Below, one piece after another: positions 1 through 64,000 of a stretch of DNA of 64,000 nucleotides. Numbering within the stretch: position 1 is the first letter of the stretch; the number at the start of each line of letters is the position of its first letter. A program made the position numbers and the translations under genes. The notes beneath the pieces were generated by a model, which was not told where the DNA came from, searched no databases, and worked only from the letters and a program-made list of their open reading frames with translations. This DNA is from Streptomyces longispororuber (GTDB lineage Bacteria > Actinomycetota > Actinomycetes > Streptomycetales > Streptomycetaceae), in assembly GCF_014656095.1 (NCBI RefSeq), contig NZ_BNBT01000001.1, positions 89,996 to 153,995 on the forward strand, in the 5' to 3' direction.

Positions 1-146
1 ACCTGGCCCTCACGCTCGTCGAGGAGCTGGAGCACGCCCTTGACCGGTGGACCGGTGCCCTCGTCGTCGTTTCGCACGACCGGCTCCTCAGGCGCCGCTT
101 CACCGGGCGAATACGCCGGATGGAGGCCGGACGGCTACCCGGCTGA
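1..146 (+). CDS. C-terminal end of an ABC-F type ATPase (partial)
   Basis: The window opens inside a reading frame (frame starting at base 3) of 47 codons ending at a TGA at 144-146. The visible tail contains VVVSHDRLLRRRF, the H-loop region (SHD) that follows the Walker B strand of an ABC ATPase. The short following segment ending in EAGRL is typical of ABC-F proteins, which are soluble twin-ATPase translation or antibiotic-resistance factors. The start and the catalytic core lie outside the window, so the exact subfamily cannot be judged. Confidence 0.7.
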   Translation, partial: LALTLVEELEHALDRWTGALVVVSHDRLLRRRFTGRIRRMEAGRLPG

Positions 147-180
147 GCCGCGCCCGGAGCCCTCGATCTAGGGTCGACCC

Positions 181-840
181 ATGGCCCGACCCCGGCGCAT
201 CGTTCTCGTCCGACACGGCGAGTCGGCAGGAAACGCCGACGACACCGTGTACGAGCGCGAGCCCGACCACGCGCTCGCCCTGACCGAGACGGGCCTCCGA
301 CAGGCGGAAGAGGCGGGCAAAGGGCTGCGGGAGCTGTTCGGGCAGGAGCGGATCAGCGTGTACGTCTCGCCCTATCGCCGCACCCACGAGACGTTCCAAG
401 CCCTCCGCCTCGACCCGCAACAGGTACGCGTACGCGAGGAGCCCCGGCTGCGGGAACAGGACTGGGGAAACTGGCAGGACCGGGACGACATCCGGTTGCA
501 GAAGGCCTACCGGGACGCCTATGGCCACTTCTTCTACCGCTTCGCCCAGGGCGAGTCGGGCGCCGACGTCTACGACCGGGTCGGCTCCTTCCTGGAGAGC
601 CTCTACCGCAGCTTCGAGGCGCCTGACCACCCGCCGAACGTCCTGCTCGTCACGCACGGGCTGACCATGCGCCTGTTCTGCATGCGGTGGTTTCATTGGT
701 CAGTGGCCGAATTCGAATGCCTGTCCAACCCGGGCAACGGCGAGACGCGGGCCCTGCTGCTGGGTGAGAACGGCCGATACAGACTCGACCGACCGTTCGA
801 GCGCTGGCGTGAGCCGGAGCCGTACGGCATCACCGGATAG
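181..840 (+). CDS. Histidine phosphatase superfamily (phosphoglycerate mutase-like) protein
   Basis: This 219-residue protein starts LVRHGESAGNADD, the RHG signature of the histidine phosphatase branch, with the nucleophilic His at about residue 12. A second conserved His sits in LLVTHGLTMR, and the internal YRRTHET and REQDWG segments match the usual phosphate-pocket Arg and the insert region. Such enzymes dephosphorylate small metabolites or proteins through a phosphohistidine intermediate, and the substrate cannot be read from sequence. The ATG lies 34 bases after the preceding stop, and the next gene follows 12 bases downstream, which suggests co-transcription with the ADP-ribosylglycohydrolase. 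Confidence 0.88.
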   Translation: MARPRRIVLVRHGESAGNADDTVYEREPDHALALTETGLRQAEEAGKGLRELFGQERISVYVSPYRRTHETFQALRLDPQQVRVREEPRLREQDWGNWQDRDDIRLQKAYRDAYGHFFYRFAQGESGADVYDRVGSFLESLYRSFEAPDHPPNVLLVTHGLTMRLFCMRWFHWSVAEFECLSNPGNGETRALLLGENGRYRLDRPFERWREPEPYGITG

Positions 841-852
841 AGTGACAAGGCG

Positions 853-1761
853 ATGACCGCTGACCTCTCTCCCGACCAGCGCCTGGGCCGCGCTCTGGCC
901 AGCCTGCGCAGCCTGGCGGTGGGAGACGCGCTGGGCTCCCAGTTCTTCACGCCGGCGCACTACCCACTGCTCAAGCGACGCGAGCTGCCGGACGGCCCCT
1001 GGCCGTGGACCGACGACACCGAGATGGCGTGCTCCGTGCTGGCCGTCCTCGCCACGCACGGCAGGATCGACCAGGATGCCCTGGCGCGCTCCTTCGCCGA
1101 GCACCAGAACGTGGACCGGGGCTACGGCCCTGCCGTCAGCCGCCTCCTCGCCCAGATCCGGAGCGGAGGGGACTGGCGGGAGCTGGCCTCCGCGATGTTC
1201 AAGGGGCAGGGGTCCTGGGGCAACGGCGCCTCGATGCGGATCGCGCCGCTCGGCGCCTGGTACGCCTCTGACCCGGAGCAGGCCACCCACCAGGCCGAGA
1301 TCTCCGCTTACACGACCCATCAGCACCGGGAAGCCGTCGTCGGGGCCATGGCGGTCGCGGCCGCCGCGGCGCTGGCGGCCGACCCGACGGGACCGCCGGC
1401 CGCCAAGGCGCTCCTCGACGGGGTCGTCGACCTGGTGCCGCGCAGTGCCGTGGGGGCAGGACTCCGTCGGGCGCGGGACATGCTCGACTACGACGACCCC
1501 GCGACGGTCGCCGCCGTCCTGGGCTGTGGACGCCGTACGACCGCGCACGACACGGTGCCGTTCGCGCTGTGGTCGGCTGCTCGCGCGCTGGACGACTACG
1601 AGAAGGCGTTCTGGACCACTGCCGGAGTGGGCGGTGACATGGACACCACCTGCGCGATCGTCGGTGGCGTCGTCGCGGCCGCCGGTGGGAGGCCACCGAC
1701 GCTGTGGCTCGACCGCACGGAGCCGCTGCCCGGGTGGGTGCCCACCACGGCGGGCTGCTGA
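853..1761 (+). CDS. ADP-ribosylglycohydrolase family protein
   Basis: This 302-residue protein has the features of the DraG/ARH family: an N-terminal GDALGSQFF segment, the metal-binding WTDDTEMAC motif near residue 55, and the C-terminal GGDMDTTCAIVGGVVAA motif that supplies the other magnesium ligands. Enzymes of this family remove ADP-ribose from proteins or small molecules. It follows the histidine phosphatase by 12 bases and is probably co-transcribed with it. The substrate is unknown. Family assignment is firm because both Asp-rich metal motifs are present. Confidence 0.9.
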   Translation: MTADLSPDQRLGRALASLRSLAVGDALGSQFFTPAHYPLLKRRELPDGPWPWTDDTEMACSVLAVLATHGRIDQDALARSFAEHQNVDRGYGPAVSRLLAQIRSGGDWRELASAMFKGQGSWGNGASMRIAPLGAWYASDPEQATHQAEISAYTTHQHREAVVGAMAVAAAAALAADPTGPPAAKALLDGVVDLVPRSAVGAGLRRARDMLDYDDPATVAAVLGCGRRTTAHDTVPFALWSAARALDDYEKAFWTTAGVGGDMDTTCAIVGGVVAAAGGRPPTLWLDRTEPLPGWVPTTAGC

Positions 1762-1994
1762 CCGAGAGCCGGGGAACCGGGCCGGGCAGGACCGGTCGCT
1801 TCGTACGGAGGGAAAAGCTTGCTCGTCGGCTTGGGTGAGGGCCTGAGCGAAGCGAGCCGTACGGGCACCCGGGCAGTGACTCGCGCTTGCGGCGGCGGTG
1901 TCCGGTGGTGGCCGGCTCCGAGGCGAGGTCGCGCGCGCCTGCGTGTGTGCGGCAGGGGCTGAGCGGCGTACGCCCTGACGGTCGGTGCGGCTCC

Positions 1995-2039
1995 GTGTGT
2001 GCCGGGCCGGGGCCGCCGTCGCGGAGGTCCGGCACACAC
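1995..2039 (-). terminator. Stem-loop downstream of the MFS exporter
   Basis: An 11-bp perfect inverted repeat (GTGTGTGCCGG at 1995-2005 and its complement at 2029-2039) lies just beyond the stop codon of the leftward MFS gene. There is no clear U-run, as is common in Streptomyces terminators. It could also act on the rightward gene ending at 1761. Confidence 0.45.
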
Positions 2040-2048
2040 GGTCCCCCG

Positions 2049-3605
2049 TCAGCCCCCGGAGGGCCCCGCGGCGCTCGCCGTACCCGCCAGCGCGTCCAGG
2101 TCGCTCTTGCGTACCCGGATCACCACGACGGCGGTCAGCAGAGCGAGGAGCGCCATCGCGACGGCCGGCAGGAAGGCCGTGGAGATGCCCTTGGAGAGCA
2201 CCTCGTGGCCCCACGGCGCCGGGAGCTCGTGCGACTTCGCGAAGGCGGCCTTCTGCTCAGGGGAGGCCTTCGCCAGGAAGTCGGGTATCTGCTCCTTGGC
2301 CTCGTCCCGGCTCGCCGTACCGAACACCGTGGTCAGGATGGACAGGCCCAGCGATCCGCCGACCTGCTGCGTGGCGTTGAGCAGCCCGGACGCGGCGCCC
2401 GCCTCGTGCACCGCGACTCCGGACACCGCCGTCAGCGTCAGCGTCACGAAGTTCAGGCCCATGCCGAAGCCGAAGAGCAGCATCGGGCCGAGCACCCCGC
2501 TGACGTACGAGCTGTCCGGCGTGATGAACGTCTGCCAGCCGAGCCCCAGCGCGACGATCGCCGACCCGGTCACCATGAACGGCTTCGGTCCAAGCACCGG
2601 CAGCAACCGCTGGGAGAGTCCCGCGCCGATCACGATCGCGACAGTGACGGGCAGGAAGGCGAGGCCTGCCTCGATGGGCGTGTAGTCCAGCACGTTCTGG
2701 ACGAAGAGCACGATGAAGAAGAACATGCCGAACATCGCCGCCGCCAGGCTCAGCATGATCACGTACGTGCCCGAGCGGTTGCGGTCGGCGAACATCCTGA
2801 GCGGAGTGATCGGTTCCTTGGCCCGGCTCTCGATGACCACGAACGCCAGGAGCAGCACGATGGCGGCGCCGAACGACCCCAGCGTGAGACCGTCGCGCCA
2901 GCCGTCCTCGGAGGCGCGGATGAACCCGTAGACCAAGGACGCCATGCCGAGCGTCGAGGTGAGGGCGCCCACGAGGTCGAAGCGCCCCGGGTGGCGCTCG
3001 GACTCGCTGATGTAGAGCGGGGTCAGGAACGCGATCAGCACACCGATGGGGACGTTGACGAACAGCACCCAGCGCCAGTCGAGCCACTCGGTGAGCATGC
3101 CGCCCGCCAGCAGACCGATCGCGCCGCCTCCGGCGGACACCGCCGCGAAGACACCGAACGCGCGGTTCCGCTCGGGACCTTCGGGGAACGTCGTCGTGAT
3201 CAGCGCGAGCGATGTGGGTGACGCGATCGCGCCACCGACGCCCTGCAGGGCCCGCGCCGCCAGCAACTGCCACGGCTCCTGGGCGAATCCCCCGAGGAGT
3301 GAGGCGAGCGTGAACAGCAGGATGCCGAACATGAAGACCCGGCGGCGCCCCAGGATGTCACCGGCGCGCCCGCCGAGCAGCAGCAGACCGCCGAATGTGA
3401 GCGTGTACGCACTGACCACCCACGTGAGGTCCGTCGTCGAGAACTCCAGCGCGTCCTGAATGTGCGGAAGTGCGATGTTCACAATCGTCGCATCCAGGAC
3501 CACCATGAGTTGGCAGGCGGCGATGATGGTGAGGGCGATGCCGGGATGTCCTTCCCGGCGTGCGGCACCTGGTTGCTGGTCTTGCTTCAACGGAGAGGTT
3601 GTCAC
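2049..3605 (-). CDS. MFS drug exporter, DHA2 (EmrB/QacA) family
   Basis: This 518-residue membrane protein has about 14 predicted hydrophobic segments, the number expected for the DHA2 family of proton-driven drug exporters. Visible family marks are LDATIVNIALPHIQ in the first helix (motif D1), GGRAGDILGRRRVF (motif A) and the motif C-like GGAIGLLAGGMLTEWLDWRWVLFVN segment, which ends in a typical WRW. It uses a GTG start preceded by GGGGGA. It is transcribed divergently from a TetR-type regulator, and the shared region carries two palindromic sites. The pair is very probably an inducible efflux system. The substrate is unknown. Confidence 0.93.
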   Translation of the reverse strand: MTTSPLKQDQQPGAARREGHPGIALTIIAACQLMVVLDATIVNIALPHIQDALEFSTTDLTWVVSAYTLTFGGLLLLGGRAGDILGRRRVFMFGILLFTLASLLGGFAQEPWQLLAARALQGVGGAIASPTSLALITTTFPEGPERNRAFGVFAAVSAGGGAIGLLAGGMLTEWLDWRWVLFVNVPIGVLIAFLTPLYISESERHPGRFDLVGALTSTLGMASLVYGFIRASEDGWRDGLTLGSFGAAIVLLLAFVVIESRAKEPITPLRMFADRNRSGTYVIMLSLAAAMFGMFFFIVLFVQNVLDYTPIEAGLAFLPVTVAIVIGAGLSQRLLPVLGPKPFMVTGSAIVALGLGWQTFITPDSSYVSGVLGPMLLFGFGMGLNFVTLTLTAVSGVAVHEAGAASGLLNATQQVGGSLGLSILTTVFGTASRDEAKEQIPDFLAKASPEQKAAFAKSHELPAPWGHEVLSKGISTAFLPAVAMALLALLTAVVVIRVRKSDLDALAGTASAAGPSGG

Positions 3606-3630
3606 GATGAGTCCCCCGCAAGTGCGTTAA

Positions 3631-3646
3631 TGAACGCGCCCGTTCA
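3631..3646. promoter_or_regulatory. Palindromic operator 1 between the MFS exporter and TetR gene
   Basis: The 16-base site TGAACGCGCCCGTTCA is a perfect inverted repeat with 6-bp arms and a 4-base centre. It lies close to the GTG start of the exporter. A second site with the same GAACG-N4-CGTTC core lies 49 bases away, so both are likely binding sites for the adjacent TetR-type repressor. Confidence 0.7.
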
Positions 3647-3680
3647 CTGTCGCGTCCTACGGTAGTGAAGCCCGGACAGG

Positions 3681-3694
3681 GAACGCAAGCGTTC
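3681..3694. promoter_or_regulatory. Palindromic operator 2 between the MFS exporter and TetR gene
   Basis: GAACGCAAGCGTTC shares the GAACG-N4-CGTTC core with the site at 3631-3646 and has 6-bp perfect arms here. It lies nearer to the TetR gene and probably mediates autoregulation. Confidence 0.7.
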
Positions 3695-3730
3695 ACTGGA
3701 CTTCCTCGAAAGCTCAACGGAGAGATGCAG

Positions 3731-4345
3731 ATGGTTACTTCGCGTTGGAAGACCGCTTCCGCTCAGGCGGTCTCCTCGCGCCGTCGTGGTCCTGTGCTGG
3801 AGCGCGCGATCCTGGAGTCCGCGCTGGAGCAGCTCAGTACGGTCGGCTGGAACGGTCTGACGATGGAGGGCGTGGCGGCGGGCGCCCAGACGGGCAAGGC
3901 CGCGGTGTACCGCCGCTGGCCCTCCAAGGAGGACCTCGTCGTCCACGCCCTGCAGGCCGGGCTGCCGAAGTTCGACGAGGTGCCGGACTGTGGCAGTGTC
4001 CGGGAGGACCTTCTCCGTCTGTGCCGCCAAATGCGCGCGGCCCTGACCTCCCGCCCCGGATACGCGCTGCTGGCGGTCCTTCACGAATGTGATGTCGAGA
4101 CCGCCGCGCGCTTCCACGGAGTGATCGTCGAGGGCGTCGTCGAACCGAGTGTGGAACTCATCCGGCAGGTGATGCGGCGCGGAATCGAGCGCGGAGAGGT
4201 GCGTTCCGGTGCGACGGACCAGTACGTCTGCGAGGTGATCCCCGCGATGATGATGTACCGCTCCAAAGTGTGCGGGAGCGAATGGTCGGACGAGGAATTC
4301 GTGGCACTCGTCGATCAGGTCATGGTTCCGCTGCTGCGCCCGTAA
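3731..4345 (+). CDS. TetR/AcrR family transcriptional repressor
   Basis: This protein has about 204 residues. Its N-terminal helix-turn-helix is visible as [32 protein letters not shown], where KAAVYRRW is the TetR recognition-helix signature. The rest is the helical ligand-binding and dimerisation domain. The ATG at 3731 is preferred because a GGAG (3719-3722) lies 8 bases upstream; an ATG at 3725 would sit too close, and a longer upstream frame has no ribosome-binding site. It is divergent from the MFS exporter and almost certainly represses it through the two palindromes between them. Confidence 0.9.
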
Positions 4346-4556
4346 GCCGGTTTCGACTGCCCAGGGTGGCGCCTCTCCGGCAGGGGAGGCAGGGGAGGCA
4401 GGGGGCAGGAGGGGCACCGTGCGCGCGGAAGGGGAATGTCCGCTCCCGGGAAGGGCGGCCGCGCGGCCCGTGGAGGTGCCGTGGCGCGAAGCCGTCCAAG
4501 CCTTGGCCAACCAGGGTGTCGCGAGTGGTCACCGGCGGCGTACGCTGTCAAACGCC

Positions 4557-5258
4557 ATGCCGTACGAAGCACCCACCCATACCGTCGAGCGCTCCTTGCG
4601 CGCCACCACCGGAGCGAAGATCATCGCCGGTGTCGACGAAGTCGGACGCGGAGCGTGGGCGGGCCCGGTCACCGTCTGCGCGGCGATCACGGGGCTGCGC
4701 AGGCCGCCCGCCGGCCTCACCGACTCCAAACTGATCAGCCCCAAGCGACGCACCGAGCTCGCCGCGGAGCTGGAGGGGTGGGTCACGTCACACGCCTTGG
4801 GGCACGCGTCGCCCGAGGAGATCGACGACATGGGCATGACGGCCGCCCTGCGGCTGGCCGCGGTCCGTGCCCTCGACGCGCTTCCGGTCCGGCCGGACGC
4901 GGTCATCCTCGACGGGAAGCACGACTACCTCGGCGCTCCCTGGCGGGTCCGTACGGTGATCAAAGGTGACCAGTCCTGCGTCGCTGTCGCGGCGGCGTCG
5001 GTCATCGCCAAGGTTCAGCGCGACAAAATGATGGCCGAACTGGGCATCGAACATGCAGACTTCGGTTTTGCGGCCAACGCCGGTTATCCGTCGCCGGTGC
5101 ACAAGGCCGCGCTGGCGGAACGGGGCCCCACCCCGTACCACCGGCTTTCGTGGGCGTATCTTGATGCGCTGCCCCAGTGGCGGCACCTCAAGAAAGCCCG
5201 CGCCTGGGCGGAGGGAAACGTTCCGGAAATCGAGGGCCAGCTCGGCTTTGAGTTCTGA
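4557..5258 (+). CDS. rnhB: Ribonuclease HII
   Basis: This 233-residue enzyme cuts the RNA strand of RNA-DNA hybrids and starts removal of misincorporated ribonucleotides. The N-terminal [15 protein letters not shown] motif holds the first catalytic Asp and Glu of the family. [12 protein letters not shown] follows, and [11 protein letters not shown] supplies a further acidic residue. The ATG at 4557 was chosen because family members begin about 20 residues before the GVDEVGRG motif; an open frame further upstream encodes Gly/Arg/Pro-rich sequence unlike the family. The gene stands alone, with a small conserved gene 77 bases downstream. Confidence 0.94.
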
Positions 5259-5335
5259 TGTTTTCCGCAGTTCCGGTCGCACTCATGTGCCACCCGCCGA
5301 CGCGTGTCGCATCGGCGTTTGATAGACAACAACGC

Positions 5336-6001
5336 ATGCCTCTCATTCCCGAGGAGCCTCAGATTCACGAGAGTGCCCAGGGTCCCCGCGCCACTCCGGC
5401 CACCGGCCGTACCGCGCCGACCCCCCGCCCCGTACCCGGTCCGCGTCCCGCGGCTCCGTCGCGGCCCGGCCGCCCGGGTCCCGTGCGGCCGACGCCGCCC
5501 GCGCAGCGCGCGACGCGTGAACCGGCTGTCAAGCCTGGGCCGCCCGCCCAGGCCGCCAAGCCGGGGCCGTCCGCCCCGGCCGCCCCGGAAGCCGCCGCCA
5601 ACGGTGCCGCGGTCCCGCAGATCCAGTTGATCCCGGCCTCCGCCGACGGCGCTCTCGACGCCGCCGAGGAAGCCGTCGACCTGCTGCTCGACTCGGGTCG
5701 CGCCCCGGGCGACGTCCTGGTGATCACCACAGGCGAGCCCCACCCGTGGTCCACGCACGAGCTGTCCTTCGGCGAGGACGCCTACTGGGCCCAGCACGAC
5801 GCCGGCGACGACGTGTTCTACGCCGACGCCGCCGCCCTGCCGCGCGCCGCGACCCGCCCTGTGGTCGTCGTCGCGCTGAACGGCGGCAGCGAGGAGACCG
5901 CGGTCACGGCCCTGCCCGCCGCGCTCAACCGGGCCGGCACCCTGCTGATCGTCTGCGGCGACCCGCAGCGGATCAACACCATGCTGGGCGCGGGCGTCTG
6001 A
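5336..6001 (+). CDS. Conserved actinobacterial protein of unknown function
   Basis: This protein has about 221 residues. The first ~85 are Pro/Ala/Arg-rich and look disordered. The rest is a compact alpha/beta domain with GDVLVITTGEPHPW, RPVVVVALNGGSEE and a C-terminal LLIVCGDPQRINTMLG. The alternating hydrophobic strands resemble a small Rossmann-like or helicase-associated domain, but no catalytic motif is visible. The start MPLIPEEP is the first plausible ATG. It follows rnhB closely and may be co-transcribed. I do not recognise a function. Confidence 0.75.
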   Translation: MPLIPEEPQIHESAQGPRATPATGRTAPTPRPVPGPRPAAPSRPGRPGPVRPTPPAQRATREPAVKPGPPAQAAKPGPSAPAAPEAAANGAAVPQIQLIPASADGALDAAEEAVDLLLDSGRAPGDVLVITTGEPHPWSTHELSFGEDAYWAQHDAGDDVFYADAAALPRAATRPVVVVALNGGSEETAVTALPAALNRAGTLLIVCGDPQRINTMLGAGV

Positions 6002-6234
6002 CGCTCCCGGCGGGCAGGCCGCGGCGCGTGCGCCGTGGCCGCGGGGTGCCGTGCCGTGCTCGGCTGTGCCCTCCGCGGGTGTGCCCGTACCCGGCCGCGG
6101 GCGGGTCCGCCGCAGAGGCGGCATGCCCACGGGAGACGACGTAGAGGCACGGTGGGGCGCGGCTGCCTGCCCTCAGGGGCGCCGCCGCCATGCGGAGGAC
6201 GACGCAGGGTGCGGTGCGGCGGGACCGTGCGGTC

Positions 6235-6963
6235 TCACCGCGCCGCCACGCGCCGCGACAGCTCCGACGCCGCACCTCCGGGTGAGGACGGCGACGCCTC
6301 GCCTCCGGTCGGTGGCTGGGGTGCCGCACCGTCGGAGGGCGACCGGCGCCGACCGCCGTCGGCTCCAGCGCCTTCCTCGGCGCCCGTGCCGGACGCACCG
6401 GCCCTTCCGTCGGGCGCGGGCACGGCGTGCGGCCGACGGCCTCCGCGACCTTCACCGAGGACCTGCCAGCCCTCCCGGGTGAGCGTGATGTACGCCCCAC
6501 ACCTCAGCCCGTGCAGCGTGCACGCGTCCCGCAGGCCCCACATCCACGCGCCGTCCTCCTGCGTCCAACGCGCGTCGCCGTCACGGCAGTAGAGCAGTAC
6601 GGCGGTGCGAACCGGGGTGCGGCGCCGCAGGTCGTGCGGGATCACCCTGCGCAACTGGGCCAGCAGCGCGTTGCGGAACACCCACCCGTCCACCGTGCTC
6701 GCCCGACGCACGAACGAGGCGGACGCCCTGACCCGTTCCTCCGGATCGAGTACGGCCACGATCACGGTGGCCACAGTGGGCCGGTGCCGGGCGTACAGGC
6801 CGCTCACGACCTCCCGTGGGTTCCGGAGCAGCGGGATCTCGGCGGCTGACCACTCCGAGGGTTCGAGCATCCGGGTCAGTTGCTCGCCGGTCTCGGGTAT
6901 CGCGGCGTCGGCCACGGGATCCGGTGCCGACGCCGCAGCGGACGGAGCGATTCCGAAGGTCAC
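6235..6963 (-). CDS. Conserved hypothetical protein with a disordered C-terminus
   Basis: A GTG start at 6963 is preceded by AGGGAGG and gives a 242-residue protein. The central ~130 residues are folded, with segments such as LYARHRPTVATVIVAVLDPEERV, RTAVLLYCRDGDARWTQEDGAWMWGL and CGAYITLTREGWQVLG. The last ~75 residues are Gly/Ser/Pro/Ala-rich. DUF4192-type proteins carry a similar -RTAVL-Y- theme, and a DUF4192 gene lies 3 kb away, but this is only a resemblance. I do not recognise the family. Confidence 0.7.
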   Translation of the reverse strand: MTFGIAPSAAASAPDPVADAAIPETGEQLTRMLEPSEWSAAEIPLLRNPREVVSGLYARHRPTVATVIVAVLDPEERVRASASFVRRASTVDGWVFRNALLAQLRRVIPHDLRRRTPVRTAVLLYCRDGDARWTQEDGAWMWGLRDACTLHGLRCGAYITLTREGWQVLGEGRGGRRPHAVPAPDGRAGASGTGAEEGAGADGGRRRSPSDGAAPQPPTGGEASPSSPGGAASELSRRVAAR

Positions 6964-7179
6964 GGTCCTCCCTTCGGCTACACGCCCCTGGCAGGGCGGG
7001 GTCGGGCTGGGGGACGCACCGCGGCACAGCCCTACCGGACTACGGGGGAGCCGCGCGGGAGCGGTTCCAATTCTTGCCGCCGTCCTGGCTTGCGGCAACG
7101 AGCAATTGACCCCGCCGACCCATATCCGGTGATACGTCTCGCATATCCCTGCCCAGGGCGCCGCACGATGATGCGGAGG

Positions 7180-9366
7180 TCACCCTTGCACGGCCAGGAC
7201 CAGCGGCAACACCCCCTTGGCGCCCGCCCGGCGCAGCATGCGCGCGGACACCGCGAGCGTCCAGCCGGTCTCGGTCGCGTCGTCGACCAGCAGCACCGGA
7301 CCGTCCGCCTCCTGGAGGGCCGCGGCGAGAGCGGGCGGCACCGTCAAGGAGCCGTCCAGGGCGCGCAGACGCTGGGCGCTGTTGCTCCTCGGAATCCGCA
7401 CGTCCGCGACCTCGGCCACGTACTCGAGGGAACCGAGCAGCGGCAGGCGGCCGATCTCCGCGATCCGGGACCCGAGTGACTGGATCAGCCGAGGCTTCGA
7501 GCGGGAAGGCATGGTCACCACACCCGCGGGCCGGGGCCCGGCATCGGGAGCGCCCGGAGCCCAGCCGCCCGGGCCCTTCGCCCAGTCCGCCAGGACCTCC
7601 ACCACGGCCTGGGTGACATCGTCGGGCACCGGGCCGTCCGGCGCCTGCGGGGCGAGCATCGGGCGGAGCCGGTTGCCCCAGCCGATGTCCGAGAGCCGGC
7701 CCAGGGCTCGGCCCGGGGCTGCCTGCTCACCGGCCGGAATCCGGCCCTTGAGGGTCATGCCCACGGCGGCGAGGCCGGTGGGCCACATCTTCCGGGGCTC
7801 GACCTCCACACCGGGCCGGGCCAGCTCACCGCGTGCCGACTCCAGCGCGGTCGACGTCACGTCCGCCTGGAACCGGCCCCCCACGCAGTTGTCGCAGCGC
7901 CCGCACGGTGCGGCCTCCTCGTCGTCCAACTGGCGTCGCAGGAATTCCATCCGGCATGACGTGGTCGCGACGTACTCGCGCATGGCCTGCTGCTCCGCCT
8001 GCCGCTGCTTGGCGACCCAGGCGTAGCGCTCGGTGTCGTAGGTCCACGGCATGCCTGTGGCGATCCAGCCGCCCTTCACCCGCTGGACCGCGCCGTCGAC
8101 GTCCAGGACTTTGAGCATCGTCTCGAGCCGTGATCTGCGCAGCTCGACCAGAGGCTCCAGCGCGGGGAGCGAGAGGGGGCGGTCCGCCCGTGCCAGGACG
8201 TCCAGGGTCTGACGCACCTGGTCCTCGGGCGGGAAGGCGAGGGAGGCGAAGTAGTCCCAGATCGCCCTGTCCTCCTGGCCGGGCAGAAGCAGCACTTCCG
8301 CGTGGTCGACGCCACGGCCCGCGCGGCCCACCTGCTGGTAGTAGGCGATCGGCGAGGAGGGCGAGCCCAGGTGGATGACGAAGCCCAGGTCCGGCTTGTC
8401 GAAGCCCATGCCGAGGGCGGAGGTGGCGACCAAGGCTTTCACACGGTTGGCGAGCAGGTCCTCCTCGGCCTGCTGCCGGTCCGCGTTCTCCGTCTTCCCG
8501 GTGTACGAGGCGACGGTGTGGCCGCGCTGCCGCAGATAGGCGGTGACCTCCTCGGCGGCGGCGACCGTGAGGGTGTAGATGATCCCGGAGCCCGGCAGAT
8601 CGTGGAGGTGGTCCGCGAGCCAGGCCAGACGGTGTGCCGCGGTCGGGAGCTGGAGCACGCCGAGGCTCAGGCTCTCGCGGTCGAGCGGTCCTCTGAGGAC
8701 GAGGGCGTCCGAACCGCTGCCGGTACCGAGCTGGTCGGCGACGTCCGCGGTCACGCGGGCGTTCGCGGTGGCCGTCGTGGCCAGCACCGGGACGCCGGGC
8801 GGCAGGTCGGCCAGCATCGTGCGCAGGCGTCGGTAGTCGGGGCGGAAGTCGTGACCCCAGTCGGAGATGCAGTGCGCCTCGTCGACCACCAGAAGGCCGG
8901 TCGCCGCGGCCAGCTTGGGCAGGACCTGGTCGCGGAAGTCGGGATTGTTGAGCCGCTCCGGGCTCACGAGCAGCACGTCCACCTCGCCCGCGGCCACCTC
9001 CGCCTGGACGGTGTCCCACTCCTCCGTGTTGGACGAGTTGATAGTGCGGGCACGGATGCCCGCGCGCGCGGCCGACTCCACCTGGTTCCGCATGAGCGCC
9101 AGCAGAGGAGAGATGATCACGGTGGGGCCGCTGCCGCGCTCCCGCAGCAGAGCCGTCGCGACGAAGTACACCGCGGACTTTCCCCAGCCGGTGCGCTGCA
9201 CGACGAGGGCCCGGCGCTTGTCGGCGACCAGCGCTTCGATGGCTCTCCACTGGTCCTCACGCAGGCGCGGGCCGTCCGGCGGCGTCCCGCCGGACGCGGG
9301 GGAGGGGCCGCCGACGAGACGGGCGAGGATGGCGTCGGCTGCCGTGCGGAGGTCTTCGTTGCTCAT
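7180..9366 (-). CDS. recQ: RecQ-type ATP-dependent DNA helicase with a C-terminal phosphoribosyltransferase-like domain
   Basis: This 728-residue protein begins at ATG 9366; an upstream in-frame extension is not family-like. Helicase motif I is visible as [12 protein letters not shown], motif II as [22 protein letters not shown] and motif VI as QQVGRAGRG. The RecQ zinc site ends in CGRCDNC. Instead of an HRDC domain the C-terminus continues for about 200 residues and ends with [14 protein letters not shown], which resembles the PRPP-binding loop of phosphoribosyltransferases (VDD-x-x-x-T/S-G). RecQ unwinds recombination and replication intermediates in the 3' to 5' direction. The role of the tail is unknown. 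It is divergent from the DUF4192 gene. Confidence 0.9.
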
Positions 9367-9499
9367 GGCTCCATGCAACCCGATGGGTCGGACATTCGGC
9401 GAACGGGTCCGCCGAACTGTGGACAACTCTTGGCGTGACCCTGTCCAGGGTTATCCACAGCCTCAACCGGAGGATGGCATTCCGGTGCAGAGTCGGCAC

Positions 9500-11098
9500 A
9501 TGACGAATCACAGCGAACCAGCCGACGCGATCGACGAGACCGTCGTCACGCTCCGCACGCCCGCCGAACTCGCCGACGCCCTGCCGTACTTGCTCGGCTT
9601 CCAGCCCGAGAACAGTGTCGTCCTCATCGCACTGCACGGCCCCCGGGGCCGCTTCGGCGGACGGGTGCGCCTCGGCATCCCCGACCGACCGGAGGACTGG
9701 CCGTGCGTCGCCGAGCAACTCGCCCAGTGCCTGGTGAACGGCTCCCAAAGGCGTGAGGCCCGGCCTGAGGGCGTCGTCGCCTTCCTCTGTCAGGAGCCGG
9801 AAGTGTTCGCGGGGGACACTTCCGGCAGGCAGGTCATGGAGCGCCTCAGGCCGCTTGCCCAGGCCCTCCGTACCCAATGCGGCGGCCTCGACGTCCCCGT
9901 GCTCGAGGTCGTCTGCGTCTCGGACGGCCGCTTCTGGACGTACTGCTGCCCGGACCAGCGATGCTGCCCGCCGGAAGGCACCCCGCTCCTCCCCGCGGGT
10001 ACGTCCGTCCTGGCGGCCGCCACCGTCTACGCGGGCTTCCAGGTAGGCCCGTCGCAGGGGCGGATCAGGGCCCGGCTCACGCCGTGGCGGACCGGCGCCG
10101 CGAGCGATCAGGAGCGCGCCTTGCACGACGCGGCCTGCGCGCTCGTGCCCCGCATCCTCGACGACGGTGGACATGCCGAAGTCGCCGAGGAGACCATCGG
10201 CTTGGCTCGCCACGTCATGGAGCGCCTCGCCGCCGCGCCCCCCATCCCCGACACCCTGGAAGCCGATGTCTACGACGACGAACTGATCGGTCACGACGAG
10301 GCCGCCGCGCTGATCCTCGGCCTCCAGGACCGCACGACGCGCGACCGGGCGGCGGAGTGGATGGAGGGCGACGAGGCGGCTCCGGCGCTCCGGCTCTGGC
10401 GCACCCTGGCCCGGCGCTGTGTGGGGGAGTACCGTCAGCACGCCGCCGCGCCCCTGACCCTCGCCGGTTGGGTGGCCTGGTCACTCGGCGACCTCGCGGA
10501 GGGCCAGGAGGCGCTGACCATGGCGTTGATCTCCGATCCGCAGTACGCCTTCGCCCTGCTGCTGCACCCTGCGTGCAGCGCGGACGAGGACCCCGAACCG
10601 ATCCGCCGCATCTTGCGGAACGAGCGCTCCCAGCGGGACGGTGCGGCCGCGCAAGGCCACCCGCTCAACCGCGCGGACTGCCGGAAGGCGGCCGGGCAAG
10701 GCCACCAGCTCGACCACACGGGCTCCCAGAATGCAGCCGAAATCAAGCGGGAGACGGCCGAGCGCCCAACGGAGGCGGCAGGGGCTCGGCAGGAGACCGC
10801 TGAAGCCCATAAGGAAGCCGCTGCGGTACAGGAAGAGCTCGCCGAGGTGCCGAGGGCCGCCACGATCAAGGATCCCACCGGTTCGCCGGAAGGCACCTCG
10901 CCCGCAGGTGCGCCGAAGCCCCAGGAGGACGCGGACGACCTGGACCACGCGGGGGCCGGCGTCGGCGTCAGGGCGACACCGCGTGGCCGCCGCTCTCCTC
11001 GCGTCTCCGGGCCGGGCTCACGCGGCGTCGGCGGTGCGGGCACGGGACCGCGGAACCGACGGGACACGATTCGCCGCGGCCCGAGGGGCGACCGGTGA
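9500..11098 (+). CDS. DUF4192 domain protein with a long disordered tail
   Basis: This 532-residue protein starts MTNHSEPADAIDETVVTL. The family hallmark LADALPYLLGFQPENSVVLIAL appears by residue ~45. DUF4192 covers roughly residues 15-370 and ends in TLAGWVAWSLGDLAEGQEALTMAL and DPQYAFALLL. The last ~160 residues are Ala/Glu/Lys/Gly-rich low-complexity sequence (for example AERPTEAAGARQETAEAHKEAA), probably coiled or disordered. The family is widespread in actinobacteria and has no known function. The gene is divergent from recQ across a 133-base intergenic region. Confidence 0.85.
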   Translation: MTNHSEPADAIDETVVTLRTPAELADALPYLLGFQPENSVVLIALHGPRGRFGGRVRLGIPDRPEDWPCVAEQLAQCLVNGSQRREARPEGVVAFLCQEPEVFAGDTSGRQVMERLRPLAQALRTQCGGLDVPVLEVVCVSDGRFWTYCCPDQRCCPPEGTPLLPAGTSVLAAATVYAGFQVGPSQGRIRARLTPWRTGAASDQERALHDAACALVPRILDDGGHAEVAEETIGLARHVMERLAAAPPIPDTLEADVYDDELIGHDEAAALILGLQDRTTRDRAAEWMEGDEAAPALRLWRTLARRCVGEYRQHAAAPLTLAGWVAWSLGDLAEGQEALTMALISDPQYAFALLLHPACSADEDPEPIRRILRNERSQRDGAAAQGHPLNRADCRKAAGQGHQLDHTGSQNAAEIKRETAERPTEAAGARQETAEAHKEAAAVQEELAEVPRAATIKDPTGSPEGTSPAGAPKPQEDADDLDHAGAGVGVRATPRGRRSPRVSGPGSRGVGGAGTGPRNRRDTIRRGPRGDR

Positions 11099-11371
11099 CC
11101 AGGGCAGTGGCCGAGACGGTGACCAGGACGGTGAGGAGCAGAGGGCAGGCGAGGTTCGCGCAGGCCAGGACGTCGAAGGAGCGAGCCGGATCTGCGCACA
11201 GGGTGGAAGCGGGTACGGTGACGCGCCACCGGCTGAGCGGCTTCCTGGAGCGCGTGCGTGACCTGGGACGGTCCCAGACCGTTCACCTGAGTGGCGGTAC
11301 CCGCGTCCGGCTCGTGCCGCTGCTCCGCGACCGAGTCTCCGTAGCGCAGAGAACGCAGAAGTGGCTACCCC

Positions 11372-13474
11372 ATGCCCGTTCCCGGCTCGTCTCCTGTCTC
11401 TCCCCGGCCCGGCGGCAACGACGGCCCGGAGCCCCCCGGCTTCCGCGAGCTCGTCTCGGCCCCGAGGCGCCCGTCCACCGGTCGGCCACCCGCCCCGGGA
11501 GCGCGCCGCCCCGCCGCGCTGCCACCCGCGCACGCCTTGCTCGTCTGTGTCGCCCTTCCCGCGCTCGCGATCTCCACGGAGCACGGCCAGTTGAACGGCC
11601 AGGGGCTGGAAGGGTTCTATCGGTCCGGTCGCCGGTTGCTGTCCCGCTGCCAGGTGCGTGTGGCCGGCCGCGAGCCGGTCGCCGTGCAGGCCCGGATGCT
11701 GTCGGCGGACAGCGCCCGCTTCGTGGCGACGCTCCTTCCCGCGGCGGATGGAGGGCCGGACCCGGACGTCCTGGTGGAGCGCACACGGCACGCCGACGGC
11801 ACCGAGCGGATCACACTCCACAGCGCGGCCAGCCGTCCTCTGAGGCTGCCCGTCGAGGTGGCGCTGGGCACCGACCTCGCCGAGCTCGGTGCGGTCGCCT
11901 CCGGCCGCGCCGGCCCCGAGCTGCCTGCCAGCGTGCACGACTCGGGCATGCGCTGGTCCTCCGGAGAAGGAGGCCACTGTGTGGTCACGGCCGTGCCGGC
12001 GCCCAAGGACGCGCTCGCTTCCGCGGGGCTGCTGCGCTGGGAGGTGCACCTGCCGCCGGGAGGCAGCCAGAGCGTCGAGCTGAGGGTCCGCCCTCATGGT
12101 GCCGGTCCTCTCAGAGCGGTCGGGCACGGCGTCACCAGCCCGTTGTCCTCGGCCCAGGCGACCGGCGACGACCCGGCGGTGCAGCGCTTGCTGGACACCT
12201 CGGTGGCCGACCTGCGGGCGTTGCTGCTGCGCGCCCCGGCCCACCCCGCCGATCTCTACGTAGCCGCTGGAGCGCCCTGGCGCTGCGGTCTCGCACCCGT
12301 CGAGGCCCTCGCGGCCGCGCGGATGGTCCTGCCACTCGGCACCCGGCTCGCGGAGAGCACGCTCCGGGCACTCGCCCGCGACCAGCTCACGGGCCCCGGC
12401 CTCCGGGCAGGCATGATCCCCGGACCCATGCGGGACACCGGCCCCCACCTGCCGCCCGTGTGCACAGGGATCGAGGCCACGCTCCTGTTCCCCGCCCTCC
12501 TCGCCGAGGCATGGCGGTGGGGCATGGCGGGCGCCGACGTGGCGGAGCTGCTACCCCCGGCGGAGCAGTGCCTGCGCTGGCTCCTCGCCGTGGCCCCGGA
12601 CGGGACCTTCGTACGGGATACCCAACCGGACGCCCCGTCGGCCGGTCCGGCCCGCTGCGAGACACAGGCGCACGCACACCGTGCCGCGCTCCTGGGCGCC
12701 GAGCTGCTCGACGCCCATGGGCGAGCAGGTGGCGTGGAGCTGCGGCGCTGGGCCGAGCGGATGCGCACGCGATTCAGGGAGGAGTTCTGGGTGGCGGACC
12801 GGAGCGGCGGCAGACCCGCTGCGGCGCTCCAGGCCGACGGACAACCGTTGCCGCACCTCACCGGGGGCGCGGCCCACCTCCTCGACACGGGCCTCATCGG
12901 GGGCGGTGAGCTCGCGCCCGGACTGCTCGACAAGGTGCAGACCGAACAGGTGGCCAGACTGCTGGGCATGCCCGCCATGGACTCCGGCTGGGGCCTGCGC
13001 AGCCTGGGGGCGAAGGAGGAGGCGTACAACCCCTTCGGACACCGCGGGGGAGCGGTGCGCGTCCATGAGACGGCCACGGCCGTCGCGGGTCTGGCGGCGG
13101 CGGGCTACGAGAAGGAAGCCGGTTCGCTGCTGCGCGGCGTGCTGGACGCGGCCGCCGCCTTCGAGTACCGGCTGCCGGAGATGTACGGCGGTGAGCAGCG
13201 GGCGGCCGGCGGTGCACCACTCCCGCACCCGGCGGCCTGCCGCCCCGCAGCCGTCAGCGCGGCCGCTGGAGCACAGCTCCTGACGGTGCTGGCCGGGATC
13301 CGCCCGGACGCACCGGCAGGCACGGTGACGTTGCGGCCGGTCCGCGGCGCGCCCCTGGGAGAGATCGGTCTGACGGGTCTGCGCGTGGCGGGTGCCCCGT
13401 TCTCCGTGCGCGTCAGCAGGCTCGGCCTCGCCATGGTCGAGGAGGCAGCCGACGGGCTGCAGTTGGGGGTCTGA
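11372..13474 (+). CDS. Glycogen debranching N-terminal domain / amylo-alpha-1,6-glucosidase-like protein
   Basis: This 700-residue protein has a disordered Pro/Arg-rich start (about 50 residues). A beta-rich domain of the glycogen-debranching N-terminal type follows, recognisable by STEHGQLNGQGLEGFYRSGRRLLSR and VEVALGTDLAEL. From residue ~260 there is an (alpha/alpha)6-barrel-like region with LYVAAGAPWRCGLAPVEAL, GMIPGPMRDTGPHLPPVCTG and MDSGWGLRSLGAKEEAYNPFGHRGGAVRVHE. This architecture is shared with amylo-alpha-1,6-glucosidases that debranch glycogen or similar glucans. Whether the acid/base residues are complete cannot be judged by eye. It sits alone between DUF4192 and NUDIX genes. Confidence 0.85.
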   Translation: MPVPGSSPVSPRPGGNDGPEPPGFRELVSAPRRPSTGRPPAPGARRPAALPPAHALLVCVALPALAISTEHGQLNGQGLEGFYRSGRRLLSRCQVRVAGREPVAVQARMLSADSARFVATLLPAADGGPDPDVLVERTRHADGTERITLHSAASRPLRLPVEVALGTDLAELGAVASGRAGPELPASVHDSGMRWSSGEGGHCVVTAVPAPKDALASAGLLRWEVHLPPGGSQSVELRVRPHGAGPLRAVGHGVTSPLSSAQATGDDPAVQRLLDTSVADLRALLLRAPAHPADLYVAAGAPWRCGLAPVEALAAARMVLPLGTRLAESTLRALARDQLTGPGLRAGMIPGPMRDTGPHLPPVCTGIEATLLFPALLAEAWRWGMAGADVAELLPPAEQCLRWLLAVAPDGTFVRDTQPDAPSAGPARCETQAHAHRAALLGAELLDAHGRAGGVELRRWAERMRTRFREEFWVADRSGGRPAAALQADGQPLPHLTGGAAHLLDTGLIGGGELAPGLLDKVQTEQVARLLGMPAMDSGWGLRSLGAKEEAYNPFGHRGGAVRVHETATAVAGLAAAGYEKEAGSLLRGVLDAAAAFEYRLPEMYGGEQRAAGGAPLPHPAACRPAAVSAAAGAQLLTVLAGIRPDAPAGTVTLRPVRGAPLGEIGLTGLRVAGAPFSVRVSRLGLAMVEEAADGLQLGV

Positions 13475-13565
13475 TGCCGTTGAGCGGCACTGCCATGAAT
13501 GTGACATGCCGGACAGAGGGTTCCCGGGAAGCGGGGCCGGAAGCAGACGGCACAGGAGGTGTTTA

Positions 13566-13580
13566 TCGTCAGGCAGACGA
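13566..13580. promoter_or_regulatory. Short inverted repeat upstream of the NUDIX/winged-helix gene
   Basis: TCGTCAGGCAGACGA is an inverted repeat with 5-bp perfect arms ending 13 bases before the ATG at 13594. NrtR-type NUDIX regulators bind operators near their own genes, so autoregulation is conceivable. The site also overlaps the position expected for the ribosome-binding site. Confidence 0.35.
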
Positions 13581-13593
13581 CTATGATCGCGGC

Positions 13594-14355
13594 ATGTCGC
13601 CCTACGACCCGTCGGCCTTCCCGCCCTTCGCTGTCACCGTCGATCTGGTCGTGCTCACCGTGCGCCGCCACGCCCTGTGCGCACTGGCCGTGCGCCGTGG
13701 TGAGCCGCCGTTTCAGGGGCGTTGGGCACTGCCCGGAGGCTTCGTACGGGCGGACGAGGACCTCTCGGCAGCCGCGGCGCGTGAGCTGGTGGAGGAGACG
13801 GGGCTCTGCGCGCACGACCCGGACAGCCCGGTTCAGGCCAACGGCGCGCACCTGGAGCAACTGGCGACGTACGGCGATCCCAAGCGCGATCCACGGATGC
13901 GCGTGGTCAGTGTCGCGCACCTGGCCCTCGCGCCGGACCTGCCCGCGCCCCGCCCGGGAGGCGACGCCCACAGCGCACGCTGGGCCCCTGTCGAGGCCCT
14001 GCTCCACCAAGGCGGGTACGGCCGTGAAGGAGAGCAGGCCGCGCCGCTGGCGTTCGACCATGCGCAGATCCTCGCGGACGGGGTGGAGCGGGCCCGCTCG
14101 AAGATTGAGTACTCCTCGCTGGCCACGGCTTTCTGTCCGCCGGAGTTCACCGTGGGGGAGCTGCGGCGCGTGTACGAGGCCGTGTGGGGTGTCGCACTCG
14201 ACCCGCGCAACTTCCACCGCAAGGTGACGGGCACCCCCGGGTTCCTCGTGCCCACGGGGGGAACGACCACCCGCCAGGGCGGGCGCCCGGCGCAGCTCTT
14301 CCGGGCGGGAGGCGCGACGCTCCTCAACCCTCCGATGCTGCGACCCGACGCCTGA
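13594..14355 (+). CDS. NUDIX hydrolase with C-terminal winged helix (NrtR-like)
   Basis: This 253-residue protein has an N-terminal NUDIX domain with the box GGFVRADEDLSAAAARELVEETGL (GX5EX7REUXEEXGU pattern). A C-terminal winged helix follows, visible as EYSSLATAFCPPEFTVGELRRVYEAVWG and DPRNFHRKVTGTPGFL. This is the architecture of NrtR, a transcriptional regulator of NAD metabolism that senses ADP-ribose, but relatives can be ADP-ribose pyrophosphatases. Because the NUDIX box is intact, both catalysis and sensing are possible. No NAD genes are adjacent; an ADP-ribosylglycohydrolase lies 12 kb away. Confidence 0.87.
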   Translation: MSPYDPSAFPPFAVTVDLVVLTVRRHALCALAVRRGEPPFQGRWALPGGFVRADEDLSAAAARELVEETGLCAHDPDSPVQANGAHLEQLATYGDPKRDPRMRVVSVAHLALAPDLPAPRPGGDAHSARWAPVEALLHQGGYGREGEQAAPLAFDHAQILADGVERARSKIEYSSLATAFCPPEFTVGELRRVYEAVWGVALDPRNFHRKVTGTPGFLVPTGGTTTRQGGRPAQLFRAGGATLLNPPMLRPDA

Positions 14356-14389
14356 GCGTGCGCTGACCGACGCCTGATCGTGCGCTGAT
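14346..14389. repeat. 22-bp tandem duplication spanning the NUDIX stop codon
   Basis: Two 22-base units (14346-14367 and 14368-14389) differ at only two positions. The first includes the TGA stop, so the second copy repeats the last codons and stop in the 3' flank. It looks like a recent slippage duplication without coding effect. Confidence 0.8.
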
Positions 14390-14599
14390 GGCCTTGCGCG
14401 GTCCTGGCGGCTGAGCCGTCGCGAACGCTGTCGTGCTCACTTTTAAGACCCGTGCTTGACACCCGCGAGGCACGCCCTCAGCGAAAAGCCGGATATGTCG
14501 CGTTATCTTGCTGCGGTACCCACGGGGTTCGTCCGTCACCGAGCCGGAGGACGTGCGTGCCCTGGCCGCCGCGCGGTCGCACATCCTGCGAGAGAAGCG

Positions 14600-16651
14600 A
14601 TGATCCAGGCCATCGGACTGACGAGCAGCCCCCGCAAGGACCTTCCGCCCGCCCTCGACAACGTTTCCTTCGAAGCGCGACCGGGCTGTGTCACCGCACT
14701 CCTCGGCACCCACGGCGCAGGGAAGACGACAACCGTCAGACTGATGCTGGAGCTCCAACCGGGGCGTGGCATCACGTACTTCAGGGGCAGGCCGCTGCAC
14801 CGCATCGCACACCCCTCCCGCGAAGTGGGTGTGTTGCTCGGCGACGTCCCCGGCCACCCGGCACGCACAGTGCGCGGGCACCTGCGCATGCTTTGCGCCG
14901 CGGTGGGTGTGCCGGCCTCCCGCGCCGATGACGTGCTCGAGGCGGTCGGGCTCGTCAGTCTGCGCGACCAGCGTCTTGGCACCCTCTCGCGCGGCATGGA
15001 CCGCCGTCTGGGCCTGGCGTGCGCGCTCCTCGCCGATCCGCACGCCCTCGTCCTGGACGGACCCACCGTCGGACTCTCCACCCGGGAGGGGCGCTGGCTG
15101 CAGGGCGCCCTGCGAGTACATGCCACCCGGGGCGGCACTGTCCTGTTCACCACGGACGATCCCAAGGAGGCCGCGCGGGCCGCTGACAGGGTTGTCACGC
15201 TGGACGCGGGGCGGCTTGTCGCCGACCAGGAAGCGGTGGAATTCGCCCGCACCCGGCTCAGGCCCCGCGTCGCCGTGCGCAGCCCGCACGCCGCGCGCCT
15301 CGCTGCCCTGCTGGCCAAGGAGGCGCGCTCCCGCCGCCGAGCCGTCGAAGTGGTGCGAGAAGGAGGCAGCCGGCTGTCGGTGTACGGAAGTACCTGTGGG
15401 GAGGTGGGGGAGACCGCGTTCCGGCACGGCATCCTCGTTCATCAACTCGCCGACGAGATCGGGGACGCCGGGCCTTCAGCGGACGCCGATGGTCCCTCGC
15501 TGTTGTCTGATGGGCCTCCTAGGGACACCGGGGCATCGCGAGCCGAGGCGCGACAGCCGGTGCCGGCGGTGCCGGGGCCGGAGGCCGAGGGCGTTGACGA
15601 CGTAGGGAACGGGCCGGTGAGCCTCCCGTCCGCCGATGCCAAGGCAGACCAGGAAGGGGCGGAACCCGTGGCACCTGTAGCGGTTGCCGAGGGCGCGCAT
15701 CAGCAGTCCGAGTCCCCCGACGCATCGCCCGAGCCCAGCGCCGCGCTCGAGGAATCACCGGACACCGACGAGGACACCCCCCGAACGCCGTCGTCATCGC
15801 TGCCGCCGTCACCCCAGCTCATGCTTTCCCTGCCTTCGCCAGCCCCGTCCCCGCTCCCTCCTCCCCTCACCACCCGAGCCGCCCCGAGCCCTCTCCGTCC
15901 GCTGCGCTACGAGCTGCACCGCGTCACCGGTGTCGGCACCGGGTACTTCACGGTGGCCGGCGTCATTGCCGTGTCCGCGGTCCTCTGCCTCTTCCTCGCT
16001 CGGACCGGGCACACACCGCAGCACTACCTGCTTGCTTCCTGGCCGGACGAGCTTCCCCTGCCGCCCGCCGCCCTGGGCGCGGGGCTGCTCGGCGCGTTCG
16101 CCTTCGGTGAGGAGTTCCGCCACCCCGCCCTCGCGGCGGACCGCGGTGCCGTGCCCCGCCGCCTGAGCTTCCTCACCGCGAAGCTCGCCGTCGCCGCCAC
16201 CACCGCGCTGCTGCTGGCCGGGCTCACCGTGGGGTGCGACGCCGTGCTGCTCCACCTGGTATACGGCGAGGAGCTCACGAGAGTTCCCGCCGACTGGCTT
16301 TCCCTGAGCGTCAGTTGGACGTGCCTGATGGTTGGCTGCGCCTGGGCCGGTGTGCTGGCCGCGGGCATCTTCCGGTCCACCACCGCCGGGCTCGCGGCAG
16401 TGCTGGCGGTGCCGATCATCGTCGTACCGGTCGTACGAAAGGCGCTGGAAGGGGCGTCGGTGCGATCGGCCGCCGGGTTCCCGGGGAGGCTGCGTCATCT
16501 CACCCTGGTGCAATGGCCGTTCGGTATCGAACGCTTCGTTGTGGGAGTGCTCAAAGTCGTGGCCCAACCCGTGGGCGGCGCACTGATGTTGTCACTGGCC
16601 ACCCTGCTCGGCGCGTACCTGCTCACGGCGGTGCGTGGGCGGGCCCGCTGA
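14600..16651 (+). CDS. ABC-transporter ATPase fused to an ABC-2-type membrane domain, with degenerate ATPase motifs
   Basis: A 683-residue fusion. Residues 1-230 are an ABC ATPase with Walker A GTHGAGKT (36-43). The signature is LSRGM rather than LSGGQ (129-133), Walker B is ALVLDGPTVGL with Gly154 where the catalytic Glu belongs, and the H-switch reads FTTDD with Asp where His is expected. A Pro/Ser/Glu-rich linker of about 150 residues follows. A membrane domain with roughly five to six helices comes last, including the ABC-2-like FGEEFRHPALAADRGAVPRRLSF. The start at 14600 puts the ATPase domain at residue 1; an upstream frame to 14456 exists. It lies directly upstream of whiH. ATP binding seems possible, but fast hydrolysis is doubtful. 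Confidence 0.85.
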   Translation: MIQAIGLTSSPRKDLPPALDNVSFEARPGCVTALLGTHGAGKTTTVRLMLELQPGRGITYFRGRPLHRIAHPSREVGVLLGDVPGHPARTVRGHLRMLCAAVGVPASRADDVLEAVGLVSLRDQRLGTLSRGMDRRLGLACALLADPHALVLDGPTVGLSTREGRWLQGALRVHATRGGTVLFTTDDPKEAARAADRVVTLDAGRLVADQEAVEFARTRLRPRVAVRSPHAARLAALLAKEARSRRRAVEVVREGGSRLSVYGSTCGEVGETAFRHGILVHQLADEIGDAGPSADADGPSLLSDGPPRDTGASRAEARQPVPAVPGPEAEGVDDVGNGPVSLPSADAKADQEGAEPVAPVAVAEGAHQQSESPDASPEPSAALEESPDTDEDTPRTPSSSLPPSPQLMLSLPSPAPSPLPPPLTTRAAPSPLRPLRYELHRVTGVGTGYFTVAGVIAVSAVLCLFLARTGHTPQHYLLASWPDELPLPPAALGAGLLGAFAFGEEFRHPALAADRGAVPRRLSFLTAKLAVAATTALLLAGLTVGCDAVLLHLVYGEELTRVPADWLSLSVSWTCLMVGCAWAGVLAAGIFRSTTAGLAAVLAVPIIVVPVVRKALEGASVRSAAGFPGRLRHLTLVQWPFGIERFVVGVLKVVAQPVGGALMLSLATLLGAYLLTAVRGRAR

Positions 16652-16762
16652 CCTCTCCCTGTCGTCGACGACGCGGATCGATGGTGGTCTTCTGTCGCTT
16701 ACGGCGGGGTTCCCTGACGGTCTTCTGGCACCTTTCGTTCCCCTGCTGAGCACAAGTCTTCG

Positions 16763-16787
16763 TAGAGCAGCCACTTCTTTCCGATAA
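16763..16787 (+). promoter_or_regulatory. Candidate WhiG-type promoter of whiH
   Basis: TCCGATAA at 16780-16787 matches seven of eight positions of the -10 element recognised by the FliA/WhiG class (GCCGATAA). TAGA at 16763-16766 could be the -35 (consensus TAAA), but the 13-base spacer is shorter than the usual 15. whiH is known to depend on sigma-WhiG in Streptomyces coelicolor, which supports the assignment. Confidence 0.55.
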
Positions 16788-16880
16788 CGCGTCAATTGCG
16801 GCGAGGTAAGCGATCACCCTTTCGTGTGCTTTTCACCAAAGACCTCAAGGGACTTGGACGCCCGGCCGACAACTGAATCC

Positions 16881-17768
16881 GTGAGTACCCTTGCGCACAC
16901 CATGATGACCGCCGCCCGTTCCGCAGACTCCGGCCTCGCCGGCCCGGGCGAACTCGACCGCTACCCCTACACCGAGGCCCACGGCGCCGACCGCGTGGTC
17001 GCGCCCGCCTGGGAGAGCGCCGACCAGGAACTGGGCCGCGTCGGCCGAAGGGCAGCCGGCAGCCGGGGCCGCGGACTGCATGGCCAACTGGTCCAACAAC
17101 TGGGCCAGATGATCGTCTCCGGGGACCTGGGCGCCGACCGGCCGCTCGTCCCGGAGGAGATCGGCCAGCGGTTCGAGGTCTCCCGCACCGTCGTCCGCGA
17201 ATCACTGCGCGTACTGGAGGCCAAGGGCCTCGTCAGCGCCAGGCCCAACGTCGGCACCCGCGTGCGTCCCGTCAGCGACTGGAACCTGCTCGACCCGGAC
17301 ATCATCGAGTGGCGGGCGTTCGGCCCGCAACGCGACGACCAGCGCCGTGAGCTCAGCGAGCTGCGCTGGACCATCGAGCCACTGGCCGCCCGGCTCGCCG
17401 CCGGGCACGGCCGGGAGGAGGTGCAGCAGCGCCTCTCCGACATGGTCGAGATCATGGGGCACGCGCTGGCACAGGGCGACTCGATCACCTTCACCCGCGC
17501 CGACGCCGAGTTCCACTCACTACTCATCCAGGTCGCGGGCAACCGCATGCTCGAGCACCTGTCCGGCATCGTCTCGGCCGCCCTGCAGGTCTCCGGGGGC
17601 CCGGTCACCGGCTGCGACCGACCCACCGAGGCCTCCCTGACGCACCACGCCCGGATCGTCGACGCCCTCTCCTCCGGCGACGGACCCGCGGCCGAGGCCG
17701 CCATGCGCCAGCTCCTGACCGTCCACCCGGAGGTGGAGCGGGTCGTGCCCGCTCCGCGCGAGCACTGA
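16881..17768 (+). CDS. whiH: Sporulation regulator WhiH, GntR/FadR family
   Basis: This 295-residue protein has an N-terminal winged helix (GLHGQLVQQLGQMIVSGDL, then EEIGQRFEVSRTVVRESLRVLEAKGLVSARPNVGTRV) at about residues 70-145. A FadR-type all-helical effector domain (FCD) follows, with DAEFHSLLIQVAGNRM and HHARIVDAL supplying the usual metal or ligand His/Asp residues. The N-terminal 70 residues are variable. WhiH is needed for sporulation septation in aerial hyphae. Its position just upstream of hrdB and the WhiG-like -10 element support the identification. GTG at 16881 was chosen from my memory of orthologues; ATGs at 16902 and 16905 are alternatives. Confidence 0.88.
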   Translation: MSTLAHTMMTAARSADSGLAGPGELDRYPYTEAHGADRVVAPAWESADQELGRVGRRAAGSRGRGLHGQLVQQLGQMIVSGDLGADRPLVPEEIGQRFEVSRTVVRESLRVLEAKGLVSARPNVGTRVRPVSDWNLLDPDIIEWRAFGPQRDDQRRELSELRWTIEPLAARLAAGHGREEVQQRLSDMVEIMGHALAQGDSITFTRADAEFHSLLIQVAGNRMLEHLSGIVSAALQVSGGPVTGCDRPTEASLTHHARIVDALSSGDGPAAEAAMRQLLTVHPEVERVVPAPREH

Positions 17769-17980
17769 CCGCGGTCCCGCGTCGCCACCGCAGCCGTGCG
17801 CGCCGCGCAGCATCGTTTCGCTGCTCCCCCTCCCGCTGACCGCTCCCGTGTCGCCGGACTCCCGGGGCCTTCCAGGTGCCGAGGGCTCGGCGACACGGGC
17901 GTAACGGCTCGAACCCGCGCGGAGGTGCACCCTGCCGGGGAGTACGCGCCTCCGGCGCCCGCCTAGACGCGCGTACCAGG

Positions 17981-18063
17981 CTCAAGAACGCGTACCGACT
18001 CAAGAACGCGTACGCAAGTGCGCGTCCCTACTCAAGAACACGTATCTACTCAAGAACGCGAGA
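17981..18063. repeat. Four copies of a CTCAAGAACRCGTA-type repeat
   Basis: CTCAAGAAC begins at 17981, 17999, 18031 and 18049. Spacing is 18, 32 and 18 bases, so there are two pairs of 18-bp tandem units. Each is followed by CGCG or CACG. The cluster lies in the hrdB leader region, about 450 bases before the start codon. Confidence 0.8.
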
Positions 18064-18366
18064 GCGCGTGCCCCGCCCGTGAAGGGGTAGCCGGTCTGCA
18101 GGGACGGTCATACGGCCGAGTAGTTGACAGTTGAAACTTCGCTGGCCGCGAGGGTGCGCTCCGGCGTTCGCCGCGGAGGTTGGGCGGCCCTTCTCTGTAC
18201 GTATGACCGGTCTTAGACCCATGAGCGGTCGACCTTCCCGCGGCAGTGGTCGTTTCTGACCGGATCTAGACGTTTTTCAGCCCCTATGGGGTGTGACTCG
18301 GGCCACGTAGATTGGGCGTAACGCTCCTAGAGGCAGCGCGATGACCTAAGAGGTGATAGCCGAGGA

Positions 18367-18394
18367 GGGAATACAGACGTCGTGCCAGACGCTG
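18367..18394 (+). promoter_or_regulatory. Sigma-R-like promoter motif upstream of hrdB
   Basis: GGGAAT at 18367-18372 followed after 18 bases by GCTG (18391-18394) resembles the sigma-R pattern GGAAT-N18-GTT, with one mismatch in the -10. hrdB is known to have a sigma-R-dependent second promoter in Streptomyces coelicolor, so this is a reasonable candidate about 120 bases before the start. Confidence 0.4.
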
Positions 18395-18509
18395 TCCAGC
18401 TCCACGGTCCCGCCCGCGCCGTCGGCACAATTCCCAGCCGTCGGTCGTCGGCTCCGATCCAGGGTGGACGGGGCCGGAAGCCGTTTTCCAACGTTCCGAG
18501 AGGTTGTTC

Positions 18510-20054
<1,545 letters not shown>

Positions 20055-20150
20055 GTCCCGACCGCCAGGACCGCGCCCTGCTTCGGGACCAGCCGTCCCG
20101 TCCGTCAGGGCCAGGTCCTGGCCATCCGGACCAGGCCTCTGAGTGCCTCC

Positions 20151-20192
20151 GAAAGACCCGGAGCCCTTCCACGCGAAGGCTCCGGGTCTTTC
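20151..20192 (+). terminator. Rho-independent terminator of hrdB
   Basis: A 15-bp perfect stem (20151-20165 with 20178-20192) is built around GACCCGGAGCC and its complement. It has a short loop, an A-rich left arm and a T-run ending the right arm. It lies 97 bases after the hrdB stop. Confidence 0.9.
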
Positions 20193-20275
20193 GTCTGTTC
20201 GCGCGGACAGGGTGCGGCGGCTGCGACGGCGGATGACTCTGGGTACGCGATGGCAACCCGGAGTGAGGAGAACGC

Positions 20276-21124
20276 ATGCGTCGCCCCTTCGCCCGAACGC
20301 TGGCGGGAACGCTGATCCTGGGGGCCGCCGCGGCGGCTCTGCCCCTTGCTTCCCCGCCCCTGGCGGTCGCCGACAGCGTGATCGTCGGTGGCACTCCGGC
20401 CCGCGTGGAGGACAGTCCGTGGGCCGTGGCCCTCTCCAGTCGTGACCAGTTCGGGGGTACTCGCTCGGGTCAGTTCTGCGGGGGCGTCGTGGTCGCGCCG
20501 TCCACGATCCTGACCGCGGCGCATTGCATGAGCGAAGAAGTGCTCGGCGTGCCTCTGCAGCAGTTGCGGGACCTGAGGGTCCTCGCCGGACGCGAGGACC
20601 TGCACACCGACTCCGGGGATGAGATCCCGGTGAGTGATGTGTGGGTCAACCCTGAGTACGACGCCTATACGAACGACGGCGACGTCGCCGTCCTGACCCT
20701 GTCCAGGGCGCTCCCGCAGAAGTACGTGATCCCGATGGCACGCAGGGGAGACCCCGCGTACGAACCGGGGACCGGCGCTGCCGTGTATGGCTGGGGAGAT
20801 ACCACGGGCGCAGGTGACTACGCGCACGTGCTGCACTCCGCGCGCGTGACGGTCCTGGCGGATTCCGTGTGCGACGAGGCCTACCAGGGCAGCGTCGACG
20901 GGACGTACACGCGGACGTCGATGCTGTGCGCGGGTGAGCGTCGAGGCGGGCGGGACGCCTGCCAGGGCGACAGCGGAGGCCCCCTGGTGGCTCGCGGGCG
21001 GCTCATCGGGCTCGTGTCCTGGGGGAGCGGCTGCGGCCGGGCGGACAGTCCGGGGGTCTATACGCGCGTCTCGGAGGTTGTCCGGCTTGTGGAGCGGACG
21101 GGTGGCAGCGCGCCGGGAGCGTGA
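20276..21124 (+). CDS. Secreted trypsin-like serine protease (S1 family)
   Basis: This 282-residue precursor has an N-terminal signal (MRRPFARTLAGTLILGAAAAALPL... ending near LAVADS). The mature enzyme probably begins at VIVGGTPARVEDSPW, the IVGG-type activation site of chymotrypsin-fold proteases. The catalytic triad is visible: His in LTAAHCM, Asp in NDGDVAVLTL and Ser in CQGDSGGPLV. An Asp in RDACQGDSGG at the S1 position suggests trypsin-like cleavage after Arg or Lys. A GTGAGGAG ribosome-binding site precedes the ATG. It lies between hrdB and parE, as in other streptomycetes. Confidence 0.93.
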   Translation: MRRPFARTLAGTLILGAAAAALPLASPPLAVADSVIVGGTPARVEDSPWAVALSSRDQFGGTRSGQFCGGVVVAPSTILTAAHCMSEEVLGVPLQQLRDLRVLAGREDLHTDSGDEIPVSDVWVNPEYDAYTNDGDVAVLTLSRALPQKYVIPMARRGDPAYEPGTGAAVYGWGDTTGAGDYAHVLHSARVTVLADSVCDEAYQGSVDGTYTRTSMLCAGERRGGRDACQGDSGGPLVARGRLIGLVSWGSGCGRADSPGVYTRVSEVVRLVERTGGSAPGA

Positions 21125-21599
21125 GCTGCAGGGCGCCTCGAGGGGCTGCCCAGCGGAACCGGCCGAGCCCCTTGCTAGTGGTGGCTCCCCCGCTGGGACG
21201 GCGTGTGCAAGGCGGCGGCCAGCTCCTGGTGAGCGCAGCGTCGGCGCGACGTCTGGGGGCGGTTCGCAGGTCTAGAAGGGGCTCCACGGGGGCGGGTGGC
21301 CTCGGCGTGGCCCTGTGAGGCGTCTCAGCGCCCCGCTGCCGGGGTATGCCGTGTCCTAGGCCTTCCGGGGCCTTCGACTCCTCCGGGAGCTGTCAGAGCG
21401 CGGCTGTCACGGCCCGGGTTGCCAGGTCCCGGCCCGCGCCGGGAAGACGATCCCCGCCGGGAAGACGATCCGCGCCGGGAAACGTCAGGGATCGGGAAGC
21501 GCCAGGAAATGACGACGGGCGGCCGCTCCTGGTTCACAGGGGCAGCCGCCCGGTCGCCGGTCTGGTGGTCCGGCGCTCGCTCGTCGTGGGTGCGAGGCG
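21125..21599. other. 475-bp intergenic region between the protease and the DUF7455 gene
   Basis: No gene is supported. The only structure seen is an 18-bp tandem repeat near 21438. The region separates convergent genes and has no obvious strong terminator hairpin. Confidence 0.5.
21438..21480. repeat. 18-bp tandem repeat, about 2.4 copies
   Basis: GCCGGGAAGACGATCC followed by CC or GC occurs at 21438-21455 and 21456-21473, and a third copy begins at 21474 (GCCGGGA). It is noncoding in the intergenic region. Confidence 0.75.
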
Positions 21600-21830
21600 T
21601 CAGCGGTCCTCATCGGACGCGGTGGCCGGAACGGCCGTCAGGCGCTCCGTCTCGTCCTGTATCTCGGCGGCGATCTTCTTGAGTTCCGGCTCGAACTTGC
21701 GACCGTGGTGGGCGCAGAAGAGCAGTTCACCGCCACTGAGCAGCACGACGCGCAGGTAGGCCTGGGCGCCGCACCGGTCGCAGCGGTCAGCGGCCGTCAG
21801 GGGGCTCGCGGGGGTCAGAACAGTAGTCAC
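21600..21830 (-). CDS. Small zinc-ribbon-like protein (DUF7455 type)
   Basis: This 76-residue protein has CDRCGAQAYLRV followed by LLFCAHHGRKFEPEL, a CxxC...CxHH arrangement expected to bind zinc. A Glu/Lys-rich helix follows (EPELKKIAAEIQDETERL). Homologues are common in Streptomyces at this position near parE and are of unknown function. The start at 21830 is preceded on the minus strand by an AGAAGAGGCGAC segment that can act as ribosome-binding site. It is divergent from parE. Confidence 0.82.
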   Translation of the reverse strand: MTTVLTPASPLTAADRCDRCGAQAYLRVVLLSGGELLFCAHHGRKFEPELKKIAAEIQDETERLTAVPATASDEDR

Positions 21831-22283
21831 GTCGCCTCTTCTCTAGCTCGACGAGCTGTCGTACCAGGGTCAACATCCAACCAGGCCGAAAACGTTCCCG
21901 CTCGTGGCTTTTCCTCGAAATTCTCTTTCCGAGGTGGCTGTCTGCTGCCGGTTGGCGGCGAATGTGCCGTAGTGCGTGTCTTACGTGTCGTACGGTTTCG
22001 CGCTGTCTGTCAGGTCGGGTCCTGCCGGCTGGCTTGCCGGTTGTTCATGAGGACGTGCCCGGAGCCTAAATGGTTCATGCCTGGAAGGGAACGTGACGTG
22101 CGCTTCACTCCATCGAGGGATCGAACACGCGTACGCTTCTGGACTAGTCTGGACCTGGTCGGGGGTGATGGCGAGGGTGGCGTGGCAGCGGCTCTACCAG
22201 GCCTCGGTACCCTCTGACGGGCAGCAGAAGCCGAGCCCTTACCCCCAAGGGCCCCTTATGAAATTCAGCGAGGAGCGAACCGC
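21831..22283. other. Divergent DUF7455-parE intergenic region (453 bp)
   Basis: No gene is supported. The region is less GC-rich than the flanking genes. A candidate parE promoter lies at 22121-22150. The parE ribosome-binding site GAGGAGCG lies at about 22270-22277. Confidence 0.5.
22121..22150 (+). promoter_or_regulatory. Candidate HrdB-type promoter of parE
   Basis: TCGAAC (22121-22126) and TAGTCT (22145-22150) are separated by 18 bases and resemble Streptomyces vegetative -35 and -10 elements (TTGACR and TAGRRT). They are placed 134 bases before the parE start. Confidence 0.35.
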
Positions 22284-24407
<2,124 letters not shown>

Positions 24408-24442
24408 CCGCGGTCCGGGCGCCACGTCGCCCCGCCGCGTCC

Positions 24443-24470
24443 GGTGCCTCCACCCTCGGGTGGAGGCACC
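24443..24470 (+). terminator. Hairpin terminator of parE
   Basis: A 12-bp perfect stem (GGTGCCTCCACC at 24443-24454 with 24459-24470) closes a CTCG tetraloop, 35 bases after the parE stop. There is no long U-run, typical of Streptomyces. Confidence 0.8.
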
Positions 24471-24574
24471 GTTCCACCCGGACTCCACCTCCGCTCCGAT
24501 CCGCTGACCTGGGCCGATTCCGTACCGTCGAAGGCGTCGTACTTCTTCGTCCGCGCACGCCATCGGAGGCCGTG

Positions 24575-25063
24575 ATGCCCGGGTTCGCCAACGCGCTGCT
24601 GATCACCGCCGCCGTCGGGCTGCTCGTCATACGCCGGACGAAGCCGCAGCGCGTGAGGGCGGCCAAGCGCTGGTGGCTGGCGCCTGCCGTGCTCGCCTAC
24701 TGCAGCCTGCGCGGACCGGGCTTCATCGATGTCCACCACCGCTGTACGTCGATCGCGCTCCTCGGCGCTGACCTGTGCGTCGGCGTGGCGATGAGCGCGG
24801 CTTGGACCCGCACCAACCACGTCTGGACTGAGCCGGACGGTCGCGTGTGGAGTCGAGGGACCAGAGCCACGGCCGGGGTGTGGGCCGCGGGCACCGCCTC
24901 ACGGCTCGGGCTCGTAGGCATAGCCCTGCTCATCGGCATCCACCAGGGCGCTGGCGCGCTGCTCCTCGCCCTGGCGGTGTCCCTGCTGGTCCGCACCGGC
25001 TTCCGGGAACTGCGAGTCCGCGCAGTGCGTCCGGCTCCGGCACTCACCGCCGCCGTGCGGTGA
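24575..25063 (+). CDS. DUF1453 family membrane protein
   Basis: A 162-residue integral membrane protein with about four to five hydrophobic segments (FANALLITAAVGLLVI; LGADLCVGVAMSAAW; LGLVGIALLIGIHQ; GALLLALAVSLLV). RRTKPQRVRAAKRWWLAPAV is typical of the DUF1453/CcdC-like family. A CGGAGGC ribosome-binding site precedes the ATG. The histidine kinase starts 28 bases downstream, so the protein is probably part of the same operon and may influence the sensor. Its function is unknown. Confidence 0.82.
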   Translation: MPGFANALLITAAVGLLVIRRTKPQRVRAAKRWWLAPAVLAYCSLRGPGFIDVHHRCTSIALLGADLCVGVAMSAAWTRTNHVWTEPDGRVWSRGTRATAGVWAAGTASRLGLVGIALLIGIHQGAGALLLALAVSLLVRTGFRELRVRAVRPAPALTAAVR

Positions 25064-25091
25064 CCGGGCATACCGACCGGAAGGAGCAGGC

Positions 25092-26240
25092 ATGACGCGC
25101 GACAACTGGACGCGCTGGCCCGTACGGGAAGCGCTCAGCCCGGAGGGCTTGACCCGGCCCCGGCGTGTGCTCACCTGGGTGGTGCGTGCGGTGTTCATCG
25201 GCGTGCTGCTGTGGAGCACCTTCGCCCGGCGTGACATGCCGGCCTGGGGCAGTGCCCTCGCGATGCTCATGGTCGTGCTCTGTGCGGCGACCATCGCGTG
25301 GTATTTCCGCGCCACCCTGCAACGGCAGGCCTGGACGTCCCTGTGCTCCCTCGGTCTGCTGGCGGCGACAGGCGCGGTGGCGCAGGGGACCGGGTTCCAC
25401 ATGCCCGCGGCCGTGCTGTGGTGCTCCTGCGCCATCCTGGCCTTGGAGCGACTGCCCCTGGGTGCGGCGATGGCCGCCGCCGTACTGGCACTGGGGGCGT
25501 TCGCCCTGGTGAATGAGGACCTCTGGCCGGTTACCGCGGCCGTCACCGTGGGTCTTGGCCTCGCTGGTTACGTCCTGCGGCTGGATGCCGAGGCCCGGGG
25601 CAACGCCCAGCGGCTGCTCGCGCAGGAGCGGGCGGCGCGGGCCGCCGAGGCGGAGTCCGCCGCCTTGGCCGAGCGCGCCCGGATCGCCCGGGAGATCCAC
25701 GACGTCCTTGCGCACAGTCTCTCCGCGCAGATGGTCCACCTGGAGGCGGCCCGGCTGCTGATCGAACGGGACGCGGACCGGAAGCAGATCCACGAACGAG
25801 TGGTGGCAGCACGAGCCATGGCTGCGGAAGGACTGGCCGAGACCCGCCAGGCGCTGTCCGCGCTGCGCGGTGAGATGACCCCGGTCGAGGACTACCTCTG
25901 CCAGCTCGCCGGGGAGGACGGGACCCGGGTCGCGGTCTCCGGGGAGCGCCGGGCCCTTGCCGCGGAGGCTTCACAGGCGGTGCGGAGAGTCGCGCAGGAG
26001 GCCCTGACGAACGTACGGAAGCACGCACCGGGCGCCAAGGTGACCATGTGCCTGGAGTACGGGAAGGAGCAAGTCACGCTGGACGTGCGGGATTCGGGCG
26101 GAGCGCCGGGTGATCTGACGGCGTCGGGAGCCGGGTACGGTCTGCTCGGAATGCGGGAGCGCGCCGAGTTGCTCGGCGGCTCGCTGGAAGCGGGGCCGGA
26201 GGCGGATGGCTTCGCGGTGAGGCTGAGGGTGCCGGGATGA
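25092..26240 (+). CDS. Sensor histidine kinase of the NarX/DesK (HisKA_3) type
   Basis: This 382-residue kinase has about five transmembrane segments in the first 165 residues with almost no extracytoplasmic sensor, so it may sense membrane state or partners. The dimerisation/phosphoacceptor box is ERARIAREIHDVLAHSLSAQMV with the His in EIHD. The ATPase domain shows ALTNVRKHAPGAKV (N-box) and DSGGAPG with GYGLLGMRERAELLGGSL (G-boxes). Its stop overlaps the start of the response regulator gene by four bases, which indicates translational coupling and a cognate pair. Confidence 0.93.
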   Translation: MTRDNWTRWPVREALSPEGLTRPRRVLTWVVRAVFIGVLLWSTFARRDMPAWGSALAMLMVVLCAATIAWYFRATLQRQAWTSLCSLGLLAATGAVAQGTGFHMPAAVLWCSCAILALERLPLGAAMAAAVLALGAFALVNEDLWPVTAAVTVGLGLAGYVLRLDAEARGNAQRLLAQERAARAAEAESAALAERARIAREIHDVLAHSLSAQMVHLEAARLLIERDADRKQIHERVVAARAMAAEGLAETRQALSALRGEMTPVEDYLCQLAGEDGTRVAVSGERRALAAEASQAVRRVAQEALTNVRKHAPGAKVTMCLEYGKEQVTLDVRDSGGAPGDLTASGAGYGLLGMRERAELLGGSLEAGPEADGFAVRLRVPG

Positions 26241-27118
26241 CAGGAGACGACGGGCGCAGCGACGGTGTGACCGTGGCTGGTGCTGGTGCTGGTGCTGGTG
26301 CTGGTGCTGGTGCTGGTGCTGGCGTGGGTGGCGGGCCTCTGGCGGGCGGGCCGAGAGCGAGCCGCGGGGTTCGCGCGGAGGCTGGCGTCAGCGCGGGGGC
26401 GAGGGCCGGGGCGGGGGCGGTGGCCCAGGAGGTTGCGGCAAACGGGAAGGCGGCCGCGCGTGTGGTGGTGGTCGATGACCAGACCGTGGTGCGTGAGGGC
26501 ATCGTGATGCTGCTGGGGCTGCTGCCGGGGATCGACGTCGTGGGTGCCGGGGGCGACGGCGAGGAAGCGGTACGGCTCGTGGCCGAACTCGCTCCTGATG
26601 TCGTGCTGATGGACCTGAGGATGCCTCGTTGTGACGGGGCGGAGGCGACGCGCCGGATCCGCGCCGACCATCCGGGTACGCAGGTCGTGGTGCTCACCAC
26701 GTATGACGACGACGAGTCGCTGTTCCCCGCGCTCAAGGCCGGGGCGCGGGGGTACCTCACCAAGGACGCGGGCGGTGACGAGATCGTGCGGGCCATCACG
26801 GACGTGCTCTCGGGAAAGGCCGGTCTGTCACCGCAGATCCAGCGGCGGCTCCTGGAGCGGCTCGCGGAGCCGGAGCGTCCGGCGCGCCCGGTGGAGCCTC
26901 CGGACGGCCTGACGCTGCGGGAGACGGAGGTGATCGGACTGATTGCGGAAGGGATGACGAACCAGGAGATCGCTCGCGCGCTGCATGTCTCCACGGCCAC
27001 CGTGAAGACCCACATCAACAACCTCTTCGCCAAAACGGGGCTCAAGGACCGCGCGCAAGCCGTCCGGTACGCCTATCGACACGGTCTCGCGCAGCCACCG
27101 GGAGGTACGCGCAGGTGA
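26237..27118 (+). CDS. NarL/FixJ family response regulator with an Ala-Gly repeat N-terminal extension
   Basis: A 293-residue protein. The receiver domain begins near residue 74 (ARVVVVDDQTVVREG), has the phosphoacceptor Asp in DVVLMDLRMP and a conserved Lys in LTKDAG. The C-terminal LuxR-type helix-turn-helix is LTLRETEVIGLIAEGMTNQEIARALHVSTATVKTHINNLFAK. Before the receiver are about 70 residues of Ala/Gly/Arg-rich sequence, including eight Ala-Gly dipeptides coded by a hexanucleotide array. The ATG at 26237 overlaps the kinase stop (ATGA), but GTG codons nearer the receiver (around 26421) could give a normal-length protein. Confidence 0.9.
   Translation: MTGDDGRSDGVTVAGAGAGAGAGAGAGAGVGGGPLAGGPRASRGVRAEAGVSAGARAGAGAVAQEVAANGKAAARVVVVDDQTVVREGIVMLLGLLPGIDVVGAGGDGEEAVRLVAELAPDVVLMDLRMPRCDGAEATRRIRADHPGTQVVVLTTYDDDESLFPALKAGARGYLTKDAGGDEIVRAITDVLSGKAGLSPQIQRRLLERLAEPERPARPVEPPDGLTLRETEVIGLIAEGMTNQEIARALHVSTATVKTHINNLFAKTGLKDRAQAVRYAYRHGLAQPPGGTRR
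26275..26322 (+). repeat. Hexanucleotide tandem repeat coding (Ala-Gly)n
   Basis: One GGCTGG and seven perfect TGCTGG units run from 26275 to 26322 and encode alternating Ala and Gly in the response regulator N-terminus. Because the unit is six bases, changes in copy number keep the frame and alter only the length of the tail. Confidence 0.92.
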
Positions 27119-27230
27119 GAAACCATTTCACCTGATGGGGTGAAGAGCGGAAGGAGGCAAGCCAGGGATCTTCCCGTTCTGCTCATCCTTGGGCACGCGG
27201 CCGAACATGGACGCGGGCGAGGAGAGTTCG

Positions 27231-27737
27231 GTGGAGAAGGACGACGGCCGTGATGCCGGGCGGGACGGACCAGGCGATCTGCGGGATCCGTGGCACGACG
27301 CGCTTGCCACGGGGTGGGGCGAGCCCGACGGTGTGGGTACACCGGCGCCCAAGAGCCCGGCCGTTCCCGTGCCCGAGGGGGACAGGAGCGCGACCGACAT
27401 CTACCTGCAGGTGCAGGCGAGCGCGGCGTTTCAGGAAGTGCGACGCCGGTACCGAAGGTTCGTGATCCCCGGGGTGGCCGTCTTCTTCACCTGGTACGTG
27501 GCGTACGTCGTGACGGCGACGTCGGCACCGGGGCTGATGGCGCGGCCCGTCACCGGTGCAGTGAACGTGGCGATGCTGGCGGGGCTCGGGCAGTTCGTCA
27601 CGACGTTCCTGCTGACGTGGGCGTACGCCCGGCATGCGCGGCTGCGGCGGGACCGGGCGGCGCTCGATCTGCGCTGGGCCGTGTTCGAGCAGGAGAGGGA
27701 GCGGGAGCTGAAGCAGGGGGCGAGCGGTGACCGGTGA
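27231..27737 (+). CDS. DUF485 family membrane protein, partner of the symporter
   Basis: This 168-residue protein has a disordered acidic N-terminus (about 70 residues). DUF485 follows, with SAAFQEVRRRYRRFVIPGVAVFFTWYVAYVV and a second helix GLGQFVTTFLLTWAYARHA, then a charged tail. DUF485 proteins (YjcH type) are encoded directly before acetate/monocarboxylate symporters. GTG at 27231 with GAGGAG six bases upstream is preferred over the ATG at 27207, which has no ribosome-binding site. It overlaps the symporter gene by 11 bases. Confidence 0.85.
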   Translation: MEKDDGRDAGRDGPGDLRDPWHDALATGWGEPDGVGTPAPKSPAVPVPEGDRSATDIYLQVQASAAFQEVRRRYRRFVIPGVAVFFTWYVAYVVTATSAPGLMARPVTGAVNVAMLAGLGQFVTTFLLTWAYARHARLRRDRAALDLRWAVFEQERERELKQGASGDR

Positions 27738-29316
27738 GCACCAGACGCCGGCGCTCGTGCTGTTCGGTGTGTTCGTGGCGGTCACGCTCGCCATCACGAC
27801 GTATGTGAGCCGCAACAGGCGGGGCTCGGCGGAGGAGTTCTACGCGGGCGGACGGCTGTTCTCCCCCATGGAGAATGGTTTTGCCATCGCGGGGGACTAC
27901 ATGTCCGCCGCCTCGTTCCTCGGCATCTCGGGGTTGATCGCCCTGTACGGCTACGACGGGCTGCTGTACTCGGTGGGGTTCCTCGTGGCGTGGCTGGTGG
28001 TGCTGTTCCTCGTGGCGGAACTGGTGCGCAACTGCGGGCGGTTCACGCTGGCCGACGTCGTGGCGGCGCGGATGCGGGAGCGTCCGGTGCGCATCGCCGC
28101 GGGAACGTCCTCGGTGACCGTGTCCGTTCTCTATCTGGTGGCGCAGATGGTGGGAGCCGGTTCGCTGGTCGCGCTGCTGCTCGGGGAGACGGGCGAGGCC
28201 GCGCAGGCGTGGACGGTCGTCGGTGTCGGCTTGCTCATGGTCGTCTATGTGTCGCTGGGAGGGATGCGGGCCACCACGTGGATCCAGATCGTCAAAGCGG
28301 TCCTGTTGATGGGTGGGGCCGTCGCGCTGACCGTGCTGGTACTGATGCGGTTCCAGGGCGACTTCAACCACCTGTTGCGTACGGCTGCCGACCGCAGTGG
28401 GCACGGGAGCGCGTTCCTGGCGCCCGGTCTGAAGTACGGCGGGGACTGGACCGCGCGCCTGGACTTCATCAGCCTGGGGCTGGCGCTCGTGTTGGGGACG
28501 GCCGGGCTGCCGCACATCTTGTCCCGCTTCTACACCGTGCCGACCGCGCGGGCCGCCCGTCGCTCGGTGGTCTGGTCGATCGGTCTCATCGGCGGGTTCT
28601 ACCTGATGACCATCGTGCTGGGCTTCGGTGCGGCCGCGATCGTCGGTGCCGACGCGGTCCGCGGGTCGAACGCCGCGGGGAACACGGCGGTGCCCCTGTT
28701 GGCGCTCGATCTGGGCGGAGGCGCGGATTCCACCGGAGGAACGGTTCTCTTCGCGGTCGTCGCGGCCATCGCGTTCGCCACCATCCTCGCCGTGGTCGCC
28801 GGGATCACGCTGGCGTCCTCGGCGTCCGTGGCCCACGACCTGTACGCGTCCCTGCGGCGGCGCGCCGAGCCGCGCAGTGAGGTGGCGGTGGCGCGTGTCG
28901 CCGCGGTCGGGATCGGGGTGGTGGCGATCGGCCTCGGGTTGCTGGCCAAGGACCTCAACGTCGCGTTCCTGGTGGGGCTCGCGTTCGCGGTGGCCGCGTC
29001 CGCCAACCTGCCGGTGCTGCTGTACTCGCTGTTCTGGCGGAGGTTCACGACGCGAGGGGCCGTGTGGTCGGTGTACGGGGGCCTCCTGCCCGCGCTGGTG
29101 CTCGTGGTGCTGTCGCCGGTGGTGTCCGGGAGCCCGGACGCCTTGTTCCCGGGCGCGGACTTCCAGTACTTCCCGCTCGACAACCCGGGCCTGGTCTCCA
29201 TCCCGCTGGGCTTCCTCGCGGGCTGGCTGGGCACGGTGACCTCGGCGGACAGGGCGGACGAGGGCAAGCACGCGGAGACGGAGGTGCGGTCGCTGACGGG
29301 GGCGGGCGCCGTGTAG
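27727..29316 (+). CDS. Sodium:solute symporter family protein (ActP-like)
   Basis: A 529-residue transporter of the SSS family with about 13 hydrophobic helices. Typical segments are FAIAGDYMSAASFLGISGLIALYGYDG, the family signature region WIQIVKAVLLMGGAVALTVLVLMRF, and TAGLPHILSRFYTVPTARAARRSVVW. Together with DUF485 this is the arrangement of cation/acetate symporters, so the likely substrate is acetate or another short monocarboxylate. The CitA/CitB-type two-component system lies convergent just downstream and could control uptake. The start overlaps the end of the DUF485 gene. Confidence 0.92.
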   Translation: MTGEHQTPALVLFGVFVAVTLAITTYVSRNRRGSAEEFYAGGRLFSPMENGFAIAGDYMSAASFLGISGLIALYGYDGLLYSVGFLVAWLVVLFLVAELVRNCGRFTLADVVAARMRERPVRIAAGTSSVTVSVLYLVAQMVGAGSLVALLLGETGEAAQAWTVVGVGLLMVVYVSLGGMRATTWIQIVKAVLLMGGAVALTVLVLMRFQGDFNHLLRTAADRSGHGSAFLAPGLKYGGDWTARLDFISLGLALVLGTAGLPHILSRFYTVPTARAARRSVVWSIGLIGGFYLMTIVLGFGAAAIVGADAVRGSNAAGNTAVPLLALDLGGGADSTGGTVLFAVVAAIAFATILAVVAGITLASSASVAHDLYASLRRRAEPRSEVAVARVAAVGIGVVAIGLGLLAKDLNVAFLVGLAFAVAASANLPVLLYSLFWRRFTTRGAVWSVYGGLLPALVLVVLSPVVSGSPDALFPGADFQYFPLDNPGLVSIPLGFLAGWLGTVTSADRADEGKHAETEVRSLTGAGAV

Positions 29317-29366
29317 GCCGACCGGAGGCGAGGGAAGCTGTGGGGCCGAGGGTTCGGGGAGGTGAC

Positions 29367-29382
29367 GTCCGGGGCTCCGGAC
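29367..29382. terminator. Small hairpin between convergent symporter and CitB genes
   Basis: GTCCGG at 29367-29372 and CCGGAC at 29377-29382 form a 6-bp stem with a GGCT loop in the 84-base convergent gap. A second weak hairpin (GCCGCTA/TAGCGGC, 29386-29408) overlaps the citB stop. Confidence 0.35.
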
Positions 29383-29400
29383 GGCGCCGCTATCGCGGGA

Positions 29401-30081
29401 CTAGCGGCCGCTCGACCACTCGTAGCGGTGCTCCGGACGGCCCGTGTCACCGTACTTCAGGCTCAGCCGCACCCGGCCCGTGCGCTCCAGGAGCTTCAGG
29501 TAGCGCTGTGCGGTCTGACGGCTGAGCCGGGTGCGTTCTCCCAGCTCCTGGGCGGACAGGGGGCCCTCGGCGGCCAGCAGGGCCCTGCGGACCAGTTCCG
29601 CCGTGGTGGGGGAGTGTCCCTTGGGCAGTACGGACGCCGCGGTCGTCGCGGAGAGCGCGCCGAAGATCCGGTCGACCTCCGCCTGCTCCGCCTCGCCCCC
29701 GCCGTCCAGGGTGCGGCGCAGCGTCGCGTAGGCCTCGAGCTTCACGCGGAGCCCCGCGTACGAGAACGGCTTGACCAGATACTGCAGCGCGCCGTGGCGC
29801 ATCGCGGCCTGGACGGTGGTGACGTCCCGCGCCGCCGTCACCATGATGACGTCGGTCTGGTGACCGCGTTCGCGCAGCGTACGCACCACGGCGAGACCCG
29901 TCAGGTCCGGCAGGTAGTGGTCGAGGAGTACGAGGTCGACGGGCACCTCCTCGACCAGCCGCAGTGCCTCGGCGGCGCTGTGGGCGCGTCCGGCGACCCG
30001 GAAGCCCGGGACCTTCTCGACGTAGGCGGCGTTGACGTCCGCGACCCGGACGTCGTCGTCCACGACCAGCACCTCGATCAT
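29401..30081 (-). CDS. CitB/DcuR-type response regulator
   Basis: This 226-residue regulator starts EVLVVDDDVRVADVN and has the phosphoacceptor Asp in VDLVLLDHYLPDLTG and Lys in YLVKPFSYAGL. The C-terminal domain contains LSAQELGERTRLSRQTAQRYLKLLERTG, a winged-helix of the CitB/DpiA class. Its start overlaps the stop of the sensor kinase by four bases, so the two are translationally coupled. Relatives respond to C4-dicarboxylates or citrate, and the neighbouring symporter and citrate synthases suit such a role. Confidence 0.92.
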   Translation of the reverse strand: MIEVLVVDDDVRVADVNAAYVEKVPGFRVAGRAHSAAEALRLVEEVPVDLVLLDHYLPDLTGLAVVRTLRERGHQTDVIMVTAARDVTTVQAAMRHGALQYLVKPFSYAGLRVKLEAYATLRRTLDGGGEAEQAEVDRIFGALSATTAASVLPKGHSPTTAELVRRALLAAEGPLSAQELGERTRLSRQTAQRYLKLLERTGRVRLSLKYGDTGRPEHRYEWSSGR

Positions 30082-31904
30082 CGCGCCTCCTCGGGAACGA
30101 ACGGCTGTGGTTCCGCCGGGTCCGGCTGTGTGCCCGCGGCGGGCGACGGTTGCTTCCCCGCGGGCGTCGGCAGTGGACCAGACGGGCCAGAACGCGGACC
30201 CGTCGCGGCGGAGGCGGGCTGGGGTTCCGCGGTGGCCCTGGGCAGCCCTGCTGTGGCCGTGGGCAGCCCCGCGGTGGCCGGTCGCGGCTCCGTGAGCCCT
30301 TCGGGCAGGACGACGGTGAACTCGGCGCCTCCGTCCGGGCCCGTGCCGACCCGGGCGCTGCCGCCCTGGCGCTCGGCGAGCCGGCGCACGAGCGCGAGAC
30401 CGATGCCCCGTCTGCCGTGTGCGGGGGCCTCCTTGGTGGTCCAGCCCTCCGTGAAGACCGCCTCGCGCTGCGCGGGCGGGACACCGGGACCGGAATCGCG
30501 TACCCGAAGGACAACTGTGCGTCCCTGGAGACCCTCGGTCCGCAGAACGACCTCCACGCGCGCGTGCGGTGTGCCTGCCGCCGCGTCCAGCGCGTTGTCC
30601 ACGAGGTTGCCGACGATCGTCACGAGGCCCCCCGGGTCGACGAGACGGTCCGGCACGGCGGTGTCCTCGGAGACGACGAGTGCCACGCCGCGCTCCGTGG
30701 CCACGGTCGCCTTGCCGACGAGCAGGGCCGACAGGAGCGGATCGTGGATCTTCTCGGTGATCTGCTCGGCCGTCACCCGGTGCGCGCCCGCCACCTCGCC
30801 GACGAACTCCGCGGCCTCCTCGTAGAGCTCCAGTTCCAGCAGGCCGAGCAGCGTGTGCATACGGTTGGCGTGCTCGTGGTCCTGGGCGCGCAGGGCGTCG
30901 ATGAGGCCGCGGGTGGAGTCGAGTTCGCGACCGAGCTGCTCCAGCTCGGTGCGGTCGCGCAGGGTCGCGACGGCGCCTCCGTCGTCCGTGGGCATGCGGT
31001 TGGCGACCAGGACGCGCCGGCCCCGTACCGTCAGCAGGTCGGTGCCCGTGACCCGGCCCGCGAGCACGTCCGTCGTGCGCCCCGGACCGAGGGCCACGTC
31101 CAGAGGACGGCCGATCGCCTCCGTGCCGAGCCCCAGGAGGCGCTGCGCCTCGTCGTTGAGCAGCCGTACGCGTCCGTCGCGGTCCAGGGCGACGACGCCC
31201 TCCCGGATGCCGTGCAGCATCGCCTCCCGCTCGGCGAGCAGCGCCGCGATGTCGGAGAAGGCGAGGTCCCGGGTCTGGCGCTGGACCCGCCGGGAGATCA
31301 GATAGGCGGCGAGGGCGCCGACGGCGAGCGCCCCGCCCGCGTACGCGAAGAGACCGGGGATCGTGTGGATCAGCCGGTCGCGGACGCTGTCGTACGCGAT
31401 GCCCACGGAGACCGCGCCGACGATGTCGCCGCTCGGGACCCGCAACGGCACCTTCCCGCGCGCGGAGCGGCCCAGGGTGCCGCTGTCGATCTGCATGACG
31501 TCCCGGCCGTCCAGCGCGTCGCTGGGGTCGGTCGAGACGACCTTGCCGATCTCACCGGGTTCGGGGTGCGACCAGCGCACCCCGAGCTTGTTCATGATCA
31601 CGACGTACTCGGCCCCGCTGGCCTCGCGGATCCGCTCCGCCGCCGCCTGCACGGGACCGTCGGCCGCCGGTCGCGTCGAGGTGAGGTCCTGGGCGATCCG
31701 CGGCTGGGCCGCCGTCGTCTGCGCGATGGCGAGCGCGCGGCGCATCGCCTGGTCGTCGAGCTGCTTGCCGAGCGGCGCGAGGAACAGCCCCGTCGCGAGC
31801 ACCGCGACCCCGGCGGCGATCGCCAACTGCATCAGCAGGACCTGCGAGAACACACGCCGTGGCAGGCCCAGGCGCAGTCGTCGGGCAGGGGAGGTCGGGC
31901 TCAT
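30078..31904 (-). CDS. CitA/DcuS-type sensor histidine kinase
   Basis: This 608-residue membrane kinase has an N-terminal helix (VLLMQLAIAAGVAVLATGLFL), a periplasmic-type sensor of about 140 residues, and a second helix (FAYAGGALAVGALAAYLIS). A PAS domain follows (AMLHGIREGVVALDRDGRVRLLNDEAQRLLG). The unusual H-box of this class is QDHEHANRMHTLLGLLEL, and the ATPase domain has VGNLVDNALDA and RDSGPGVP with RRGIGLALVRRL. The last ~65 residues are Pro/Ala/Thr-rich. It is the partner of the CitB-type regulator. By family it should sense a carboxylate outside the cell. Confidence 0.92.
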   Translation of the reverse strand: MSPTSPARRLRLGLPRRVFSQVLLMQLAIAAGVAVLATGLFLAPLGKQLDDQAMRRALAIAQTTAAQPRIAQDLTSTRPAADGPVQAAAERIREASGAEYVVIMNKLGVRWSHPEPGEIGKVVSTDPSDALDGRDVMQIDSGTLGRSARGKVPLRVPSGDIVGAVSVGIAYDSVRDRLIHTIPGLFAYAGGALAVGALAAYLISRRVQRQTRDLAFSDIAALLAEREAMLHGIREGVVALDRDGRVRLLNDEAQRLLGLGTEAIGRPLDVALGPGRTTDVLAGRVTGTDLLTVRGRRVLVANRMPTDDGGAVATLRDRTELEQLGRELDSTRGLIDALRAQDHEHANRMHTLLGLLELELYEEAAEFVGEVAGAHRVTAEQITEKIHDPLLSALLVGKATVATERGVALVVSEDTAVPDRLVDPGGLVTIVGNLVDNALDAAAGTPHARVEVVLRTEGLQGRTVVLRVRDSGPGVPPAQREAVFTEGWTTKEAPAHGRRGIGLALVRRLAERQGGSARVGTGPDGGAEFTVVLPEGLTEPRPATAGLPTATAGLPRATAEPQPASAATGPRSGPSGPLPTPAGKQPSPAAGTQPDPAEPQPFVPEEAR

Positions 31905-32218
31905 GGGACGAACGGTACGGCGGTGGGTGCTCCTCGCCTACGGGAGTGTGGCGCGGATCTCGCACGCCCCCGGGGTGGGGCGGGATCCCTCTTGGGTGGC
32001 AGAGGCTCGGACGCTCCGGCGCCACGACATCCAGGCCACTGGCGGGTGCGCCGCCCCCGGGGACAGGGGTGCCCACATAGAGACTGCGCCGTTGTACGCT
32101 CCCGTGCGCCGGGCGATAGGCGGACGCGCCGGGCTCTAGGCGGGGCGGATGCGCCAGGCCTGAGCGGGCACTCCAAGCCTAGGCGGGTGCACCCCAGATG
32201 CAGGCGGGTGCGCGACCC
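31905..32218. other. 314-bp region upstream of the CitA-type gene with degenerate repeats
   Basis: No gene is supported. It should hold the promoter of the citAB-type operon. From about 32115 to 32215 it contains several imperfect copies of an AGGCGGGTGC-like motif at about 18-25 base spacing. Confidence 0.5.
32115..32215. repeat. Degenerate AGGCGG repeats
   Basis: AGGCGG or close variants occur at about 32117, 32138, 32178 and 32203, each followed by GC-rich sequence such as ACGCGCC, GGCGGATGCGCC, GTGCACC and GTGCGCG. They are imperfect and noncoding. Confidence 0.5.
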
Positions 32219-33175
32219 CTAGGGGGACAACCCGCGCGTGGACGCGCCCCCGTCTGTGGCGGACGGGGCCTTGGTGATCTCGCGGATCGCCGTCACGTCC
32301 ATTCGCGCGGGCGACCCGAGATCCGCGCCGCAGCTCTCCGGGCGGGGCGGGAGCGAGGTGCCCTGGGCGACGGTGACGTGCCAGCGCCGCCCGTCGGTGT
32401 GGACGACCGTCACCTCCCACTGCGGGGCGTCACCCGTCGTCCGTACGACGTGCAACACGTCCGCCCGGTGTTCGCGTACGGCCGTGCGCACGGCGAGCTC
32501 GGCGGCCTGCCCGGGGCGCGTCCAGGCGCTGTTGCCCCGGCAGCCCTCAGTGACGACGTGGCCGTCCCGCGCGGCGCGCAGTATGTCCTTCACCGCGTGC
32601 GCGGCCATCCGGCCGTACGCGTATCCGTACGGCAGCACGAGCATCGTGGGGGAGAAGCGATGACCACCTAGATGAGTGATCTCCCAGACGCCTTCCTCTC
32701 CGGAAGCGGTGAGGTCACCGGCGAGCGGGCGGCCGAGCAGGGCGCAGCAGCGGTCGCGCTTGCCGTTCGTGCAGACGAGCGCGAGCGGGACCCCGGCGTA
32801 CGGGCTGCCGAAGCCGCCGTGGTCGCCCGCGCCGAGCGCGACGAAGTCCAGGTCGAGCAACTGCCGCGGGTCGTCGACCGTGTGCGAGCGCAGCCAGCCC
32901 GCGCCCGGCGGGGTGTGGGCCACGTACACCTGGTGCCGGGCGGGGGTGTGGCAGTCGGCGTGCCGCCCGGGGCGCCGGATGAGCGCCACCCGCACGCCGG
33001 TCGACTCGGCGGCGCTCTCCAGCGCGCGGCCGACCTCCGGGTCCAGGTGGCTGGACGTGAGCGCCTTGGCGCCCCAGGGGCCGGGCTGTTCGACGAGCAG
33101 CCACGTCCTGGCGGTGGCCGCGGTGCCCGCGAGGGGCTCGTTGAGGTCCCGCGAAACGGTCGCGCACGTACTCAC
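32219..33175 (-). CDS. Sucrase/ferredoxin-like family protein
   Basis: This 318-residue protein belongs to the thioredoxin-fold ferredoxin-like family first named from sucrase. Visible marks are TWLLVEQPGPWGAKAL near the N-terminus, LVCTNGKRDRCCALLGRPLA and EITHLGGHRFSPTMLVLPYG; the Cys and His residues of the last two are the expected iron-sulfur ligands. The C-terminal ~85 residues are a variable region. It is likely a soluble cytosolic redox protein of unknown partner. The stop is close to degenerate repeats, and the downstream-facing citrate synthase gene ends 33 bases upstream of its start. Confidence 0.85.
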   Translation of the reverse strand: MSTCATVSRDLNEPLAGTAATARTWLLVEQPGPWGAKALTSSHLDPEVGRALESAAESTGVRVALIRRPGRHADCHTPARHQVYVAHTPPGAGWLRSHTVDDPRQLLDLDFVALGAGDHGGFGSPYAGVPLALVCTNGKRDRCCALLGRPLAGDLTASGEEGVWEITHLGGHRFSPTMLVLPYGYAYGRMAAHAVKDILRAARDGHVVTEGCRGNSAWTRPGQAAELAVRTAVREHRADVLHVVRTTGDAPQWEVTVVHTDGRRWHVTVAQGTSLPPRPESCGADLGSPARMDVTAIREITKAPSATDGGASTRGLSP

Positions 33176-33208
33176 GGAGGGGAGCCTAACCTGTGGCCCT
33201 GGCCTTCA

Positions 33209-34480
33209 TCAGATTTCGGGCTCCGGAGGCAGCGGTTGCGGTGGGCGCAGCCCGGTGTACTGGCCGACGGGACGCATACGCATCGGCCGCTCCGCGTACT
33301 CCTCCAGGGCGTGCGCGATCCAGCCCGCCGTGCGCGCCACGGCGAAGATCGTCTCGCCTGCCTCGGCCTGCATGCCGCACGATGCGGTGAGGACGGCGAG
33401 CGCCAGGTCCACGTTGGCGTGCAGGCCGGTGTGGCGTGCGGTGGTCGCCACCACGTCGCGTGCCGCCGCGAGGGCCGGGCCGGCCTTGGGCACCACTTCG
33501 AGCAGACCGAACAGTGCCTCCGCGCGTGGGTCCTCGCCCGCGTACAGGCGGTGGCCGAGGCCGGGGACGCGGCGTCCCGCGCGCAGCTCGGCCGCGACGA
33601 CCGGCGTCGCGGTGCCCCGGTCGAGGACCTCCATGAGCATGCGGTGGGCGAGGCCGCTGGCCGCGCCGTGCAGGGGGCCCTCCAGGACGCCGAGGCCGGC
33701 CGACACCGCCGCGTACGGGTGGGCGCGCGCGGACGCCGCGACCCGCACCGCCAGGGTGGACGCCGCGAGGTCGTGGTCGACGAGCAGGGCGAGTGCGGCG
33801 TCCAGGGCGCGCAGCGAGGCCTCGTCGGGGTCGTGGCCGGAGAGCCGCGCCCACAGACGGCCGGCGAGCGGTCCGCCGTCACGGTGCCCGGACCGCAGGG
33901 GCGGGAGCGCCGCCACCAGGGTCGGGATCATCGTGCGGGCCGTTCCGACGACGGCCTCCTCGGAGAGGTCGAAGCGGAGCGGGTCGGCGGCGGCCGCGGC
34001 GATGGTGGCCACGCGCAGCCGGTCCGTGGGGGTGCAGTGCGCGGGCAGGGCACGCACGGCGAGCCGCGCGGAACCGGCGGGCTCCGGAGGTGCCGTGAAG
34101 TGGATGCCGGGGCGCAGCACGCCGGTCCACAGCCACTCGGCCACCTCTTCGTAGGAGTGGCGCAGGGCCAGGTCGACGGCGTCCACACCGCGGAAGTAGT
34201 AGCGGTCCTTCTCGATCAGCGTGATGCGGGTGCGTACGGAGAGCTCGTGGGCCGCGGAGGTGGCGGCGGGCTCCCGTCGGTTTCTGCGCGCGAGGGCCTG
34301 GACCTCCTTCGGGTCGAAGGTGCTGCCGCGCCCGCCGGGGCCGCGCCTGCTGGTGAGCTGGCCGCGGCTGACGTAGGCGTACACGGTCTCGGCTTTCACG
34401 CCGAGCAGCTCCGCCGCCTCCTTGGTGCTGATCCGTCGACTCTCGCGGGCGGCCGTCGCACCCGCTTCATGATCCGTCAT
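33209..34480 (-). CDS. Citrate synthase-like protein with N-terminal helix-turn-helix DNA-binding domain
   Basis: This 423-residue fusion starts at ATG 34480. Residues ~15-70 are an excisionase/MerR-like helix-turn-helix (RISTKEAAELLGVKAETVYAYVSRGQLTS, then GSTFDPKEVQALARR). The rest is a citrate synthase fold that keeps the three catalytic positions: His in LEGPLHGAASG, His in GLGHRLYAGEDPR and Asp in LHANVDLALAVL. It is divergent from a second, stand-alone citrate synthase gene, with 120 bases of AT-rich palindromic DNA between. The combination suggests either a metabolite-responsive regulator or a bifunctional enzyme; this is inference. Confidence 0.9.
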   Translation of the reverse strand: MTDHEAGATAARESRRISTKEAAELLGVKAETVYAYVSRGQLTSRRGPGGRGSTFDPKEVQALARRNRREPAATSAAHELSVRTRITLIEKDRYYFRGVDAVDLALRHSYEEVAEWLWTGVLRPGIHFTAPPEPAGSARLAVRALPAHCTPTDRLRVATIAAAAADPLRFDLSEEAVVGTARTMIPTLVAALPPLRSGHRDGGPLAGRLWARLSGHDPDEASLRALDAALALLVDHDLAASTLAVRVAASARAHPYAAVSAGLGVLEGPLHGAASGLAHRMLMEVLDRGTATPVVAAELRAGRRVPGLGHRLYAGEDPRAEALFGLLEVVPKAGPALAAARDVVATTARHTGLHANVDLALAVLTASCGMQAEAGETIFAVARTAGWIAHALEEYAERPMRMRPVGQYTGLRPPQPLPPEPEI

Positions 34481-34521
34481 GGGCGTCACCGTATCCGCGT
34501 CACGACACCTGTATGTGCACA

Positions 34522-34574
34522 TTGATTAAATCAATATTGACAGTGGTTAAGTCAAGCATGGACAGTCAAGTCAA
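34522..34574. promoter_or_regulatory. Palindrome-dense operator/promoter region between two citrate synthase genes
   Basis: In this 53-base AT-rich stretch are TTGATTAAATCAA (34522-34534), the perfect palindrome TCAATATTGA (34531-34540) and TTGAC-N9-GTCAA (34537-34555). Two further GTCAA half-sites lie at 34565 and 34570. A plausible leftward promoter has TTGACT (34555-34550) and GATTTA about 17 bases on. The repeated TTGA(C/T) half-sites suggest a dimeric or multimeric regulator, possibly the adjacent helix-turn-helix citrate synthase. Confidence 0.65.
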
Positions 34575-34600
34575 GTTCTGGGAGGAAGACGAGGAACCCC

Positions 34601-35773
34601 ATGCCGATCAATGGCTCCGCCACCGCCCCCGCAACCCCCGTCGAGGTCCCCCGCGGCCTCGCGGGTGTCGTCGTCACCGAGACCCGTCTCGGGGACGTGC
34701 GGGGGCGCGAGGGCTTCTACCACTACCGCCAGTACTCCGCCGTGGAGCTCGCCCGGACCCGCGGCTTCGAGGACGTCTGGTACCTGATGTTCCACGGCGA
34801 GCTTCCCGACCCCGCCCGGCGGGCCGCCTTCGCGAAGCAGACCGCGGCGCTGCGCCACCTGCCCGAGGACGTGCGCGCGGCCCTGCCCGCCATCGCCCGG
34901 GCCGGCACGCTCTCCGGGCCGCTCGCCGGACTGCGTACCGCGCTCTCGCTGTTCGGCGCCTCGAAGGGGTTCCGGCCGGTGTACGACATCGACGGCGACC
35001 GGCGCCGTGCCGACGCGCTCGCCGCGTCCGCCGTCGTGCCGACCCTGTTGACCGCGCTGTACCGGCTCGGCCAGGGGCTGGATCCGGTGGAGCCGCGCGA
35101 CGACCTGTCGTACGCCGCGAACTATCTCTACATGTTGACCGGTGCCGAGCCGGATGAAGACCGGGCCCGGGCCATTGAGCAGTACTTGATCTCGACCATT
35201 GACCACGGTTTCAACGCGTCAACCTTCACGGCCCGTGTCATTGCGTCGACGGGCGCGGACGTCGCGGCCTGCCTCGGCGGCGCCGTCGGCGCGCTCTCCG
35301 GCCCCCTGCACGGGGGTGCGCCCAGCCGGGCCCTGGACACCCTCGACGCGATCGGCACCCCCGACCGCATCGACGAGTGGATCCGGGAGCGGGTTCTCGC
35401 GGGCGAGCGGATCATGGGCTTCGGGCACCCCGTCTACCGCACGGAGGATCCGCGCTCCCGGATGCTGCGGGGTATCGCGCAGCGGTTCGGCGGGGAGCTG
35501 GTGGAGTTCGCGGTGGAGGTGGAGCGCCAGGTAGAGGCGATCCTGGCGGAGCTGAAGCCGGGGCGCGAGCTGCACACCAACGTCGAGTTCTACGCGGGCG
35601 TGGTCATGGAGCTGTGCGGGCTGCCGCGGGAGATGTTCACGCCGACGTTCGCCTCGGCGCGGGTGGTCGGCTGGAGCGCCAACATCCTGGAGCAGGCCGA
35701 GGACTCGAAGATCATCCGCCCGGCGGCCCGGTACGTGGGGGCGGCGGCGCCTGAGCCGGTGCCGGCCTCCTGA
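34601..35773 (+). CDS. Citrate synthase (citrate/2-methylcitrate synthase family)
   Basis: A 390-residue enzyme that should condense oxaloacetate with acetyl-CoA or propionyl-CoA. It begins with GLAGVVVTETRLGDVRGREGF and has the usual FEDVWYLMFHGELP segment. Active-site His residues are seen in LSGPLHGGAPSRALD and GFGHPVYRTEDPRSRML. At the position of the catalytic Asp it has Glu (HTNVEFYAGVVMELCGLP), a substitution I recall in actinobacterial relatives. A strong GGGAGGAAG ribosome-binding site precedes the ATG. It is divergent from the helix-turn-helix citrate synthase and likely co-regulated with it. Confidence 0.92.
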   Translation: MPINGSATAPATPVEVPRGLAGVVVTETRLGDVRGREGFYHYRQYSAVELARTRGFEDVWYLMFHGELPDPARRAAFAKQTAALRHLPEDVRAALPAIARAGTLSGPLAGLRTALSLFGASKGFRPVYDIDGDRRRADALAASAVVPTLLTALYRLGQGLDPVEPRDDLSYAANYLYMLTGAEPDEDRARAIEQYLISTIDHGFNASTFTARVIASTGADVAACLGGAVGALSGPLHGGAPSRALDTLDAIGTPDRIDEWIRERVLAGERIMGFGHPVYRTEDPRSRMLRGIAQRFGGELVEFAVEVERQVEAILAELKPGRELHTNVEFYAGVVMELCGLPREMFTPTFASARVVGWSANILEQAEDSKIIRPAARYVGAAAPEPVPAS

Positions 35774-35787
35774 GCCGAGAGGTGCGC

Positions 35788-36483
35788 CTACGCTCGGGGT
35801 GGTGTCGCGCCACCTCGACGCTCGGCCAGTGCCTGTTCGAAGAGCTGGAACACACGCCCTTCGGGACTGTCCGGGGACAGTTCCGCCTTGCGTGCCCGCG
35901 CGGCATCCCAATAACGCCGAAATGCGGTACTGCCGAGGAGGTTCTTCGCGTGGATCAGTAATTCCGCTTCGGTGTAGCTTCCCCAGCTAAAAGCGAGCAC
36001 GTAGTGGCTGAAGGTCAGGTTGGCGAAGAGGTTCTGCCGGAGTACGGGGGAGGGGGTGTCGGGGTAGTCGTTCCATACGTGCGCCAGGGAAGGGTCTTCC
36101 ATGGCCATTTGCGTCAGTTGGACGTGCAGCGCACGCATGTCGGCCTCGGCGCTGCGGCGCAGTTCGTCGTGGGTCGCTCCTAACTCCGCTCGCTGCAGGG
36201 CGAGTTCGCGGCGCTGTAGTTGCAGCTCCCGCTGCTGGAAAAGGAGGGTGGCGACGAGCAGAAGAAGGGCGATGCCCGAGAACACCGCGCTCACGCCCCC
36301 GAAGTAGTCGCCGAGTGAACTGCGCTTCTCTGCGACGTCGTGATCGCCGTTGACAGCCTCCACGCCGCTTATCAGCCAGCCGCTGATAACGATGGATGCT
36401 CCACCGACCAGCGTGATACCCGCCGCGGCGGCAGCCGCCCACGTGATCCAGCTCGCCGGGCGCCACCTGTGCTGACGTGTCAT
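35788..36483 (-). CDS. DUF6082 family membrane protein (copy A), contains a TTA codon
   Basis: This 231-residue protein has two N-terminal hydrophobic segments (WITWAAAAAAGITLVGGASIVISG and GGVSAVFSGIALLLLVATLLF), then a coiled-coil-like QQRELQLQRRELALQRAELGA. The soluble DUF6082 part follows, with DPSLAHVWNDYP, RQNLFANLTFSHYV and FRRYWDAARARKAEL. Codon 175 (35959-35961 on the plus strand, TAA) is TTA, which in Streptomyces needs the bldA tRNA and links expression to development. Local codon use is less GC-biased than in neighbours, a sign of transfer. The start at 36483 begins MTRQHRWRPAS. Its function is unknown. Confidence 0.8.
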   Translation of the reverse strand: MTRQHRWRPASWITWAAAAAAGITLVGGASIVISGWLISGVEAVNGDHDVAEKRSSLGDYFGGVSAVFSGIALLLLVATLLFQQRELQLQRRELALQRAELGATHDELRRSAEADMRALHVQLTQMAMEDPSLAHVWNDYPDTPSPVLRQNLFANLTFSHYVLAFSWGSYTEAELLIHAKNLLGSTAFRRYWDAARARKAELSPDSPEGRVFQLFEQALAERRGGATPPRA

Positions 36484-36614
36484 CAAGGCCCTCCCGAGTC
36501 CGCCGAATCCTTCCCGGGGTGCCGGACGGGAAACGACCCCCGCCCTTCGAGGGGCGGGGGTCGACCCGAGAGGCACCGCCGAACTCCATCGGGTGCCGCG
36601 GCGGGCGCCCACCG

Positions 36615-36699
36615 TCAGGCGTCGGGGATGTCGGCCTTGGCGTGGGTGAGGGTGCTGCGGCTGATGACCACGATGCGCTCGTAGTCGGCGCGTGCGGCA
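36615..36699. repeat. 85-bp direct repeat, copy 1
   Basis: The 3' ends of the two 78-residue genes are near-identical at DNA level: 36615-36699 and 37002-37086 differ at three positions. Offset is 387 bases. It marks a recent tandem duplication and could recombine to delete one copy. Confidence 0.9.
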
Positions 36700-36851
36700 C
36701 CGTTCGGCAGTGCGCTCTCGAGGTCTTCCGTCGCGTCCGTCCCGATGACGGCGAAGTTTCCGTCGATGAGTTCGAAGATGTCGGGGCAGGTGTCGCCAGC
36801 CAGGCACCCCCGGTCACGCGGGGGCAAGCCTATGCGGCGTCGTATGGACAC
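36615..36851 (-). CDS. 78-residue protein, paralogue A (tandem duplicate)
   Basis: This protein starts at a GTG (36851) chosen by alignment with its paralogue at 37002-37238; both are then exactly 78 residues. It contains a CPDIFEL motif, a short DGNFAVIGTD strand pair and a conserved end, RADYERIVVISRSTLT.AKADIPDA. No catalytic residue pattern is seen. It lies 131 bases upstream of the DUF6082 copy A gene on the same strand. Similar small proteins occur in other streptomycetes without assigned function, as I recall. An ATG further upstream (36887) would add 12 residues. Confidence 0.7.
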   Translation of the reverse strand: MSIRRRIGLPPRDRGCLAGDTCPDIFELIDGNFAVIGTDATEDLESALPNGAARADYERIVVISRSTLTHAKADIPDA

Positions 36852-37001
36852 ATTGCGGACGCTTCTGCGCCCGTGAGCAGCGGACATTCAGTGATCCTTG
36901 TGTGACGGGGAATGCGAGTGTCACCTTGCGAGGGGTCACCTACTGTGACGCGAGGTTCGTGTCGACACACTTGGGTTCGGAGTGACACGGTCTCGGAGGG
37001 C
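36852..37001. promoter_or_regulatory. GTGAC/GTCAC-rich spacer between the two 78-residue genes
   Basis: Within about 90 bases there are TGTGAC (36901), GTGTCACC (36918), GGTCACC (36934), TGTGACG (36944), the perfect palindrome GTGTCGACAC (36959-36968) and AGTGACAC (36981). This density of GTGAC and its complement suggests binding sites for a regulator of paralogue A, whose start lies immediately to the left. Confidence 0.4.
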
Positions 37002-37086
37002 TCAGGCGTCGGGGATGTCGGCCTTGGCGCGGGTGAGGGTACTGCGGCTGATGACAACGATGCGCTCGTAGTCGGCGCGTGCGGCA
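37002..37086. repeat. 85-bp direct repeat, copy 2
   Basis: Second copy of the repeat described at 36615-36699, covering the C-terminal codons of the other 78-residue gene. Confidence 0.9.
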
Positions 37087-37238
37087 TCGGCCGGCAGCAC
37101 GCTCTCGAGCTCTTGGGTCCTGTCCGTCCCGATGACGGCGAAGTCGCCGTCGTGCAGTTCGAAGATGTCCGGGCAACTCTGGCCCGTTGCGCTGCCCCGC
37201 TCGCGGGGAGAAGCGCCGATGCGGCGCGCGATCCTCAA
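37002..37238 (-). CDS. 78-residue protein, paralogue B
   Basis: MRIARRIGASPRERG begins this 78-residue protein, which shares with paralogue A the CPDIFEL motif, the DGDFAVIGTD hairpin and the last ~27 residues almost without change. Divergence is concentrated in the N-terminal 20 residues and the middle. It lies 131 bases after the stop of the DUF6082 copy B gene on the same strand, the same spacing as between paralogue A and DUF6082 copy A. This repeated spacing suggests that the four genes arose as a duplicated cassette. Its function is unknown. Confidence 0.78.
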   Translation of the reverse strand: MRIARRIGASPRERGSATGQSCPDIFELHDGDFAVIGTDRTQELESVLPADAARADYERIVVISRSTLTRAKADIPDA

Positions 37239-37369
37239 AGGGGTACCGGTCCTTGCTGGGTGGTTCTGGATGATCAGGGCGGAGGACAGGTTAGTCGCTC
37301 ACCGCTGTCGCTCCGGCTCCAACCTGTGCCGACATGCCCACCAGACGTGCCCCCCGATGACCGTTGGCC

Positions 37370-37873
37370 CTACTGGGGGGAGGACGGGTTGCCCACGACC
37401 CACCACTCTTCCGTGTCGGCCTCCGCCAGATCGCGGGCCAGACGATCCGTCATCCGGCCCACCTGCGCTTCCTTGGACGAGTCGTGCAGGCTTGCGCGGT
37501 GGTGTCGCGTTGCTTCCCAGTACTCCCGGAACACCTCGTTCTGGCACATGATGCGGAGGTGCCCGTAGAGCTCCTCAATGGTCATGGCACCGGTGCGCAG
37601 CGCGTGGACAGCATTGATGTACAGCGCGTTGGCGAAGAGGAACTGCCGCTGCTTCTCCAGGGGCACGTCCTCGTCGTAGGTGTCCAGTACGACGGTCAAG
37701 GCGGGGTCGTCCATGGCCTTGCACAGCAGGTCGAAGTGGAGCCGGTGCTGTTCTGTGAGCGCGGTCTGCCTGCGCTGGTGCGCCGCACGTGCGACGAAGG
37801 TCGCGATCGTCAAGGCGAGTCCGGCGGCCATGGCCGGGCCCGCACCTCGTATCCCGTAGTTCTGTGTGGTCAT
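37370..37873 (-). CDS. DUF6082 family protein (copy B)
   Basis: This 167-residue protein begins MTTQNYGIRGAGPAMAAGLALTIATFVARAAHQRR, a single N-terminal membrane helix. The DUF6082 body follows, with LLCKAMDDPALTVVLDTYDEDVP, KQRQFLFANALYINAVHALR and CQNEVFREYWEATRHHRASL. These match copy A (NLFANLTFSHYV and FRRYWDAARARKA) and show that both are one family, though diverged. It is the first gene of the four-gene leftward cluster. No TTA codon was seen here. Its function is unknown. Confidence 0.82.
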   Translation of the reverse strand: MTTQNYGIRGAGPAMAAGLALTIATFVARAAHQRRQTALTEQHRLHFDLLCKAMDDPALTVVLDTYDEDVPLEKQRQFLFANALYINAVHALRTGAMTIEELYGHLRIMCQNEVFREYWEATRHHRASLHDSSKEAQVGRMTDRLARDLAEADTEEWWVVGNPSSPQ

Positions 37874-38227
37874 GTCAATCCCCGAATCAGGCGACCGTCC
37901 GCCGGTCTTCGGGCGCGGGGCGGCGGGGTGCGGACCGGCGAGCGATGGGCGACGCTTGCCGTCTCCCAGAGTGCCGAGCGGCTCTGATCGGCCGGGAGGC
38001 GGAGAGGAGGCGCACGGAAGCACGGCGGGCAGCCGTACTCACACATCCCTGCGCCGTGTCCAGGATGTGCCCCGCCGGTGCCGCGCGGAACCGTTCGCCA
38101 ACCGGAACGTCTACGCGCACATATCCTTGAGCGATGTTCGGATGCCGTACATGCTTGTCGCTCACGCGTGGTAGGCGTTCCGAGCGACTTGATACGCCTT
38201 GATGTGTGTTGATGCGAGGGGCCACAC

Positions 38228-39613
38228 GTGAGTCAGCAGCAGATCCCGGTCATCGTCCTCACGGGATTTCTGGGATCCGGCAAGACGACCCTGTTGAATC
38301 ATCTGTTGCACCGCAGCGGAGGCAGCCGGATCGGCGCCATCGTCAACGACTTCGGCTCCATCGAGATCGACGCCATGGCCGTCGCCGGGCAGCTCGGCGA
38401 CTCCACCGTGTCCCTCGGCAACGGATGCCTGTGCTGTGCGGTGGACGCCGGCGAACTCGACGTCTACCTGGAGCGGCTCGCGCGGCCGTCCGCACGCATC
38501 GACGTCATCGTCATCGAGGCGAGCGGGCTCGCGGAGCCGCAGGAACTCGTCCGGATGGTGCTGGCCAGTGAGAACCCGGGCATCGTGTACGGGGGCCTGG
38601 TGCAGGTCGTGGACGCGGCCGAGTTCGACGCCACCAGGCAGCGCCACCCCGAGGTGGACCGGCACCTGAGGATCGCGGACCTCGTCGTCGTCAACAAGGT
38701 GGACCGGGTGCCGGGGCCGCAGCGCGACCGCGTCCTGGCCGAGGTCCGCCGCCACACCGATCGGGCCGCCGTCGTCGCCGCCTCGTACGGACGCGTGGAC
38801 GTGGAGCTCGTCCTCGACCGCAAGCCCGTGGGGGAGCGCGTCGGGCAGCTCTCCTTCGACGACCTGCACGACCATGGCGAGGACCTGCACGACCACGGCG
38901 AGACACCGGCCGCGGAGGGCGGCCGCCAGGAGGGCCCGGCCGCCGACGGGGCCGACGGCGCCTGCTCCTGCGGCGACCCCGACCACGCCCACCTGCACGC
39001 GGGCTACGAGAGCGTCGCCTTCACCTCGGAGGCGCCGCTGAACCCGCGCCGCCTCATGGCCTTCCTCGACAGCAGGCCCGAAGGGCTCTACCGCATCAAG
39101 GGGTACGTCGACTTCGGCGCCGCCGATGCCCGCAACCGCTACGGCGTGCACTCCGTGGGGCGGTTCCTGCGCTTCTATCCCGAGCCGTGGGCGCCCGGCG
39201 AGAAGCGGCTGACACAGCTCGTCCTGATCGGCTCCGGCATCGACGTACCGGCGCTGCACGCGCAGTTGACGTTGTGCCGGGAGAACGAGGAGGACGCCCC
39301 GGCCACCGACGAGTTCGGCATGTGGGGCGTCCTGCGCTTCGTACAGGAGCCGGCGGGGGAGGAGGCGCCGGGAGCCGGGGCCGACGGTCCGGCCGAGGAC
39401 GAGGCCGAGACCGGGGACGCGGCCGAGACCGCGGCCGGCGCGGGCTCGGGCCTCGGGCCGGACGGCGGACGGGCCTCCGCCCACGCGCTCGACCCGGGCC
39501 GCGGGGCCTACGACGAGCCCGAGCCCGACCCCGACCCCGACCTCGACTTCGGCCCCAGCACCGGGCCCGGGCCGGACGAGGACCCGGAGCCCGGTACCGG
39601 ACTCGGCGGCTGA
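38228..39613 (+). CDS. COG0523/CobW family GTPase, putative metallochaperone
   Basis: This 461-residue protein starts at a GTG. The G1 motif is TGFLGSGKTTLLNHLL, the family metal motif GNGCLCC (CxCC) follows at about residue 65, and NKVD provides base recognition. The middle has a His/Asp/Glu-rich stretch (FDDLHDHGEDLHDHGE) and CSCGDPDHAHLHAG, both suited to metal binding. The C-terminal CobW domain ends near AQLTLC. The last ~85 residues are acidic Glu/Asp/Pro/Gly-rich repeats. Such proteins deliver zinc or other metals using GTP. No Zur-like box was recognised upstream. Its stop is one base from the convergent parC stop. Confidence 0.9.
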   Translation: MSQQQIPVIVLTGFLGSGKTTLLNHLLHRSGGSRIGAIVNDFGSIEIDAMAVAGQLGDSTVSLGNGCLCCAVDAGELDVYLERLARPSARIDVIVIEASGLAEPQELVRMVLASENPGIVYGGLVQVVDAAEFDATRQRHPEVDRHLRIADLVVVNKVDRVPGPQRDRVLAEVRRHTDRAAVVAASYGRVDVELVLDRKPVGERVGQLSFDDLHDHGEDLHDHGETPAAEGGRQEGPAADGADGACSCGDPDHAHLHAGYESVAFTSEAPLNPRRLMAFLDSRPEGLYRIKGYVDFGAADARNRYGVHSVGRFLRFYPEPWAPGEKRLTQLVLIGSGIDVPALHAQLTLCRENEEDAPATDEFGMWGVLRFVQEPAGEEAPGAGADGPAEDEAETGDAAETAAGAGSGLGPDGGRASAHALDPGRGAYDEPEPDPDPDLDFGPSTGPGPDEDPEPGTGLGG

Positions 39614-39614
39614 G

Positions 39615-42071
39615 CTAGGCCGCCGGGCCCGCGATCGCCGCCACCGGCTTCGCCAGCGAGACCCCGGAGCCGTCCCGGCGCGGGTCGGGCTCTGGCAACT
39701 GCGCCGGCAGGCCCGTGCGCTGTGCCGCGCGCGGCGGCGTCGGGCCCGCCCAGGCGAAGCTCAGGCAGTCCTCGCCCTTCAGCAGGCGCTGGCAGCGCAC
39801 GCCGCCCGTCGCCCGCCCCTTGCGCGGGTACTGGTCGAACGGCGTGAGCTTCGCCGTCGTCTGCACCGAGTCGTCGAGGGTGCCGCGCGAGCCCGCGACC
39901 GTGAACACCACGGCGTCGACCGCCGGGTCGACCGCAGTGAAGGAGATGACCTTCGCGCCCTGGGTCAGCTTGATGCCCGTCATGCCGCCGGCCGGACGGC
40001 CCTGGGGCCGCACCTGCCCGGCGGGGTAGCGCAGCAACTGCGCGTCGTCGGTGATGAAGACGAGGTCCTCCTCGCCCGTGCGCAGCTCCATCGCGCCGAC
40101 GATGCGGTCGCCGTCCTTGAGGGTGATGACCTCCAGCTCCTCCTTGTTGGCCGGATAGTCGGGCACCACGCGCTTCACGACGCCCTGCTCGGTGCCCAGC
40201 GCCAGGCCGGGCGAGGACTCGTCGAGCGTCATCAGGCAGATCAGCTTCTCGTCCGCCTCCAGGGAGAGCAGCTCCGCGACGGGGGCGCCGCCGGAGAGGT
40301 TCGGCGCGGACGCCGTGTCCGGGAGCTGCGGCAGGTCGACCACGGAGAGCCGGAGCAGGCGCCCCGCCGAGGTCACCGCGCCCACCTCGCCGCGCGCGGT
40401 CGCCGGCACCGCCGAGACGATCACATCGTGCTTGACGCGCTTGCCGTCGCCCTCCGGGAGGGGCTCGCCGTTGACCGTCCGGGCGAGGAGCCCCGTCGAG
40501 GACAGCAGCACCCGGCACGGGTCGTCCGCGACCTGGAGCGACACCGCGGCGGCGGGGGCACCCGCGGACTCCAGGAGCACCGTGCGCCGGTCCGTGCCGA
40601 ACTTCTTGGCCACGGCGGCCAGCTCCGAGGAGACCAGCTTGCGCAGCTCCGCGTCCGACTCCAGGATCCGGGTCAGCTCGTCGATCTCCGCGTTCAGCTT
40701 GTCCCGCTCGGCCTCCAGCTCGATGCGGTCGTACTTGGTGAGGCGGCGCAGCGGGGTGTCCAGGATGTACTGCGTCTGGACCTCGCTGAGCGTGAAGCGC
40801 TCGATCAGGCGCTCCTTGGCCTGGGCGCTGTTCTCGCTGGAGCGGATGAGGCGGATGACCTCGTCGATATCCAGGAGGGCGATGAGCAGGCCCTCCACCA
40901 GGTGCAGCCGGTCGCGCTTCTTGCCGCGGCGGAACTCGCTGCGGCGGCGCACCACCTCGAAGCGGTGGTCGAGGTAGACCTCCAGGAGCTCCTTGAGGCC
41001 GAGCGTGAGGGGCTGGCCGTCCACCAGCGCCACGTTGTTGATGCCGAAGGACTCCTCCATCGGCGTCAGCTTGTAGAGCTGCTCCAGGACGGCCTCCGGG
41101 ACGAAGCCGTTCTTGATCTCGATGACCAGGCGCAGGCCGTGCTCGCGGTCGGTGAGGTCCTTGACGTCCGCGATGCCCTGGAGCTTCTTGGCACCCACCA
41201 GGTCCTTGATCTTGGCGATGACCTTCTCCGGGCCGACGCTGAACGGCAGCTCCGTGACGACCAGGCCCTTGCGGCGCGCGGTCACGGCCTCCACGGACAC
41301 CGTCGCGCGGATCTTGAAGGTGCCGCGCCCCGACTCGTACGCGTCCTTGATGCCGGACAGGCCCACGATCCGGCCGCCCGTGGGCAGGTCGGGACCCGGG
41401 ACGTACTTCATCAGCGTCTCGAGGTCGGCGCCCGGGTGCTTGATCAGGTGGCGGGCGGCGGCGATGACCTCGCCGAGGTTGTGCGGCGGCATGTTCGTCG
41501 CCATGCCGACGGCGATGCCGGACGAGCCGTTCACCAGGAGGTTCGGGTACGCCGCGGGGAGGGCGACCGGCTCCCGCTCCTGGCCGTCGTAGTTCGGGGT
41601 GAAGTCGACCGTGTCCTCGTCGATCGACTCCGTCATCAGCGACGTGGCGTCCGCCATGCGGCATTCCGTGTACCGCATCGCGGCGGGCGGGTCGTCGTTG
41701 CCCAGCGAGCCGAAGTTGCCGTGGCCGTCCACCATGGGCAGGCGCATGGAGAAGGGCTGCGCCATGCGGACCAGCGCGTCGTAGATGGACGCGTCGCCGT
41801 GCGGGTGCAGCTTGCCCATGACCTCGCCGACGACGCGGGCGCACTTCACGTACCCGCGCTCGGGGCGCAGGCCCATCTCGTTCATCTGGTAGACGATGCG
41901 GCGCTGCACCGGCTTCATGCCGTCGCGGGCGTCGGGCAGGGCGCGGGAGTAGATGACCGAGTAGGCGTACTCGAGGAAGGAGCCCTGCATCTCGTCGACG
42001 ACGTCGATGTCGAGGATCTTCTCCTCGAACGCGTCGTCGGGCGGTGGGGTCTTCGTGCTGCGGCGGGCCAT
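39615..42071 (-). CDS. parC: DNA topoisomerase IV subunit A (ParC)
   Basis: A type IIA topoisomerase subunit of 818 residues that starts [13 protein letters not shown]. The breakage-reunion domain shows [42 protein letters not shown] (91-107) and the catalytic Tyr134 in AMRYTECRM. The C-terminal half has beta-pinwheel blades (for example [32 protein letters not shown]). A GAAGGAG lies 11 bases before the ATG; a longer frame upstream encodes only Gly/Arg/Ala repeats. It pairs with ParE at 22.3-24.4 kb. Confidence 0.94.
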
Positions 42072-42481
42072 CGCTGCTGCGGCTCCTTCACCAACAAGTG
42101 TGAGATCTGACGCCGACCATTGTGGACCGTCCCACTGACAACCCGGACCACGACCCGTCCGGGACCCCGGCCCCGACCGGGCGGTGACCAGCCAGGGACC
42201 CGCGCACGCCCCGGCCCGAGCGCCGCCCCGCCCCGACCCCGCACCGACCCGGGCCCCCCTCCGCCCGACCGCGACCCGCCCCCGGCCCGAGCGCCGCCCC
42301 GCCCCCGCCCCGGCCCGGCCCCGCCCCACACCACGCGGAACCCGCCCGCCCCTGATCACGCCCACGGCGAACATCGACTACGCGAGGGGCGGAACGGGAA
42401 CTTCGCCAGGCGTCGGCGGGCTTGCATACAGTGGCAGGACTGGCAGCAGCCAACGAGGATTCCGCGATCGAAGGGACGTAC
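42072..42481. other. 410-bp very C-rich divergent region upstream of parC and the M16 operon
   Basis: No gene is supported. The plus strand of 42180-42345 is almost entirely C, G and A with few T, and includes a 26-bp direct repeat. Promoters for parC and for the peptidase genes should lie here. Confidence 0.55.
42209..42305. repeat. 26-bp direct repeat in C-rich DNA
   Basis: The same 26 bases, beginning CCCCGGCCCGAGCGCC, occur at 42209-42234 and 42280-42305, 71 bases apart. The copies are exact and noncoding. Confidence 0.85.
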
Positions 42482-43927
42482 ATGCCCATGGGTCACACGG
42501 CCACAGCCGAGGCAGGCTCCGGCGGCCTGACAGCGACCGAGCACCGGCTGGCCAACGGCTTGCGCGTGGTGCTCTCCGAGGACCACCTGACCCCGGTCGC
42601 GGCGGTGTGCCTCTGGTACGACGTGGGCTCGCGCCACGAAGTCAAGGGACGCACCGGCCTGGCTCACCTCTTCGAGCACCTGATGTTCCAGGGCTCCAAG
42701 CAGGTGCACGGCAACGGCCACTTCGAGCTGGTGCAGGGAGCCGGCGGCTCGCTGAACGGCACGACGAGCTTCGAGCGCACCAACTACTTCGAGACCATGC
42801 CCGCCCACCAGCTCGAGCTCGCGCTGTGGCTGGAGGCGGACCGCATGGGCTCCCTCCTGTCGGCCCTCGACGAGGAGTCCATGGAGAACCAGCGCGACGT
42901 GGTGAAGAACGAACGCCGCCAGCGCTACGACAACGTCCCCTACGGCACGGCCTTCGAGAAGCTCACCGCGCTGTCGTACCCGGAGGGCCACCCGTACCAC
43001 CACACGCCGATCGGCTCCATGGCCGACCTGGACGCGGCCACGCTGGACGACGCCCGCGCCTTCTTCCGCACCTACTACGCGCCCAACAACGCCGTCCTGT
43101 CGATCGTCGGCGACATCGACCCGGAGCAGACGCTCGCCTGGGTCGAGAAGTACTTCGGCTCCATCCCGTCCCACGACGGCAAGCAGCCGCCGCGTGACGG
43201 CTCGCTGCCCGAGCGCATCGGCGAGGAGCTGCGCGAGGTCGTCGAGGAGGACGTGCCGGCCCGCGCCCTGATGGCCGCCTACCGCCTGCCCGAGGACGGC
43301 ACGCGCGCGTGCGACGCCGCCGACCTGGCCCTGACGGTGCTCGGCAGCGGCGAGTCCTCGCGGCTGTACAACCGCCTGGTGCGCCGTGACCGCACCGCCG
43401 TGACGGCCGGGTTCGGCCTGCTGCGGCTCGCCGGGGCGCCCTCGCTCGGCTGGCTCGACGTGAAGACCTCCGGCGACGTCGAGGTCCCCGTCATCGAGGC
43501 CGCCGTCGACGAGGAACTGGCCCGCTTCGCCGCGGAGGGCCCGACGCCCGAGGAGATGGAGCGCGCCCAGGCGCAGTTGGAGCGCGAGTGGCTCGACCGC
43601 CTCGGCACGGTGGCGGGCCGCGCGGACGAACTGTGCCGGTTCGCCGTCCTCTTCGGCGACCCGCAGCTCGCCCTCACCGCCGTCCAGCGCGTCCTCGACG
43701 TCACCGCGGAGGAGGTCCAGGAGATCGCCAAGGCCCGCCTGCGCCCCGACAACCGCGCGGTGCTCGTGTACGAGCCCGTCGCCTCCGCGGACGGCGCCGG
43801 GAACGCGGCGGACCCCGAGGGAACCGCAGACGCCGCCGACCCCGAGGGCACCGTGGACGCCGCGGGCTCCCCGGCCCCCGGCAACGCCGCCGACGAGACC
43901 CAGCAGGAAGAGGAGGCGGCGAAGTGA
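42482..43927 (+). CDS. M16 family zinc metallopeptidase (catalytic subunit)
   Basis: This 481-residue protein contains the inverted zinc motif HxxEH as H62-LF-E65-H66, with a third ligand probably Glu144 in VVKNERRQRYD. It has the M16 fold with a C-terminal domain (VLGSGESSRLYNRLVRRDRTAVTAGFG). The last ~35 residues are repeats of Asp/Pro/Glu/Gly/Thr. The ATG at 42482 follows GAAGGGA; an upstream in-frame ATG at 42422 is less likely. The next gene starts inside its stop (GTGA), so the two are translationally coupled and may form a heterodimer. Confidence 0.93.
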   Translation: MPMGHTATAEAGSGGLTATEHRLANGLRVVLSEDHLTPVAAVCLWYDVGSRHEVKGRTGLAHLFEHLMFQGSKQVHGNGHFELVQGAGGSLNGTTSFERTNYFETMPAHQLELALWLEADRMGSLLSALDEESMENQRDVVKNERRQRYDNVPYGTAFEKLTALSYPEGHPYHHTPIGSMADLDAATLDDARAFFRTYYAPNNAVLSIVGDIDPEQTLAWVEKYFGSIPSHDGKQPPRDGSLPERIGEELREVVEEDVPARALMAAYRLPEDGTRACDAADLALTVLGSGESSRLYNRLVRRDRTAVTAGFGLLRLAGAPSLGWLDVKTSGDVEVPVIEAAVDEELARFAAEGPTPEEMERAQAQLEREWLDRLGTVAGRADELCRFAVLFGDPQLALTAVQRVLDVTAEEVQEIAKARLRPDNRAVLVYEPVASADGAGNAADPEGTADAADPEGTVDAAGSPAPGNAADETQQEEEAAK

Positions 43928-45318
43928 CCGAGGCCGCGACGTCCGTGACGATGGAGTTCCACCCGCAGCCCCAGGCGGGCACCGCCAAGCCCTGGGCCTT
44001 CCCGGCCCCCGAGCGCGGCGCGCTGGACAACGGCCTGACGGTGCTGCGCTGCCACCGCCCCGGCCAGCAGCTCGTCGCCGTCGAGGTCCACCTCGCCGCG
44101 CCCCTGGACGCCGAGCCGCAGGGCCTGGACGGCGTGGCCACGATCATGGCGCGGGCCTTCTCCGAGGGCACCGACAAGCACTCCGCGGAGGAGTTCGCCG
44201 CCGAGCTCGACCGCTGCGGCGCCACGCTCGACGCGCACGCCGACCACCCAGGGGTCCGGCTCTCCCTCGAAGTGCCCGTCTCCCGCCTGCCGAAGGCCAT
44301 GGGCCTGCTCGCCGACGCGCTGCGGGCGCCCGCCTTCGAGGACGGCGAGATCGAGCGCCTGGTCCGCAACCGCCTGGACGAGATCCCGCACGAGGCCGCC
44401 AACCCCGCGCGCCGCGCCGCCAAGGAGCTCTCCAAGCAGCTCTTCCCGGCCACCTCGCGCATGTCGCGCCCGCGCCAGGGCACCGAGGAGACGGTCACCG
44501 CCATCGACTCCGCGGCCGTACGCGCCTTCTACGAGAAGCACGTGCGCCCCGCCACGGCCACCGCCGTGGTCGTCGGCGACCTCACCGGCACGGACCTGGA
44601 CGCCGTCCTCGCCGACACCCTCGGCGCCTGGACGGGGGACACGGCCGAGCCGCGCCCGGTGCCCCCGGTCACCGCCGACGACACCGGTCGCGTCGTCATC
44701 GTGGACCGCCCCGGCGCCGTCCAGACGCAGCTCCTGATCGGCCGCGTCGGCCCGGACCGGCACGACCGCGTCTGGCCCGCGCAGGTCCTCGGCACGTACT
44801 GCCTGGGCGGCACCCTGACCTCGCGCCTGGACCGCGTGCTGCGCGAGGAGAAGGGCTACACCTACGGCGTGCGCGCCTTCAGCCAGGTCCTGCGGTCGTC
44901 CCGGGACGGCTCGGGCACGGCCATGCTCGCCATCAGCGGCTCCGTGGACACACCGAACACGGGACCGGCCCTGGACGACCTGTGGAAGGTGCTGCGCACC
45001 CTGGCGGCCGAGGGCCTCACGGACGCCGAGCGCGACGTGGCCGTGCAGAACCTGGTGGGCGTGGCCCCGCTGAAGTACGAGACCGCGGCCGCCGTGGCCG
45101 CGACGCTCGCCGACCAGGTCGAGCAGGAGCTGCCGGACGACTTCCAGGCGAGCCTGTACCGGCAGTTGGCCGAGACGGGCACCGTGGAGGCCACCGCGGC
45201 CGTCGTGAACGCCTTCCCGAGCGACCGCCTGGTGACGGTGCTCGTGGGTGACGCCGCGCAGATCGAGGAGCCGGTGAAGGCCCTCGGCATCGGTGAGGTG
45301 ACCGTCGTTTCCGGCTGA
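43924..45318 (+). CDS. M16 family protein without the zinc-binding motif (non-catalytic partner)
   Basis: This 464-residue protein with a GTG start overlaps the previous stop. It has the M16 fold: ALDNGLTVLRCHRPGQQLVAVEVHL at the start, and LGGTLTSRLDRVLREEKGYTYGVRAFSQ, the Gly-rich loop and RxxxYxY region, in the C-terminal half. Where the HxxEH motif should be it reads LDGVATIMARAFSEGT, with no zinc ligands. In mitochondrial processing peptidase the alpha subunit is similarly non-catalytic and carries a Gly-rich loop. The two genes therefore probably encode a heterodimer. Confidence 0.9.
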   Translation: MTEAATSVTMEFHPQPQAGTAKPWAFPAPERGALDNGLTVLRCHRPGQQLVAVEVHLAAPLDAEPQGLDGVATIMARAFSEGTDKHSAEEFAAELDRCGATLDAHADHPGVRLSLEVPVSRLPKAMGLLADALRAPAFEDGEIERLVRNRLDEIPHEAANPARRAAKELSKQLFPATSRMSRPRQGTEETVTAIDSAAVRAFYEKHVRPATATAVVVGDLTGTDLDAVLADTLGAWTGDTAEPRPVPPVTADDTGRVVIVDRPGAVQTQLLIGRVGPDRHDRVWPAQVLGTYCLGGTLTSRLDRVLREEKGYTYGVRAFSQVLRSSRDGSGTAMLAISGSVDTPNTGPALDDLWKVLRTLAAEGLTDAERDVAVQNLVGVAPLKYETAAAVAATLADQVEQELPDDFQASLYRQLAETGTVEATAAVVNAFPSDRLVTVLVGDAAQIEEPVKALGIGEVTVVSG

Positions 45319-45760
45319 TCGCCCACCGGCCGCTCCGGCTGCGAAAGCTACGAGGGCTGCGACGGCAGGGGCGGAACGGCAGGAACGCCGCGTGACGCAA
45401 CGGACCCCGGAGGCCCATGATGCCTCCGGGGTCCCGCATGTCGCCATATGCCCGAATTGGCATGGAGGTTGGCTGTCTGCCGTGTGGCGTGCGCTACAAA
45501 AGGCGGGATCCGTTTGTCGATTGAAAGAAGAGGCGTTTAGCGTCAATCCGGCTGTCCGTCAGGCAGTACGCCGCACCCGCGGCGCCGGACAGTCATCGCC
45601 GAGTCCCCGTACGGCGCGAGCCAGGGGAGCCGGGGACCCACACGTCCCTGGGGTGAATCGGACCCCCCGCCGCCAGTCGGGGAGCCCGTAGGAGACCTTC
45701 CTGCTCCGAACCCGTCAGCTAACCCGGTAGGCGAGAAGGAAGGAAAGGACCAGCCGCTTC
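45319..45760. other. 442-bp leader region of the M23 peptidase gene
   Basis: No protein gene is supported. It starts with a run after the M16 operon stop, becomes AT-richer at 45450-45545 (probable promoter, with CTACAAAAGGCGGG and GTTTGTCGATTG), and then holds the ydaO-type riboswitch ending just before the ribosome-binding site. Confidence 0.65.
45594..45742 (+). ncRNA. ydaO-yuaA (cyclic di-AMP) riboswitch
   Basis: The conserved core of this riboswitch class is present in order: CGCCGAGTCC (from 45598), GGGGAGCCGGGGACCCA (45624-45640), GGGGTGAATC (45650-45659), GGGGAGCCCGTAGGAGACC (45679-45697), and CCGAACCCGTCAGCT followed directly by AACCCGGTAGGC (45706-45732). The element ends in GAGAAGGAAGGAAAGG, which includes the ribosome-binding site of the M23 gene at 45761. 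In this class cyclic di-AMP binding turns off expression of cell-wall hydrolase genes. Confidence 0.93.
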
Positions 45761-46594
45761 ATGGCGCTCATCCGCCCGACCGGCAAGCACCGCCGCCCCA
45801 GCCGCATCACGCGTACCACCGCCGGCGCCGCGGGCGTCGCCGCCCTCACCACCACCGGCGTCATATCGGGCCTGGCCGCTCCGGCGCTGGCCGCCGACAG
45901 CTCCGCCGACCACGCGAGCACCGGCCTCACGCAGGCCATCGCCATCAACGACACCCTGGCCGACGAGATCGACGCCCAGGCCGCCGCGCAGAAGCAGGCC
46001 GCCGTCGAGGCCGCCGCGCAGAAGAAGGCCGAGGACGCCGCGCGCCAGAAGGCCGCCGAGCAGAAGCGCAAGGCCGAGGCCGCCGCCAAGGAGAAGGCGA
46101 AGAAGGAGGCCGAGGCCAAGGCGGCGAAGGAGGCCAAGGAGCGGGCCAGGGAGCGCGCCGCCCGGGACGCCGAGCGCAAGCGCCTCAACGGCTACGTCGC
46201 CCCGGTCGCCGGGTCGTACGTCTCCACCAGCTACAAGGCCGGCGGCGCCATGTGGTCCTCCGGCAGCCACACCGGCATCGACTTCCACGCCGCGTCCGGC
46301 ACCTCGGTCCAGGCGGTCGGCGCGGGCACCGTCGTCGAGGCGGGCTGGGGCGGCGCCTACGGCAACAACGTCGTGATCAAGATGAATGACGGCACGTACA
46401 CCCAGTACGGGCACCTGTCGTCGATCAACGTGACCGTCGGCCAGAGCGTCACGCCCGGCCAGCAGATCGGCCTCTCCGGGTCCACCGGCAACTCCTCCGG
46501 CCCGCACCTGCACTTCGAGGCCCGCACCGGCGCCGAGTACGGCTCGGACATCGACCCGATCGCCTACCTGCGCTCCCACGGCGTCGCCGTCTGA
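45761..46594 (+). CDS. Secreted M23 family peptidoglycan endopeptidase under riboswitch control
   Basis: This 277-residue precursor has a Sec-type signal ending near ALAADSSAD (about residue 45). A coiled coil of Ala/Lys/Glu (AQKQAAVEAAAQKKAEDAARQKAAEQ...) follows at residues 72-140. The C-terminal M23 domain has H170xxxD174 in HTGIDFH and H249xH251 in HLHFE. Lysostaphin-like peptidases of this type cut peptide crosslinks in peptidoglycan. The cyclic di-AMP riboswitch just upstream suggests control linked to osmotic state, spore germination or growth resumption. A perfect hairpin terminator follows. Confidence 0.94.
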   Translation: MALIRPTGKHRRPSRITRTTAGAAGVAALTTTGVISGLAAPALAADSSADHASTGLTQAIAINDTLADEIDAQAAAQKQAAVEAAAQKKAEDAARQKAAEQKRKAEAAAKEKAKKEAEAKAAKEAKERARERAARDAERKRLNGYVAPVAGSYVSTSYKAGGAMWSSGSHTGIDFHAASGTSVQAVGAGTVVEAGWGGAYGNNVVIKMNDGTYTQYGHLSSINVTVGQSVTPGQQIGLSGSTGNSSGPHLHFEARTGAEYGSDIDPIAYLRSHGVAV

Positions 46595-46930
46595 CCCGTC
46601 TCGCGCCGCACGGCCCGCGCCGCCGCGTACCGCACCGCGCACCCTGAAAAGCCCCGGCTCCCGCGAGCCGGGGCTTTCGGCATGTGCGCGCCTTTCGCCC
46701 GCCGACGCGTTCCGTCAATTGACCCTGTCCTCATGGCCAAAAGATATCCATGGATTCCTCCACGCCATCGGAAAATCCGGCGGCCTGCAATAGAGTCCGA
46801 GGCGACAGCGTCCACCAGGTCGCCGCACCGACGCCATTCGCCGCGTCGTCACGACCCGCGAAGTGAAGCGCGGACGGCGACGCGCGAAGCGTTTCGCGGG
46901 CAATGAAAGGCATGAAAGCGGAGGTCCGTC
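46595..46930. other. 336-bp region between the M23 gene and the GntR gene
   Basis: It contains the M23 terminator and an AT-richer stretch at 46710-46800 likely to hold the GntR promoter. No gene is seen. Confidence 0.5.
46649..46681 (+). terminator. Rho-independent terminator of the M23 gene
   Basis: A 13-bp perfect stem (AAAGCCCCGGCTC at 46649-46661 with 46666-46678) closes a CCGC tetraloop. The A-rich left arm pairs with a T-rich right arm. Confidence 0.92.
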
Positions 46931-47605
46931 ATGCGTGTTCCCGCGCACTCGGTCTGCACGGCCATCCGGGACGACATCGTCTCCGGCGTACACGAACGGG
47001 GCGCGCGGCTCACCGAAGAACTCCTCGCCCGCCGCTACGGCGTCTCCCGCGTCCCGGTGCGCGAGGCCCTGCGCACGCTGGAGGCCGAGGGCTTCGTCGT
47101 CACCCGCAGACACGCGGGCGCCTGCGTCGCCGAGCCCACCGAGCAGGACGCCGCCGACCTCCTGGAGATCCGTACGCTCCTGGAGCCCCTGGCCGCAGCC
47201 CGGGCCGCGCAGCGCCGCACCGACGCCCACCTGAAGGTGCTGCGCGGGCTCGTCCGGCTCGGCCAGGAGCGGGCTCGGCGCGGCGGCGCCGAGGACCTGC
47301 GGGCGCTCGACACCTGGTTCCGCGAGACGCTCACCCAGGCCTCCGCCGGCCCCGGCCTCATCGCCCTGCTCACGCAGCTACGCCACAAGATCGCGTGGAT
47401 GTACGTGGCGGACGCGCGGGCCGCGGCCACGGAGGTGTGGGCCGGGTACGCCGCCCTCACCGACGCGGTGGCCCGCCGGGACGCCGACCGGGCCCGCGCG
47501 CTCGCCCTGCTGGGCGCCGAGCGGGCGGCGGCCGCGTGCCGGCTGCGCGCCGGGCGTGTGAGGAACCCGCAACAGGCCGGGAACAAGGTCGGCGCACCGA
47601 ATTAA
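46931..47605 (+). CDS. GntR family transcriptional regulator (FCD domain)
   Basis: This 224-residue protein has an N-terminal winged helix (SVCTAIRDDIVSGVHERGARLTEELLARRYGVSRVPVREALRTLEAEGFV). An FCD effector-binding domain of the FadR class follows, with EQDAADLLEIRTLLEPLAA. It is short for the class, and two metal-binding His of typical FCD domains are not obvious. GGAGGTCC lies just before the ATG. It is convergent with ptsH and alone in its operon. Target genes are unknown. Confidence 0.9.
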   Translation: MRVPAHSVCTAIRDDIVSGVHERGARLTEELLARRYGVSRVPVREALRTLEAEGFVVTRRHAGACVAEPTEQDAADLLEIRTLLEPLAAARAAQRRTDAHLKVLRGLVRLGQERARRGGAEDLRALDTWFRETLTQASAGPGLIALLTQLRHKIAWMYVADARAAATEVWAGYAALTDAVARRDADRARALALLGAERAAAACRLRAGRVRNPQQAGNKVGAPN

Positions 47606-47693
47606 CACGGGGCCTGTATACCGACAGACGTATACCGGAAGCCCGGTATTCGGTTCGGTCGGCGGTTCTGGTGGTTGTTCCGTTGCCGATTCC

Positions 47694-47752
47694 GTTGCCG
47701 CTTCTACTGTCGACCCTGTAGTCGGTTCTGTTGCCGCTTCTCCTGTCGACCC
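47694..47752. repeat. 23-bp direct repeat
   Basis: GTTGCCGCTTCT(A/C)CTGTCGACCC occurs at 47694-47716 and 47730-47752, with one difference and a period of 36 bases. It is noncoding. Confidence 0.85.
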
Positions 47753-47827
47753 GGGCACGAGTTCCGCTCAGAAGTTCCGCACAGGCTCCCCAGAGTTCCC
47801 CGACCCGAGTTTTCTTGAAAAGCGAAA

Positions 47828-47861
47828 GAGCCGCCCGGGCCCTGGACGGCCCGCGCGGCTC
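47828..47861 (-). terminator. Terminator of ptsH
   Basis: GAGCCGCCCGGGCC (47828-47841) pairs with GGCCCGCGCGGCTC (47848-47861) with one mismatch. On the minus strand it is followed by TCTTTCGCTTTTC, a T-rich tract, so it suits termination of the leftward ptsH transcript. Confidence 0.85.
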
Positions 47862-47930
47862 CTCGATGCCGAGCCCGACGGTGTCAGCCGGTGATGTGTC
47901 AGCCGGTGACGGCGTCAGGCGGTGACGGCG

Positions 47931-48212
47931 TCAGACGGTCTCCGGAAGCTCGTCGAGCCCCTCCGCGACCAGCTTGGCCAGACGGTCCAGCGCGGCGTCC
48001 GCGCCCTCGGCGTCCGACGCGAGCACGATCTCCTCGCCGCCCTGCGCGCCCAGGCCGAGCACCGCCAGCATGGAGGCGGCGTTGACGGGGTTGCCGTCCG
48101 CCTTGGCGATCGTGACGGGCACGCCCGAGGCCGTGGCCGCACGGACGAAGATGGAGGCGGGCCGGGCGTGGAGGCCCTCGGCCCAGCCGACGTTGACGCG
48201 GCGCTCAGCCAT
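47931..48212 (-). CDS. ptsH: Phosphocarrier protein HPr
   Basis: A 93-residue protein, the normal HPr length. The active-site His15 lies in GLHARPAS, and the regulatory-site region reads NPVNAASMLAVLGLGAQGGEE with Ser47. HPr passes phosphate from enzyme I to sugar-specific enzyme II components. No other PTS gene is next to it, as usual in Streptomyces. The ATG at 48212 has AAGGGCAG upstream on the minus strand. It is divergent from the acetyltransferase fusion gene. Confidence 0.96.
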   Translation of the reverse strand: MAERRVNVGWAEGLHARPASIFVRAATASGVPVTIAKADGNPVNAASMLAVLGLGAQGGEEIVLASDAEGADAALDRLAKLVAEGLDELPETV

Positions 48213-48391
48213 GTGTTGCTGCCCTTCCAGGAAACTTCCACTTGTCTAGACCAGTGTCTCATGCCGTCCCGGGTGCTCCCGCTGGGCCGGTGACGCACCG
48301 CCCCACAACCTACGTTCCGCCGCCCGGCCGCCGTTCGACCCCTCCTACACTGCCCCGGCCCACGCACCCCCGCGACCCGTACCCTTGCCCC

Positions 48392-51268
48392 ATGCAGACC
48401 CCGGTGGACGGCCCCGAGGAGACCCCGGCGGACCGGCACGCGTACCCCTCCCACTGGGAGGCCGACGTGGTGCTGCGTGACGGGGGCACCGCCCGCATCC
48501 GGCCCATCGCGCCCGCCGACGCGGACCGCCTGGTCAGCTTCTTCGAGCAGGTCTCCGACGAGTCGAAGTACTACCGCTTCTTCGCGCCCTACCCGCGCCT
48601 GTCCGCCAAGGACGTGCACCGCTTCACGCACCACGACTACGTGGACCGCGTCGGCCTCGCGGCCACCGTCGGCGGCGAGTTCATCGCCACCGTCCGCTAC
48701 GACCGCATCGACGCCCAGGGCCGCCCCGCCTCCTCCCGCCCGGCCGGAGGGAGCTCCGCCCCCGTGCCCGTCCCGGACGAGGCCGAGGTCGCCTTCCTCG
48801 TCCAGGACGCCCACCAGGGCCGCGGCGTGGCCTCCGCGCTGCTCGAACACATCGCCGCCGTCGCCCGCGAGCGCGGCATCCGGCGCTTCGCCGCCGAGGT
48901 CCTGCCCGCCAACACCAAGATGGTGAAGGTCTTCACGGACGCCGGTTACCAGCAGAAGCGCAGCTTCGAGGACGGCGTGGTCCGCCTCGAACTGGATCTG
49001 GAGCCCACCGACCGCTCCGTCGCCGTCCAGCGCGCCCGCGAGCAGCGCGCCGAGGCGCGCTCCGTGCAGCGGCTGCTCGCCCCCGGCTCCGTCGCCGTGA
49101 TCGGCGTCGGCCGCGCCGAGGACAGCGTCGGCCGCACCGTCCTGCGCAACCTGCTGCGCGCGGGCTTCACCGGCCGTCTGTACGCCGTCAACCGCGCCTT
49201 CCCGGACGCCGCCCTCGCCGAGGGCGTCGAAGGCGTGCCCGCCCACCGCTCCGTGCGCGACGTCCCCGGGGACGTCGACCTCGCCGTGGTCACCGTCCCC
49301 GCCGAGCACGTGCCCGAAGCCGTCGCCGCGTGCGGCGAGCACGGCGTCCAGGGGCTCGTCGTCCTCTCCGCCGGATACGCCGAGAGCGGTCCCGAGGGCC
49401 GCGACCGGCAGCGCGCGCTCGTCCGCCAGGCCCGCTCCTACGGCATGCGCCTGATCGGCCCCAACGCCTTCGGCGTCATCAACACCTCCGCCGACGTCCG
49501 CCTGAACGCCTCCCTGGCCCCGGAACTCGCCGCCCCGGGGCGCATCGGCCTGTTCACCCAGTCCGGCGCCATCGGCATCGCCCTGCTGTCCCGGCTGCAC
49601 CGGCGCGGCTCGGGCCTCACCGGCATCTCGACGTTCGTGAGCGCGGGCAACCGCGCCGACGTCTCCGGCAACGACGTCCTCCAGTACTGGTACGACGACC
49701 CGGACACCGACGTCGCCCTGATGTACCTGGAGTCGATCGGCAACCCCCGCAAGTTCACCCGCCTCGCCCGCCGCACCGCCGCCGCGAAGCCCCTCGTCGT
49801 CGTCCAGGGCGCCCGGCACAGCGGCATCGCCCCCACCGGGCACGCCGGCGCCGCCACCCGCCTGCCGCACGCCACCGTCTCGGCCCTGCTCCGCCAGGCC
49901 GGGGTCATCCGCGTCGACACCGTCACCGAGCTCGTCGACGCCGGGCTGCTCCTCGCAGGACAGCCGCTGCCCGCCGGACCCCGGGTCGCCATCCTCGGCA
50001 ACTCCGAGTCCCTCGGCCTGCTCACCTACGACGCGTGCGTCGCCGAAGGCCTGCGCCCGCTGCCCCCGCGCGACCTGACCACGGCCGCGACCCCCGAGGA
50101 CTTCCGCGCCGCGCTCGGCGCCGCGCTCGCGGCCGACACCTGCGACGCCGCCGTCGTCACCGTCATCCCCTCCCTCGGAGAGTCCAGCCGCCGGGGCCAG
50201 GGCGAGACCCTGGCCACCGCGCTGCGGGCCGCCGCGGCCTCCTGCCCCGGCAAGCCCGTCGCCGTGGTCCACGTGGAGCTCGGCGGCCTCGCCGAGGCCC
50301 TCTCCGCCGCCGCGAGCACCAAGCCCCACGCGCCCGGCGCCCGGCCCGCGGACCCGCCGCCCGCCACACCGCCGGAGGCCGCCGCCCCGCCGCCCCACGC
50401 CCGCATCCCCGCCTACCCCGCGCCCGAGCGCGCCGTCCGCGCCCTCGCCGAGGTCGTCACGTACGCCCGGTGGCGCCAGGACATCGCCGACCCCGGCAAG
50501 GTGCCCGAGTACGACGACATCGACGAGCAGGGCGCCGCCGCGCTCATCGCGGCCCTCCTCGCCAGGAGCGGCGACCCGCACGGCCTCACCCTCGGCCCCG
50601 ACGACGCCCAGGACCTGCTCGGCCGCTACGGCATCACCGTCCGCCCGGCCCTGCCCGCGCCCGACGCGGACGCCGCCGCCGACGCCGCCCGCCGGCTCGG
50701 CTACCCGGTGGCCCTCAAGACCACCGCGCCCCATCTGCGCCACCGCCCCGACCTCGGCGGCGTACGCCTCGACCTCGCCGACGAGGACCAGCTCAGGCGC
50801 GCCTACCGCGAGCTCACGCAGGCGCTCGGCCGCCCCGCCGAGCTGCGGCCCGTCGTCCAGGCCATGGTCGCGCGCGGCGTCGACACCGTCGTGCGCGCCG
50901 GACACGACGCCGCCGCCGGAGCCGTGCTGTCCTTCGGCCTCGCGGGCGCCGCGTCCGAGCTGCTCGGCGACACCGCGCACCGGCTGATCCCCGTCACGGA
51001 CCGCGACGCCCGCACCCTGGTCCGGTCCATCCGGACCGCGCCCCTCCTCTTCGGCTGGCGCGGCTCCGCGCCCGTCGACGCCACCGCCCTCGAAGAGCTG
51101 CTCCAGCGGGTCTCCCGGCTCGTCGACGACCACCCCGAAGTGGTCACCGTCTCACTGGAACCGGTGGTCGTCGCCCAGGAGGGCCTGTCCGTCCTCAGCG
51201 GCACCGTCCGCCTCGCCCCGCCCCCGGCCCGCGACGACCTGGGCCCGCGCACCCTGCCCGCGTACTGA
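48392..51268 (+). CDS. GNAT acetyltransferase fused to an NDP-forming acyl-CoA synthetase-like protein (Pat/AcuA-type lysine acyltransferase)
   Basis: A 958-residue fusion. Residues ~25-195 are a GNAT domain with a QDAHQGRGVASALLEH acetyl-CoA-binding loop. A CoA-binding Rossmann region follows (SVAVIGVGRAEDSVGRTVLRNLLRAG, ~235-345). A succinyl-CoA-ligase-like flavodoxin part comes next (GRIGLFTQSGAIGIALL onward), and an ATP-grasp part lies at the end (VALKTTAPHLRHRPDLGGVRLDL). In the enterobacterial Pat enzyme the GNAT domain is C-terminal; here it is N-terminal, the order I recall for Streptomyces PatA. Such enzymes acetylate and inactivate acyl-CoA synthetases, with the synthetase-like part sensing acetyl-CoA. 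Confidence 0.92.
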   Translation: MQTPVDGPEETPADRHAYPSHWEADVVLRDGGTARIRPIAPADADRLVSFFEQVSDESKYYRFFAPYPRLSAKDVHRFTHHDYVDRVGLAATVGGEFIATVRYDRIDAQGRPASSRPAGGSSAPVPVPDEAEVAFLVQDAHQGRGVASALLEHIAAVARERGIRRFAAEVLPANTKMVKVFTDAGYQQKRSFEDGVVRLELDLEPTDRSVAVQRAREQRAEARSVQRLLAPGSVAVIGVGRAEDSVGRTVLRNLLRAGFTGRLYAVNRAFPDAALAEGVEGVPAHRSVRDVPGDVDLAVVTVPAEHVPEAVAACGEHGVQGLVVLSAGYAESGPEGRDRQRALVRQARSYGMRLIGPNAFGVINTSADVRLNASLAPELAAPGRIGLFTQSGAIGIALLSRLHRRGSGLTGISTFVSAGNRADVSGNDVLQYWYDDPDTDVALMYLESIGNPRKFTRLARRTAAAKPLVVVQGARHSGIAPTGHAGAATRLPHATVSALLRQAGVIRVDTVTELVDAGLLLAGQPLPAGPRVAILGNSESLGLLTYDACVAEGLRPLPPRDLTTAATPEDFRAALGAALAADTCDAAVVTVIPSLGESSRRGQGETLATALRAAAASCPGKPVAVVHVELGGLAEALSAAASTKPHAPGARPADPPPATPPEAAAPPPHARIPAYPAPERAVRALAEVVTYARWRQDIADPGKVPEYDDIDEQGAAALIAALLARSGDPHGLTLGPDDAQDLLGRYGITVRPALPAPDADAAADAARRLGYPVALKTTAPHLRHRPDLGGVRLDLADEDQLRRAYRELTQALGRPAELRPVVQAMVARGVDTVVRAGHDAAAGAVLSFGLAGAASELLGDTAHRLIPVTDRDARTLVRSIRTAPLLFGWRGSAPVDATALEELLQRVSRLVDDHPEVVTVSLEPVVVAQEGLSVLSGTVRLAPPPARDDLGPRTLPAY

Positions 51269-51331
51269 GTCCGCCCGCGGCGGCCGCCACCGCGCACCTC
51301 GGGGCGGGCGCCGGGTCGTAGGATGGGCGGC

Positions 51332-51937
51332 ATGGCAAAGACCGGTACCACGACCCAGGGGCTGCGCGCGGCGATCGAGCGCAGCGGCTACTACCCGGCC
51401 CTCGTGGCCGAGGCGGTGGAGGCCGCGGTCGGCGGCGAGGCCATCGGGTCGTACCTGGTCCACCAGGAGACCACCTTCGACGCGAACGAAGTACGCCGTC
51501 ACGTGACGGTGCTCGTCCTCACCGACACCCGCTTCATCGTCAGCCACACCGACGAGCAGGCGGCCGACAGCACCTCGCCGACCCCGTACGCCACGACCTC
51601 CACCGAGTCCGTGAAGATCGGCCGGATCTCGTCGGTCGTCGTCAGCCGCGTCGTCGCCAACCCGGAGAAGTACGTCCCCGGCTCCCTGCCCCGCGAGGTC
51701 GTCCTCACCATCGGCTGGGGCGCCGTCTCCCGCATCGACCTCGAACCCGCCGCCTGCGGCGACCCCAACTGCGAGGCCGACCACGGCTACACCGGCAGCT
51801 CCACCGCCGACGACCTGAGCCTGCGGGTCAGCGAGGCCGGTGACGGCCCCGACACCGTGCGCCAGACCCTCGCCTTCGCGCAGGCGCTGTCCGAGGCCAC
51901 GGCGGCCGTCGCCGGCGGCACGGGCGCCGGCCGCTGA
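51332..51937 (+). CDS. DUF5998 family protein
   Basis: This 201-residue protein starts MAKTGTTTQGLRAAIERSGYYPALV. The body is beta-rich with VTVLVLTDTRFIVSHTDE and RISSVVVSRVVANPEKY. It contains CGDPNCEADHGYTG, a possible CxxxxC metal site, and ends in a helix (VRQTLAFAQALSEATAAVAGG). Homologues are conserved in Streptomyces next to the following phosphatase. ATG 51332 is preferred over one nine bases upstream because of the spacing to AGGA. The stop overlaps the next start (TGATG), so the two are coupled. Its function is unknown. Confidence 0.85.
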   Translation: MAKTGTTTQGLRAAIERSGYYPALVAEAVEAAVGGEAIGSYLVHQETTFDANEVRRHVTVLVLTDTRFIVSHTDEQAADSTSPTPYATTSTESVKIGRISSVVVSRVVANPEKYVPGSLPREVVLTIGWGAVSRIDLEPAACGDPNCEADHGYTGSSTADDLSLRVSEAGDGPDTVRQTLAFAQALSEATAAVAGGTGAGR

Positions 51938-53136
51938 TGGCCACAGCCGACTGGGTCGACGGCTGGGACGACGTACAGCCCCTGGACCCGGCCACCGCGC
52001 CCCTGCCGCAGTACGGCGCCGGATCCCTCGCCGACCTGCTGCCCACCCTCGTCGCGCACCAGGGGGTCGACGGCTTCGCCCCCGTCATCCCCGAGCTCGC
52101 CCCCGCCGACCGCGTCTGCGTCTTCCTCATCGACGGGCTCGGCTGGGAGCAGTTGCGCGCCCACCCCGCCGAGGCGCCCTTCCTGACCTCGCTGCTCGGC
52201 TCCTCCCGCGGCGGCACCGGGCGCCCCCTGACCGCGGGCTTCCCCGCCACCACCGCCACCTCGCTCGCCTCCGTCGGCACGGGCCTGCCCCCGGGCGACC
52301 ACGGACTGCCCGGGTACACCGTCCGCAATCCGGACACCGGTGAGCTGATGAACCAGCTCCGCTGGAAGCCCTGGACCGACCCGCACGCCTGGCAGCCGCA
52401 CCCCACGGTCTTCCAGCGCGCCCACGCCGCCGGCGTCCACACCGCGCAGGTCTCCTCGCCGACCTTCGAGCACACCCCGCTCACCAAGGTCGCGCTCAGC
52501 GGCGGCACCTTCCGCGGCCGCCTCTCCGGCGAGGACCGCATGGACCTCGCCGCCGAGCAACTGGCCGCCGGGGACCGCTCCCTCGTCTACACGTACTACG
52601 CGGAGGTCGACGGCAAGGGCCACCGCTTCGGCCTCGACTCCGACCCCTGGCGCGGCCAGCTCATGTACGTCGACCGGCTCGCCCAGCGCCTCGCCGAGCA
52701 GCTCCCGCCGCGCAGCGCCCTGTACGTCACCGCCGACCACGGCATGGTGGACATCCCCTTCGACGACCGGGCCCGCCTCGACTTCGACGAGGACTGGGAG
52801 CTGCGCGCCGGCGTCGCCCTCCTCGGCGGCGAGGGCCGCGCCCGCCACGTCTACGCCGTCCCCGGCGCCGAGGCCGACGTCCTCGCGGTCTGGCGTGAGG
52901 TCCTCGGCGACCGCTTCTGGGTCGCCGGGCGCGAGGAGGCCGTGGCCGCGGGCTGGTTCGGCCCGCGCGTCGACGAGCGCGTCCACGGTCGCATCGGCGA
53001 CGTCGTCGCCGCCGCCCACGACGACGCCCTGATCATCGCGTCCCGGACCGAGCCCCACGAGTCCGCGATGGTCGGCAACCACGGCTCCATGACCCCCGCC
53101 GAACAGCTCGTACCGCTGCTCGAAGTACGCTCCTAG
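51937..53136 (+). CDS. Alkaline phosphatase superfamily / type I phosphodiesterase-nucleotide pyrophosphatase family protein
   Basis: This 399-residue protein has the metal-binding Asp in VFLIDGLGWEQL. The nucleophile Thr region is in GFPATTATSLASVGTGLPPGDHGLPGY. Later metal ligands are in YYAEVDGKGHRFG, TADHGMVDIP and a C-terminal GNHGSMTPAEQLVPLL. No signal peptide is seen, so it probably acts in the cytoplasm. Nucleotide or glycerophosphodiester substrates are possible but not decided. It is coupled to the DUF5998 gene, and thymidine kinase follows 70 bases downstream. Confidence 0.9.
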   Translation: MATADWVDGWDDVQPLDPATAPLPQYGAGSLADLLPTLVAHQGVDGFAPVIPELAPADRVCVFLIDGLGWEQLRAHPAEAPFLTSLLGSSRGGTGRPLTAGFPATTATSLASVGTGLPPGDHGLPGYTVRNPDTGELMNQLRWKPWTDPHAWQPHPTVFQRAHAAGVHTAQVSSPTFEHTPLTKVALSGGTFRGRLSGEDRMDLAAEQLAAGDRSLVYTYYAEVDGKGHRFGLDSDPWRGQLMYVDRLAQRLAEQLPPRSALYVTADHGMVDIPFDDRARLDFDEDWELRAGVALLGGEGRARHVYAVPGAEADVLAVWREVLGDRFWVAGREEAVAAGWFGPRVDERVHGRIGDVVAAAHDDALIIASRTEPHESAMVGNHGSMTPAEQLVPLLEVRS

Positions 53137-53206
53137 CCCCTCCCGACCGCCCGGCGGCCCACGCCGCCGCCCGCCCGCACACACGATGAAAGGCCCGCAA
53201 CCGCCC

Positions 53207-53881
53207 ATGCCTGAGCTGGTGTTCTTCTCCGGAACGATGGACTGCGGGAAGAGCACCCTCGCGCTGCAGATCGAGCACAACCGCTCGGCCCGCGGCCTCG
53301 AAGGCATGATCTTCGCGCGTGACGACCGCGCGGGCGCGGGCAAGCTCTCCTCCCGCCTCGGCCTGGTCACCGAGGCCATCGAGGTCGCCGACGAGCTGGA
53401 CTTCTACGCCCACCTCGTCGACCACCTCTCCCAGGGCGGCCGCGCCGACTACGTCATCGTCGACGAGGCGCAGTTCCTCGCCCCCGAGCAGATCGACCAG
53501 CTCGCGCGCGTGGTCGACGACCTCGGCCTCGACGTCTTCGCCTTCGGCATCACCACCGACTTCCGCACCAAGCTCTTCCCGGGCTCCCAGCGGCTCGTCG
53601 AGCTCGCCGACCGCATAGAGGTCCTCCAGGTGGAGGCGCTGTGCTGGTGCGGCGCCCGCGCCACCCACAACGCCCGCACCGTCGGCGGTCACATGGTCGT
53701 CGAAGGCGCCCAGGTCGTCGTCGGCGACGTCAACCAGGCGCCCGACGAGGTGGGCTACGAGGTGCTGTGCCGCCGCCACCACCGGCGCCGCATGACCGCC
53801 GCCGCCGCGCACGCGAGCGCGCTGTCGCCCGACGTCCTGCCCCTGGACGGCGACACCGTCGGCACCCTCGAACGCTCCTAG
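53207..53881 (+). CDS. tdk: Thymidine kinase
   Basis: This 224-residue type II thymidine kinase phosphorylates thymidine for salvage. The P-loop is GTMDCGKST (residues 9-17), DEAQF is the Walker-B-like motif, and the lasso zinc site is built from CWCGARATHN and CRRHH near the end. The start MPELVFFSG at 53207 fits the family; an in-frame ATG 21 bases earlier would add residues with no ribosome-binding site. The gene follows the phosphodiesterase in the same direction and may be in its operon. Confidence 0.94.
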   Translation: MPELVFFSGTMDCGKSTLALQIEHNRSARGLEGMIFARDDRAGAGKLSSRLGLVTEAIEVADELDFYAHLVDHLSQGGRADYVIVDEAQFLAPEQIDQLARVVDDLGLDVFAFGITTDFRTKLFPGSQRLVELADRIEVLQVEALCWCGARATHNARTVGGHMVVEGAQVVVGDVNQAPDEVGYEVLCRRHHRRRMTAAAAHASALSPDVLPLDGDTVGTLERS

Positions 53882-53917
53882 GCCCCGGACGCCACCCGCC
53901 TCCGGGCCCGGTCCGCC

Positions 53918-54757
53918 CTACGGAGTCGCCGCGTCCGCCCGCAGGCGCTCCGGGATGGACGGCTCGGAGCGCAGCAGCGAGAACACCGCCCCCTCGGGGT
54001 CGGCGACCGTGGCGACCCGGCCGTGCGCGCGCGTGCGCGCCGGGCGCACGACGTGGCCGCCGAGCTCCAGCACCCGCCGTACGGCGGCGTCCACGTCCGC
54101 GGCCTCGAAGAACGTCATCCAGTGCGCGCCCCGGTCGCGGGGCAGGGCGCTGCCGACGCCACGCACCGAGGCCACCGCCCGGCCCTCCAGGAGGAACGTC
54201 AGACGGTCCATGCCGGGCCCGCCCGACGCCTCCTCGGTGTAGCCGAACAGCGTCCGGTAGAACTTGGCGACCTCGGCCGTCTCTCGCGTCAGCAGCTCGT
54301 TCCACACCGGCGTGCCGTGCACCCCGGCCAGCCCCGTACCTAGGTGCTCCGCCGCCTGCCAGATGCCGAACACCGCGCCGGCCGGGTCCGAGGCGACGGC
54401 CAGGCGGCCGGCCTCCGCCGCGGTCAGCGGGCCGACGCCCACCGTGCCGCCGCAGTGCCGTGCCGTCTCCGCCGTCTCGTCCACGTCGTCCGACGCCAGG
54501 TACGGCGTCCAGGCGATCGGCAGCCGCCTGTCGGGCGGCAACTGGCCGATCCCCGCCACCTCGCGGCCGTTCAGCAGGGCGCGCACATAGGGCCCGAGCT
54601 GCTGCGGCCCCGGCTCGTACGTCCAGCCGAAGAGCGCGGCGTAGAACTCCTGGGTCGCGGCCAGGTCGTGCACCATCAAACTCACCCAGCAGGGCGCGCC
54701 GGGCGCGGGCCGCGCAGTCGGTACGCGTCGGCTGTCCGGCCACCGTGCCTCGGTCAT
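53918..54757 (-). CDS. VOC (glyoxalase/bleomycin resistance) family protein with two VOC domains
   Basis: This 279-residue protein contains two glyoxalase-fold modules. The first runs from PCWVSLMVHDLAATQEFYAALFGWTYE to VASDPAGAVFGIWQ. The second begins at PVWNELLTREТ-like TAEVAKFYRTLFGYTEE and ends with VATVADPEGAVFSLLR. Such tandem VOC proteins bind hydrophobic ligands or metals; this subgroup is often annotated as hydroxylase-like in Streptomyces. The ATG at 54757 is preceded on its strand by GAGGAGAG. It is convergent with tdk and divergent from the sulfurtransferase. Confidence 0.9.
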   Translation of the reverse strand: MTEARWPDSRRVPTARPAPGAPCWVSLMVHDLAATQEFYAALFGWTYEPGPQQLGPYVRALLNGREVAGIGQLPPDRRLPIAWTPYLASDDVDETAETARHCGGTVGVGPLTAAEAGRLAVASDPAGAVFGIWQAAEHLGTGLAGVHGTPVWNELLTRETAEVAKFYRTLFGYTEEASGGPGMDRLTFLLEGRAVASVRGVGSALPRDRGAHWMTFFEAADVDAAVRRVLELGGHVVRPARTRAHGRVATVADPEGAVFSLLRSEPSIPERLRADAATP

Positions 54758-55205
54758 CGTCACTCTCTCCTCGGGCCCTCGTGGCGCCGACAGCTCACGG
54801 TCGGCAGACATCGGCTGACGGACACCGGACGACGGAGACCGGCTCGCCGAGCCCGCCGTCCCTCGCCTGTGCTCCGTCGCCCGCTGTCCGTCGTCCGTCA
54901 GCCGTCGCCGCTCCGCTTCGCTTCGTCTTCCGAACGCGCGTACGTCGGCCGCGCGCATGCCCGTTCGTGCAGATGCTCGCACCACCCGTCGCCCGGCGCT
55001 CCCCGGCCGCGCCGCTTCTTCCGCATTCCTCGCGGAGGATGCCCGATCTGCGGTTTCTCACCCGTAAACGCGTGATTGCCGGGCCGTGTCCGTTGTGGGT
55101 ACGTGGCGTGCCCGGACCGGTACGCCAAGTGTTCGGGCGTGGTACGGCCGAGCAGGGTAGCCGGACCTGGACGCGGCGGCCACCCCGTGGGCAAGGTTGG
55201 GGCTT
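54758..55205. other. 448-bp divergent region between the VOC and sulfurtransferase genes
   Basis: No gene is supported. It includes a stretch of CGTC/CCGTC-like short words (about 54830-54920) and an AT-richer segment near 55020-55090 (TTTCTCACCCGTAAACGCGTG) that may hold promoters. Confidence 0.5.
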
Positions 55206-56036
55206 ATGAATGCCATCATCTCCGCATCCGAACTCGCGAGCGACCTGGCGGGCGGAAACCCGCCAGTGCTGCTCGACGTCCGCTGGCAGCTCGGCGGCCC
55301 GCACCAGCGGCCCGCGTACGAGGAGGCGCACATCCCCTCGGCGGTCTTCGTGAACCTCGACGCCGACCTCGCGGGGCCGGCCGGGGCGGCGGGCCGCCAC
55401 CCGCTGCCGGACACCGCGCGCTTCGGCGCGGCGATGCGGGCGGCCGGGGTCTCGGCGGACCGGGACGTCGTCGTGTACGACGGCGGCCAGGGCTGGGCGG
55501 CGGCGCGCGCGTGGTGGCTGTTGCGCTGGGCGGGTCACCCGTCGGTCCGGGTGCTCGACGGCGGGCTCGCGGCGTGGCGGGGCGAGCGGGAGTCCGGGGA
55601 CGTGCGGCCGCCCGCCGAGGGCACCTTCACGCCGGTCCCGGACTCCCTGCCCCTGCTGGACGCGGACGGGGCGGCCGCCCTGGCCCGCTCGGGGCTGCTC
55701 CTGGACGCGCGGGCGGCCGAGCGCTACCGGGGTGACGTCGAGCCGATCGACCGCGTCGGCGGTCACATCCCGGGCGCCGTCTCGGCGCCCACGACGGAGA
55801 ACGTCGCCGACGACGGCCGGTTCCGCCCCGCCGAAGAACTCGCGGCCCGCTTCAAGGCCCTGGGCGCCGCCGACGTCCAGGAGGTCGGCGTGTACTGCGG
55901 CTCGGGCGTGTCGGGCGCCCATGAGGTGCTCGCGCTCGCGGTGGCGGGCATCCCGGCGGCGCTGTACGTCGGTTCGTGGTCGGAGTGGTCGGCGGACCCG
56001 TCCCGCCCGGTGGCGACGGGACCGGAACCGCGGTGA
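55206..56036 (+). CDS. Two-domain rhodanese sulfurtransferase (3-mercaptopyruvate sulfurtransferase-like)
   Basis: A 276-residue protein with two rhodanese domains. The first, inactive, begins SASELASDLAGGNPPVLLDVRW. The second has the catalytic Cys231 in VYCGSGVSGAHEV. The loop CGSGV[ST] favours 3-mercaptopyruvate as sulfur donor, as in many bacterial members. The ATG at 55206 is preceded by AAGG; a TTG 9 bases earlier is in frame. A strong bidirectional hairpin follows downstream. Confidence 0.92.
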   Translation: MNAIISASELASDLAGGNPPVLLDVRWQLGGPHQRPAYEEAHIPSAVFVNLDADLAGPAGAAGRHPLPDTARFGAAMRAAGVSADRDVVVYDGGQGWAAARAWWLLRWAGHPSVRVLDGGLAAWRGERESGDVRPPAEGTFTPVPDSLPLLDADGAAALARSGLLLDARAAERYRGDVEPIDRVGGHIPGAVSAPTTENVADDGRFRPAEELAARFKALGAADVQEVGVYCGSGVSGAHEVLALAVAGIPAALYVGSWSEWSADPSRPVATGPEPR

Positions 56037-56180
56037 CGCGTGGCGGGGCGGAGCCGGTGGCGCGGTGACGCGCGGCGGGGCGGAGCCGGTGACGCGCCGA
56101 GGCAGGGCCGGAACGGCGAGATCGCGCCACTCCTCCCACCCGACTACTGATCACGCTCCGTAATCCGTGAAGGCCGCGTG

Positions 56181-56214
56181 AAGAGCCCGTACGGATTCTG
56201 CGTACGGGCTCTTT
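56181..56214. terminator. Bidirectional terminator between the sulfurtransferase gene and sepH
   Basis: A 12-bp perfect stem, AAGAGCCCGTAC (56181-56192) and its complement (56202-56213), closes a 9-base loop. It is flanked by T on the right and, in the other direction, by A on the left. It lies about 65 bases from the sepH stop and 145 from the sulfurtransferase stop. Confidence 0.88.
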
Positions 56215-56278
56215 CGGCGTGTCCGCAGTGCGCCCCGGGAGGATGGTTCCTTCTCCTGCCCGGGGTCGTTTTCCGCGG

Positions 56279-57343
56279 CTACTCCTGCTTCTTGCGGCGC
56301 GTGCCGAAGACGATCTCGTCCCAGCTCGGCACGGCGGCCCGGCGGCCGGGGCGGACGCCGTCGGCCTCGGCCTGGCGGTCCGTGGAGCCGACCAGGCGCT
56401 CGCGGTGGCTTGCCACCGCGCGCGGCATGAGCACGTCCGCGTAGGCGGAACCGGCCGACGCCGCGGTGGCCGCGGGCTCCTCGGCCTCCGGCTCCTGCTC
56501 CGGCTCGTCCTGCGGTGCGGACGGCAGTTCGGAGGGTGCCGTCGTCGGACGCTCGGGGACGACCATGTCGCCACGGAAGCTCGGCACCGCCTCCAGGAGG
56601 CTGGTGAGCGAGTCGCGCTCCTGCTCGGCGATGGCGCCGCCGGTGCTCGCGGGCTCCTCCGCGGGCTCCGGTGCCGGTGCCGCGCGGTCGAGCGCACGCT
56701 CCGGCGGCCGGTCCCGGGGCAGTCGCGCGATGCGCGGCACGAACGGGAAGGTCGGCTCGGGCGCGGCGATGTCGTCGGTCTCGCCGATGAGGGCGCGTGC
56801 CTCGTCGTCGACGGCCTGGACGAGGCGGCGCGGCGGGTCGTACGTCCAGCTCGCGGAGTGCGGCTCGGTGGCGACGCGGTAGACGAGCAGCACCTCCCAG
56901 GTGCCGTCGTCCCGGCGCCAGGAGTCCCACTGCACCGACTCCTTGTCGGCGCCGCGCAGCAGCAGCCGCTCCTGGACGGCCTCGCCGAGCTGGGGTCCGG
57001 TGTTCTCGCCGGGGCGGCGCACGGGGGTCTTCCGGGCGCGCTCGGCCATGAAGGCGCGCTCGGCGAGCACGGGGCCCTCGAAGCGCCGGACGCGGTCGAC
57101 GGGGATGCCGGCGAGCGAGGCGACTTCCTCCGCGCTGGCTCCGGCGCGTATACGTGCCTGGATGTCGCGGGGGCGGAGGTGGCTCTCCACCTCGATCTCG
57201 ATCTGGCCGAGACGCGGCCGGTCGCCGCGCACGGCGGCACGCAGCCGTTCGTCGATCGGAAGCGTGTACTCCGTGCTGTCCGCAGCCTTCAGCACCAGCC
57301 GTGTGCCGTCGTTGCTGACGGCCACGACACGCAGTTCGGGCAT
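56279..57343 (-). CDS. sepH: Cell division protein SepH (DUF3071)
   Basis: A 354-residue protein that starts MPELRVVAVSNDGTRLVLKAADSTEY with GGGAGG upstream. The N-terminal DUF3071 domain includes the helix-turn-helix-like HLRPRDIQARIRAGASAEEVASLAGIPVDRVRRFEGPVLAER. The rest is acidic, Pro-rich and disordered, with a short conserved VPSWDEIVFGTRRK motif near the end. SepH is known in Streptomyces to stimulate FtsZ assembly and vegetative and sporulation septation. Orthologues have this two-part layout. It is divergent from a repeat-rich membrane protein. Confidence 0.94.
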   Translation of the reverse strand: MPELRVVAVSNDGTRLVLKAADSTEYTLPIDERLRAAVRGDRPRLGQIEIEVESHLRPRDIQARIRAGASAEEVASLAGIPVDRVRRFEGPVLAERAFMAERARKTPVRRPGENTGPQLGEAVQERLLLRGADKESVQWDSWRRDDGTWEVLLVYRVATEPHSASWTYDPPRRLVQAVDDEARALIGETDDIAAPEPTFPFVPRIARLPRDRPPERALDRAAPAPEPAEEPASTGGAIAEQERDSLTSLLEAVPSFRGDMVVPERPTTAPSELPSAPQDEPEQEPEAEEPAATAASAGSAYADVLMPRAVASHRERLVGSTDRQAEADGVRPGRRAAVPSWDEIVFGTRRKKQE

Positions 57344-57842
57344 GGGGACCTCCCGGGTGGTGCCTGCCGACGTCACGTGCGTCGCTGCTTCCGCTAGTCG
57401 AGTGTGGCCTGCCCGGGTGCAGCCTGCCACAACCTTGCCGAGTTGCCCGGCGTGTCGGGCGTGGGCCCTGGAACGCCGTGATGGCACGGTTACTTCTTCG
57501 CAACGCTAAGTGACCATGGTGGCCACCTTGTGCAGCGAGCCCCCTCCCGGCGGTCCTGGCTGGTCCCGGGCACCCTGGCTGGAGACCGGACCCAGGGCTC
57601 GCAACACTACTCCATTCGGACCACCCGGGTGGACCGGCACGCCCACCGAACTTCTCCCGGGCGAAGGGAGTTGATGGGGGCCAGGGGCGCGAACACCCCG
57701 CGCACAGGTGGCGCTCTTCACGTTAACGCCAGAATCGGAACTGCTGGCTTCGCACATACGTCCCCTTCTTGAGTGGCACGCGTAACTCGTACGTCAATCA
57801 GGTGTGACGTCAGCAAGGCGAGAAAGGCGGCAAGGGTCGGAG
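57344..57842. other. 499-bp divergent region between sepH and the repeat-rich membrane protein gene
   Basis: No gene is supported. It likely contains promoters for both sides; ACGTCAATCAGGTGTGACGTCAG at 57790-57812 contains two GACGT/ACGTC words in inverted orientation. Confidence 0.5.
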
Positions 57843-59246
57843 ATGCGTGAAAAGCCGGATACCGGCAGGGATCCCCAGAGCACCCCGGAGGACGGGGCGG
57901 AGAAGAAGCGGCTCGATCTGAGCGTGCCACAGGTGGCGGGCAGCGCCGTGGCCGCGGTGCTGGCCGCGAAGCTCGCGTCCAGCTTCGGCGTCTACGGGAC
58001 GATCCTGGGCGCCGGCGTGGTGAGCGGCATCGCCACCTGTGGCGGCACGGTCTTCCAGCACTTCTTCAAGCGCACGGGTGAACAGATACGCGACGTGGCG
58101 GTGCAGGCCAAACCGAAGGCCCAGCAGGTGCCGGTCACCACGTCCACGCCGGTGCCGCCCGCGTTCAGAGCCGCGCCCGCCCCGCCGTCCGCGCCGTCGT
58201 CCGGGTACGCGAGGAGGGACACGGGCCCGGTGACCACCACGTGGGGCATGCAGTCCGCGGGCCGGGGCACCCAGGGCGCCGATCCCACGGCCGCGCTGCC
58301 GACGCCCGGCCCGCCGACGCCCGGCGCGGACGACCCGACGAACGTGCTGCCCGCCCTCGGGACGGGGAATCCCGTGGCGGGGGACTCCATGGCGGACCCC
58401 ACCACCGTGCTGCCTCCGGCCGGGACGGTCGACGCGACCACGGCCCTCCCCGGCGTCGGGCCAGGGGACCCGACCACCGCCCTGCCCGCCGTGTCCGCCG
58501 ACGCCGACAGGACCCAGCTCCTGGGGTCCGTCGACGCCACCCAGGTGCTCCCGGGCGACCGGCGCGACCAGGAGACCCGGCTCCTGGGCCGGGCGGGGAG
58601 CCCGGCGGGCCCGGTGCCGGGGCCGCCGCTCCCGTCGGACGAGTTCTCGGCGGGGACCACGCATCGCGCGCGGGTGACCAGTTGGAAGCGGCCGCTGGTC
58701 GCCGCCGCCGTCGTGTTCGGCGTGGCGCTCACCGGGATCACCGCGTACGAGCTGGTGAGCGGCCGGAGCTTCAGCGGTGACGACAAGTCCACGTCGATCA
58801 GCGACTTCGTGAGGGGCAAGAACTCCTCGTCGTCCGACGACAAGCCCACGCCCGGCGACGGCACCGGCCGGCCCTCGGACAGCGGCACGTCCGGTACGGA
58901 CGACGGCTCGCAGGACGACGGCACCTCCGGGAACCCCAGCGGCACGCCGTCCCCCGGCGACGGCGACGGCTCCGGATCGGGCACGGGCACCGGCAAGGAC
59001 CAGGGCGGCACCCCGGACAGCGGGGACAAGGGCGACAACGGCGACAACGCCGACCAGGGCGACCAGGGCGGCAAGGGCGGCAAGGGCGACGGGAACGGCT
59101 CCGGCGACGACGGTACGAAGCCCACGCCGACCCCCACGCCCACGCCGACGCCCACCCCGACCCCGACGCCCACCCCGCCGAACGGCGCCGGGGGCGGCCC
59201 CGGGACGGGCGTCCCCGAACGGCAGCAGCAGTCGCCCGAGCGGTAG
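57843..59246 (+). CDS. Repeat-rich membrane protein of unknown function
   Basis: This 467-residue protein has an N-terminal hydrophobic hairpin (SVPQVAGSAVAAVLAAKLASS and GVVSGIATCGGTVFQHFF). A long disordered segment follows with repeated DPTT(A/V)LP-type motifs (for example DPTNVLP, DPTTVLP, DATTALP, DPTTALP), then a second hydrophobic helix (VAAAVVFGVALTGITAYELV). A Gly/Asp/Ser-rich tail ends in a long PT repeat. It resembles no enzyme. Surface or wall-spanning display is conceivable because of the Pro-Thr tail, but topology is not certain. The ATG at 57843 is chosen as the first with family-like charge pattern. Confidence 0.75.
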   Translation: MREKPDTGRDPQSTPEDGAEKKRLDLSVPQVAGSAVAAVLAAKLASSFGVYGTILGAGVVSGIATCGGTVFQHFFKRTGEQIRDVAVQAKPKAQQVPVTTSTPVPPAFRAAPAPPSAPSSGYARRDTGPVTTTWGMQSAGRGTQGADPTAALPTPGPPTPGADDPTNVLPALGTGNPVAGDSMADPTTVLPPAGTVDATTALPGVGPGDPTTALPAVSADADRTQLLGSVDATQVLPGDRRDQETRLLGRAGSPAGPVPGPPLPSDEFSAGTTHRARVTSWKRPLVAAAVVFGVALTGITAYELVSGRSFSGDDKSTSISDFVRGKNSSSSDDKPTPGDGTGRPSDSGTSGTDDGSQDDGTSGNPSGTPSPGDGDGSGSGTGTGKDQGGTPDSGDKGDNGDNADQGDQGGKGGKGDGNGSGDDGTKPTPTPTPTPTPTPTPTPTPPNGAGGGPGTGVPERQQQSPER

Positions 59247-59289
59247 CGCGGCTGCCCGCCCTCCATGGGCGACCGCCTCGCCCGGAGCC

Positions 59290-60639
59290 TCAGTCGCCGA
59301 GCACGCGCCGCAGATAGGCGTTGGCGAAGGTCCGCTCCGGGTCGAGGCGGTCGCGCAGCGCCGTGAACTCGGCGAAGCGCGGGTAGGCGGCGGCGAAGTA
59401 CGCGGCGTCGCGGGTGTGGAGCTTCCCCCAGTGGGGCCGTCCCTCGTGGGCGGTGAAGATCCGCTCAGCGGCGCCGAAGTACGCGCGGAAGGGGGTCCCC
59501 TTGTACAGGTGCACGGCGATGTACGCGCTGTCGCGGCCGGACGCGGTGGAGAGCGTGATGTCGTCGGCGGGGGCCGTGCGGACCTCCACGGGGAAGCTGA
59601 CCCGCAGCGGGGAGCGCTCGATCATCGTCCTGAGCTCCCGCAGCGTGTCCACGAGGGCCTCGCGCGGAACGGCGTACTCCATCTCCACGAAGCGCACGCG
59701 CCGGGGGCTGGTGAAGACCTTGTACGGGATGTCCGTGTAGGTGCGGGCCGACAGCGCCCTGCTGGAGATCCTGGCGATGGCCGGGATGGTGGCGGGCACG
59801 GCGCGGCCGAGCGAGTTGACGACCTGGAAGAGGCCGTTGGAGAGCAGCTCGTCCTCGATGAAGGCGCTGACGGGGTGCGGGGGAGCGGCGGGGCCCAGGC
59901 TGCGGTTGTTGCGCTTGGTGTTGCAGTTGCCGGTGTGCGGGAACCAGTAGAACTCGAAGTGCTCGTTCTCGGCGACGAGCTCGTCGAACTCCGCGGTGAC
60001 CCGGTCGAAGGGCATCGGCTCCTCGCGCGCCTGGAGGAGGAAGAGCGGCTCCACGGAGAACGTGATCGCGGTGATGACGCCGAGCGCGCCGAGCCCGACC
60101 CGGGCGGCGGCGAAGACGTCGGGGTGCCGCTCCCGGGAGCAGGTGAGGACCTCGCCGTCGGCGGTGACGAGTTCCAGCGCGGTGATCTGGGCGGCGAGTG
60201 AGGCGGAGTCGCGGCCGGTGCCGTGCGTCCCGGTGCTGACGGCGCCGGAGACCGTCTGCTCCATGATGTCGCCCATGTTCGTCAGGGACAGGCCCTCGCG
60301 GGCGAGCGCGGCGTTCAGGCGCTTGAGCGGGGTGCCCGCCTCGACGGTGACGGTGCCCGCCGCGTGGTCGATCGCGCGGATGCCGGTGAGCAGGTCCGGG
60401 CGTATCAGCAGGCCGTCGGTGGCGGCGGCGGCCGTGAAGGAGTGACCCGTGCCCACGGGCTTCACGGTCAGGCCGTCGGTCCGCGCCCCGCGGACGGCCT
60501 CGACGAGCTCGTCCACCGAGGCGGGCGTCGCCTCGCGCGCGGGGCGGGCGGCGACGGTCCCCGCCCAGTTACGCCACGCCGCTCGACTCCTCGTGCTGGT
60601 CGCTGCCGCGCCCGTGCCCCTGCCCGTTCCCGTGCCCAT
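59290..60639 (-). CDS. FAD-dependent sugar-lactone oxidase (D-arabinono-1,4-lactone oxidase family)
   Basis: A 449-residue oxidase with an FAD-binding domain (TDGLTVKPVGTGHSFTAAAATDGLLIRPD; SGAVSTGTHGTGRDSASLAAQ). The C-terminal ALO domain shows FYWFPHTGNCNTKRNN, VRFVEMEYAVPREAL and GRPHWGKLHT, where the HWGK motif is family-typical. Related enzymes oxidise sugar-1,4-lactones or alditols, releasing hydrogen peroxide. The C-terminus ends in RTFANAYLRRVLG. The start at 60639 overlaps the 3' end of the MFS gene by 71 bases, which is unusual, but WRNWAG comes close after it and leaves no better downstream start. Confidence 0.9.
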   Translation of the reverse strand: MGTGTGRGTGAAATSTRSRAAWRNWAGTVAARPAREATPASVDELVEAVRGARTDGLTVKPVGTGHSFTAAAATDGLLIRPDLLTGIRAIDHAAGTVTVEAGTPLKRLNAALAREGLSLTNMGDIMEQTVSGAVSTGTHGTGRDSASLAAQITALELVTADGEVLTCSRERHPDVFAAARVGLGALGVITAITFSVEPLFLLQAREEPMPFDRVTAEFDELVAENEHFEFYWFPHTGNCNTKRNNRSLGPAAPPHPVSAFIEDELLSNGLFQVVNSLGRAVPATIPAIARISSRALSARTYTDIPYKVFTSPRRVRFVEMEYAVPREALVDTLRELRTMIERSPLRVSFPVEVRTAPADDITLSTASGRDSAYIAVHLYKGTPFRAYFGAAERIFTAHEGRPHWGKLHTRDAAYFAAAYPRFAEFTALRDRLDPERTFANAYLRRVLGD

Positions 60640-61837
60640 GGGTCCCCTCCCGTCGCGGAGCCGGCCGCTGCAGCCGGCGGTACCCCAGGAGCCCGACCAC
60701 CGCCGCGAGCGCCCCGGCCACGCCCGGCACGCCGTACCCGGCGCTCGGTCCCGCGGCGTCGATCACCCAGCCGGCCGCGGAGGAGCCGAGCGCGATCCCG
60801 ACGGCGAGGCCGGTGCTGACCCAGGTCATGCCCTCGGTCAACTGCGCGCGTGGTACGTGCTGTTCGACGAGGGCCATCGTCGTGATCATCGTGGGTGCGA
60901 TGGACAGGCCCGCGAGGAAGAGCGCCGCGGCCAGGAACGGCAGGCTCCCGACCAGTTGAAGCGGGATCATACTCACGGCCATCGCACACACGCCCACCAG
61001 CCACCTGCGCGCGGGCGCCCCGGTGAAGTTCATGAGGCCGAAGGCCACGCCCGCGAGACACGACCCGAGCGCGTACACGGCGAGCACCAGGCTCGCCGCG
61101 CTCTTGTGGCCCTCCTCCTCGGCGAAGGCGACCGTGACCACGTCCACGGCGCCGAAGATGGTGCCGGTCGCGACGAAGGCCGCGCCCAGGACCTGCAGGC
61201 CGGGGGAGCGCAGCGCGGAGCCCTTGGTGTGGTGCTCGCGCGGGTGCGGCACCGGCTCGGTGGCGCGCTGGGCGGTCAGCCAGAAGACGCCCACGGCGAG
61301 GAAGACGGCGGCCAGGAGCGGCCCGGACTCGGGGAACCACACCGTGGACAGGCCGATCGAGATGATCGGCCCGAAGATGAAGCAGACCTCGTCCACGACG
61401 GACTCGAAGGAGTACGCCGTGTGCAGCTTCGAGGTGCCGCCGTACAGGGCCGCCCAGCGCGCGCGGACCATCGATCCCACGCTCGGTACGCAGCCCACGA
61501 GCGCGGCGAAGACGAACAGCGTCCAGTCCGGCAGCTCGAACCGCGCGGCGAGCAGCAGGCCCGCCACGGCCGCGAGCGACACCAGGGTCGCGGGCCGCAG
61601 GACCCGGCGCTGGCCGTGCCGGTCCACGAGCCGGGAGATCTGCGGGCCGATGGCGGCGGCGGACAGCGCGACGGTGGCCGAGAGGGCGCCCGCGAGGCCG
61701 TACCGCCCGGTGATCTGGGAGACCATCGTGACGATGCCGATGCCCATCATCGACAGCGGCATCCGCCCGAGGAGCCCGGCGGCGGAGAACCCCTTGCTGC
61801 CGGGGGCGGCGAAGATGGCGCGGTAGGGGCTCGGCAC
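60569..61837 (-). CDS. MFS transporter
   Basis: This 422-residue transporter has about 12 hydrophobic segments. It begins with a GTG at 61837 preceded by GGAG and has GPQISRLVDRHGQRRVLRPA as motif-A-like loop and PSVGSMVRARWAAL after helix 4. The last ~35 residues are His/Gly/Gln-rich (THGHGNGQGHGRG). The 3' end overlaps the next gene, the lactone oxidase, by 71 bases. Its substrate is unknown. A frame extending further upstream encodes only Gly/Arg/Pro-rich sequence and was not accepted. Confidence 0.9.
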   Translation of the reverse strand: MPSPYRAIFAAPGSKGFSAAGLLGRMPLSMMGIGIVTMVSQITGRYGLAGALSATVALSAAAIGPQISRLVDRHGQRRVLRPATLVSLAAVAGLLLAARFELPDWTLFVFAALVGCVPSVGSMVRARWAALYGGTSKLHTAYSFESVVDEVCFIFGPIISIGLSTVWFPESGPLLAAVFLAVGVFWLTAQRATEPVPHPREHHTKGSALRSPGLQVLGAAFVATGTIFGAVDVVTVAFAEEEGHKSAASLVLAVYALGSCLAGVAFGLMNFTGAPARRWLVGVCAMAVSMIPLQLVGSLPFLAAALFLAGLSIAPTMITTMALVEQHVPRAQLTEGMTWVSTGLAVGIALGSSAAGWVIDAAGPSAGYGVPGVAGALAAVVGLLGYRRLQRPAPRREGTHGHGNGQGHGRGSDQHEESSGVA

Positions 61838-62246
61838 GTGGACTCCGCGGGGGCGCGGGAGCGGGCGGCCGGGGCGGCCGTGCGGCTCCGTAAGGCGTGA
61901 AGATGGCTGATACAGCTTACGACCGCGGGGGACCGCAGCGCACCGTCGTTTTCCTGCCGGGCCCTCCCGTGCCTCCCGCGCCGTCCAGTGATGTCCCGCG
62001 CCGTCCAGCGATCTCCCGCGCCCTCCCACGCCCTCCTGTGACCTCCCGTGCCGTCCCGCCCCGCGAAGCGCCGTCCCGCCCAGCGAAGCGCCTGCGCGCC
62101 CCCTCCGTTCGGCCCGGTCAGCGCCTTCGGGCCCGCTGCCCCCGGCACCGGGCTCCCGGCCAGGGCCCGCACCCGCAGCCCGTCCGACCCGCCGCCGGGG
62201 GACCGTCGTTTCCCCGCTGTCAGTGGCGGGTGGCAGGATCACAGAC
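61838..62246. other. 409-bp divergent region between the MFS and ferrochelatase genes
   Basis: No gene is supported. It contains several imperfect CCTCCCGTGCC/CGCCGTCCAGxGAT-like repeats (about 61966-62060) and probable promoters near 61895-61930, where AT content rises (GATGGCTGATACAGCTTACGACC). Confidence 0.5.
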
Positions 62247-63386
62247 ATGTCCGAAGCGCTGGATACCCCCCTGGATCCCACCCCGTACGACGCCCTCCTG
62301 CTGCTCTCGTTCGGCGGCCCCGAAGGCCCGGACGACGTCGTTCCGTTCCTGGAGAACGTGACGCGCGGCCGCGGCATCCCCAAGGAGCGGCTGAAGGAGG
62401 TGGGGCAGCACTACTTCCTCTTCGGCGGGGTCAGCCCCATCAACGACCAGAACCGCGCCCTGCTCGACGCCCTGCGCAAGGACTTCGCGGACCACGGCCT
62501 CGACCTGCCGGTGTACTGGGGCAACCGCAACTGGGCGCCGTACCTCACGGACACCCTGCGCGAGCTGGTGCGTGACGGCCGGCGCCGCGTCCTGGTCCTG
62601 GCCACCAGCGCGTACGCCTCCTACTCGGGCTGCCGGCAGTACCGCGAGAACCTCGCGGACGCCCTGGCGACCCTCCAGGAGGAGGGCCTCGACCTGCCGC
62701 GCGTGGACAAGCTGCGGCACTACTTCAACCACCCGGGCTTCGTGCGGCCCATGGTCGACGGCGTCCTGAAGTCCCTCGCCGAGCTGCCCGACGAGGTCCG
62801 CGACGGCGCCCACCTGGCGTTCACCACGCACTCCATCCCGACGGCGGCGGCCGACACCTCGGGCCCCGTGGCGGACCACGGCGACGGCGGGGCGTACGTG
62901 CGGCAGCACCTGGACGTGGCGCGGCTCGTCGCGGACGCGGTGCGCGAGGAGACCGGCGTCGACCGCCCCTGGGAGCTGGTGTACCAGTCGCGCTCCGGGG
63001 CCCCGCACATCCCGTGGCTGGAGCCGGACATCTGCGACCACCTGGAGGAGCGGCACGCCGCCGGGGCGCCCGCCGTGGTGATGGTCCCCATCGGCTTCGT
63101 GTCGGACCACATGGAGGTGCTGTACGACCTCGACACCGAGGCCACGGCGAAGGCCGCGGAGCTGGGTCTGCCCGTGCGGCGGTCGGCCACCGTGGGCGCC
63201 GACCCGCGGTTCGCCGCGGCGGTGCGCGAGCTCGTCCTGGAGCGCGCGGCGGCCGAGAGCGGGCGCGCGGTGACGCCCTGCGCCCTCGGCGCGCTCGGCC
63301 CGAGCCACGACCTGTGCCCGGTGGGCTGCTGCCCGGCGCGCGCCCCAAGGCCCGCGGCGGCCGGAGCCGACAGCCCATTCGCCTGA
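62247..63386 (+). CDS. hemH: Ferrochelatase (coproporphyrin III type) with iron-sulfur Cys motif
   Basis: A 379-residue ferrochelatase that starts [31 protein letters not shown]. The active-site His is in FTTHSIP, with [20 protein letters not shown] and [20 protein letters not shown] providing the second conserved Glu/His region. Four Cys fit the [2Fe-2S] cluster known in actinobacterial enzymes: one in [10 protein letters not shown] and three in the C-terminal [18 protein letters not shown] region. In Actinobacteria the substrate is coproporphyrin III. The ATG at 62247 follows AGGA; a longer frame to 62223 exists. Start of the inositol monophosphatase gene is 225 bases downstream. Confidence 0.94.
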
Positions 63387-63611
63387 GGCACCCGGCGGTC
63401 GGCGGGGGCGGCACAGCCCTCGGAGGACGCCACGGTCGGCAGGCGCCACGCGCGCATGCGCCGGGCCCGCAGGCGTCACGGTGCACAGGCGTCACGGCCC
63501 CCCGCCTCGCCCCGCCTCGCCGAGGCGGAAGGCGGCCGTGGACCATCGAGGTGCACGGCCGCCGCCCCCGCGCAGGCCGTACGGAAACCTCGCTCGTCGT
63601 AAGGAGCCACC

Positions 63612-64000
63612 GTGACCGACCCCGCCGACCAGGACGCCCTGAAGGCCGAACTCCTCGCCGTCGCCCTGGAGGCCGCGCGCCGCGCCGGTGAGCTGCTGCG
63701 CGACGGCCGCCCGGACGACCTGGGGGTGGCCGCCACCAAGAGCAGCGCCGTCGACGTCGTCACCGAGATGGACATCGCCTCCGAGAAGCTGATCACGGCT
63801 TTCCTTGCCGACCGCAGGCCCGCGGACGGCGTGCTCGGCGAGGAGGGCGCCAGCTTCGAGGGCAGCAGCGGCGTCCAGTGGGTGATCGACCCGATCGACG
63901 GCACCGTGAACTACCTGTACGGCCGCCCGGACTGGGCGGTGTCCATCGCCGCGCGCCTGACCGCGGGGGACGGCGAGACCCTGGTCGGCGTCGTCCACGC
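63612..64000 (+). CDS. Inositol monophosphatase family protein (N-terminal part, runs off the window)
   Basis: A GTG at 63612 with AAGGAG upstream opens a frame that stays open to the window end (129 codons). The metal-binding motif region GVLGEEGASFEG (Glu pair) and WVIDPIDGTVNYLYG (DPxDGT) is present, and AGELLRDG, SAVDVVTEMD are typical of the N-terminus. The family hydrolyses inositol phosphates or related sugar phosphates and can act on histidinol phosphate in actinobacteria. The rest of the gene is outside the window. Confidence 0.93.
   Translation, partial: MTDPADQDALKAELLAVALEAARRAGELLRDGRPDDLGVAATKSSAVDVVTEMDIASEKLITAFLADRRPADGVLGEEGASFEGSSGVQWVIDPIDGTVNYLYGRPDWAVSIAARLTAGDGETLVGVVH

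Follow-up and report, generated by a model that had tools for sequence, protein, structure and literature searches.

A leader, a DUF6082 membrane protein and a 78-residue protein as a candidate accessory cassette of Streptomyces

A conserved noncoding leader, a gene for a DUF6082 membrane protein and a gene for a 78-residue protein go together in most cases, as judged from sequence comparison. The window (the whole stretch of Streptomyces longispororuber DNA analyzed, 64,000 nucleotides) carries such a set (Table 1). With somewhat less than even confidence, we read it as a three-part Streptomyces accessory cassette, consisting of the leader, a tail-type membrane DUF6082 protein and a soluble 78-residue partner, that may act as a switch set by the partner and controlled by the leader. 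In the window, the small gene is duplicated and a DUF6082 gene of a second type (B) lies behind a terminator-like hairpin.

Table 1. Features of the cluster and its flanks (positions in the window)
Feature	Position	Strand	Description
Citrate synthase gene, flanking	34601..35773	+	PF00285 E 1.4e-110
DUF6082-B	35788..36483	-	231 aa; PF19560 E 1.1e-36; two predicted helices, coiled coil, no EWWVVG tail
Terminator-like hairpin, small-B/DUF6082-B gap	36534..36563	-	Inverted repeat I3
small-B	36615..36851	-	78 aa, GTG start; tandem copy of small-A
small-A	37002..37238	-	78 aa, TTG start; no predicted membrane helix; partner
DUF6082-A	37370..37873	-	167 aa; PF19560 E 1.8e-55; one predicted helix, helical domain, EWWVVG tail
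Conserved noncoding leader, abuts DUF6082-A 5' end	37874..38018	-	145 nt
Candidate hairpin P3, 3' arm, in leader	37895..37907	-	
Candidate hairpin P3, 5' arm, in leader	37933..37945	-	
CobW-type GTPase gene, flanking, divergent from DUF6082-A	38228..39613	+	PF02492 E 7.2e-46

The four genes called in the first-pass annotation were all confirmed, on the minus strand, with transcription running from DUF6082-A to DUF6082-B. The equal spacing noted there also stood (131 nt in both gaps), but the ends had been named in reverse; the gaps separate the DUF6082-A stop from the small-A start and the small-B stop from the DUF6082-B start. In the genus sample (150 genomes of Streptomyces, the genus of the window), paired small and DUF6082 matches were 49-422 nt apart end to end, with five pairs at 783-1145 nt (measured between match ends, not gene ends). 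Because distances vary this widely, the equality of the two gaps looks like chance and was ruled out as a signature. Hairpin I3 reached -35.6 kcal/mol in a 51-nt fold and was absent from the list of the consensus terminator scan; over positions 35600-38300, consensus scans returned one terminator-like site, within DUF6082-B, and no promoter-like sites. Both this hairpin and the leader had been overlooked in the first reading. A hairpin 3' of the small genes was rejected as a general rule (median -21.7 kcal/mol vs. -20.6 kcal/mol in controls). The proposal of a single four-gene unit was not borne out: DUF6082-B sits behind the hairpin, and among 80 named loci (the best-matching 80 of at least 576 relatives) a second full-size DUF6082 reading frame was present in only two and the small gene faced DUF6082 in six. 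The convergent order in these six loci indicates that a shared transcript is not required.

Both DUF6082 proteins cleared the curated PF19560 cut-off (26.7 bits, whole-protein score), DUF6082-A at 187.4 bits and DUF6082-B at 126.4 bits. The N-terminal membrane helices reported earlier were recovered by hydropathy (two in B, residues 16-34 and 64-82; a single weaker one in A, residues 10-28), as were the FLFAN/NLFAN and FREYW/FRRYW motifs. The two proteins were 37% identical over 104 aa and differed in tail and helix number, and the two small genes were 74% identical. A duplicated two-gene module, as first suggested, was therefore rejected; DUF6082-A and DUF6082-B are two distant types, and tandem duplication is confined to the small gene. 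The EWWVVG tail was present in 109 of 126 DUF6082 proteins encoded no more than 1.5 kb from a small gene, compared with 2 of 17 that had none so near, and several DUF6082 proteins adjoining a small gene had no tail. Foldseek searches with models of DUF6082 and the small protein gave no solved-structure match at E 0.001. The DUF6082-A model (mean pLDDT 84.1) reached a top VIA-align Z of 6.2 (5.7 for the RsbR N-domain), in a range called common for helical models; the small-protein model (pLDDT 72.8) reached a top Z of 3.7. PHROGs matches of DUF6082-B (3.8e-8 and 2.2e-4) were limited to the helix and coiled-coil region, and a ZorA or MotA-ExbB type profile matched (14.3 bits, E 0.0024) only residues 66-143, in the same region. 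A literature search covering few subscription journals found nothing on DUF6082 or DUF6879.

The two small proteins are identical at 58 of 78 positions and, as already noted in the first reading, have a nearly identical C-terminus. Their genes form a 225-nt direct repeat (83%). Between them, dS was 0.09 in the last 30 codons and 0.67 in the first 48, the division at codons 1-48 and 49-78 having been picked after the alignment was viewed; the 3' end was probably evened out by gene conversion. The nearest relative of small-B was small-A (75%), and that of small-A was a protein of another species (83%), suggesting either that the duplication is of some age or that its 3' end was converted. The small-protein tree had too few columns, and most of its forks were unresolved. 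Two alignments placed both proteins in a family whose members have about 78 residues and carry the pattern RR-G ... G ... CPD(I/L/V)(F/W)(E/Q)L--G-(F/V/I)AVIG ... LP ... ER(I/L)V(V/I)I. No match to them was found in Pfam, NCBIfam, PADLOC or PHROGs.

The suggestion that the membrane protein and the small protein are partners was borne out by neighborhood counts. In the 150 genomes, 69 of 99 small-protein matches had a PF19560 match no more than 3 kb away, with 0.13 expected under uniform placement; for strong matches the count was 65 of 67. The pair was present in 47 of the 150 genomes, about a third of the Streptomyces sampled. Each of the 80 best-matching named loci had a DUF6082 match, and 76 of them adjoined CobW as in the window, although these loci, as the best of at least 576 relatives, favor the commonest site. 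Distances of the small protein and DUF6082 were correlated (r 0.74, 72 pairs), and the partial correlation with CobW removed was 0.73 (67 pairs; the largest of 999 permutations was 0.19). By these sequence distances, the small protein and DUF6082 have diverged in step, and CobW does not account for the correlation.

The earlier proposal of an accessory unit inserted amid core genes is supported by loci that lack it. In 20 loci fetched by CobW and lacking the module at this site, none had a small or DUF6082 match, and the citrate synthase gene adjoined CobW in 15, with a fragment match in a sixteenth. CobW itself was matched in 141 of the 150 genus genomes. The module occupies two preferred chromosomal sites. 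In a phylum sample of 396 genomes, the small family was found in seven and PF19560 in nine; apart from one weak match each, these were in the genus of the window. Each gene had two records among 72,556 plasmids, and neither DUF6082-A nor small-B had a phage match; a prophage or mobile origin was rejected on these grounds.

The patchy presence of the pair would suit a toxin-antitoxin-like system, in which DUF6082 would be a membrane toxin neutralized by the small protein. DUF6082 was broken with the small gene intact in four cases (L213, L218, G097 and G141; the reverse case was not counted systematically), and the median dN/dS was 0.39 for DUF6082 (fast) and 0.13 for the small protein (slow), both in favor of such a pair. 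However, the convergent loci, the wide gaps, the fixed chromosomal site in most named loci, the scarcity of plasmid records and the absence of phage matches speak against it. A type II toxin-antitoxin system has its two genes closely spaced and transcribed together, and the cluster departs from this in the 131-nt gap here, the mostly 49-422 nt distances between matches elsewhere and the convergent order in six of the 80 loci. In addition, one plasmid (L085) carried a tail-type DUF6082 with no small match within 5 kb, the only plasmid DUF6082 cleanly without a small gene. On balance, we consider a toxin-antitoxin-like pair unlikely.

Of 75 sequences, counting that of the window, 73 had the leader, the third part of the favored cassette. 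Over 67 loci, its mean pairwise identity was 84%, above that of the small gene (77%) and of DUF6082 (58%). In the 150 genomes, 46 of 47 strong leader DNA matches lay within 300 nt of a DUF6082 match, as did all 16 covariance-model matches (41 genomes), and 53 of 59 weaker matches (22-68 nt long) lay elsewhere. A coding role in the DUF6082 frame was rejected, the leader having indels of 1-2 nt and in-frame stops. An upstream reading frame starting (GTG/ATG)CGC and encoding MR(L/R/P)LSAS was not supported: among 130 pattern matches, a number of them false, the third codon position was the least variable, and the start was GCG in L147, L189, L221 and L225. Rfam gave no leader match at the gathering score, nor up to E 5 in 37800-38250.

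The evidence for the leader as a folded RNA is mixed. For candidate helix P3 (13 pairs, 26 sequences), 86.6% of cells were paired, and the covariation score was 0.178 vs. 0.129 in shuffled alignments. On a mixed alignment, P3 exceeded shuffles in only three of five measures; it showed no excess of pairs changed on both sides or of additional pair types, for which 366 and 310 of 500 shuffles, respectively, reached values as high. An RNAalifold structure of the 73-sequence alignment scored above every one of 500 shuffles on each of the five measures and had seven pairs with two-sided change vs. 1.4 in shuffles, this structure being derived from the same alignment and sharing columns with P3. The leader could instead be a DNA-level regulatory region, with a promoter and operators perhaps common to the divergent CobW gene, and this we regard as a serious possibility, if somewhat short of probable. 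The P3 result on the mixed alignment is in its favor, together with a folding energy no better than that of shuffled sequence (z 0.94 and -0.34) and a 5' strand, CCGCCTCC, that is nearly fixed while its proposed pairing partner varies. Against a DNA element, in addition to the RNAalifold result, the leader reaches right up to the DUF6082 start codon, moves with DUF6082 to the second site and was not found by BLAST in the 20 CobW loci without the module.

Relatives of the small protein occur in other cassettes. In a sister subfamily (L063-L082), the small gene stands first in operons with DUF6879 and NB-ARC/TPR (NLR-like) ATPases: a DUF6879-type gene followed it in 16 of 20 loci, and 17 of the 20 had an ATPase from one or other of two NB-ARC/TPR families. 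These loci resemble the window in belonging to the same small family (42-50% identical to small-B), in their multi-gene partner logic and in being streptomycete and patchy. They differ from it in that the window has a DUF6082 membrane protein and no DUF6879 or ATPase gene, and BLAST detected no leader in any of the 20 loci. Neither DUF6879 (PF21806) nor the NB-ARC/TPR ATPase had a match in the four proteins or six flanking genes of the window, and neither turned up at E 1e-15 among the 80 named loci (the best-matching of 576 or more relatives), where DUF6879 was sought with a custom profile. In two genomes (L123 and L124) the order was small-DUF6879-DUF6082, with DUF6082 occupying the place of the ATPase. 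A fusion was also seen in this group, on a Kitasatospora cathayae plasmid (L083). In small-DUF6879-XRE/DUF5753 cassettes (L227-L246), DUF6879 and a small CPT-type protein occurred in 13 of 20 loci, the latter being a remote profile match to the window small family (hhalign probability 76.5); here the output gene is a helix-turn-helix regulator (five neighbors tested), not a membrane protein.

BldB/WhiJ/AbaA (PMC10294661) and XRE-DUF397 pairs (PMC6262351, PMC10364602) are likewise cassettes built on paralogous small proteins, with effects on development or antibiotic production in Streptomyces. Unlike these, the four proteins and six flanking genes of the window matched neither DUF397 nor XRE; the only Pfam helix-turn-helix there was in a citrate synthase-like gene. 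NTP-dependent conflict systems of multicellular bacteria (PMC7159879) combine STAND ATPases and partner genes and occur in Streptomyces too; the window cluster is without an ATPase of that kind.

In published array data, SCO5834 was more than 8-fold up in late S. coelicolor mycelium (log2 +3.1 and +3.2); by gene order only, SCO5834 is probably DUF6082, with SCO5833 and SCO5835 as the putative small-protein and CobW genes. For the signaling, immunity or developmental role suggested in the first reading, this probable late-mycelium expression and the kinship with NLR-like cassettes are the relevant observations. This expression, the conserved site beside core genes and the strong conservation of the leader would also fit a developmental or envelope regulator with no role in conflict, the leader timing expression in late hyphae. 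However, the pair is found in only 47 of 150 genomes and so is not needed for sporulation in general, and the small family also occurs beside NB-ARC ATPases. Such a regulator is rather unlikely in our judgment.

In the three-part cassette that we favor, the small protein would bind the cytosolic helical domain of DUF6082 or its EWWVVG tail and thereby set DUF6082 activity at the membrane, and the leader would set the amount of DUF6082 made. The small protein would be the regulatory or sensing subunit of the switch, as its relatives may be beside DUF6879 and NB-ARC/TPR ATPases, and the output of DUF6082 may be that of a membrane effector or adaptor in late, sporulating hyphae. A bolder version, which we think quite unlikely, would make the leader an undescribed class of structured RNA that controls an executor acting at the membrane of sporulating hyphae. 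DUF6082 and the small protein would then be an NLR-like cassette in which a membrane protein replaced the STAND ATPase, forming a fixed-site switch for hyphal self-protection.

With this reading, two protein families and an unannotated small protein would become a defined cassette with testable parts rather than a chance cluster. The shared small-protein family ties the cassette to NLR-like ATPase loci, so a single experiment on that protein would bear on the two together. Conservation is higher in the leader than in either of the genes behind it, and the array data suggest a role in late mycelium.

Four minus-strand genes lie between a citrate synthase gene and a CobW-type GTPase gene of this 9.08-Mb genome; DUF6082-A is transcribed first, followed by small-A, small-B and DUF6082-B. 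Both DUF6082 proteins were assigned to PF19560 by Pfam with scores far over the family cut-off, and the two 78-residue small proteins had no match in Pfam, NCBIfam, PADLOC or PHROGs.

Features of the four-gene cluster, its flanks and the wider window
Feature	Position	Strand	Remark
Citrate synthase gene	34601-35773	+	Flank of the cluster
Leader	37874-38018	-	Non-coding, directly upstream of DUF6082-A; in 73 of 75 sequences compared, window included
P3, candidate leader hairpin	37933-37945, 37895-37907		Two arms
Frame at leader start	37871-38020	-	Starts with a conserved GTG (ATG in most second-site copies), then codons for R(L/R/P)LSAS
CobW-type GTPase gene	38228-39613	+	Other flank of the cluster
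RF00379 c-di-AMP riboswitch	45587-45747	+	79.7 bits; the window's sole Rfam match at gathering score

The small protein and DUF6082 are true neighbors, as the first-pass annotation had proposed. In 150 genomes of the genus, the small protein gave 99 matches in 62 genomes and PF19560 gave 113 matches in 69. PF19560 lay within 3 kb of 65 of the 67 small matches scoring at least 62 bits and of 4 of the 32 lower-scoring ones, where uniform placement predicts 0.13 for all 99. Pairs were found in 47 genomes; of 69 pairs, 53 were in tandem with DUF6082 first, 7 in tandem with the small gene first, and 9 convergent. Among the named loci, the best 80 of at least 576 relatives, a DUF6082 match was present within 3 kb of the small gene in all 80 (broken in L213 and L218), CobW in 76 and KorA in its place in 4. 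The small gene faced DUF6082 in six of these 80 (L177, L192, L197, L203, L205, and L214), with the orientation of DUF6082 relative to CobW and parC unchanged. A toxin-antitoxin reading of the pair is weakened by such convergent arrangements and by a plasmid DUF6082 of the type ending in EWWVVG (L085) with no small match within 5 kb, although individual cases of an intact small gene beside a broken DUF6082 (L213, L218, G097, and G141) favor it; a second plasmid DUF6082 (L086), located at the record end, was discounted as a case without the small gene.

Distances of the small and DUF6082 proteins were correlated (0.74, n = 72 pairs), and the partial correlation with CobW distance removed was 0.73 (n = 67 pairs; maximum of 999 permutations, 0.19), while the small protein and CobW reached just 0.13. 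The module, a DUF6082 gene with a small gene, is therefore inherited as a unit partly independent of the neighboring CobW. In 20 loci fetched via CobW from genomes lacking the module there, neither a small nor a DUF6082 match was detected; the citrate synthase gene adjoined CobW in 15, a fragment match alone was seen in 1, and none in 4.

DUF6082-A carries the EWWVVG tail and one predicted membrane helix, whereas DUF6082-B has two predicted helices and a coiled coil without the tail. These differences, together with an identity of 37%, argue against the duplicated two-gene module suggested earlier. Among 145 distinct DUF6082 sequences, 126 have a small gene no farther than 1.5 kb away, and 109 of these carry the tail; of the 17 without such a neighbor, 2 carry it, one of which, L215, lies 2.9 kb from a small gene; two were unscored because the record end was too near. 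The order DUF-small-small-DUF recurred in L178 and G068 (L100), and DUF-small-DUF in G014 and G123. From the tail and helix differences, the recurring orders and the identity, we infer that DUF6082-A and DUF6082-B are old types. The small genes form a 225-nt direct repeat differing at 6 of 90 positions in the last 30 codons and 41 of 144 in the preceding part (Fisher p = 4e-5; synonymous sites alone, p = 0.004; split picked after viewing), and the lower divergence of the last 30 codons suggests local gene conversion at the 3' end. A hairpin of -35.6 kcal/mol between small-B and DUF6082-B was absent from the consensus terminator scan because of the few T in its tail; DUF6082-B is probably a transcription unit of its own. 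Among 75 distinct stretches upstream of small genes (L147-L226; kinship uncorrected), AGGACCG occurred in 36 (shuffles, 1.1) and CAGTAAC in 16 (shuffles, 0.3); the first may be a ribosome site preceding a TTG start, the second a promoter element. The small protein of L176, recorded as Kitasatospora aureofaciens NRRL B-2183, is identical to that of Streptomyces hyderabadensis, and the record name may be wrong.

The leader accompanies DUF6082. Its mean identity over 67 loci was 84%, gaps counted; the small gene reached 77%, DUF6082 58%, the 150 nt beyond the leader upstream 66% and the 150 nt ahead of the small gene 27%. A DNA search of the 150 genomes yielded 106 matches, 47 of them strong (E ≤1.9e-13). 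Of these, 46 were no more than 300 nt from a DUF6082 match, which in G009 is a sub-threshold fragment, and the lone exception, in G124, is a partial leader kept by CobW; of 59 weaker matches, 6 adjoined a DUF6082 match and the other 53, with lengths of 22-68 nt, lay elsewhere. A covariance model, partly built from some of the genomes it was run on, was matched 16 times in 41 genomes, in each case no more than 150 nt from a DUF6082 match; a separate run on the source genome of the window gave one match. The leader also accompanies DUF6082 at a second chromosomal site. BLAST did not detect it in the 20 module-free CobW loci, 20 other DUF6082 loci or 40 DUF6879-cassette loci; the covariance model gave one weak match (L108, E = 0.038) in the other DUF6082 loci tested. 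In L219, a transposase gene pair (4049-5607, IS110-like by resemblance) follows a disrupted leader, and the locus has lost the tail-type DUF6082 gene but keeps the small gene and a further DUF6082. In L280 (G009), an intact leader (152.7 bits) precedes a short degraded DUF6082 gene, and no small match was found in that genome.

Coding in the DUF6082 frame was rejected, as 1- and 2-nt indels are common and an in-frame stop precedes the start by 4 or 5 codons in 14 of 73 sequences; codon statistics gave no support for translation of the frame at the leader start. We favor the leader as RNA. For P3 in 26 mixed sequences, the number of 500 shuffles scoring as high was 0 for cells paired, 2 for two-sided changed cells, 0 for covariation score, 366 for two-sided-change pairs and 310 for further pair types. 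The RNAalifold structure of 73 first-site sequences, which partly excludes P3, exceeded all shuffles in five of five measures, the structure being derived from the same alignment. Folding energy was no better than that of shuffled sequence, and no Rfam family matched the leader.

The small family also links the module to ATPase cassettes. In 20 loci with distant small proteins (42-50% identity to small-B), the small gene is followed in 16 by a member of one gene cluster (DUF6879 in both members tested), and an NB-ARC/TPR ATPase of one of two clusters is present in 17 (10 + 7; NB-ARC matches in the three members tested). On a Kitasatospora cathayae plasmid (L083, 4968-8274), a 1014-aa DUF6879-NB-ARC/TPR ATPase fusion directly follows the small gene. 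In L123 and L124 the small gene is followed by a DUF6879 gene, assigned by cluster, and then by a DUF6082 gene, assigned by Pfam; the DUF6879 and DUF6082 genes overlap, in L123 by 4 nt. DUF6879 is common (124 of 150 genomes); 13 of 20 loci fetched for it had a CPT-type small protein, by pattern, and five of five neighbors tested were XRE/DUF5753 regulators. CPT-type proteins matched the small family remotely in one hhalign comparison (probability 76.5, E = 2.2e-5). DUF6082 thus stands in the place of the STAND ATPase or regulator of related cassettes. The NB-ARC/TPR proteins of L064 (2019-4418), L065 (2045-4660) and L080 (5592-8336) have an N-terminal motif like VQA(R/G)(D/S)(V/I)(R/S)GG(V/L)H(F/L)H.

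The S. violaceorubidus locus (L168) runs from parC through CobW, DUF6082 and the small gene to the citrate synthase genes. S. coelicolor parC is given as SCO5836 (PMC3905888) and two citrate synthases as SCO5831 and SCO5832 (PMC12323332), which leaves three numbers for CobW, DUF6082, and the small protein. SCO5834, which by gene order would be DUF6082, is listed as a membrane-spanning hypothetical protein with log2 changes of +1.5, +3.1, and +3.2 at 24, 48, and 72 h in second, multinucleated versus young mycelium (PMC3610822). The comparisons show that the two proteins are partners with a joint descent, that the leader is associated with them and that the small family is kin to that of ATPase cassettes. 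On the reading we favor, DUF6082 would be a membrane effector or adaptor, bound and regulated by its soluble small partner and with a role in late hyphae, and the leader would govern output.
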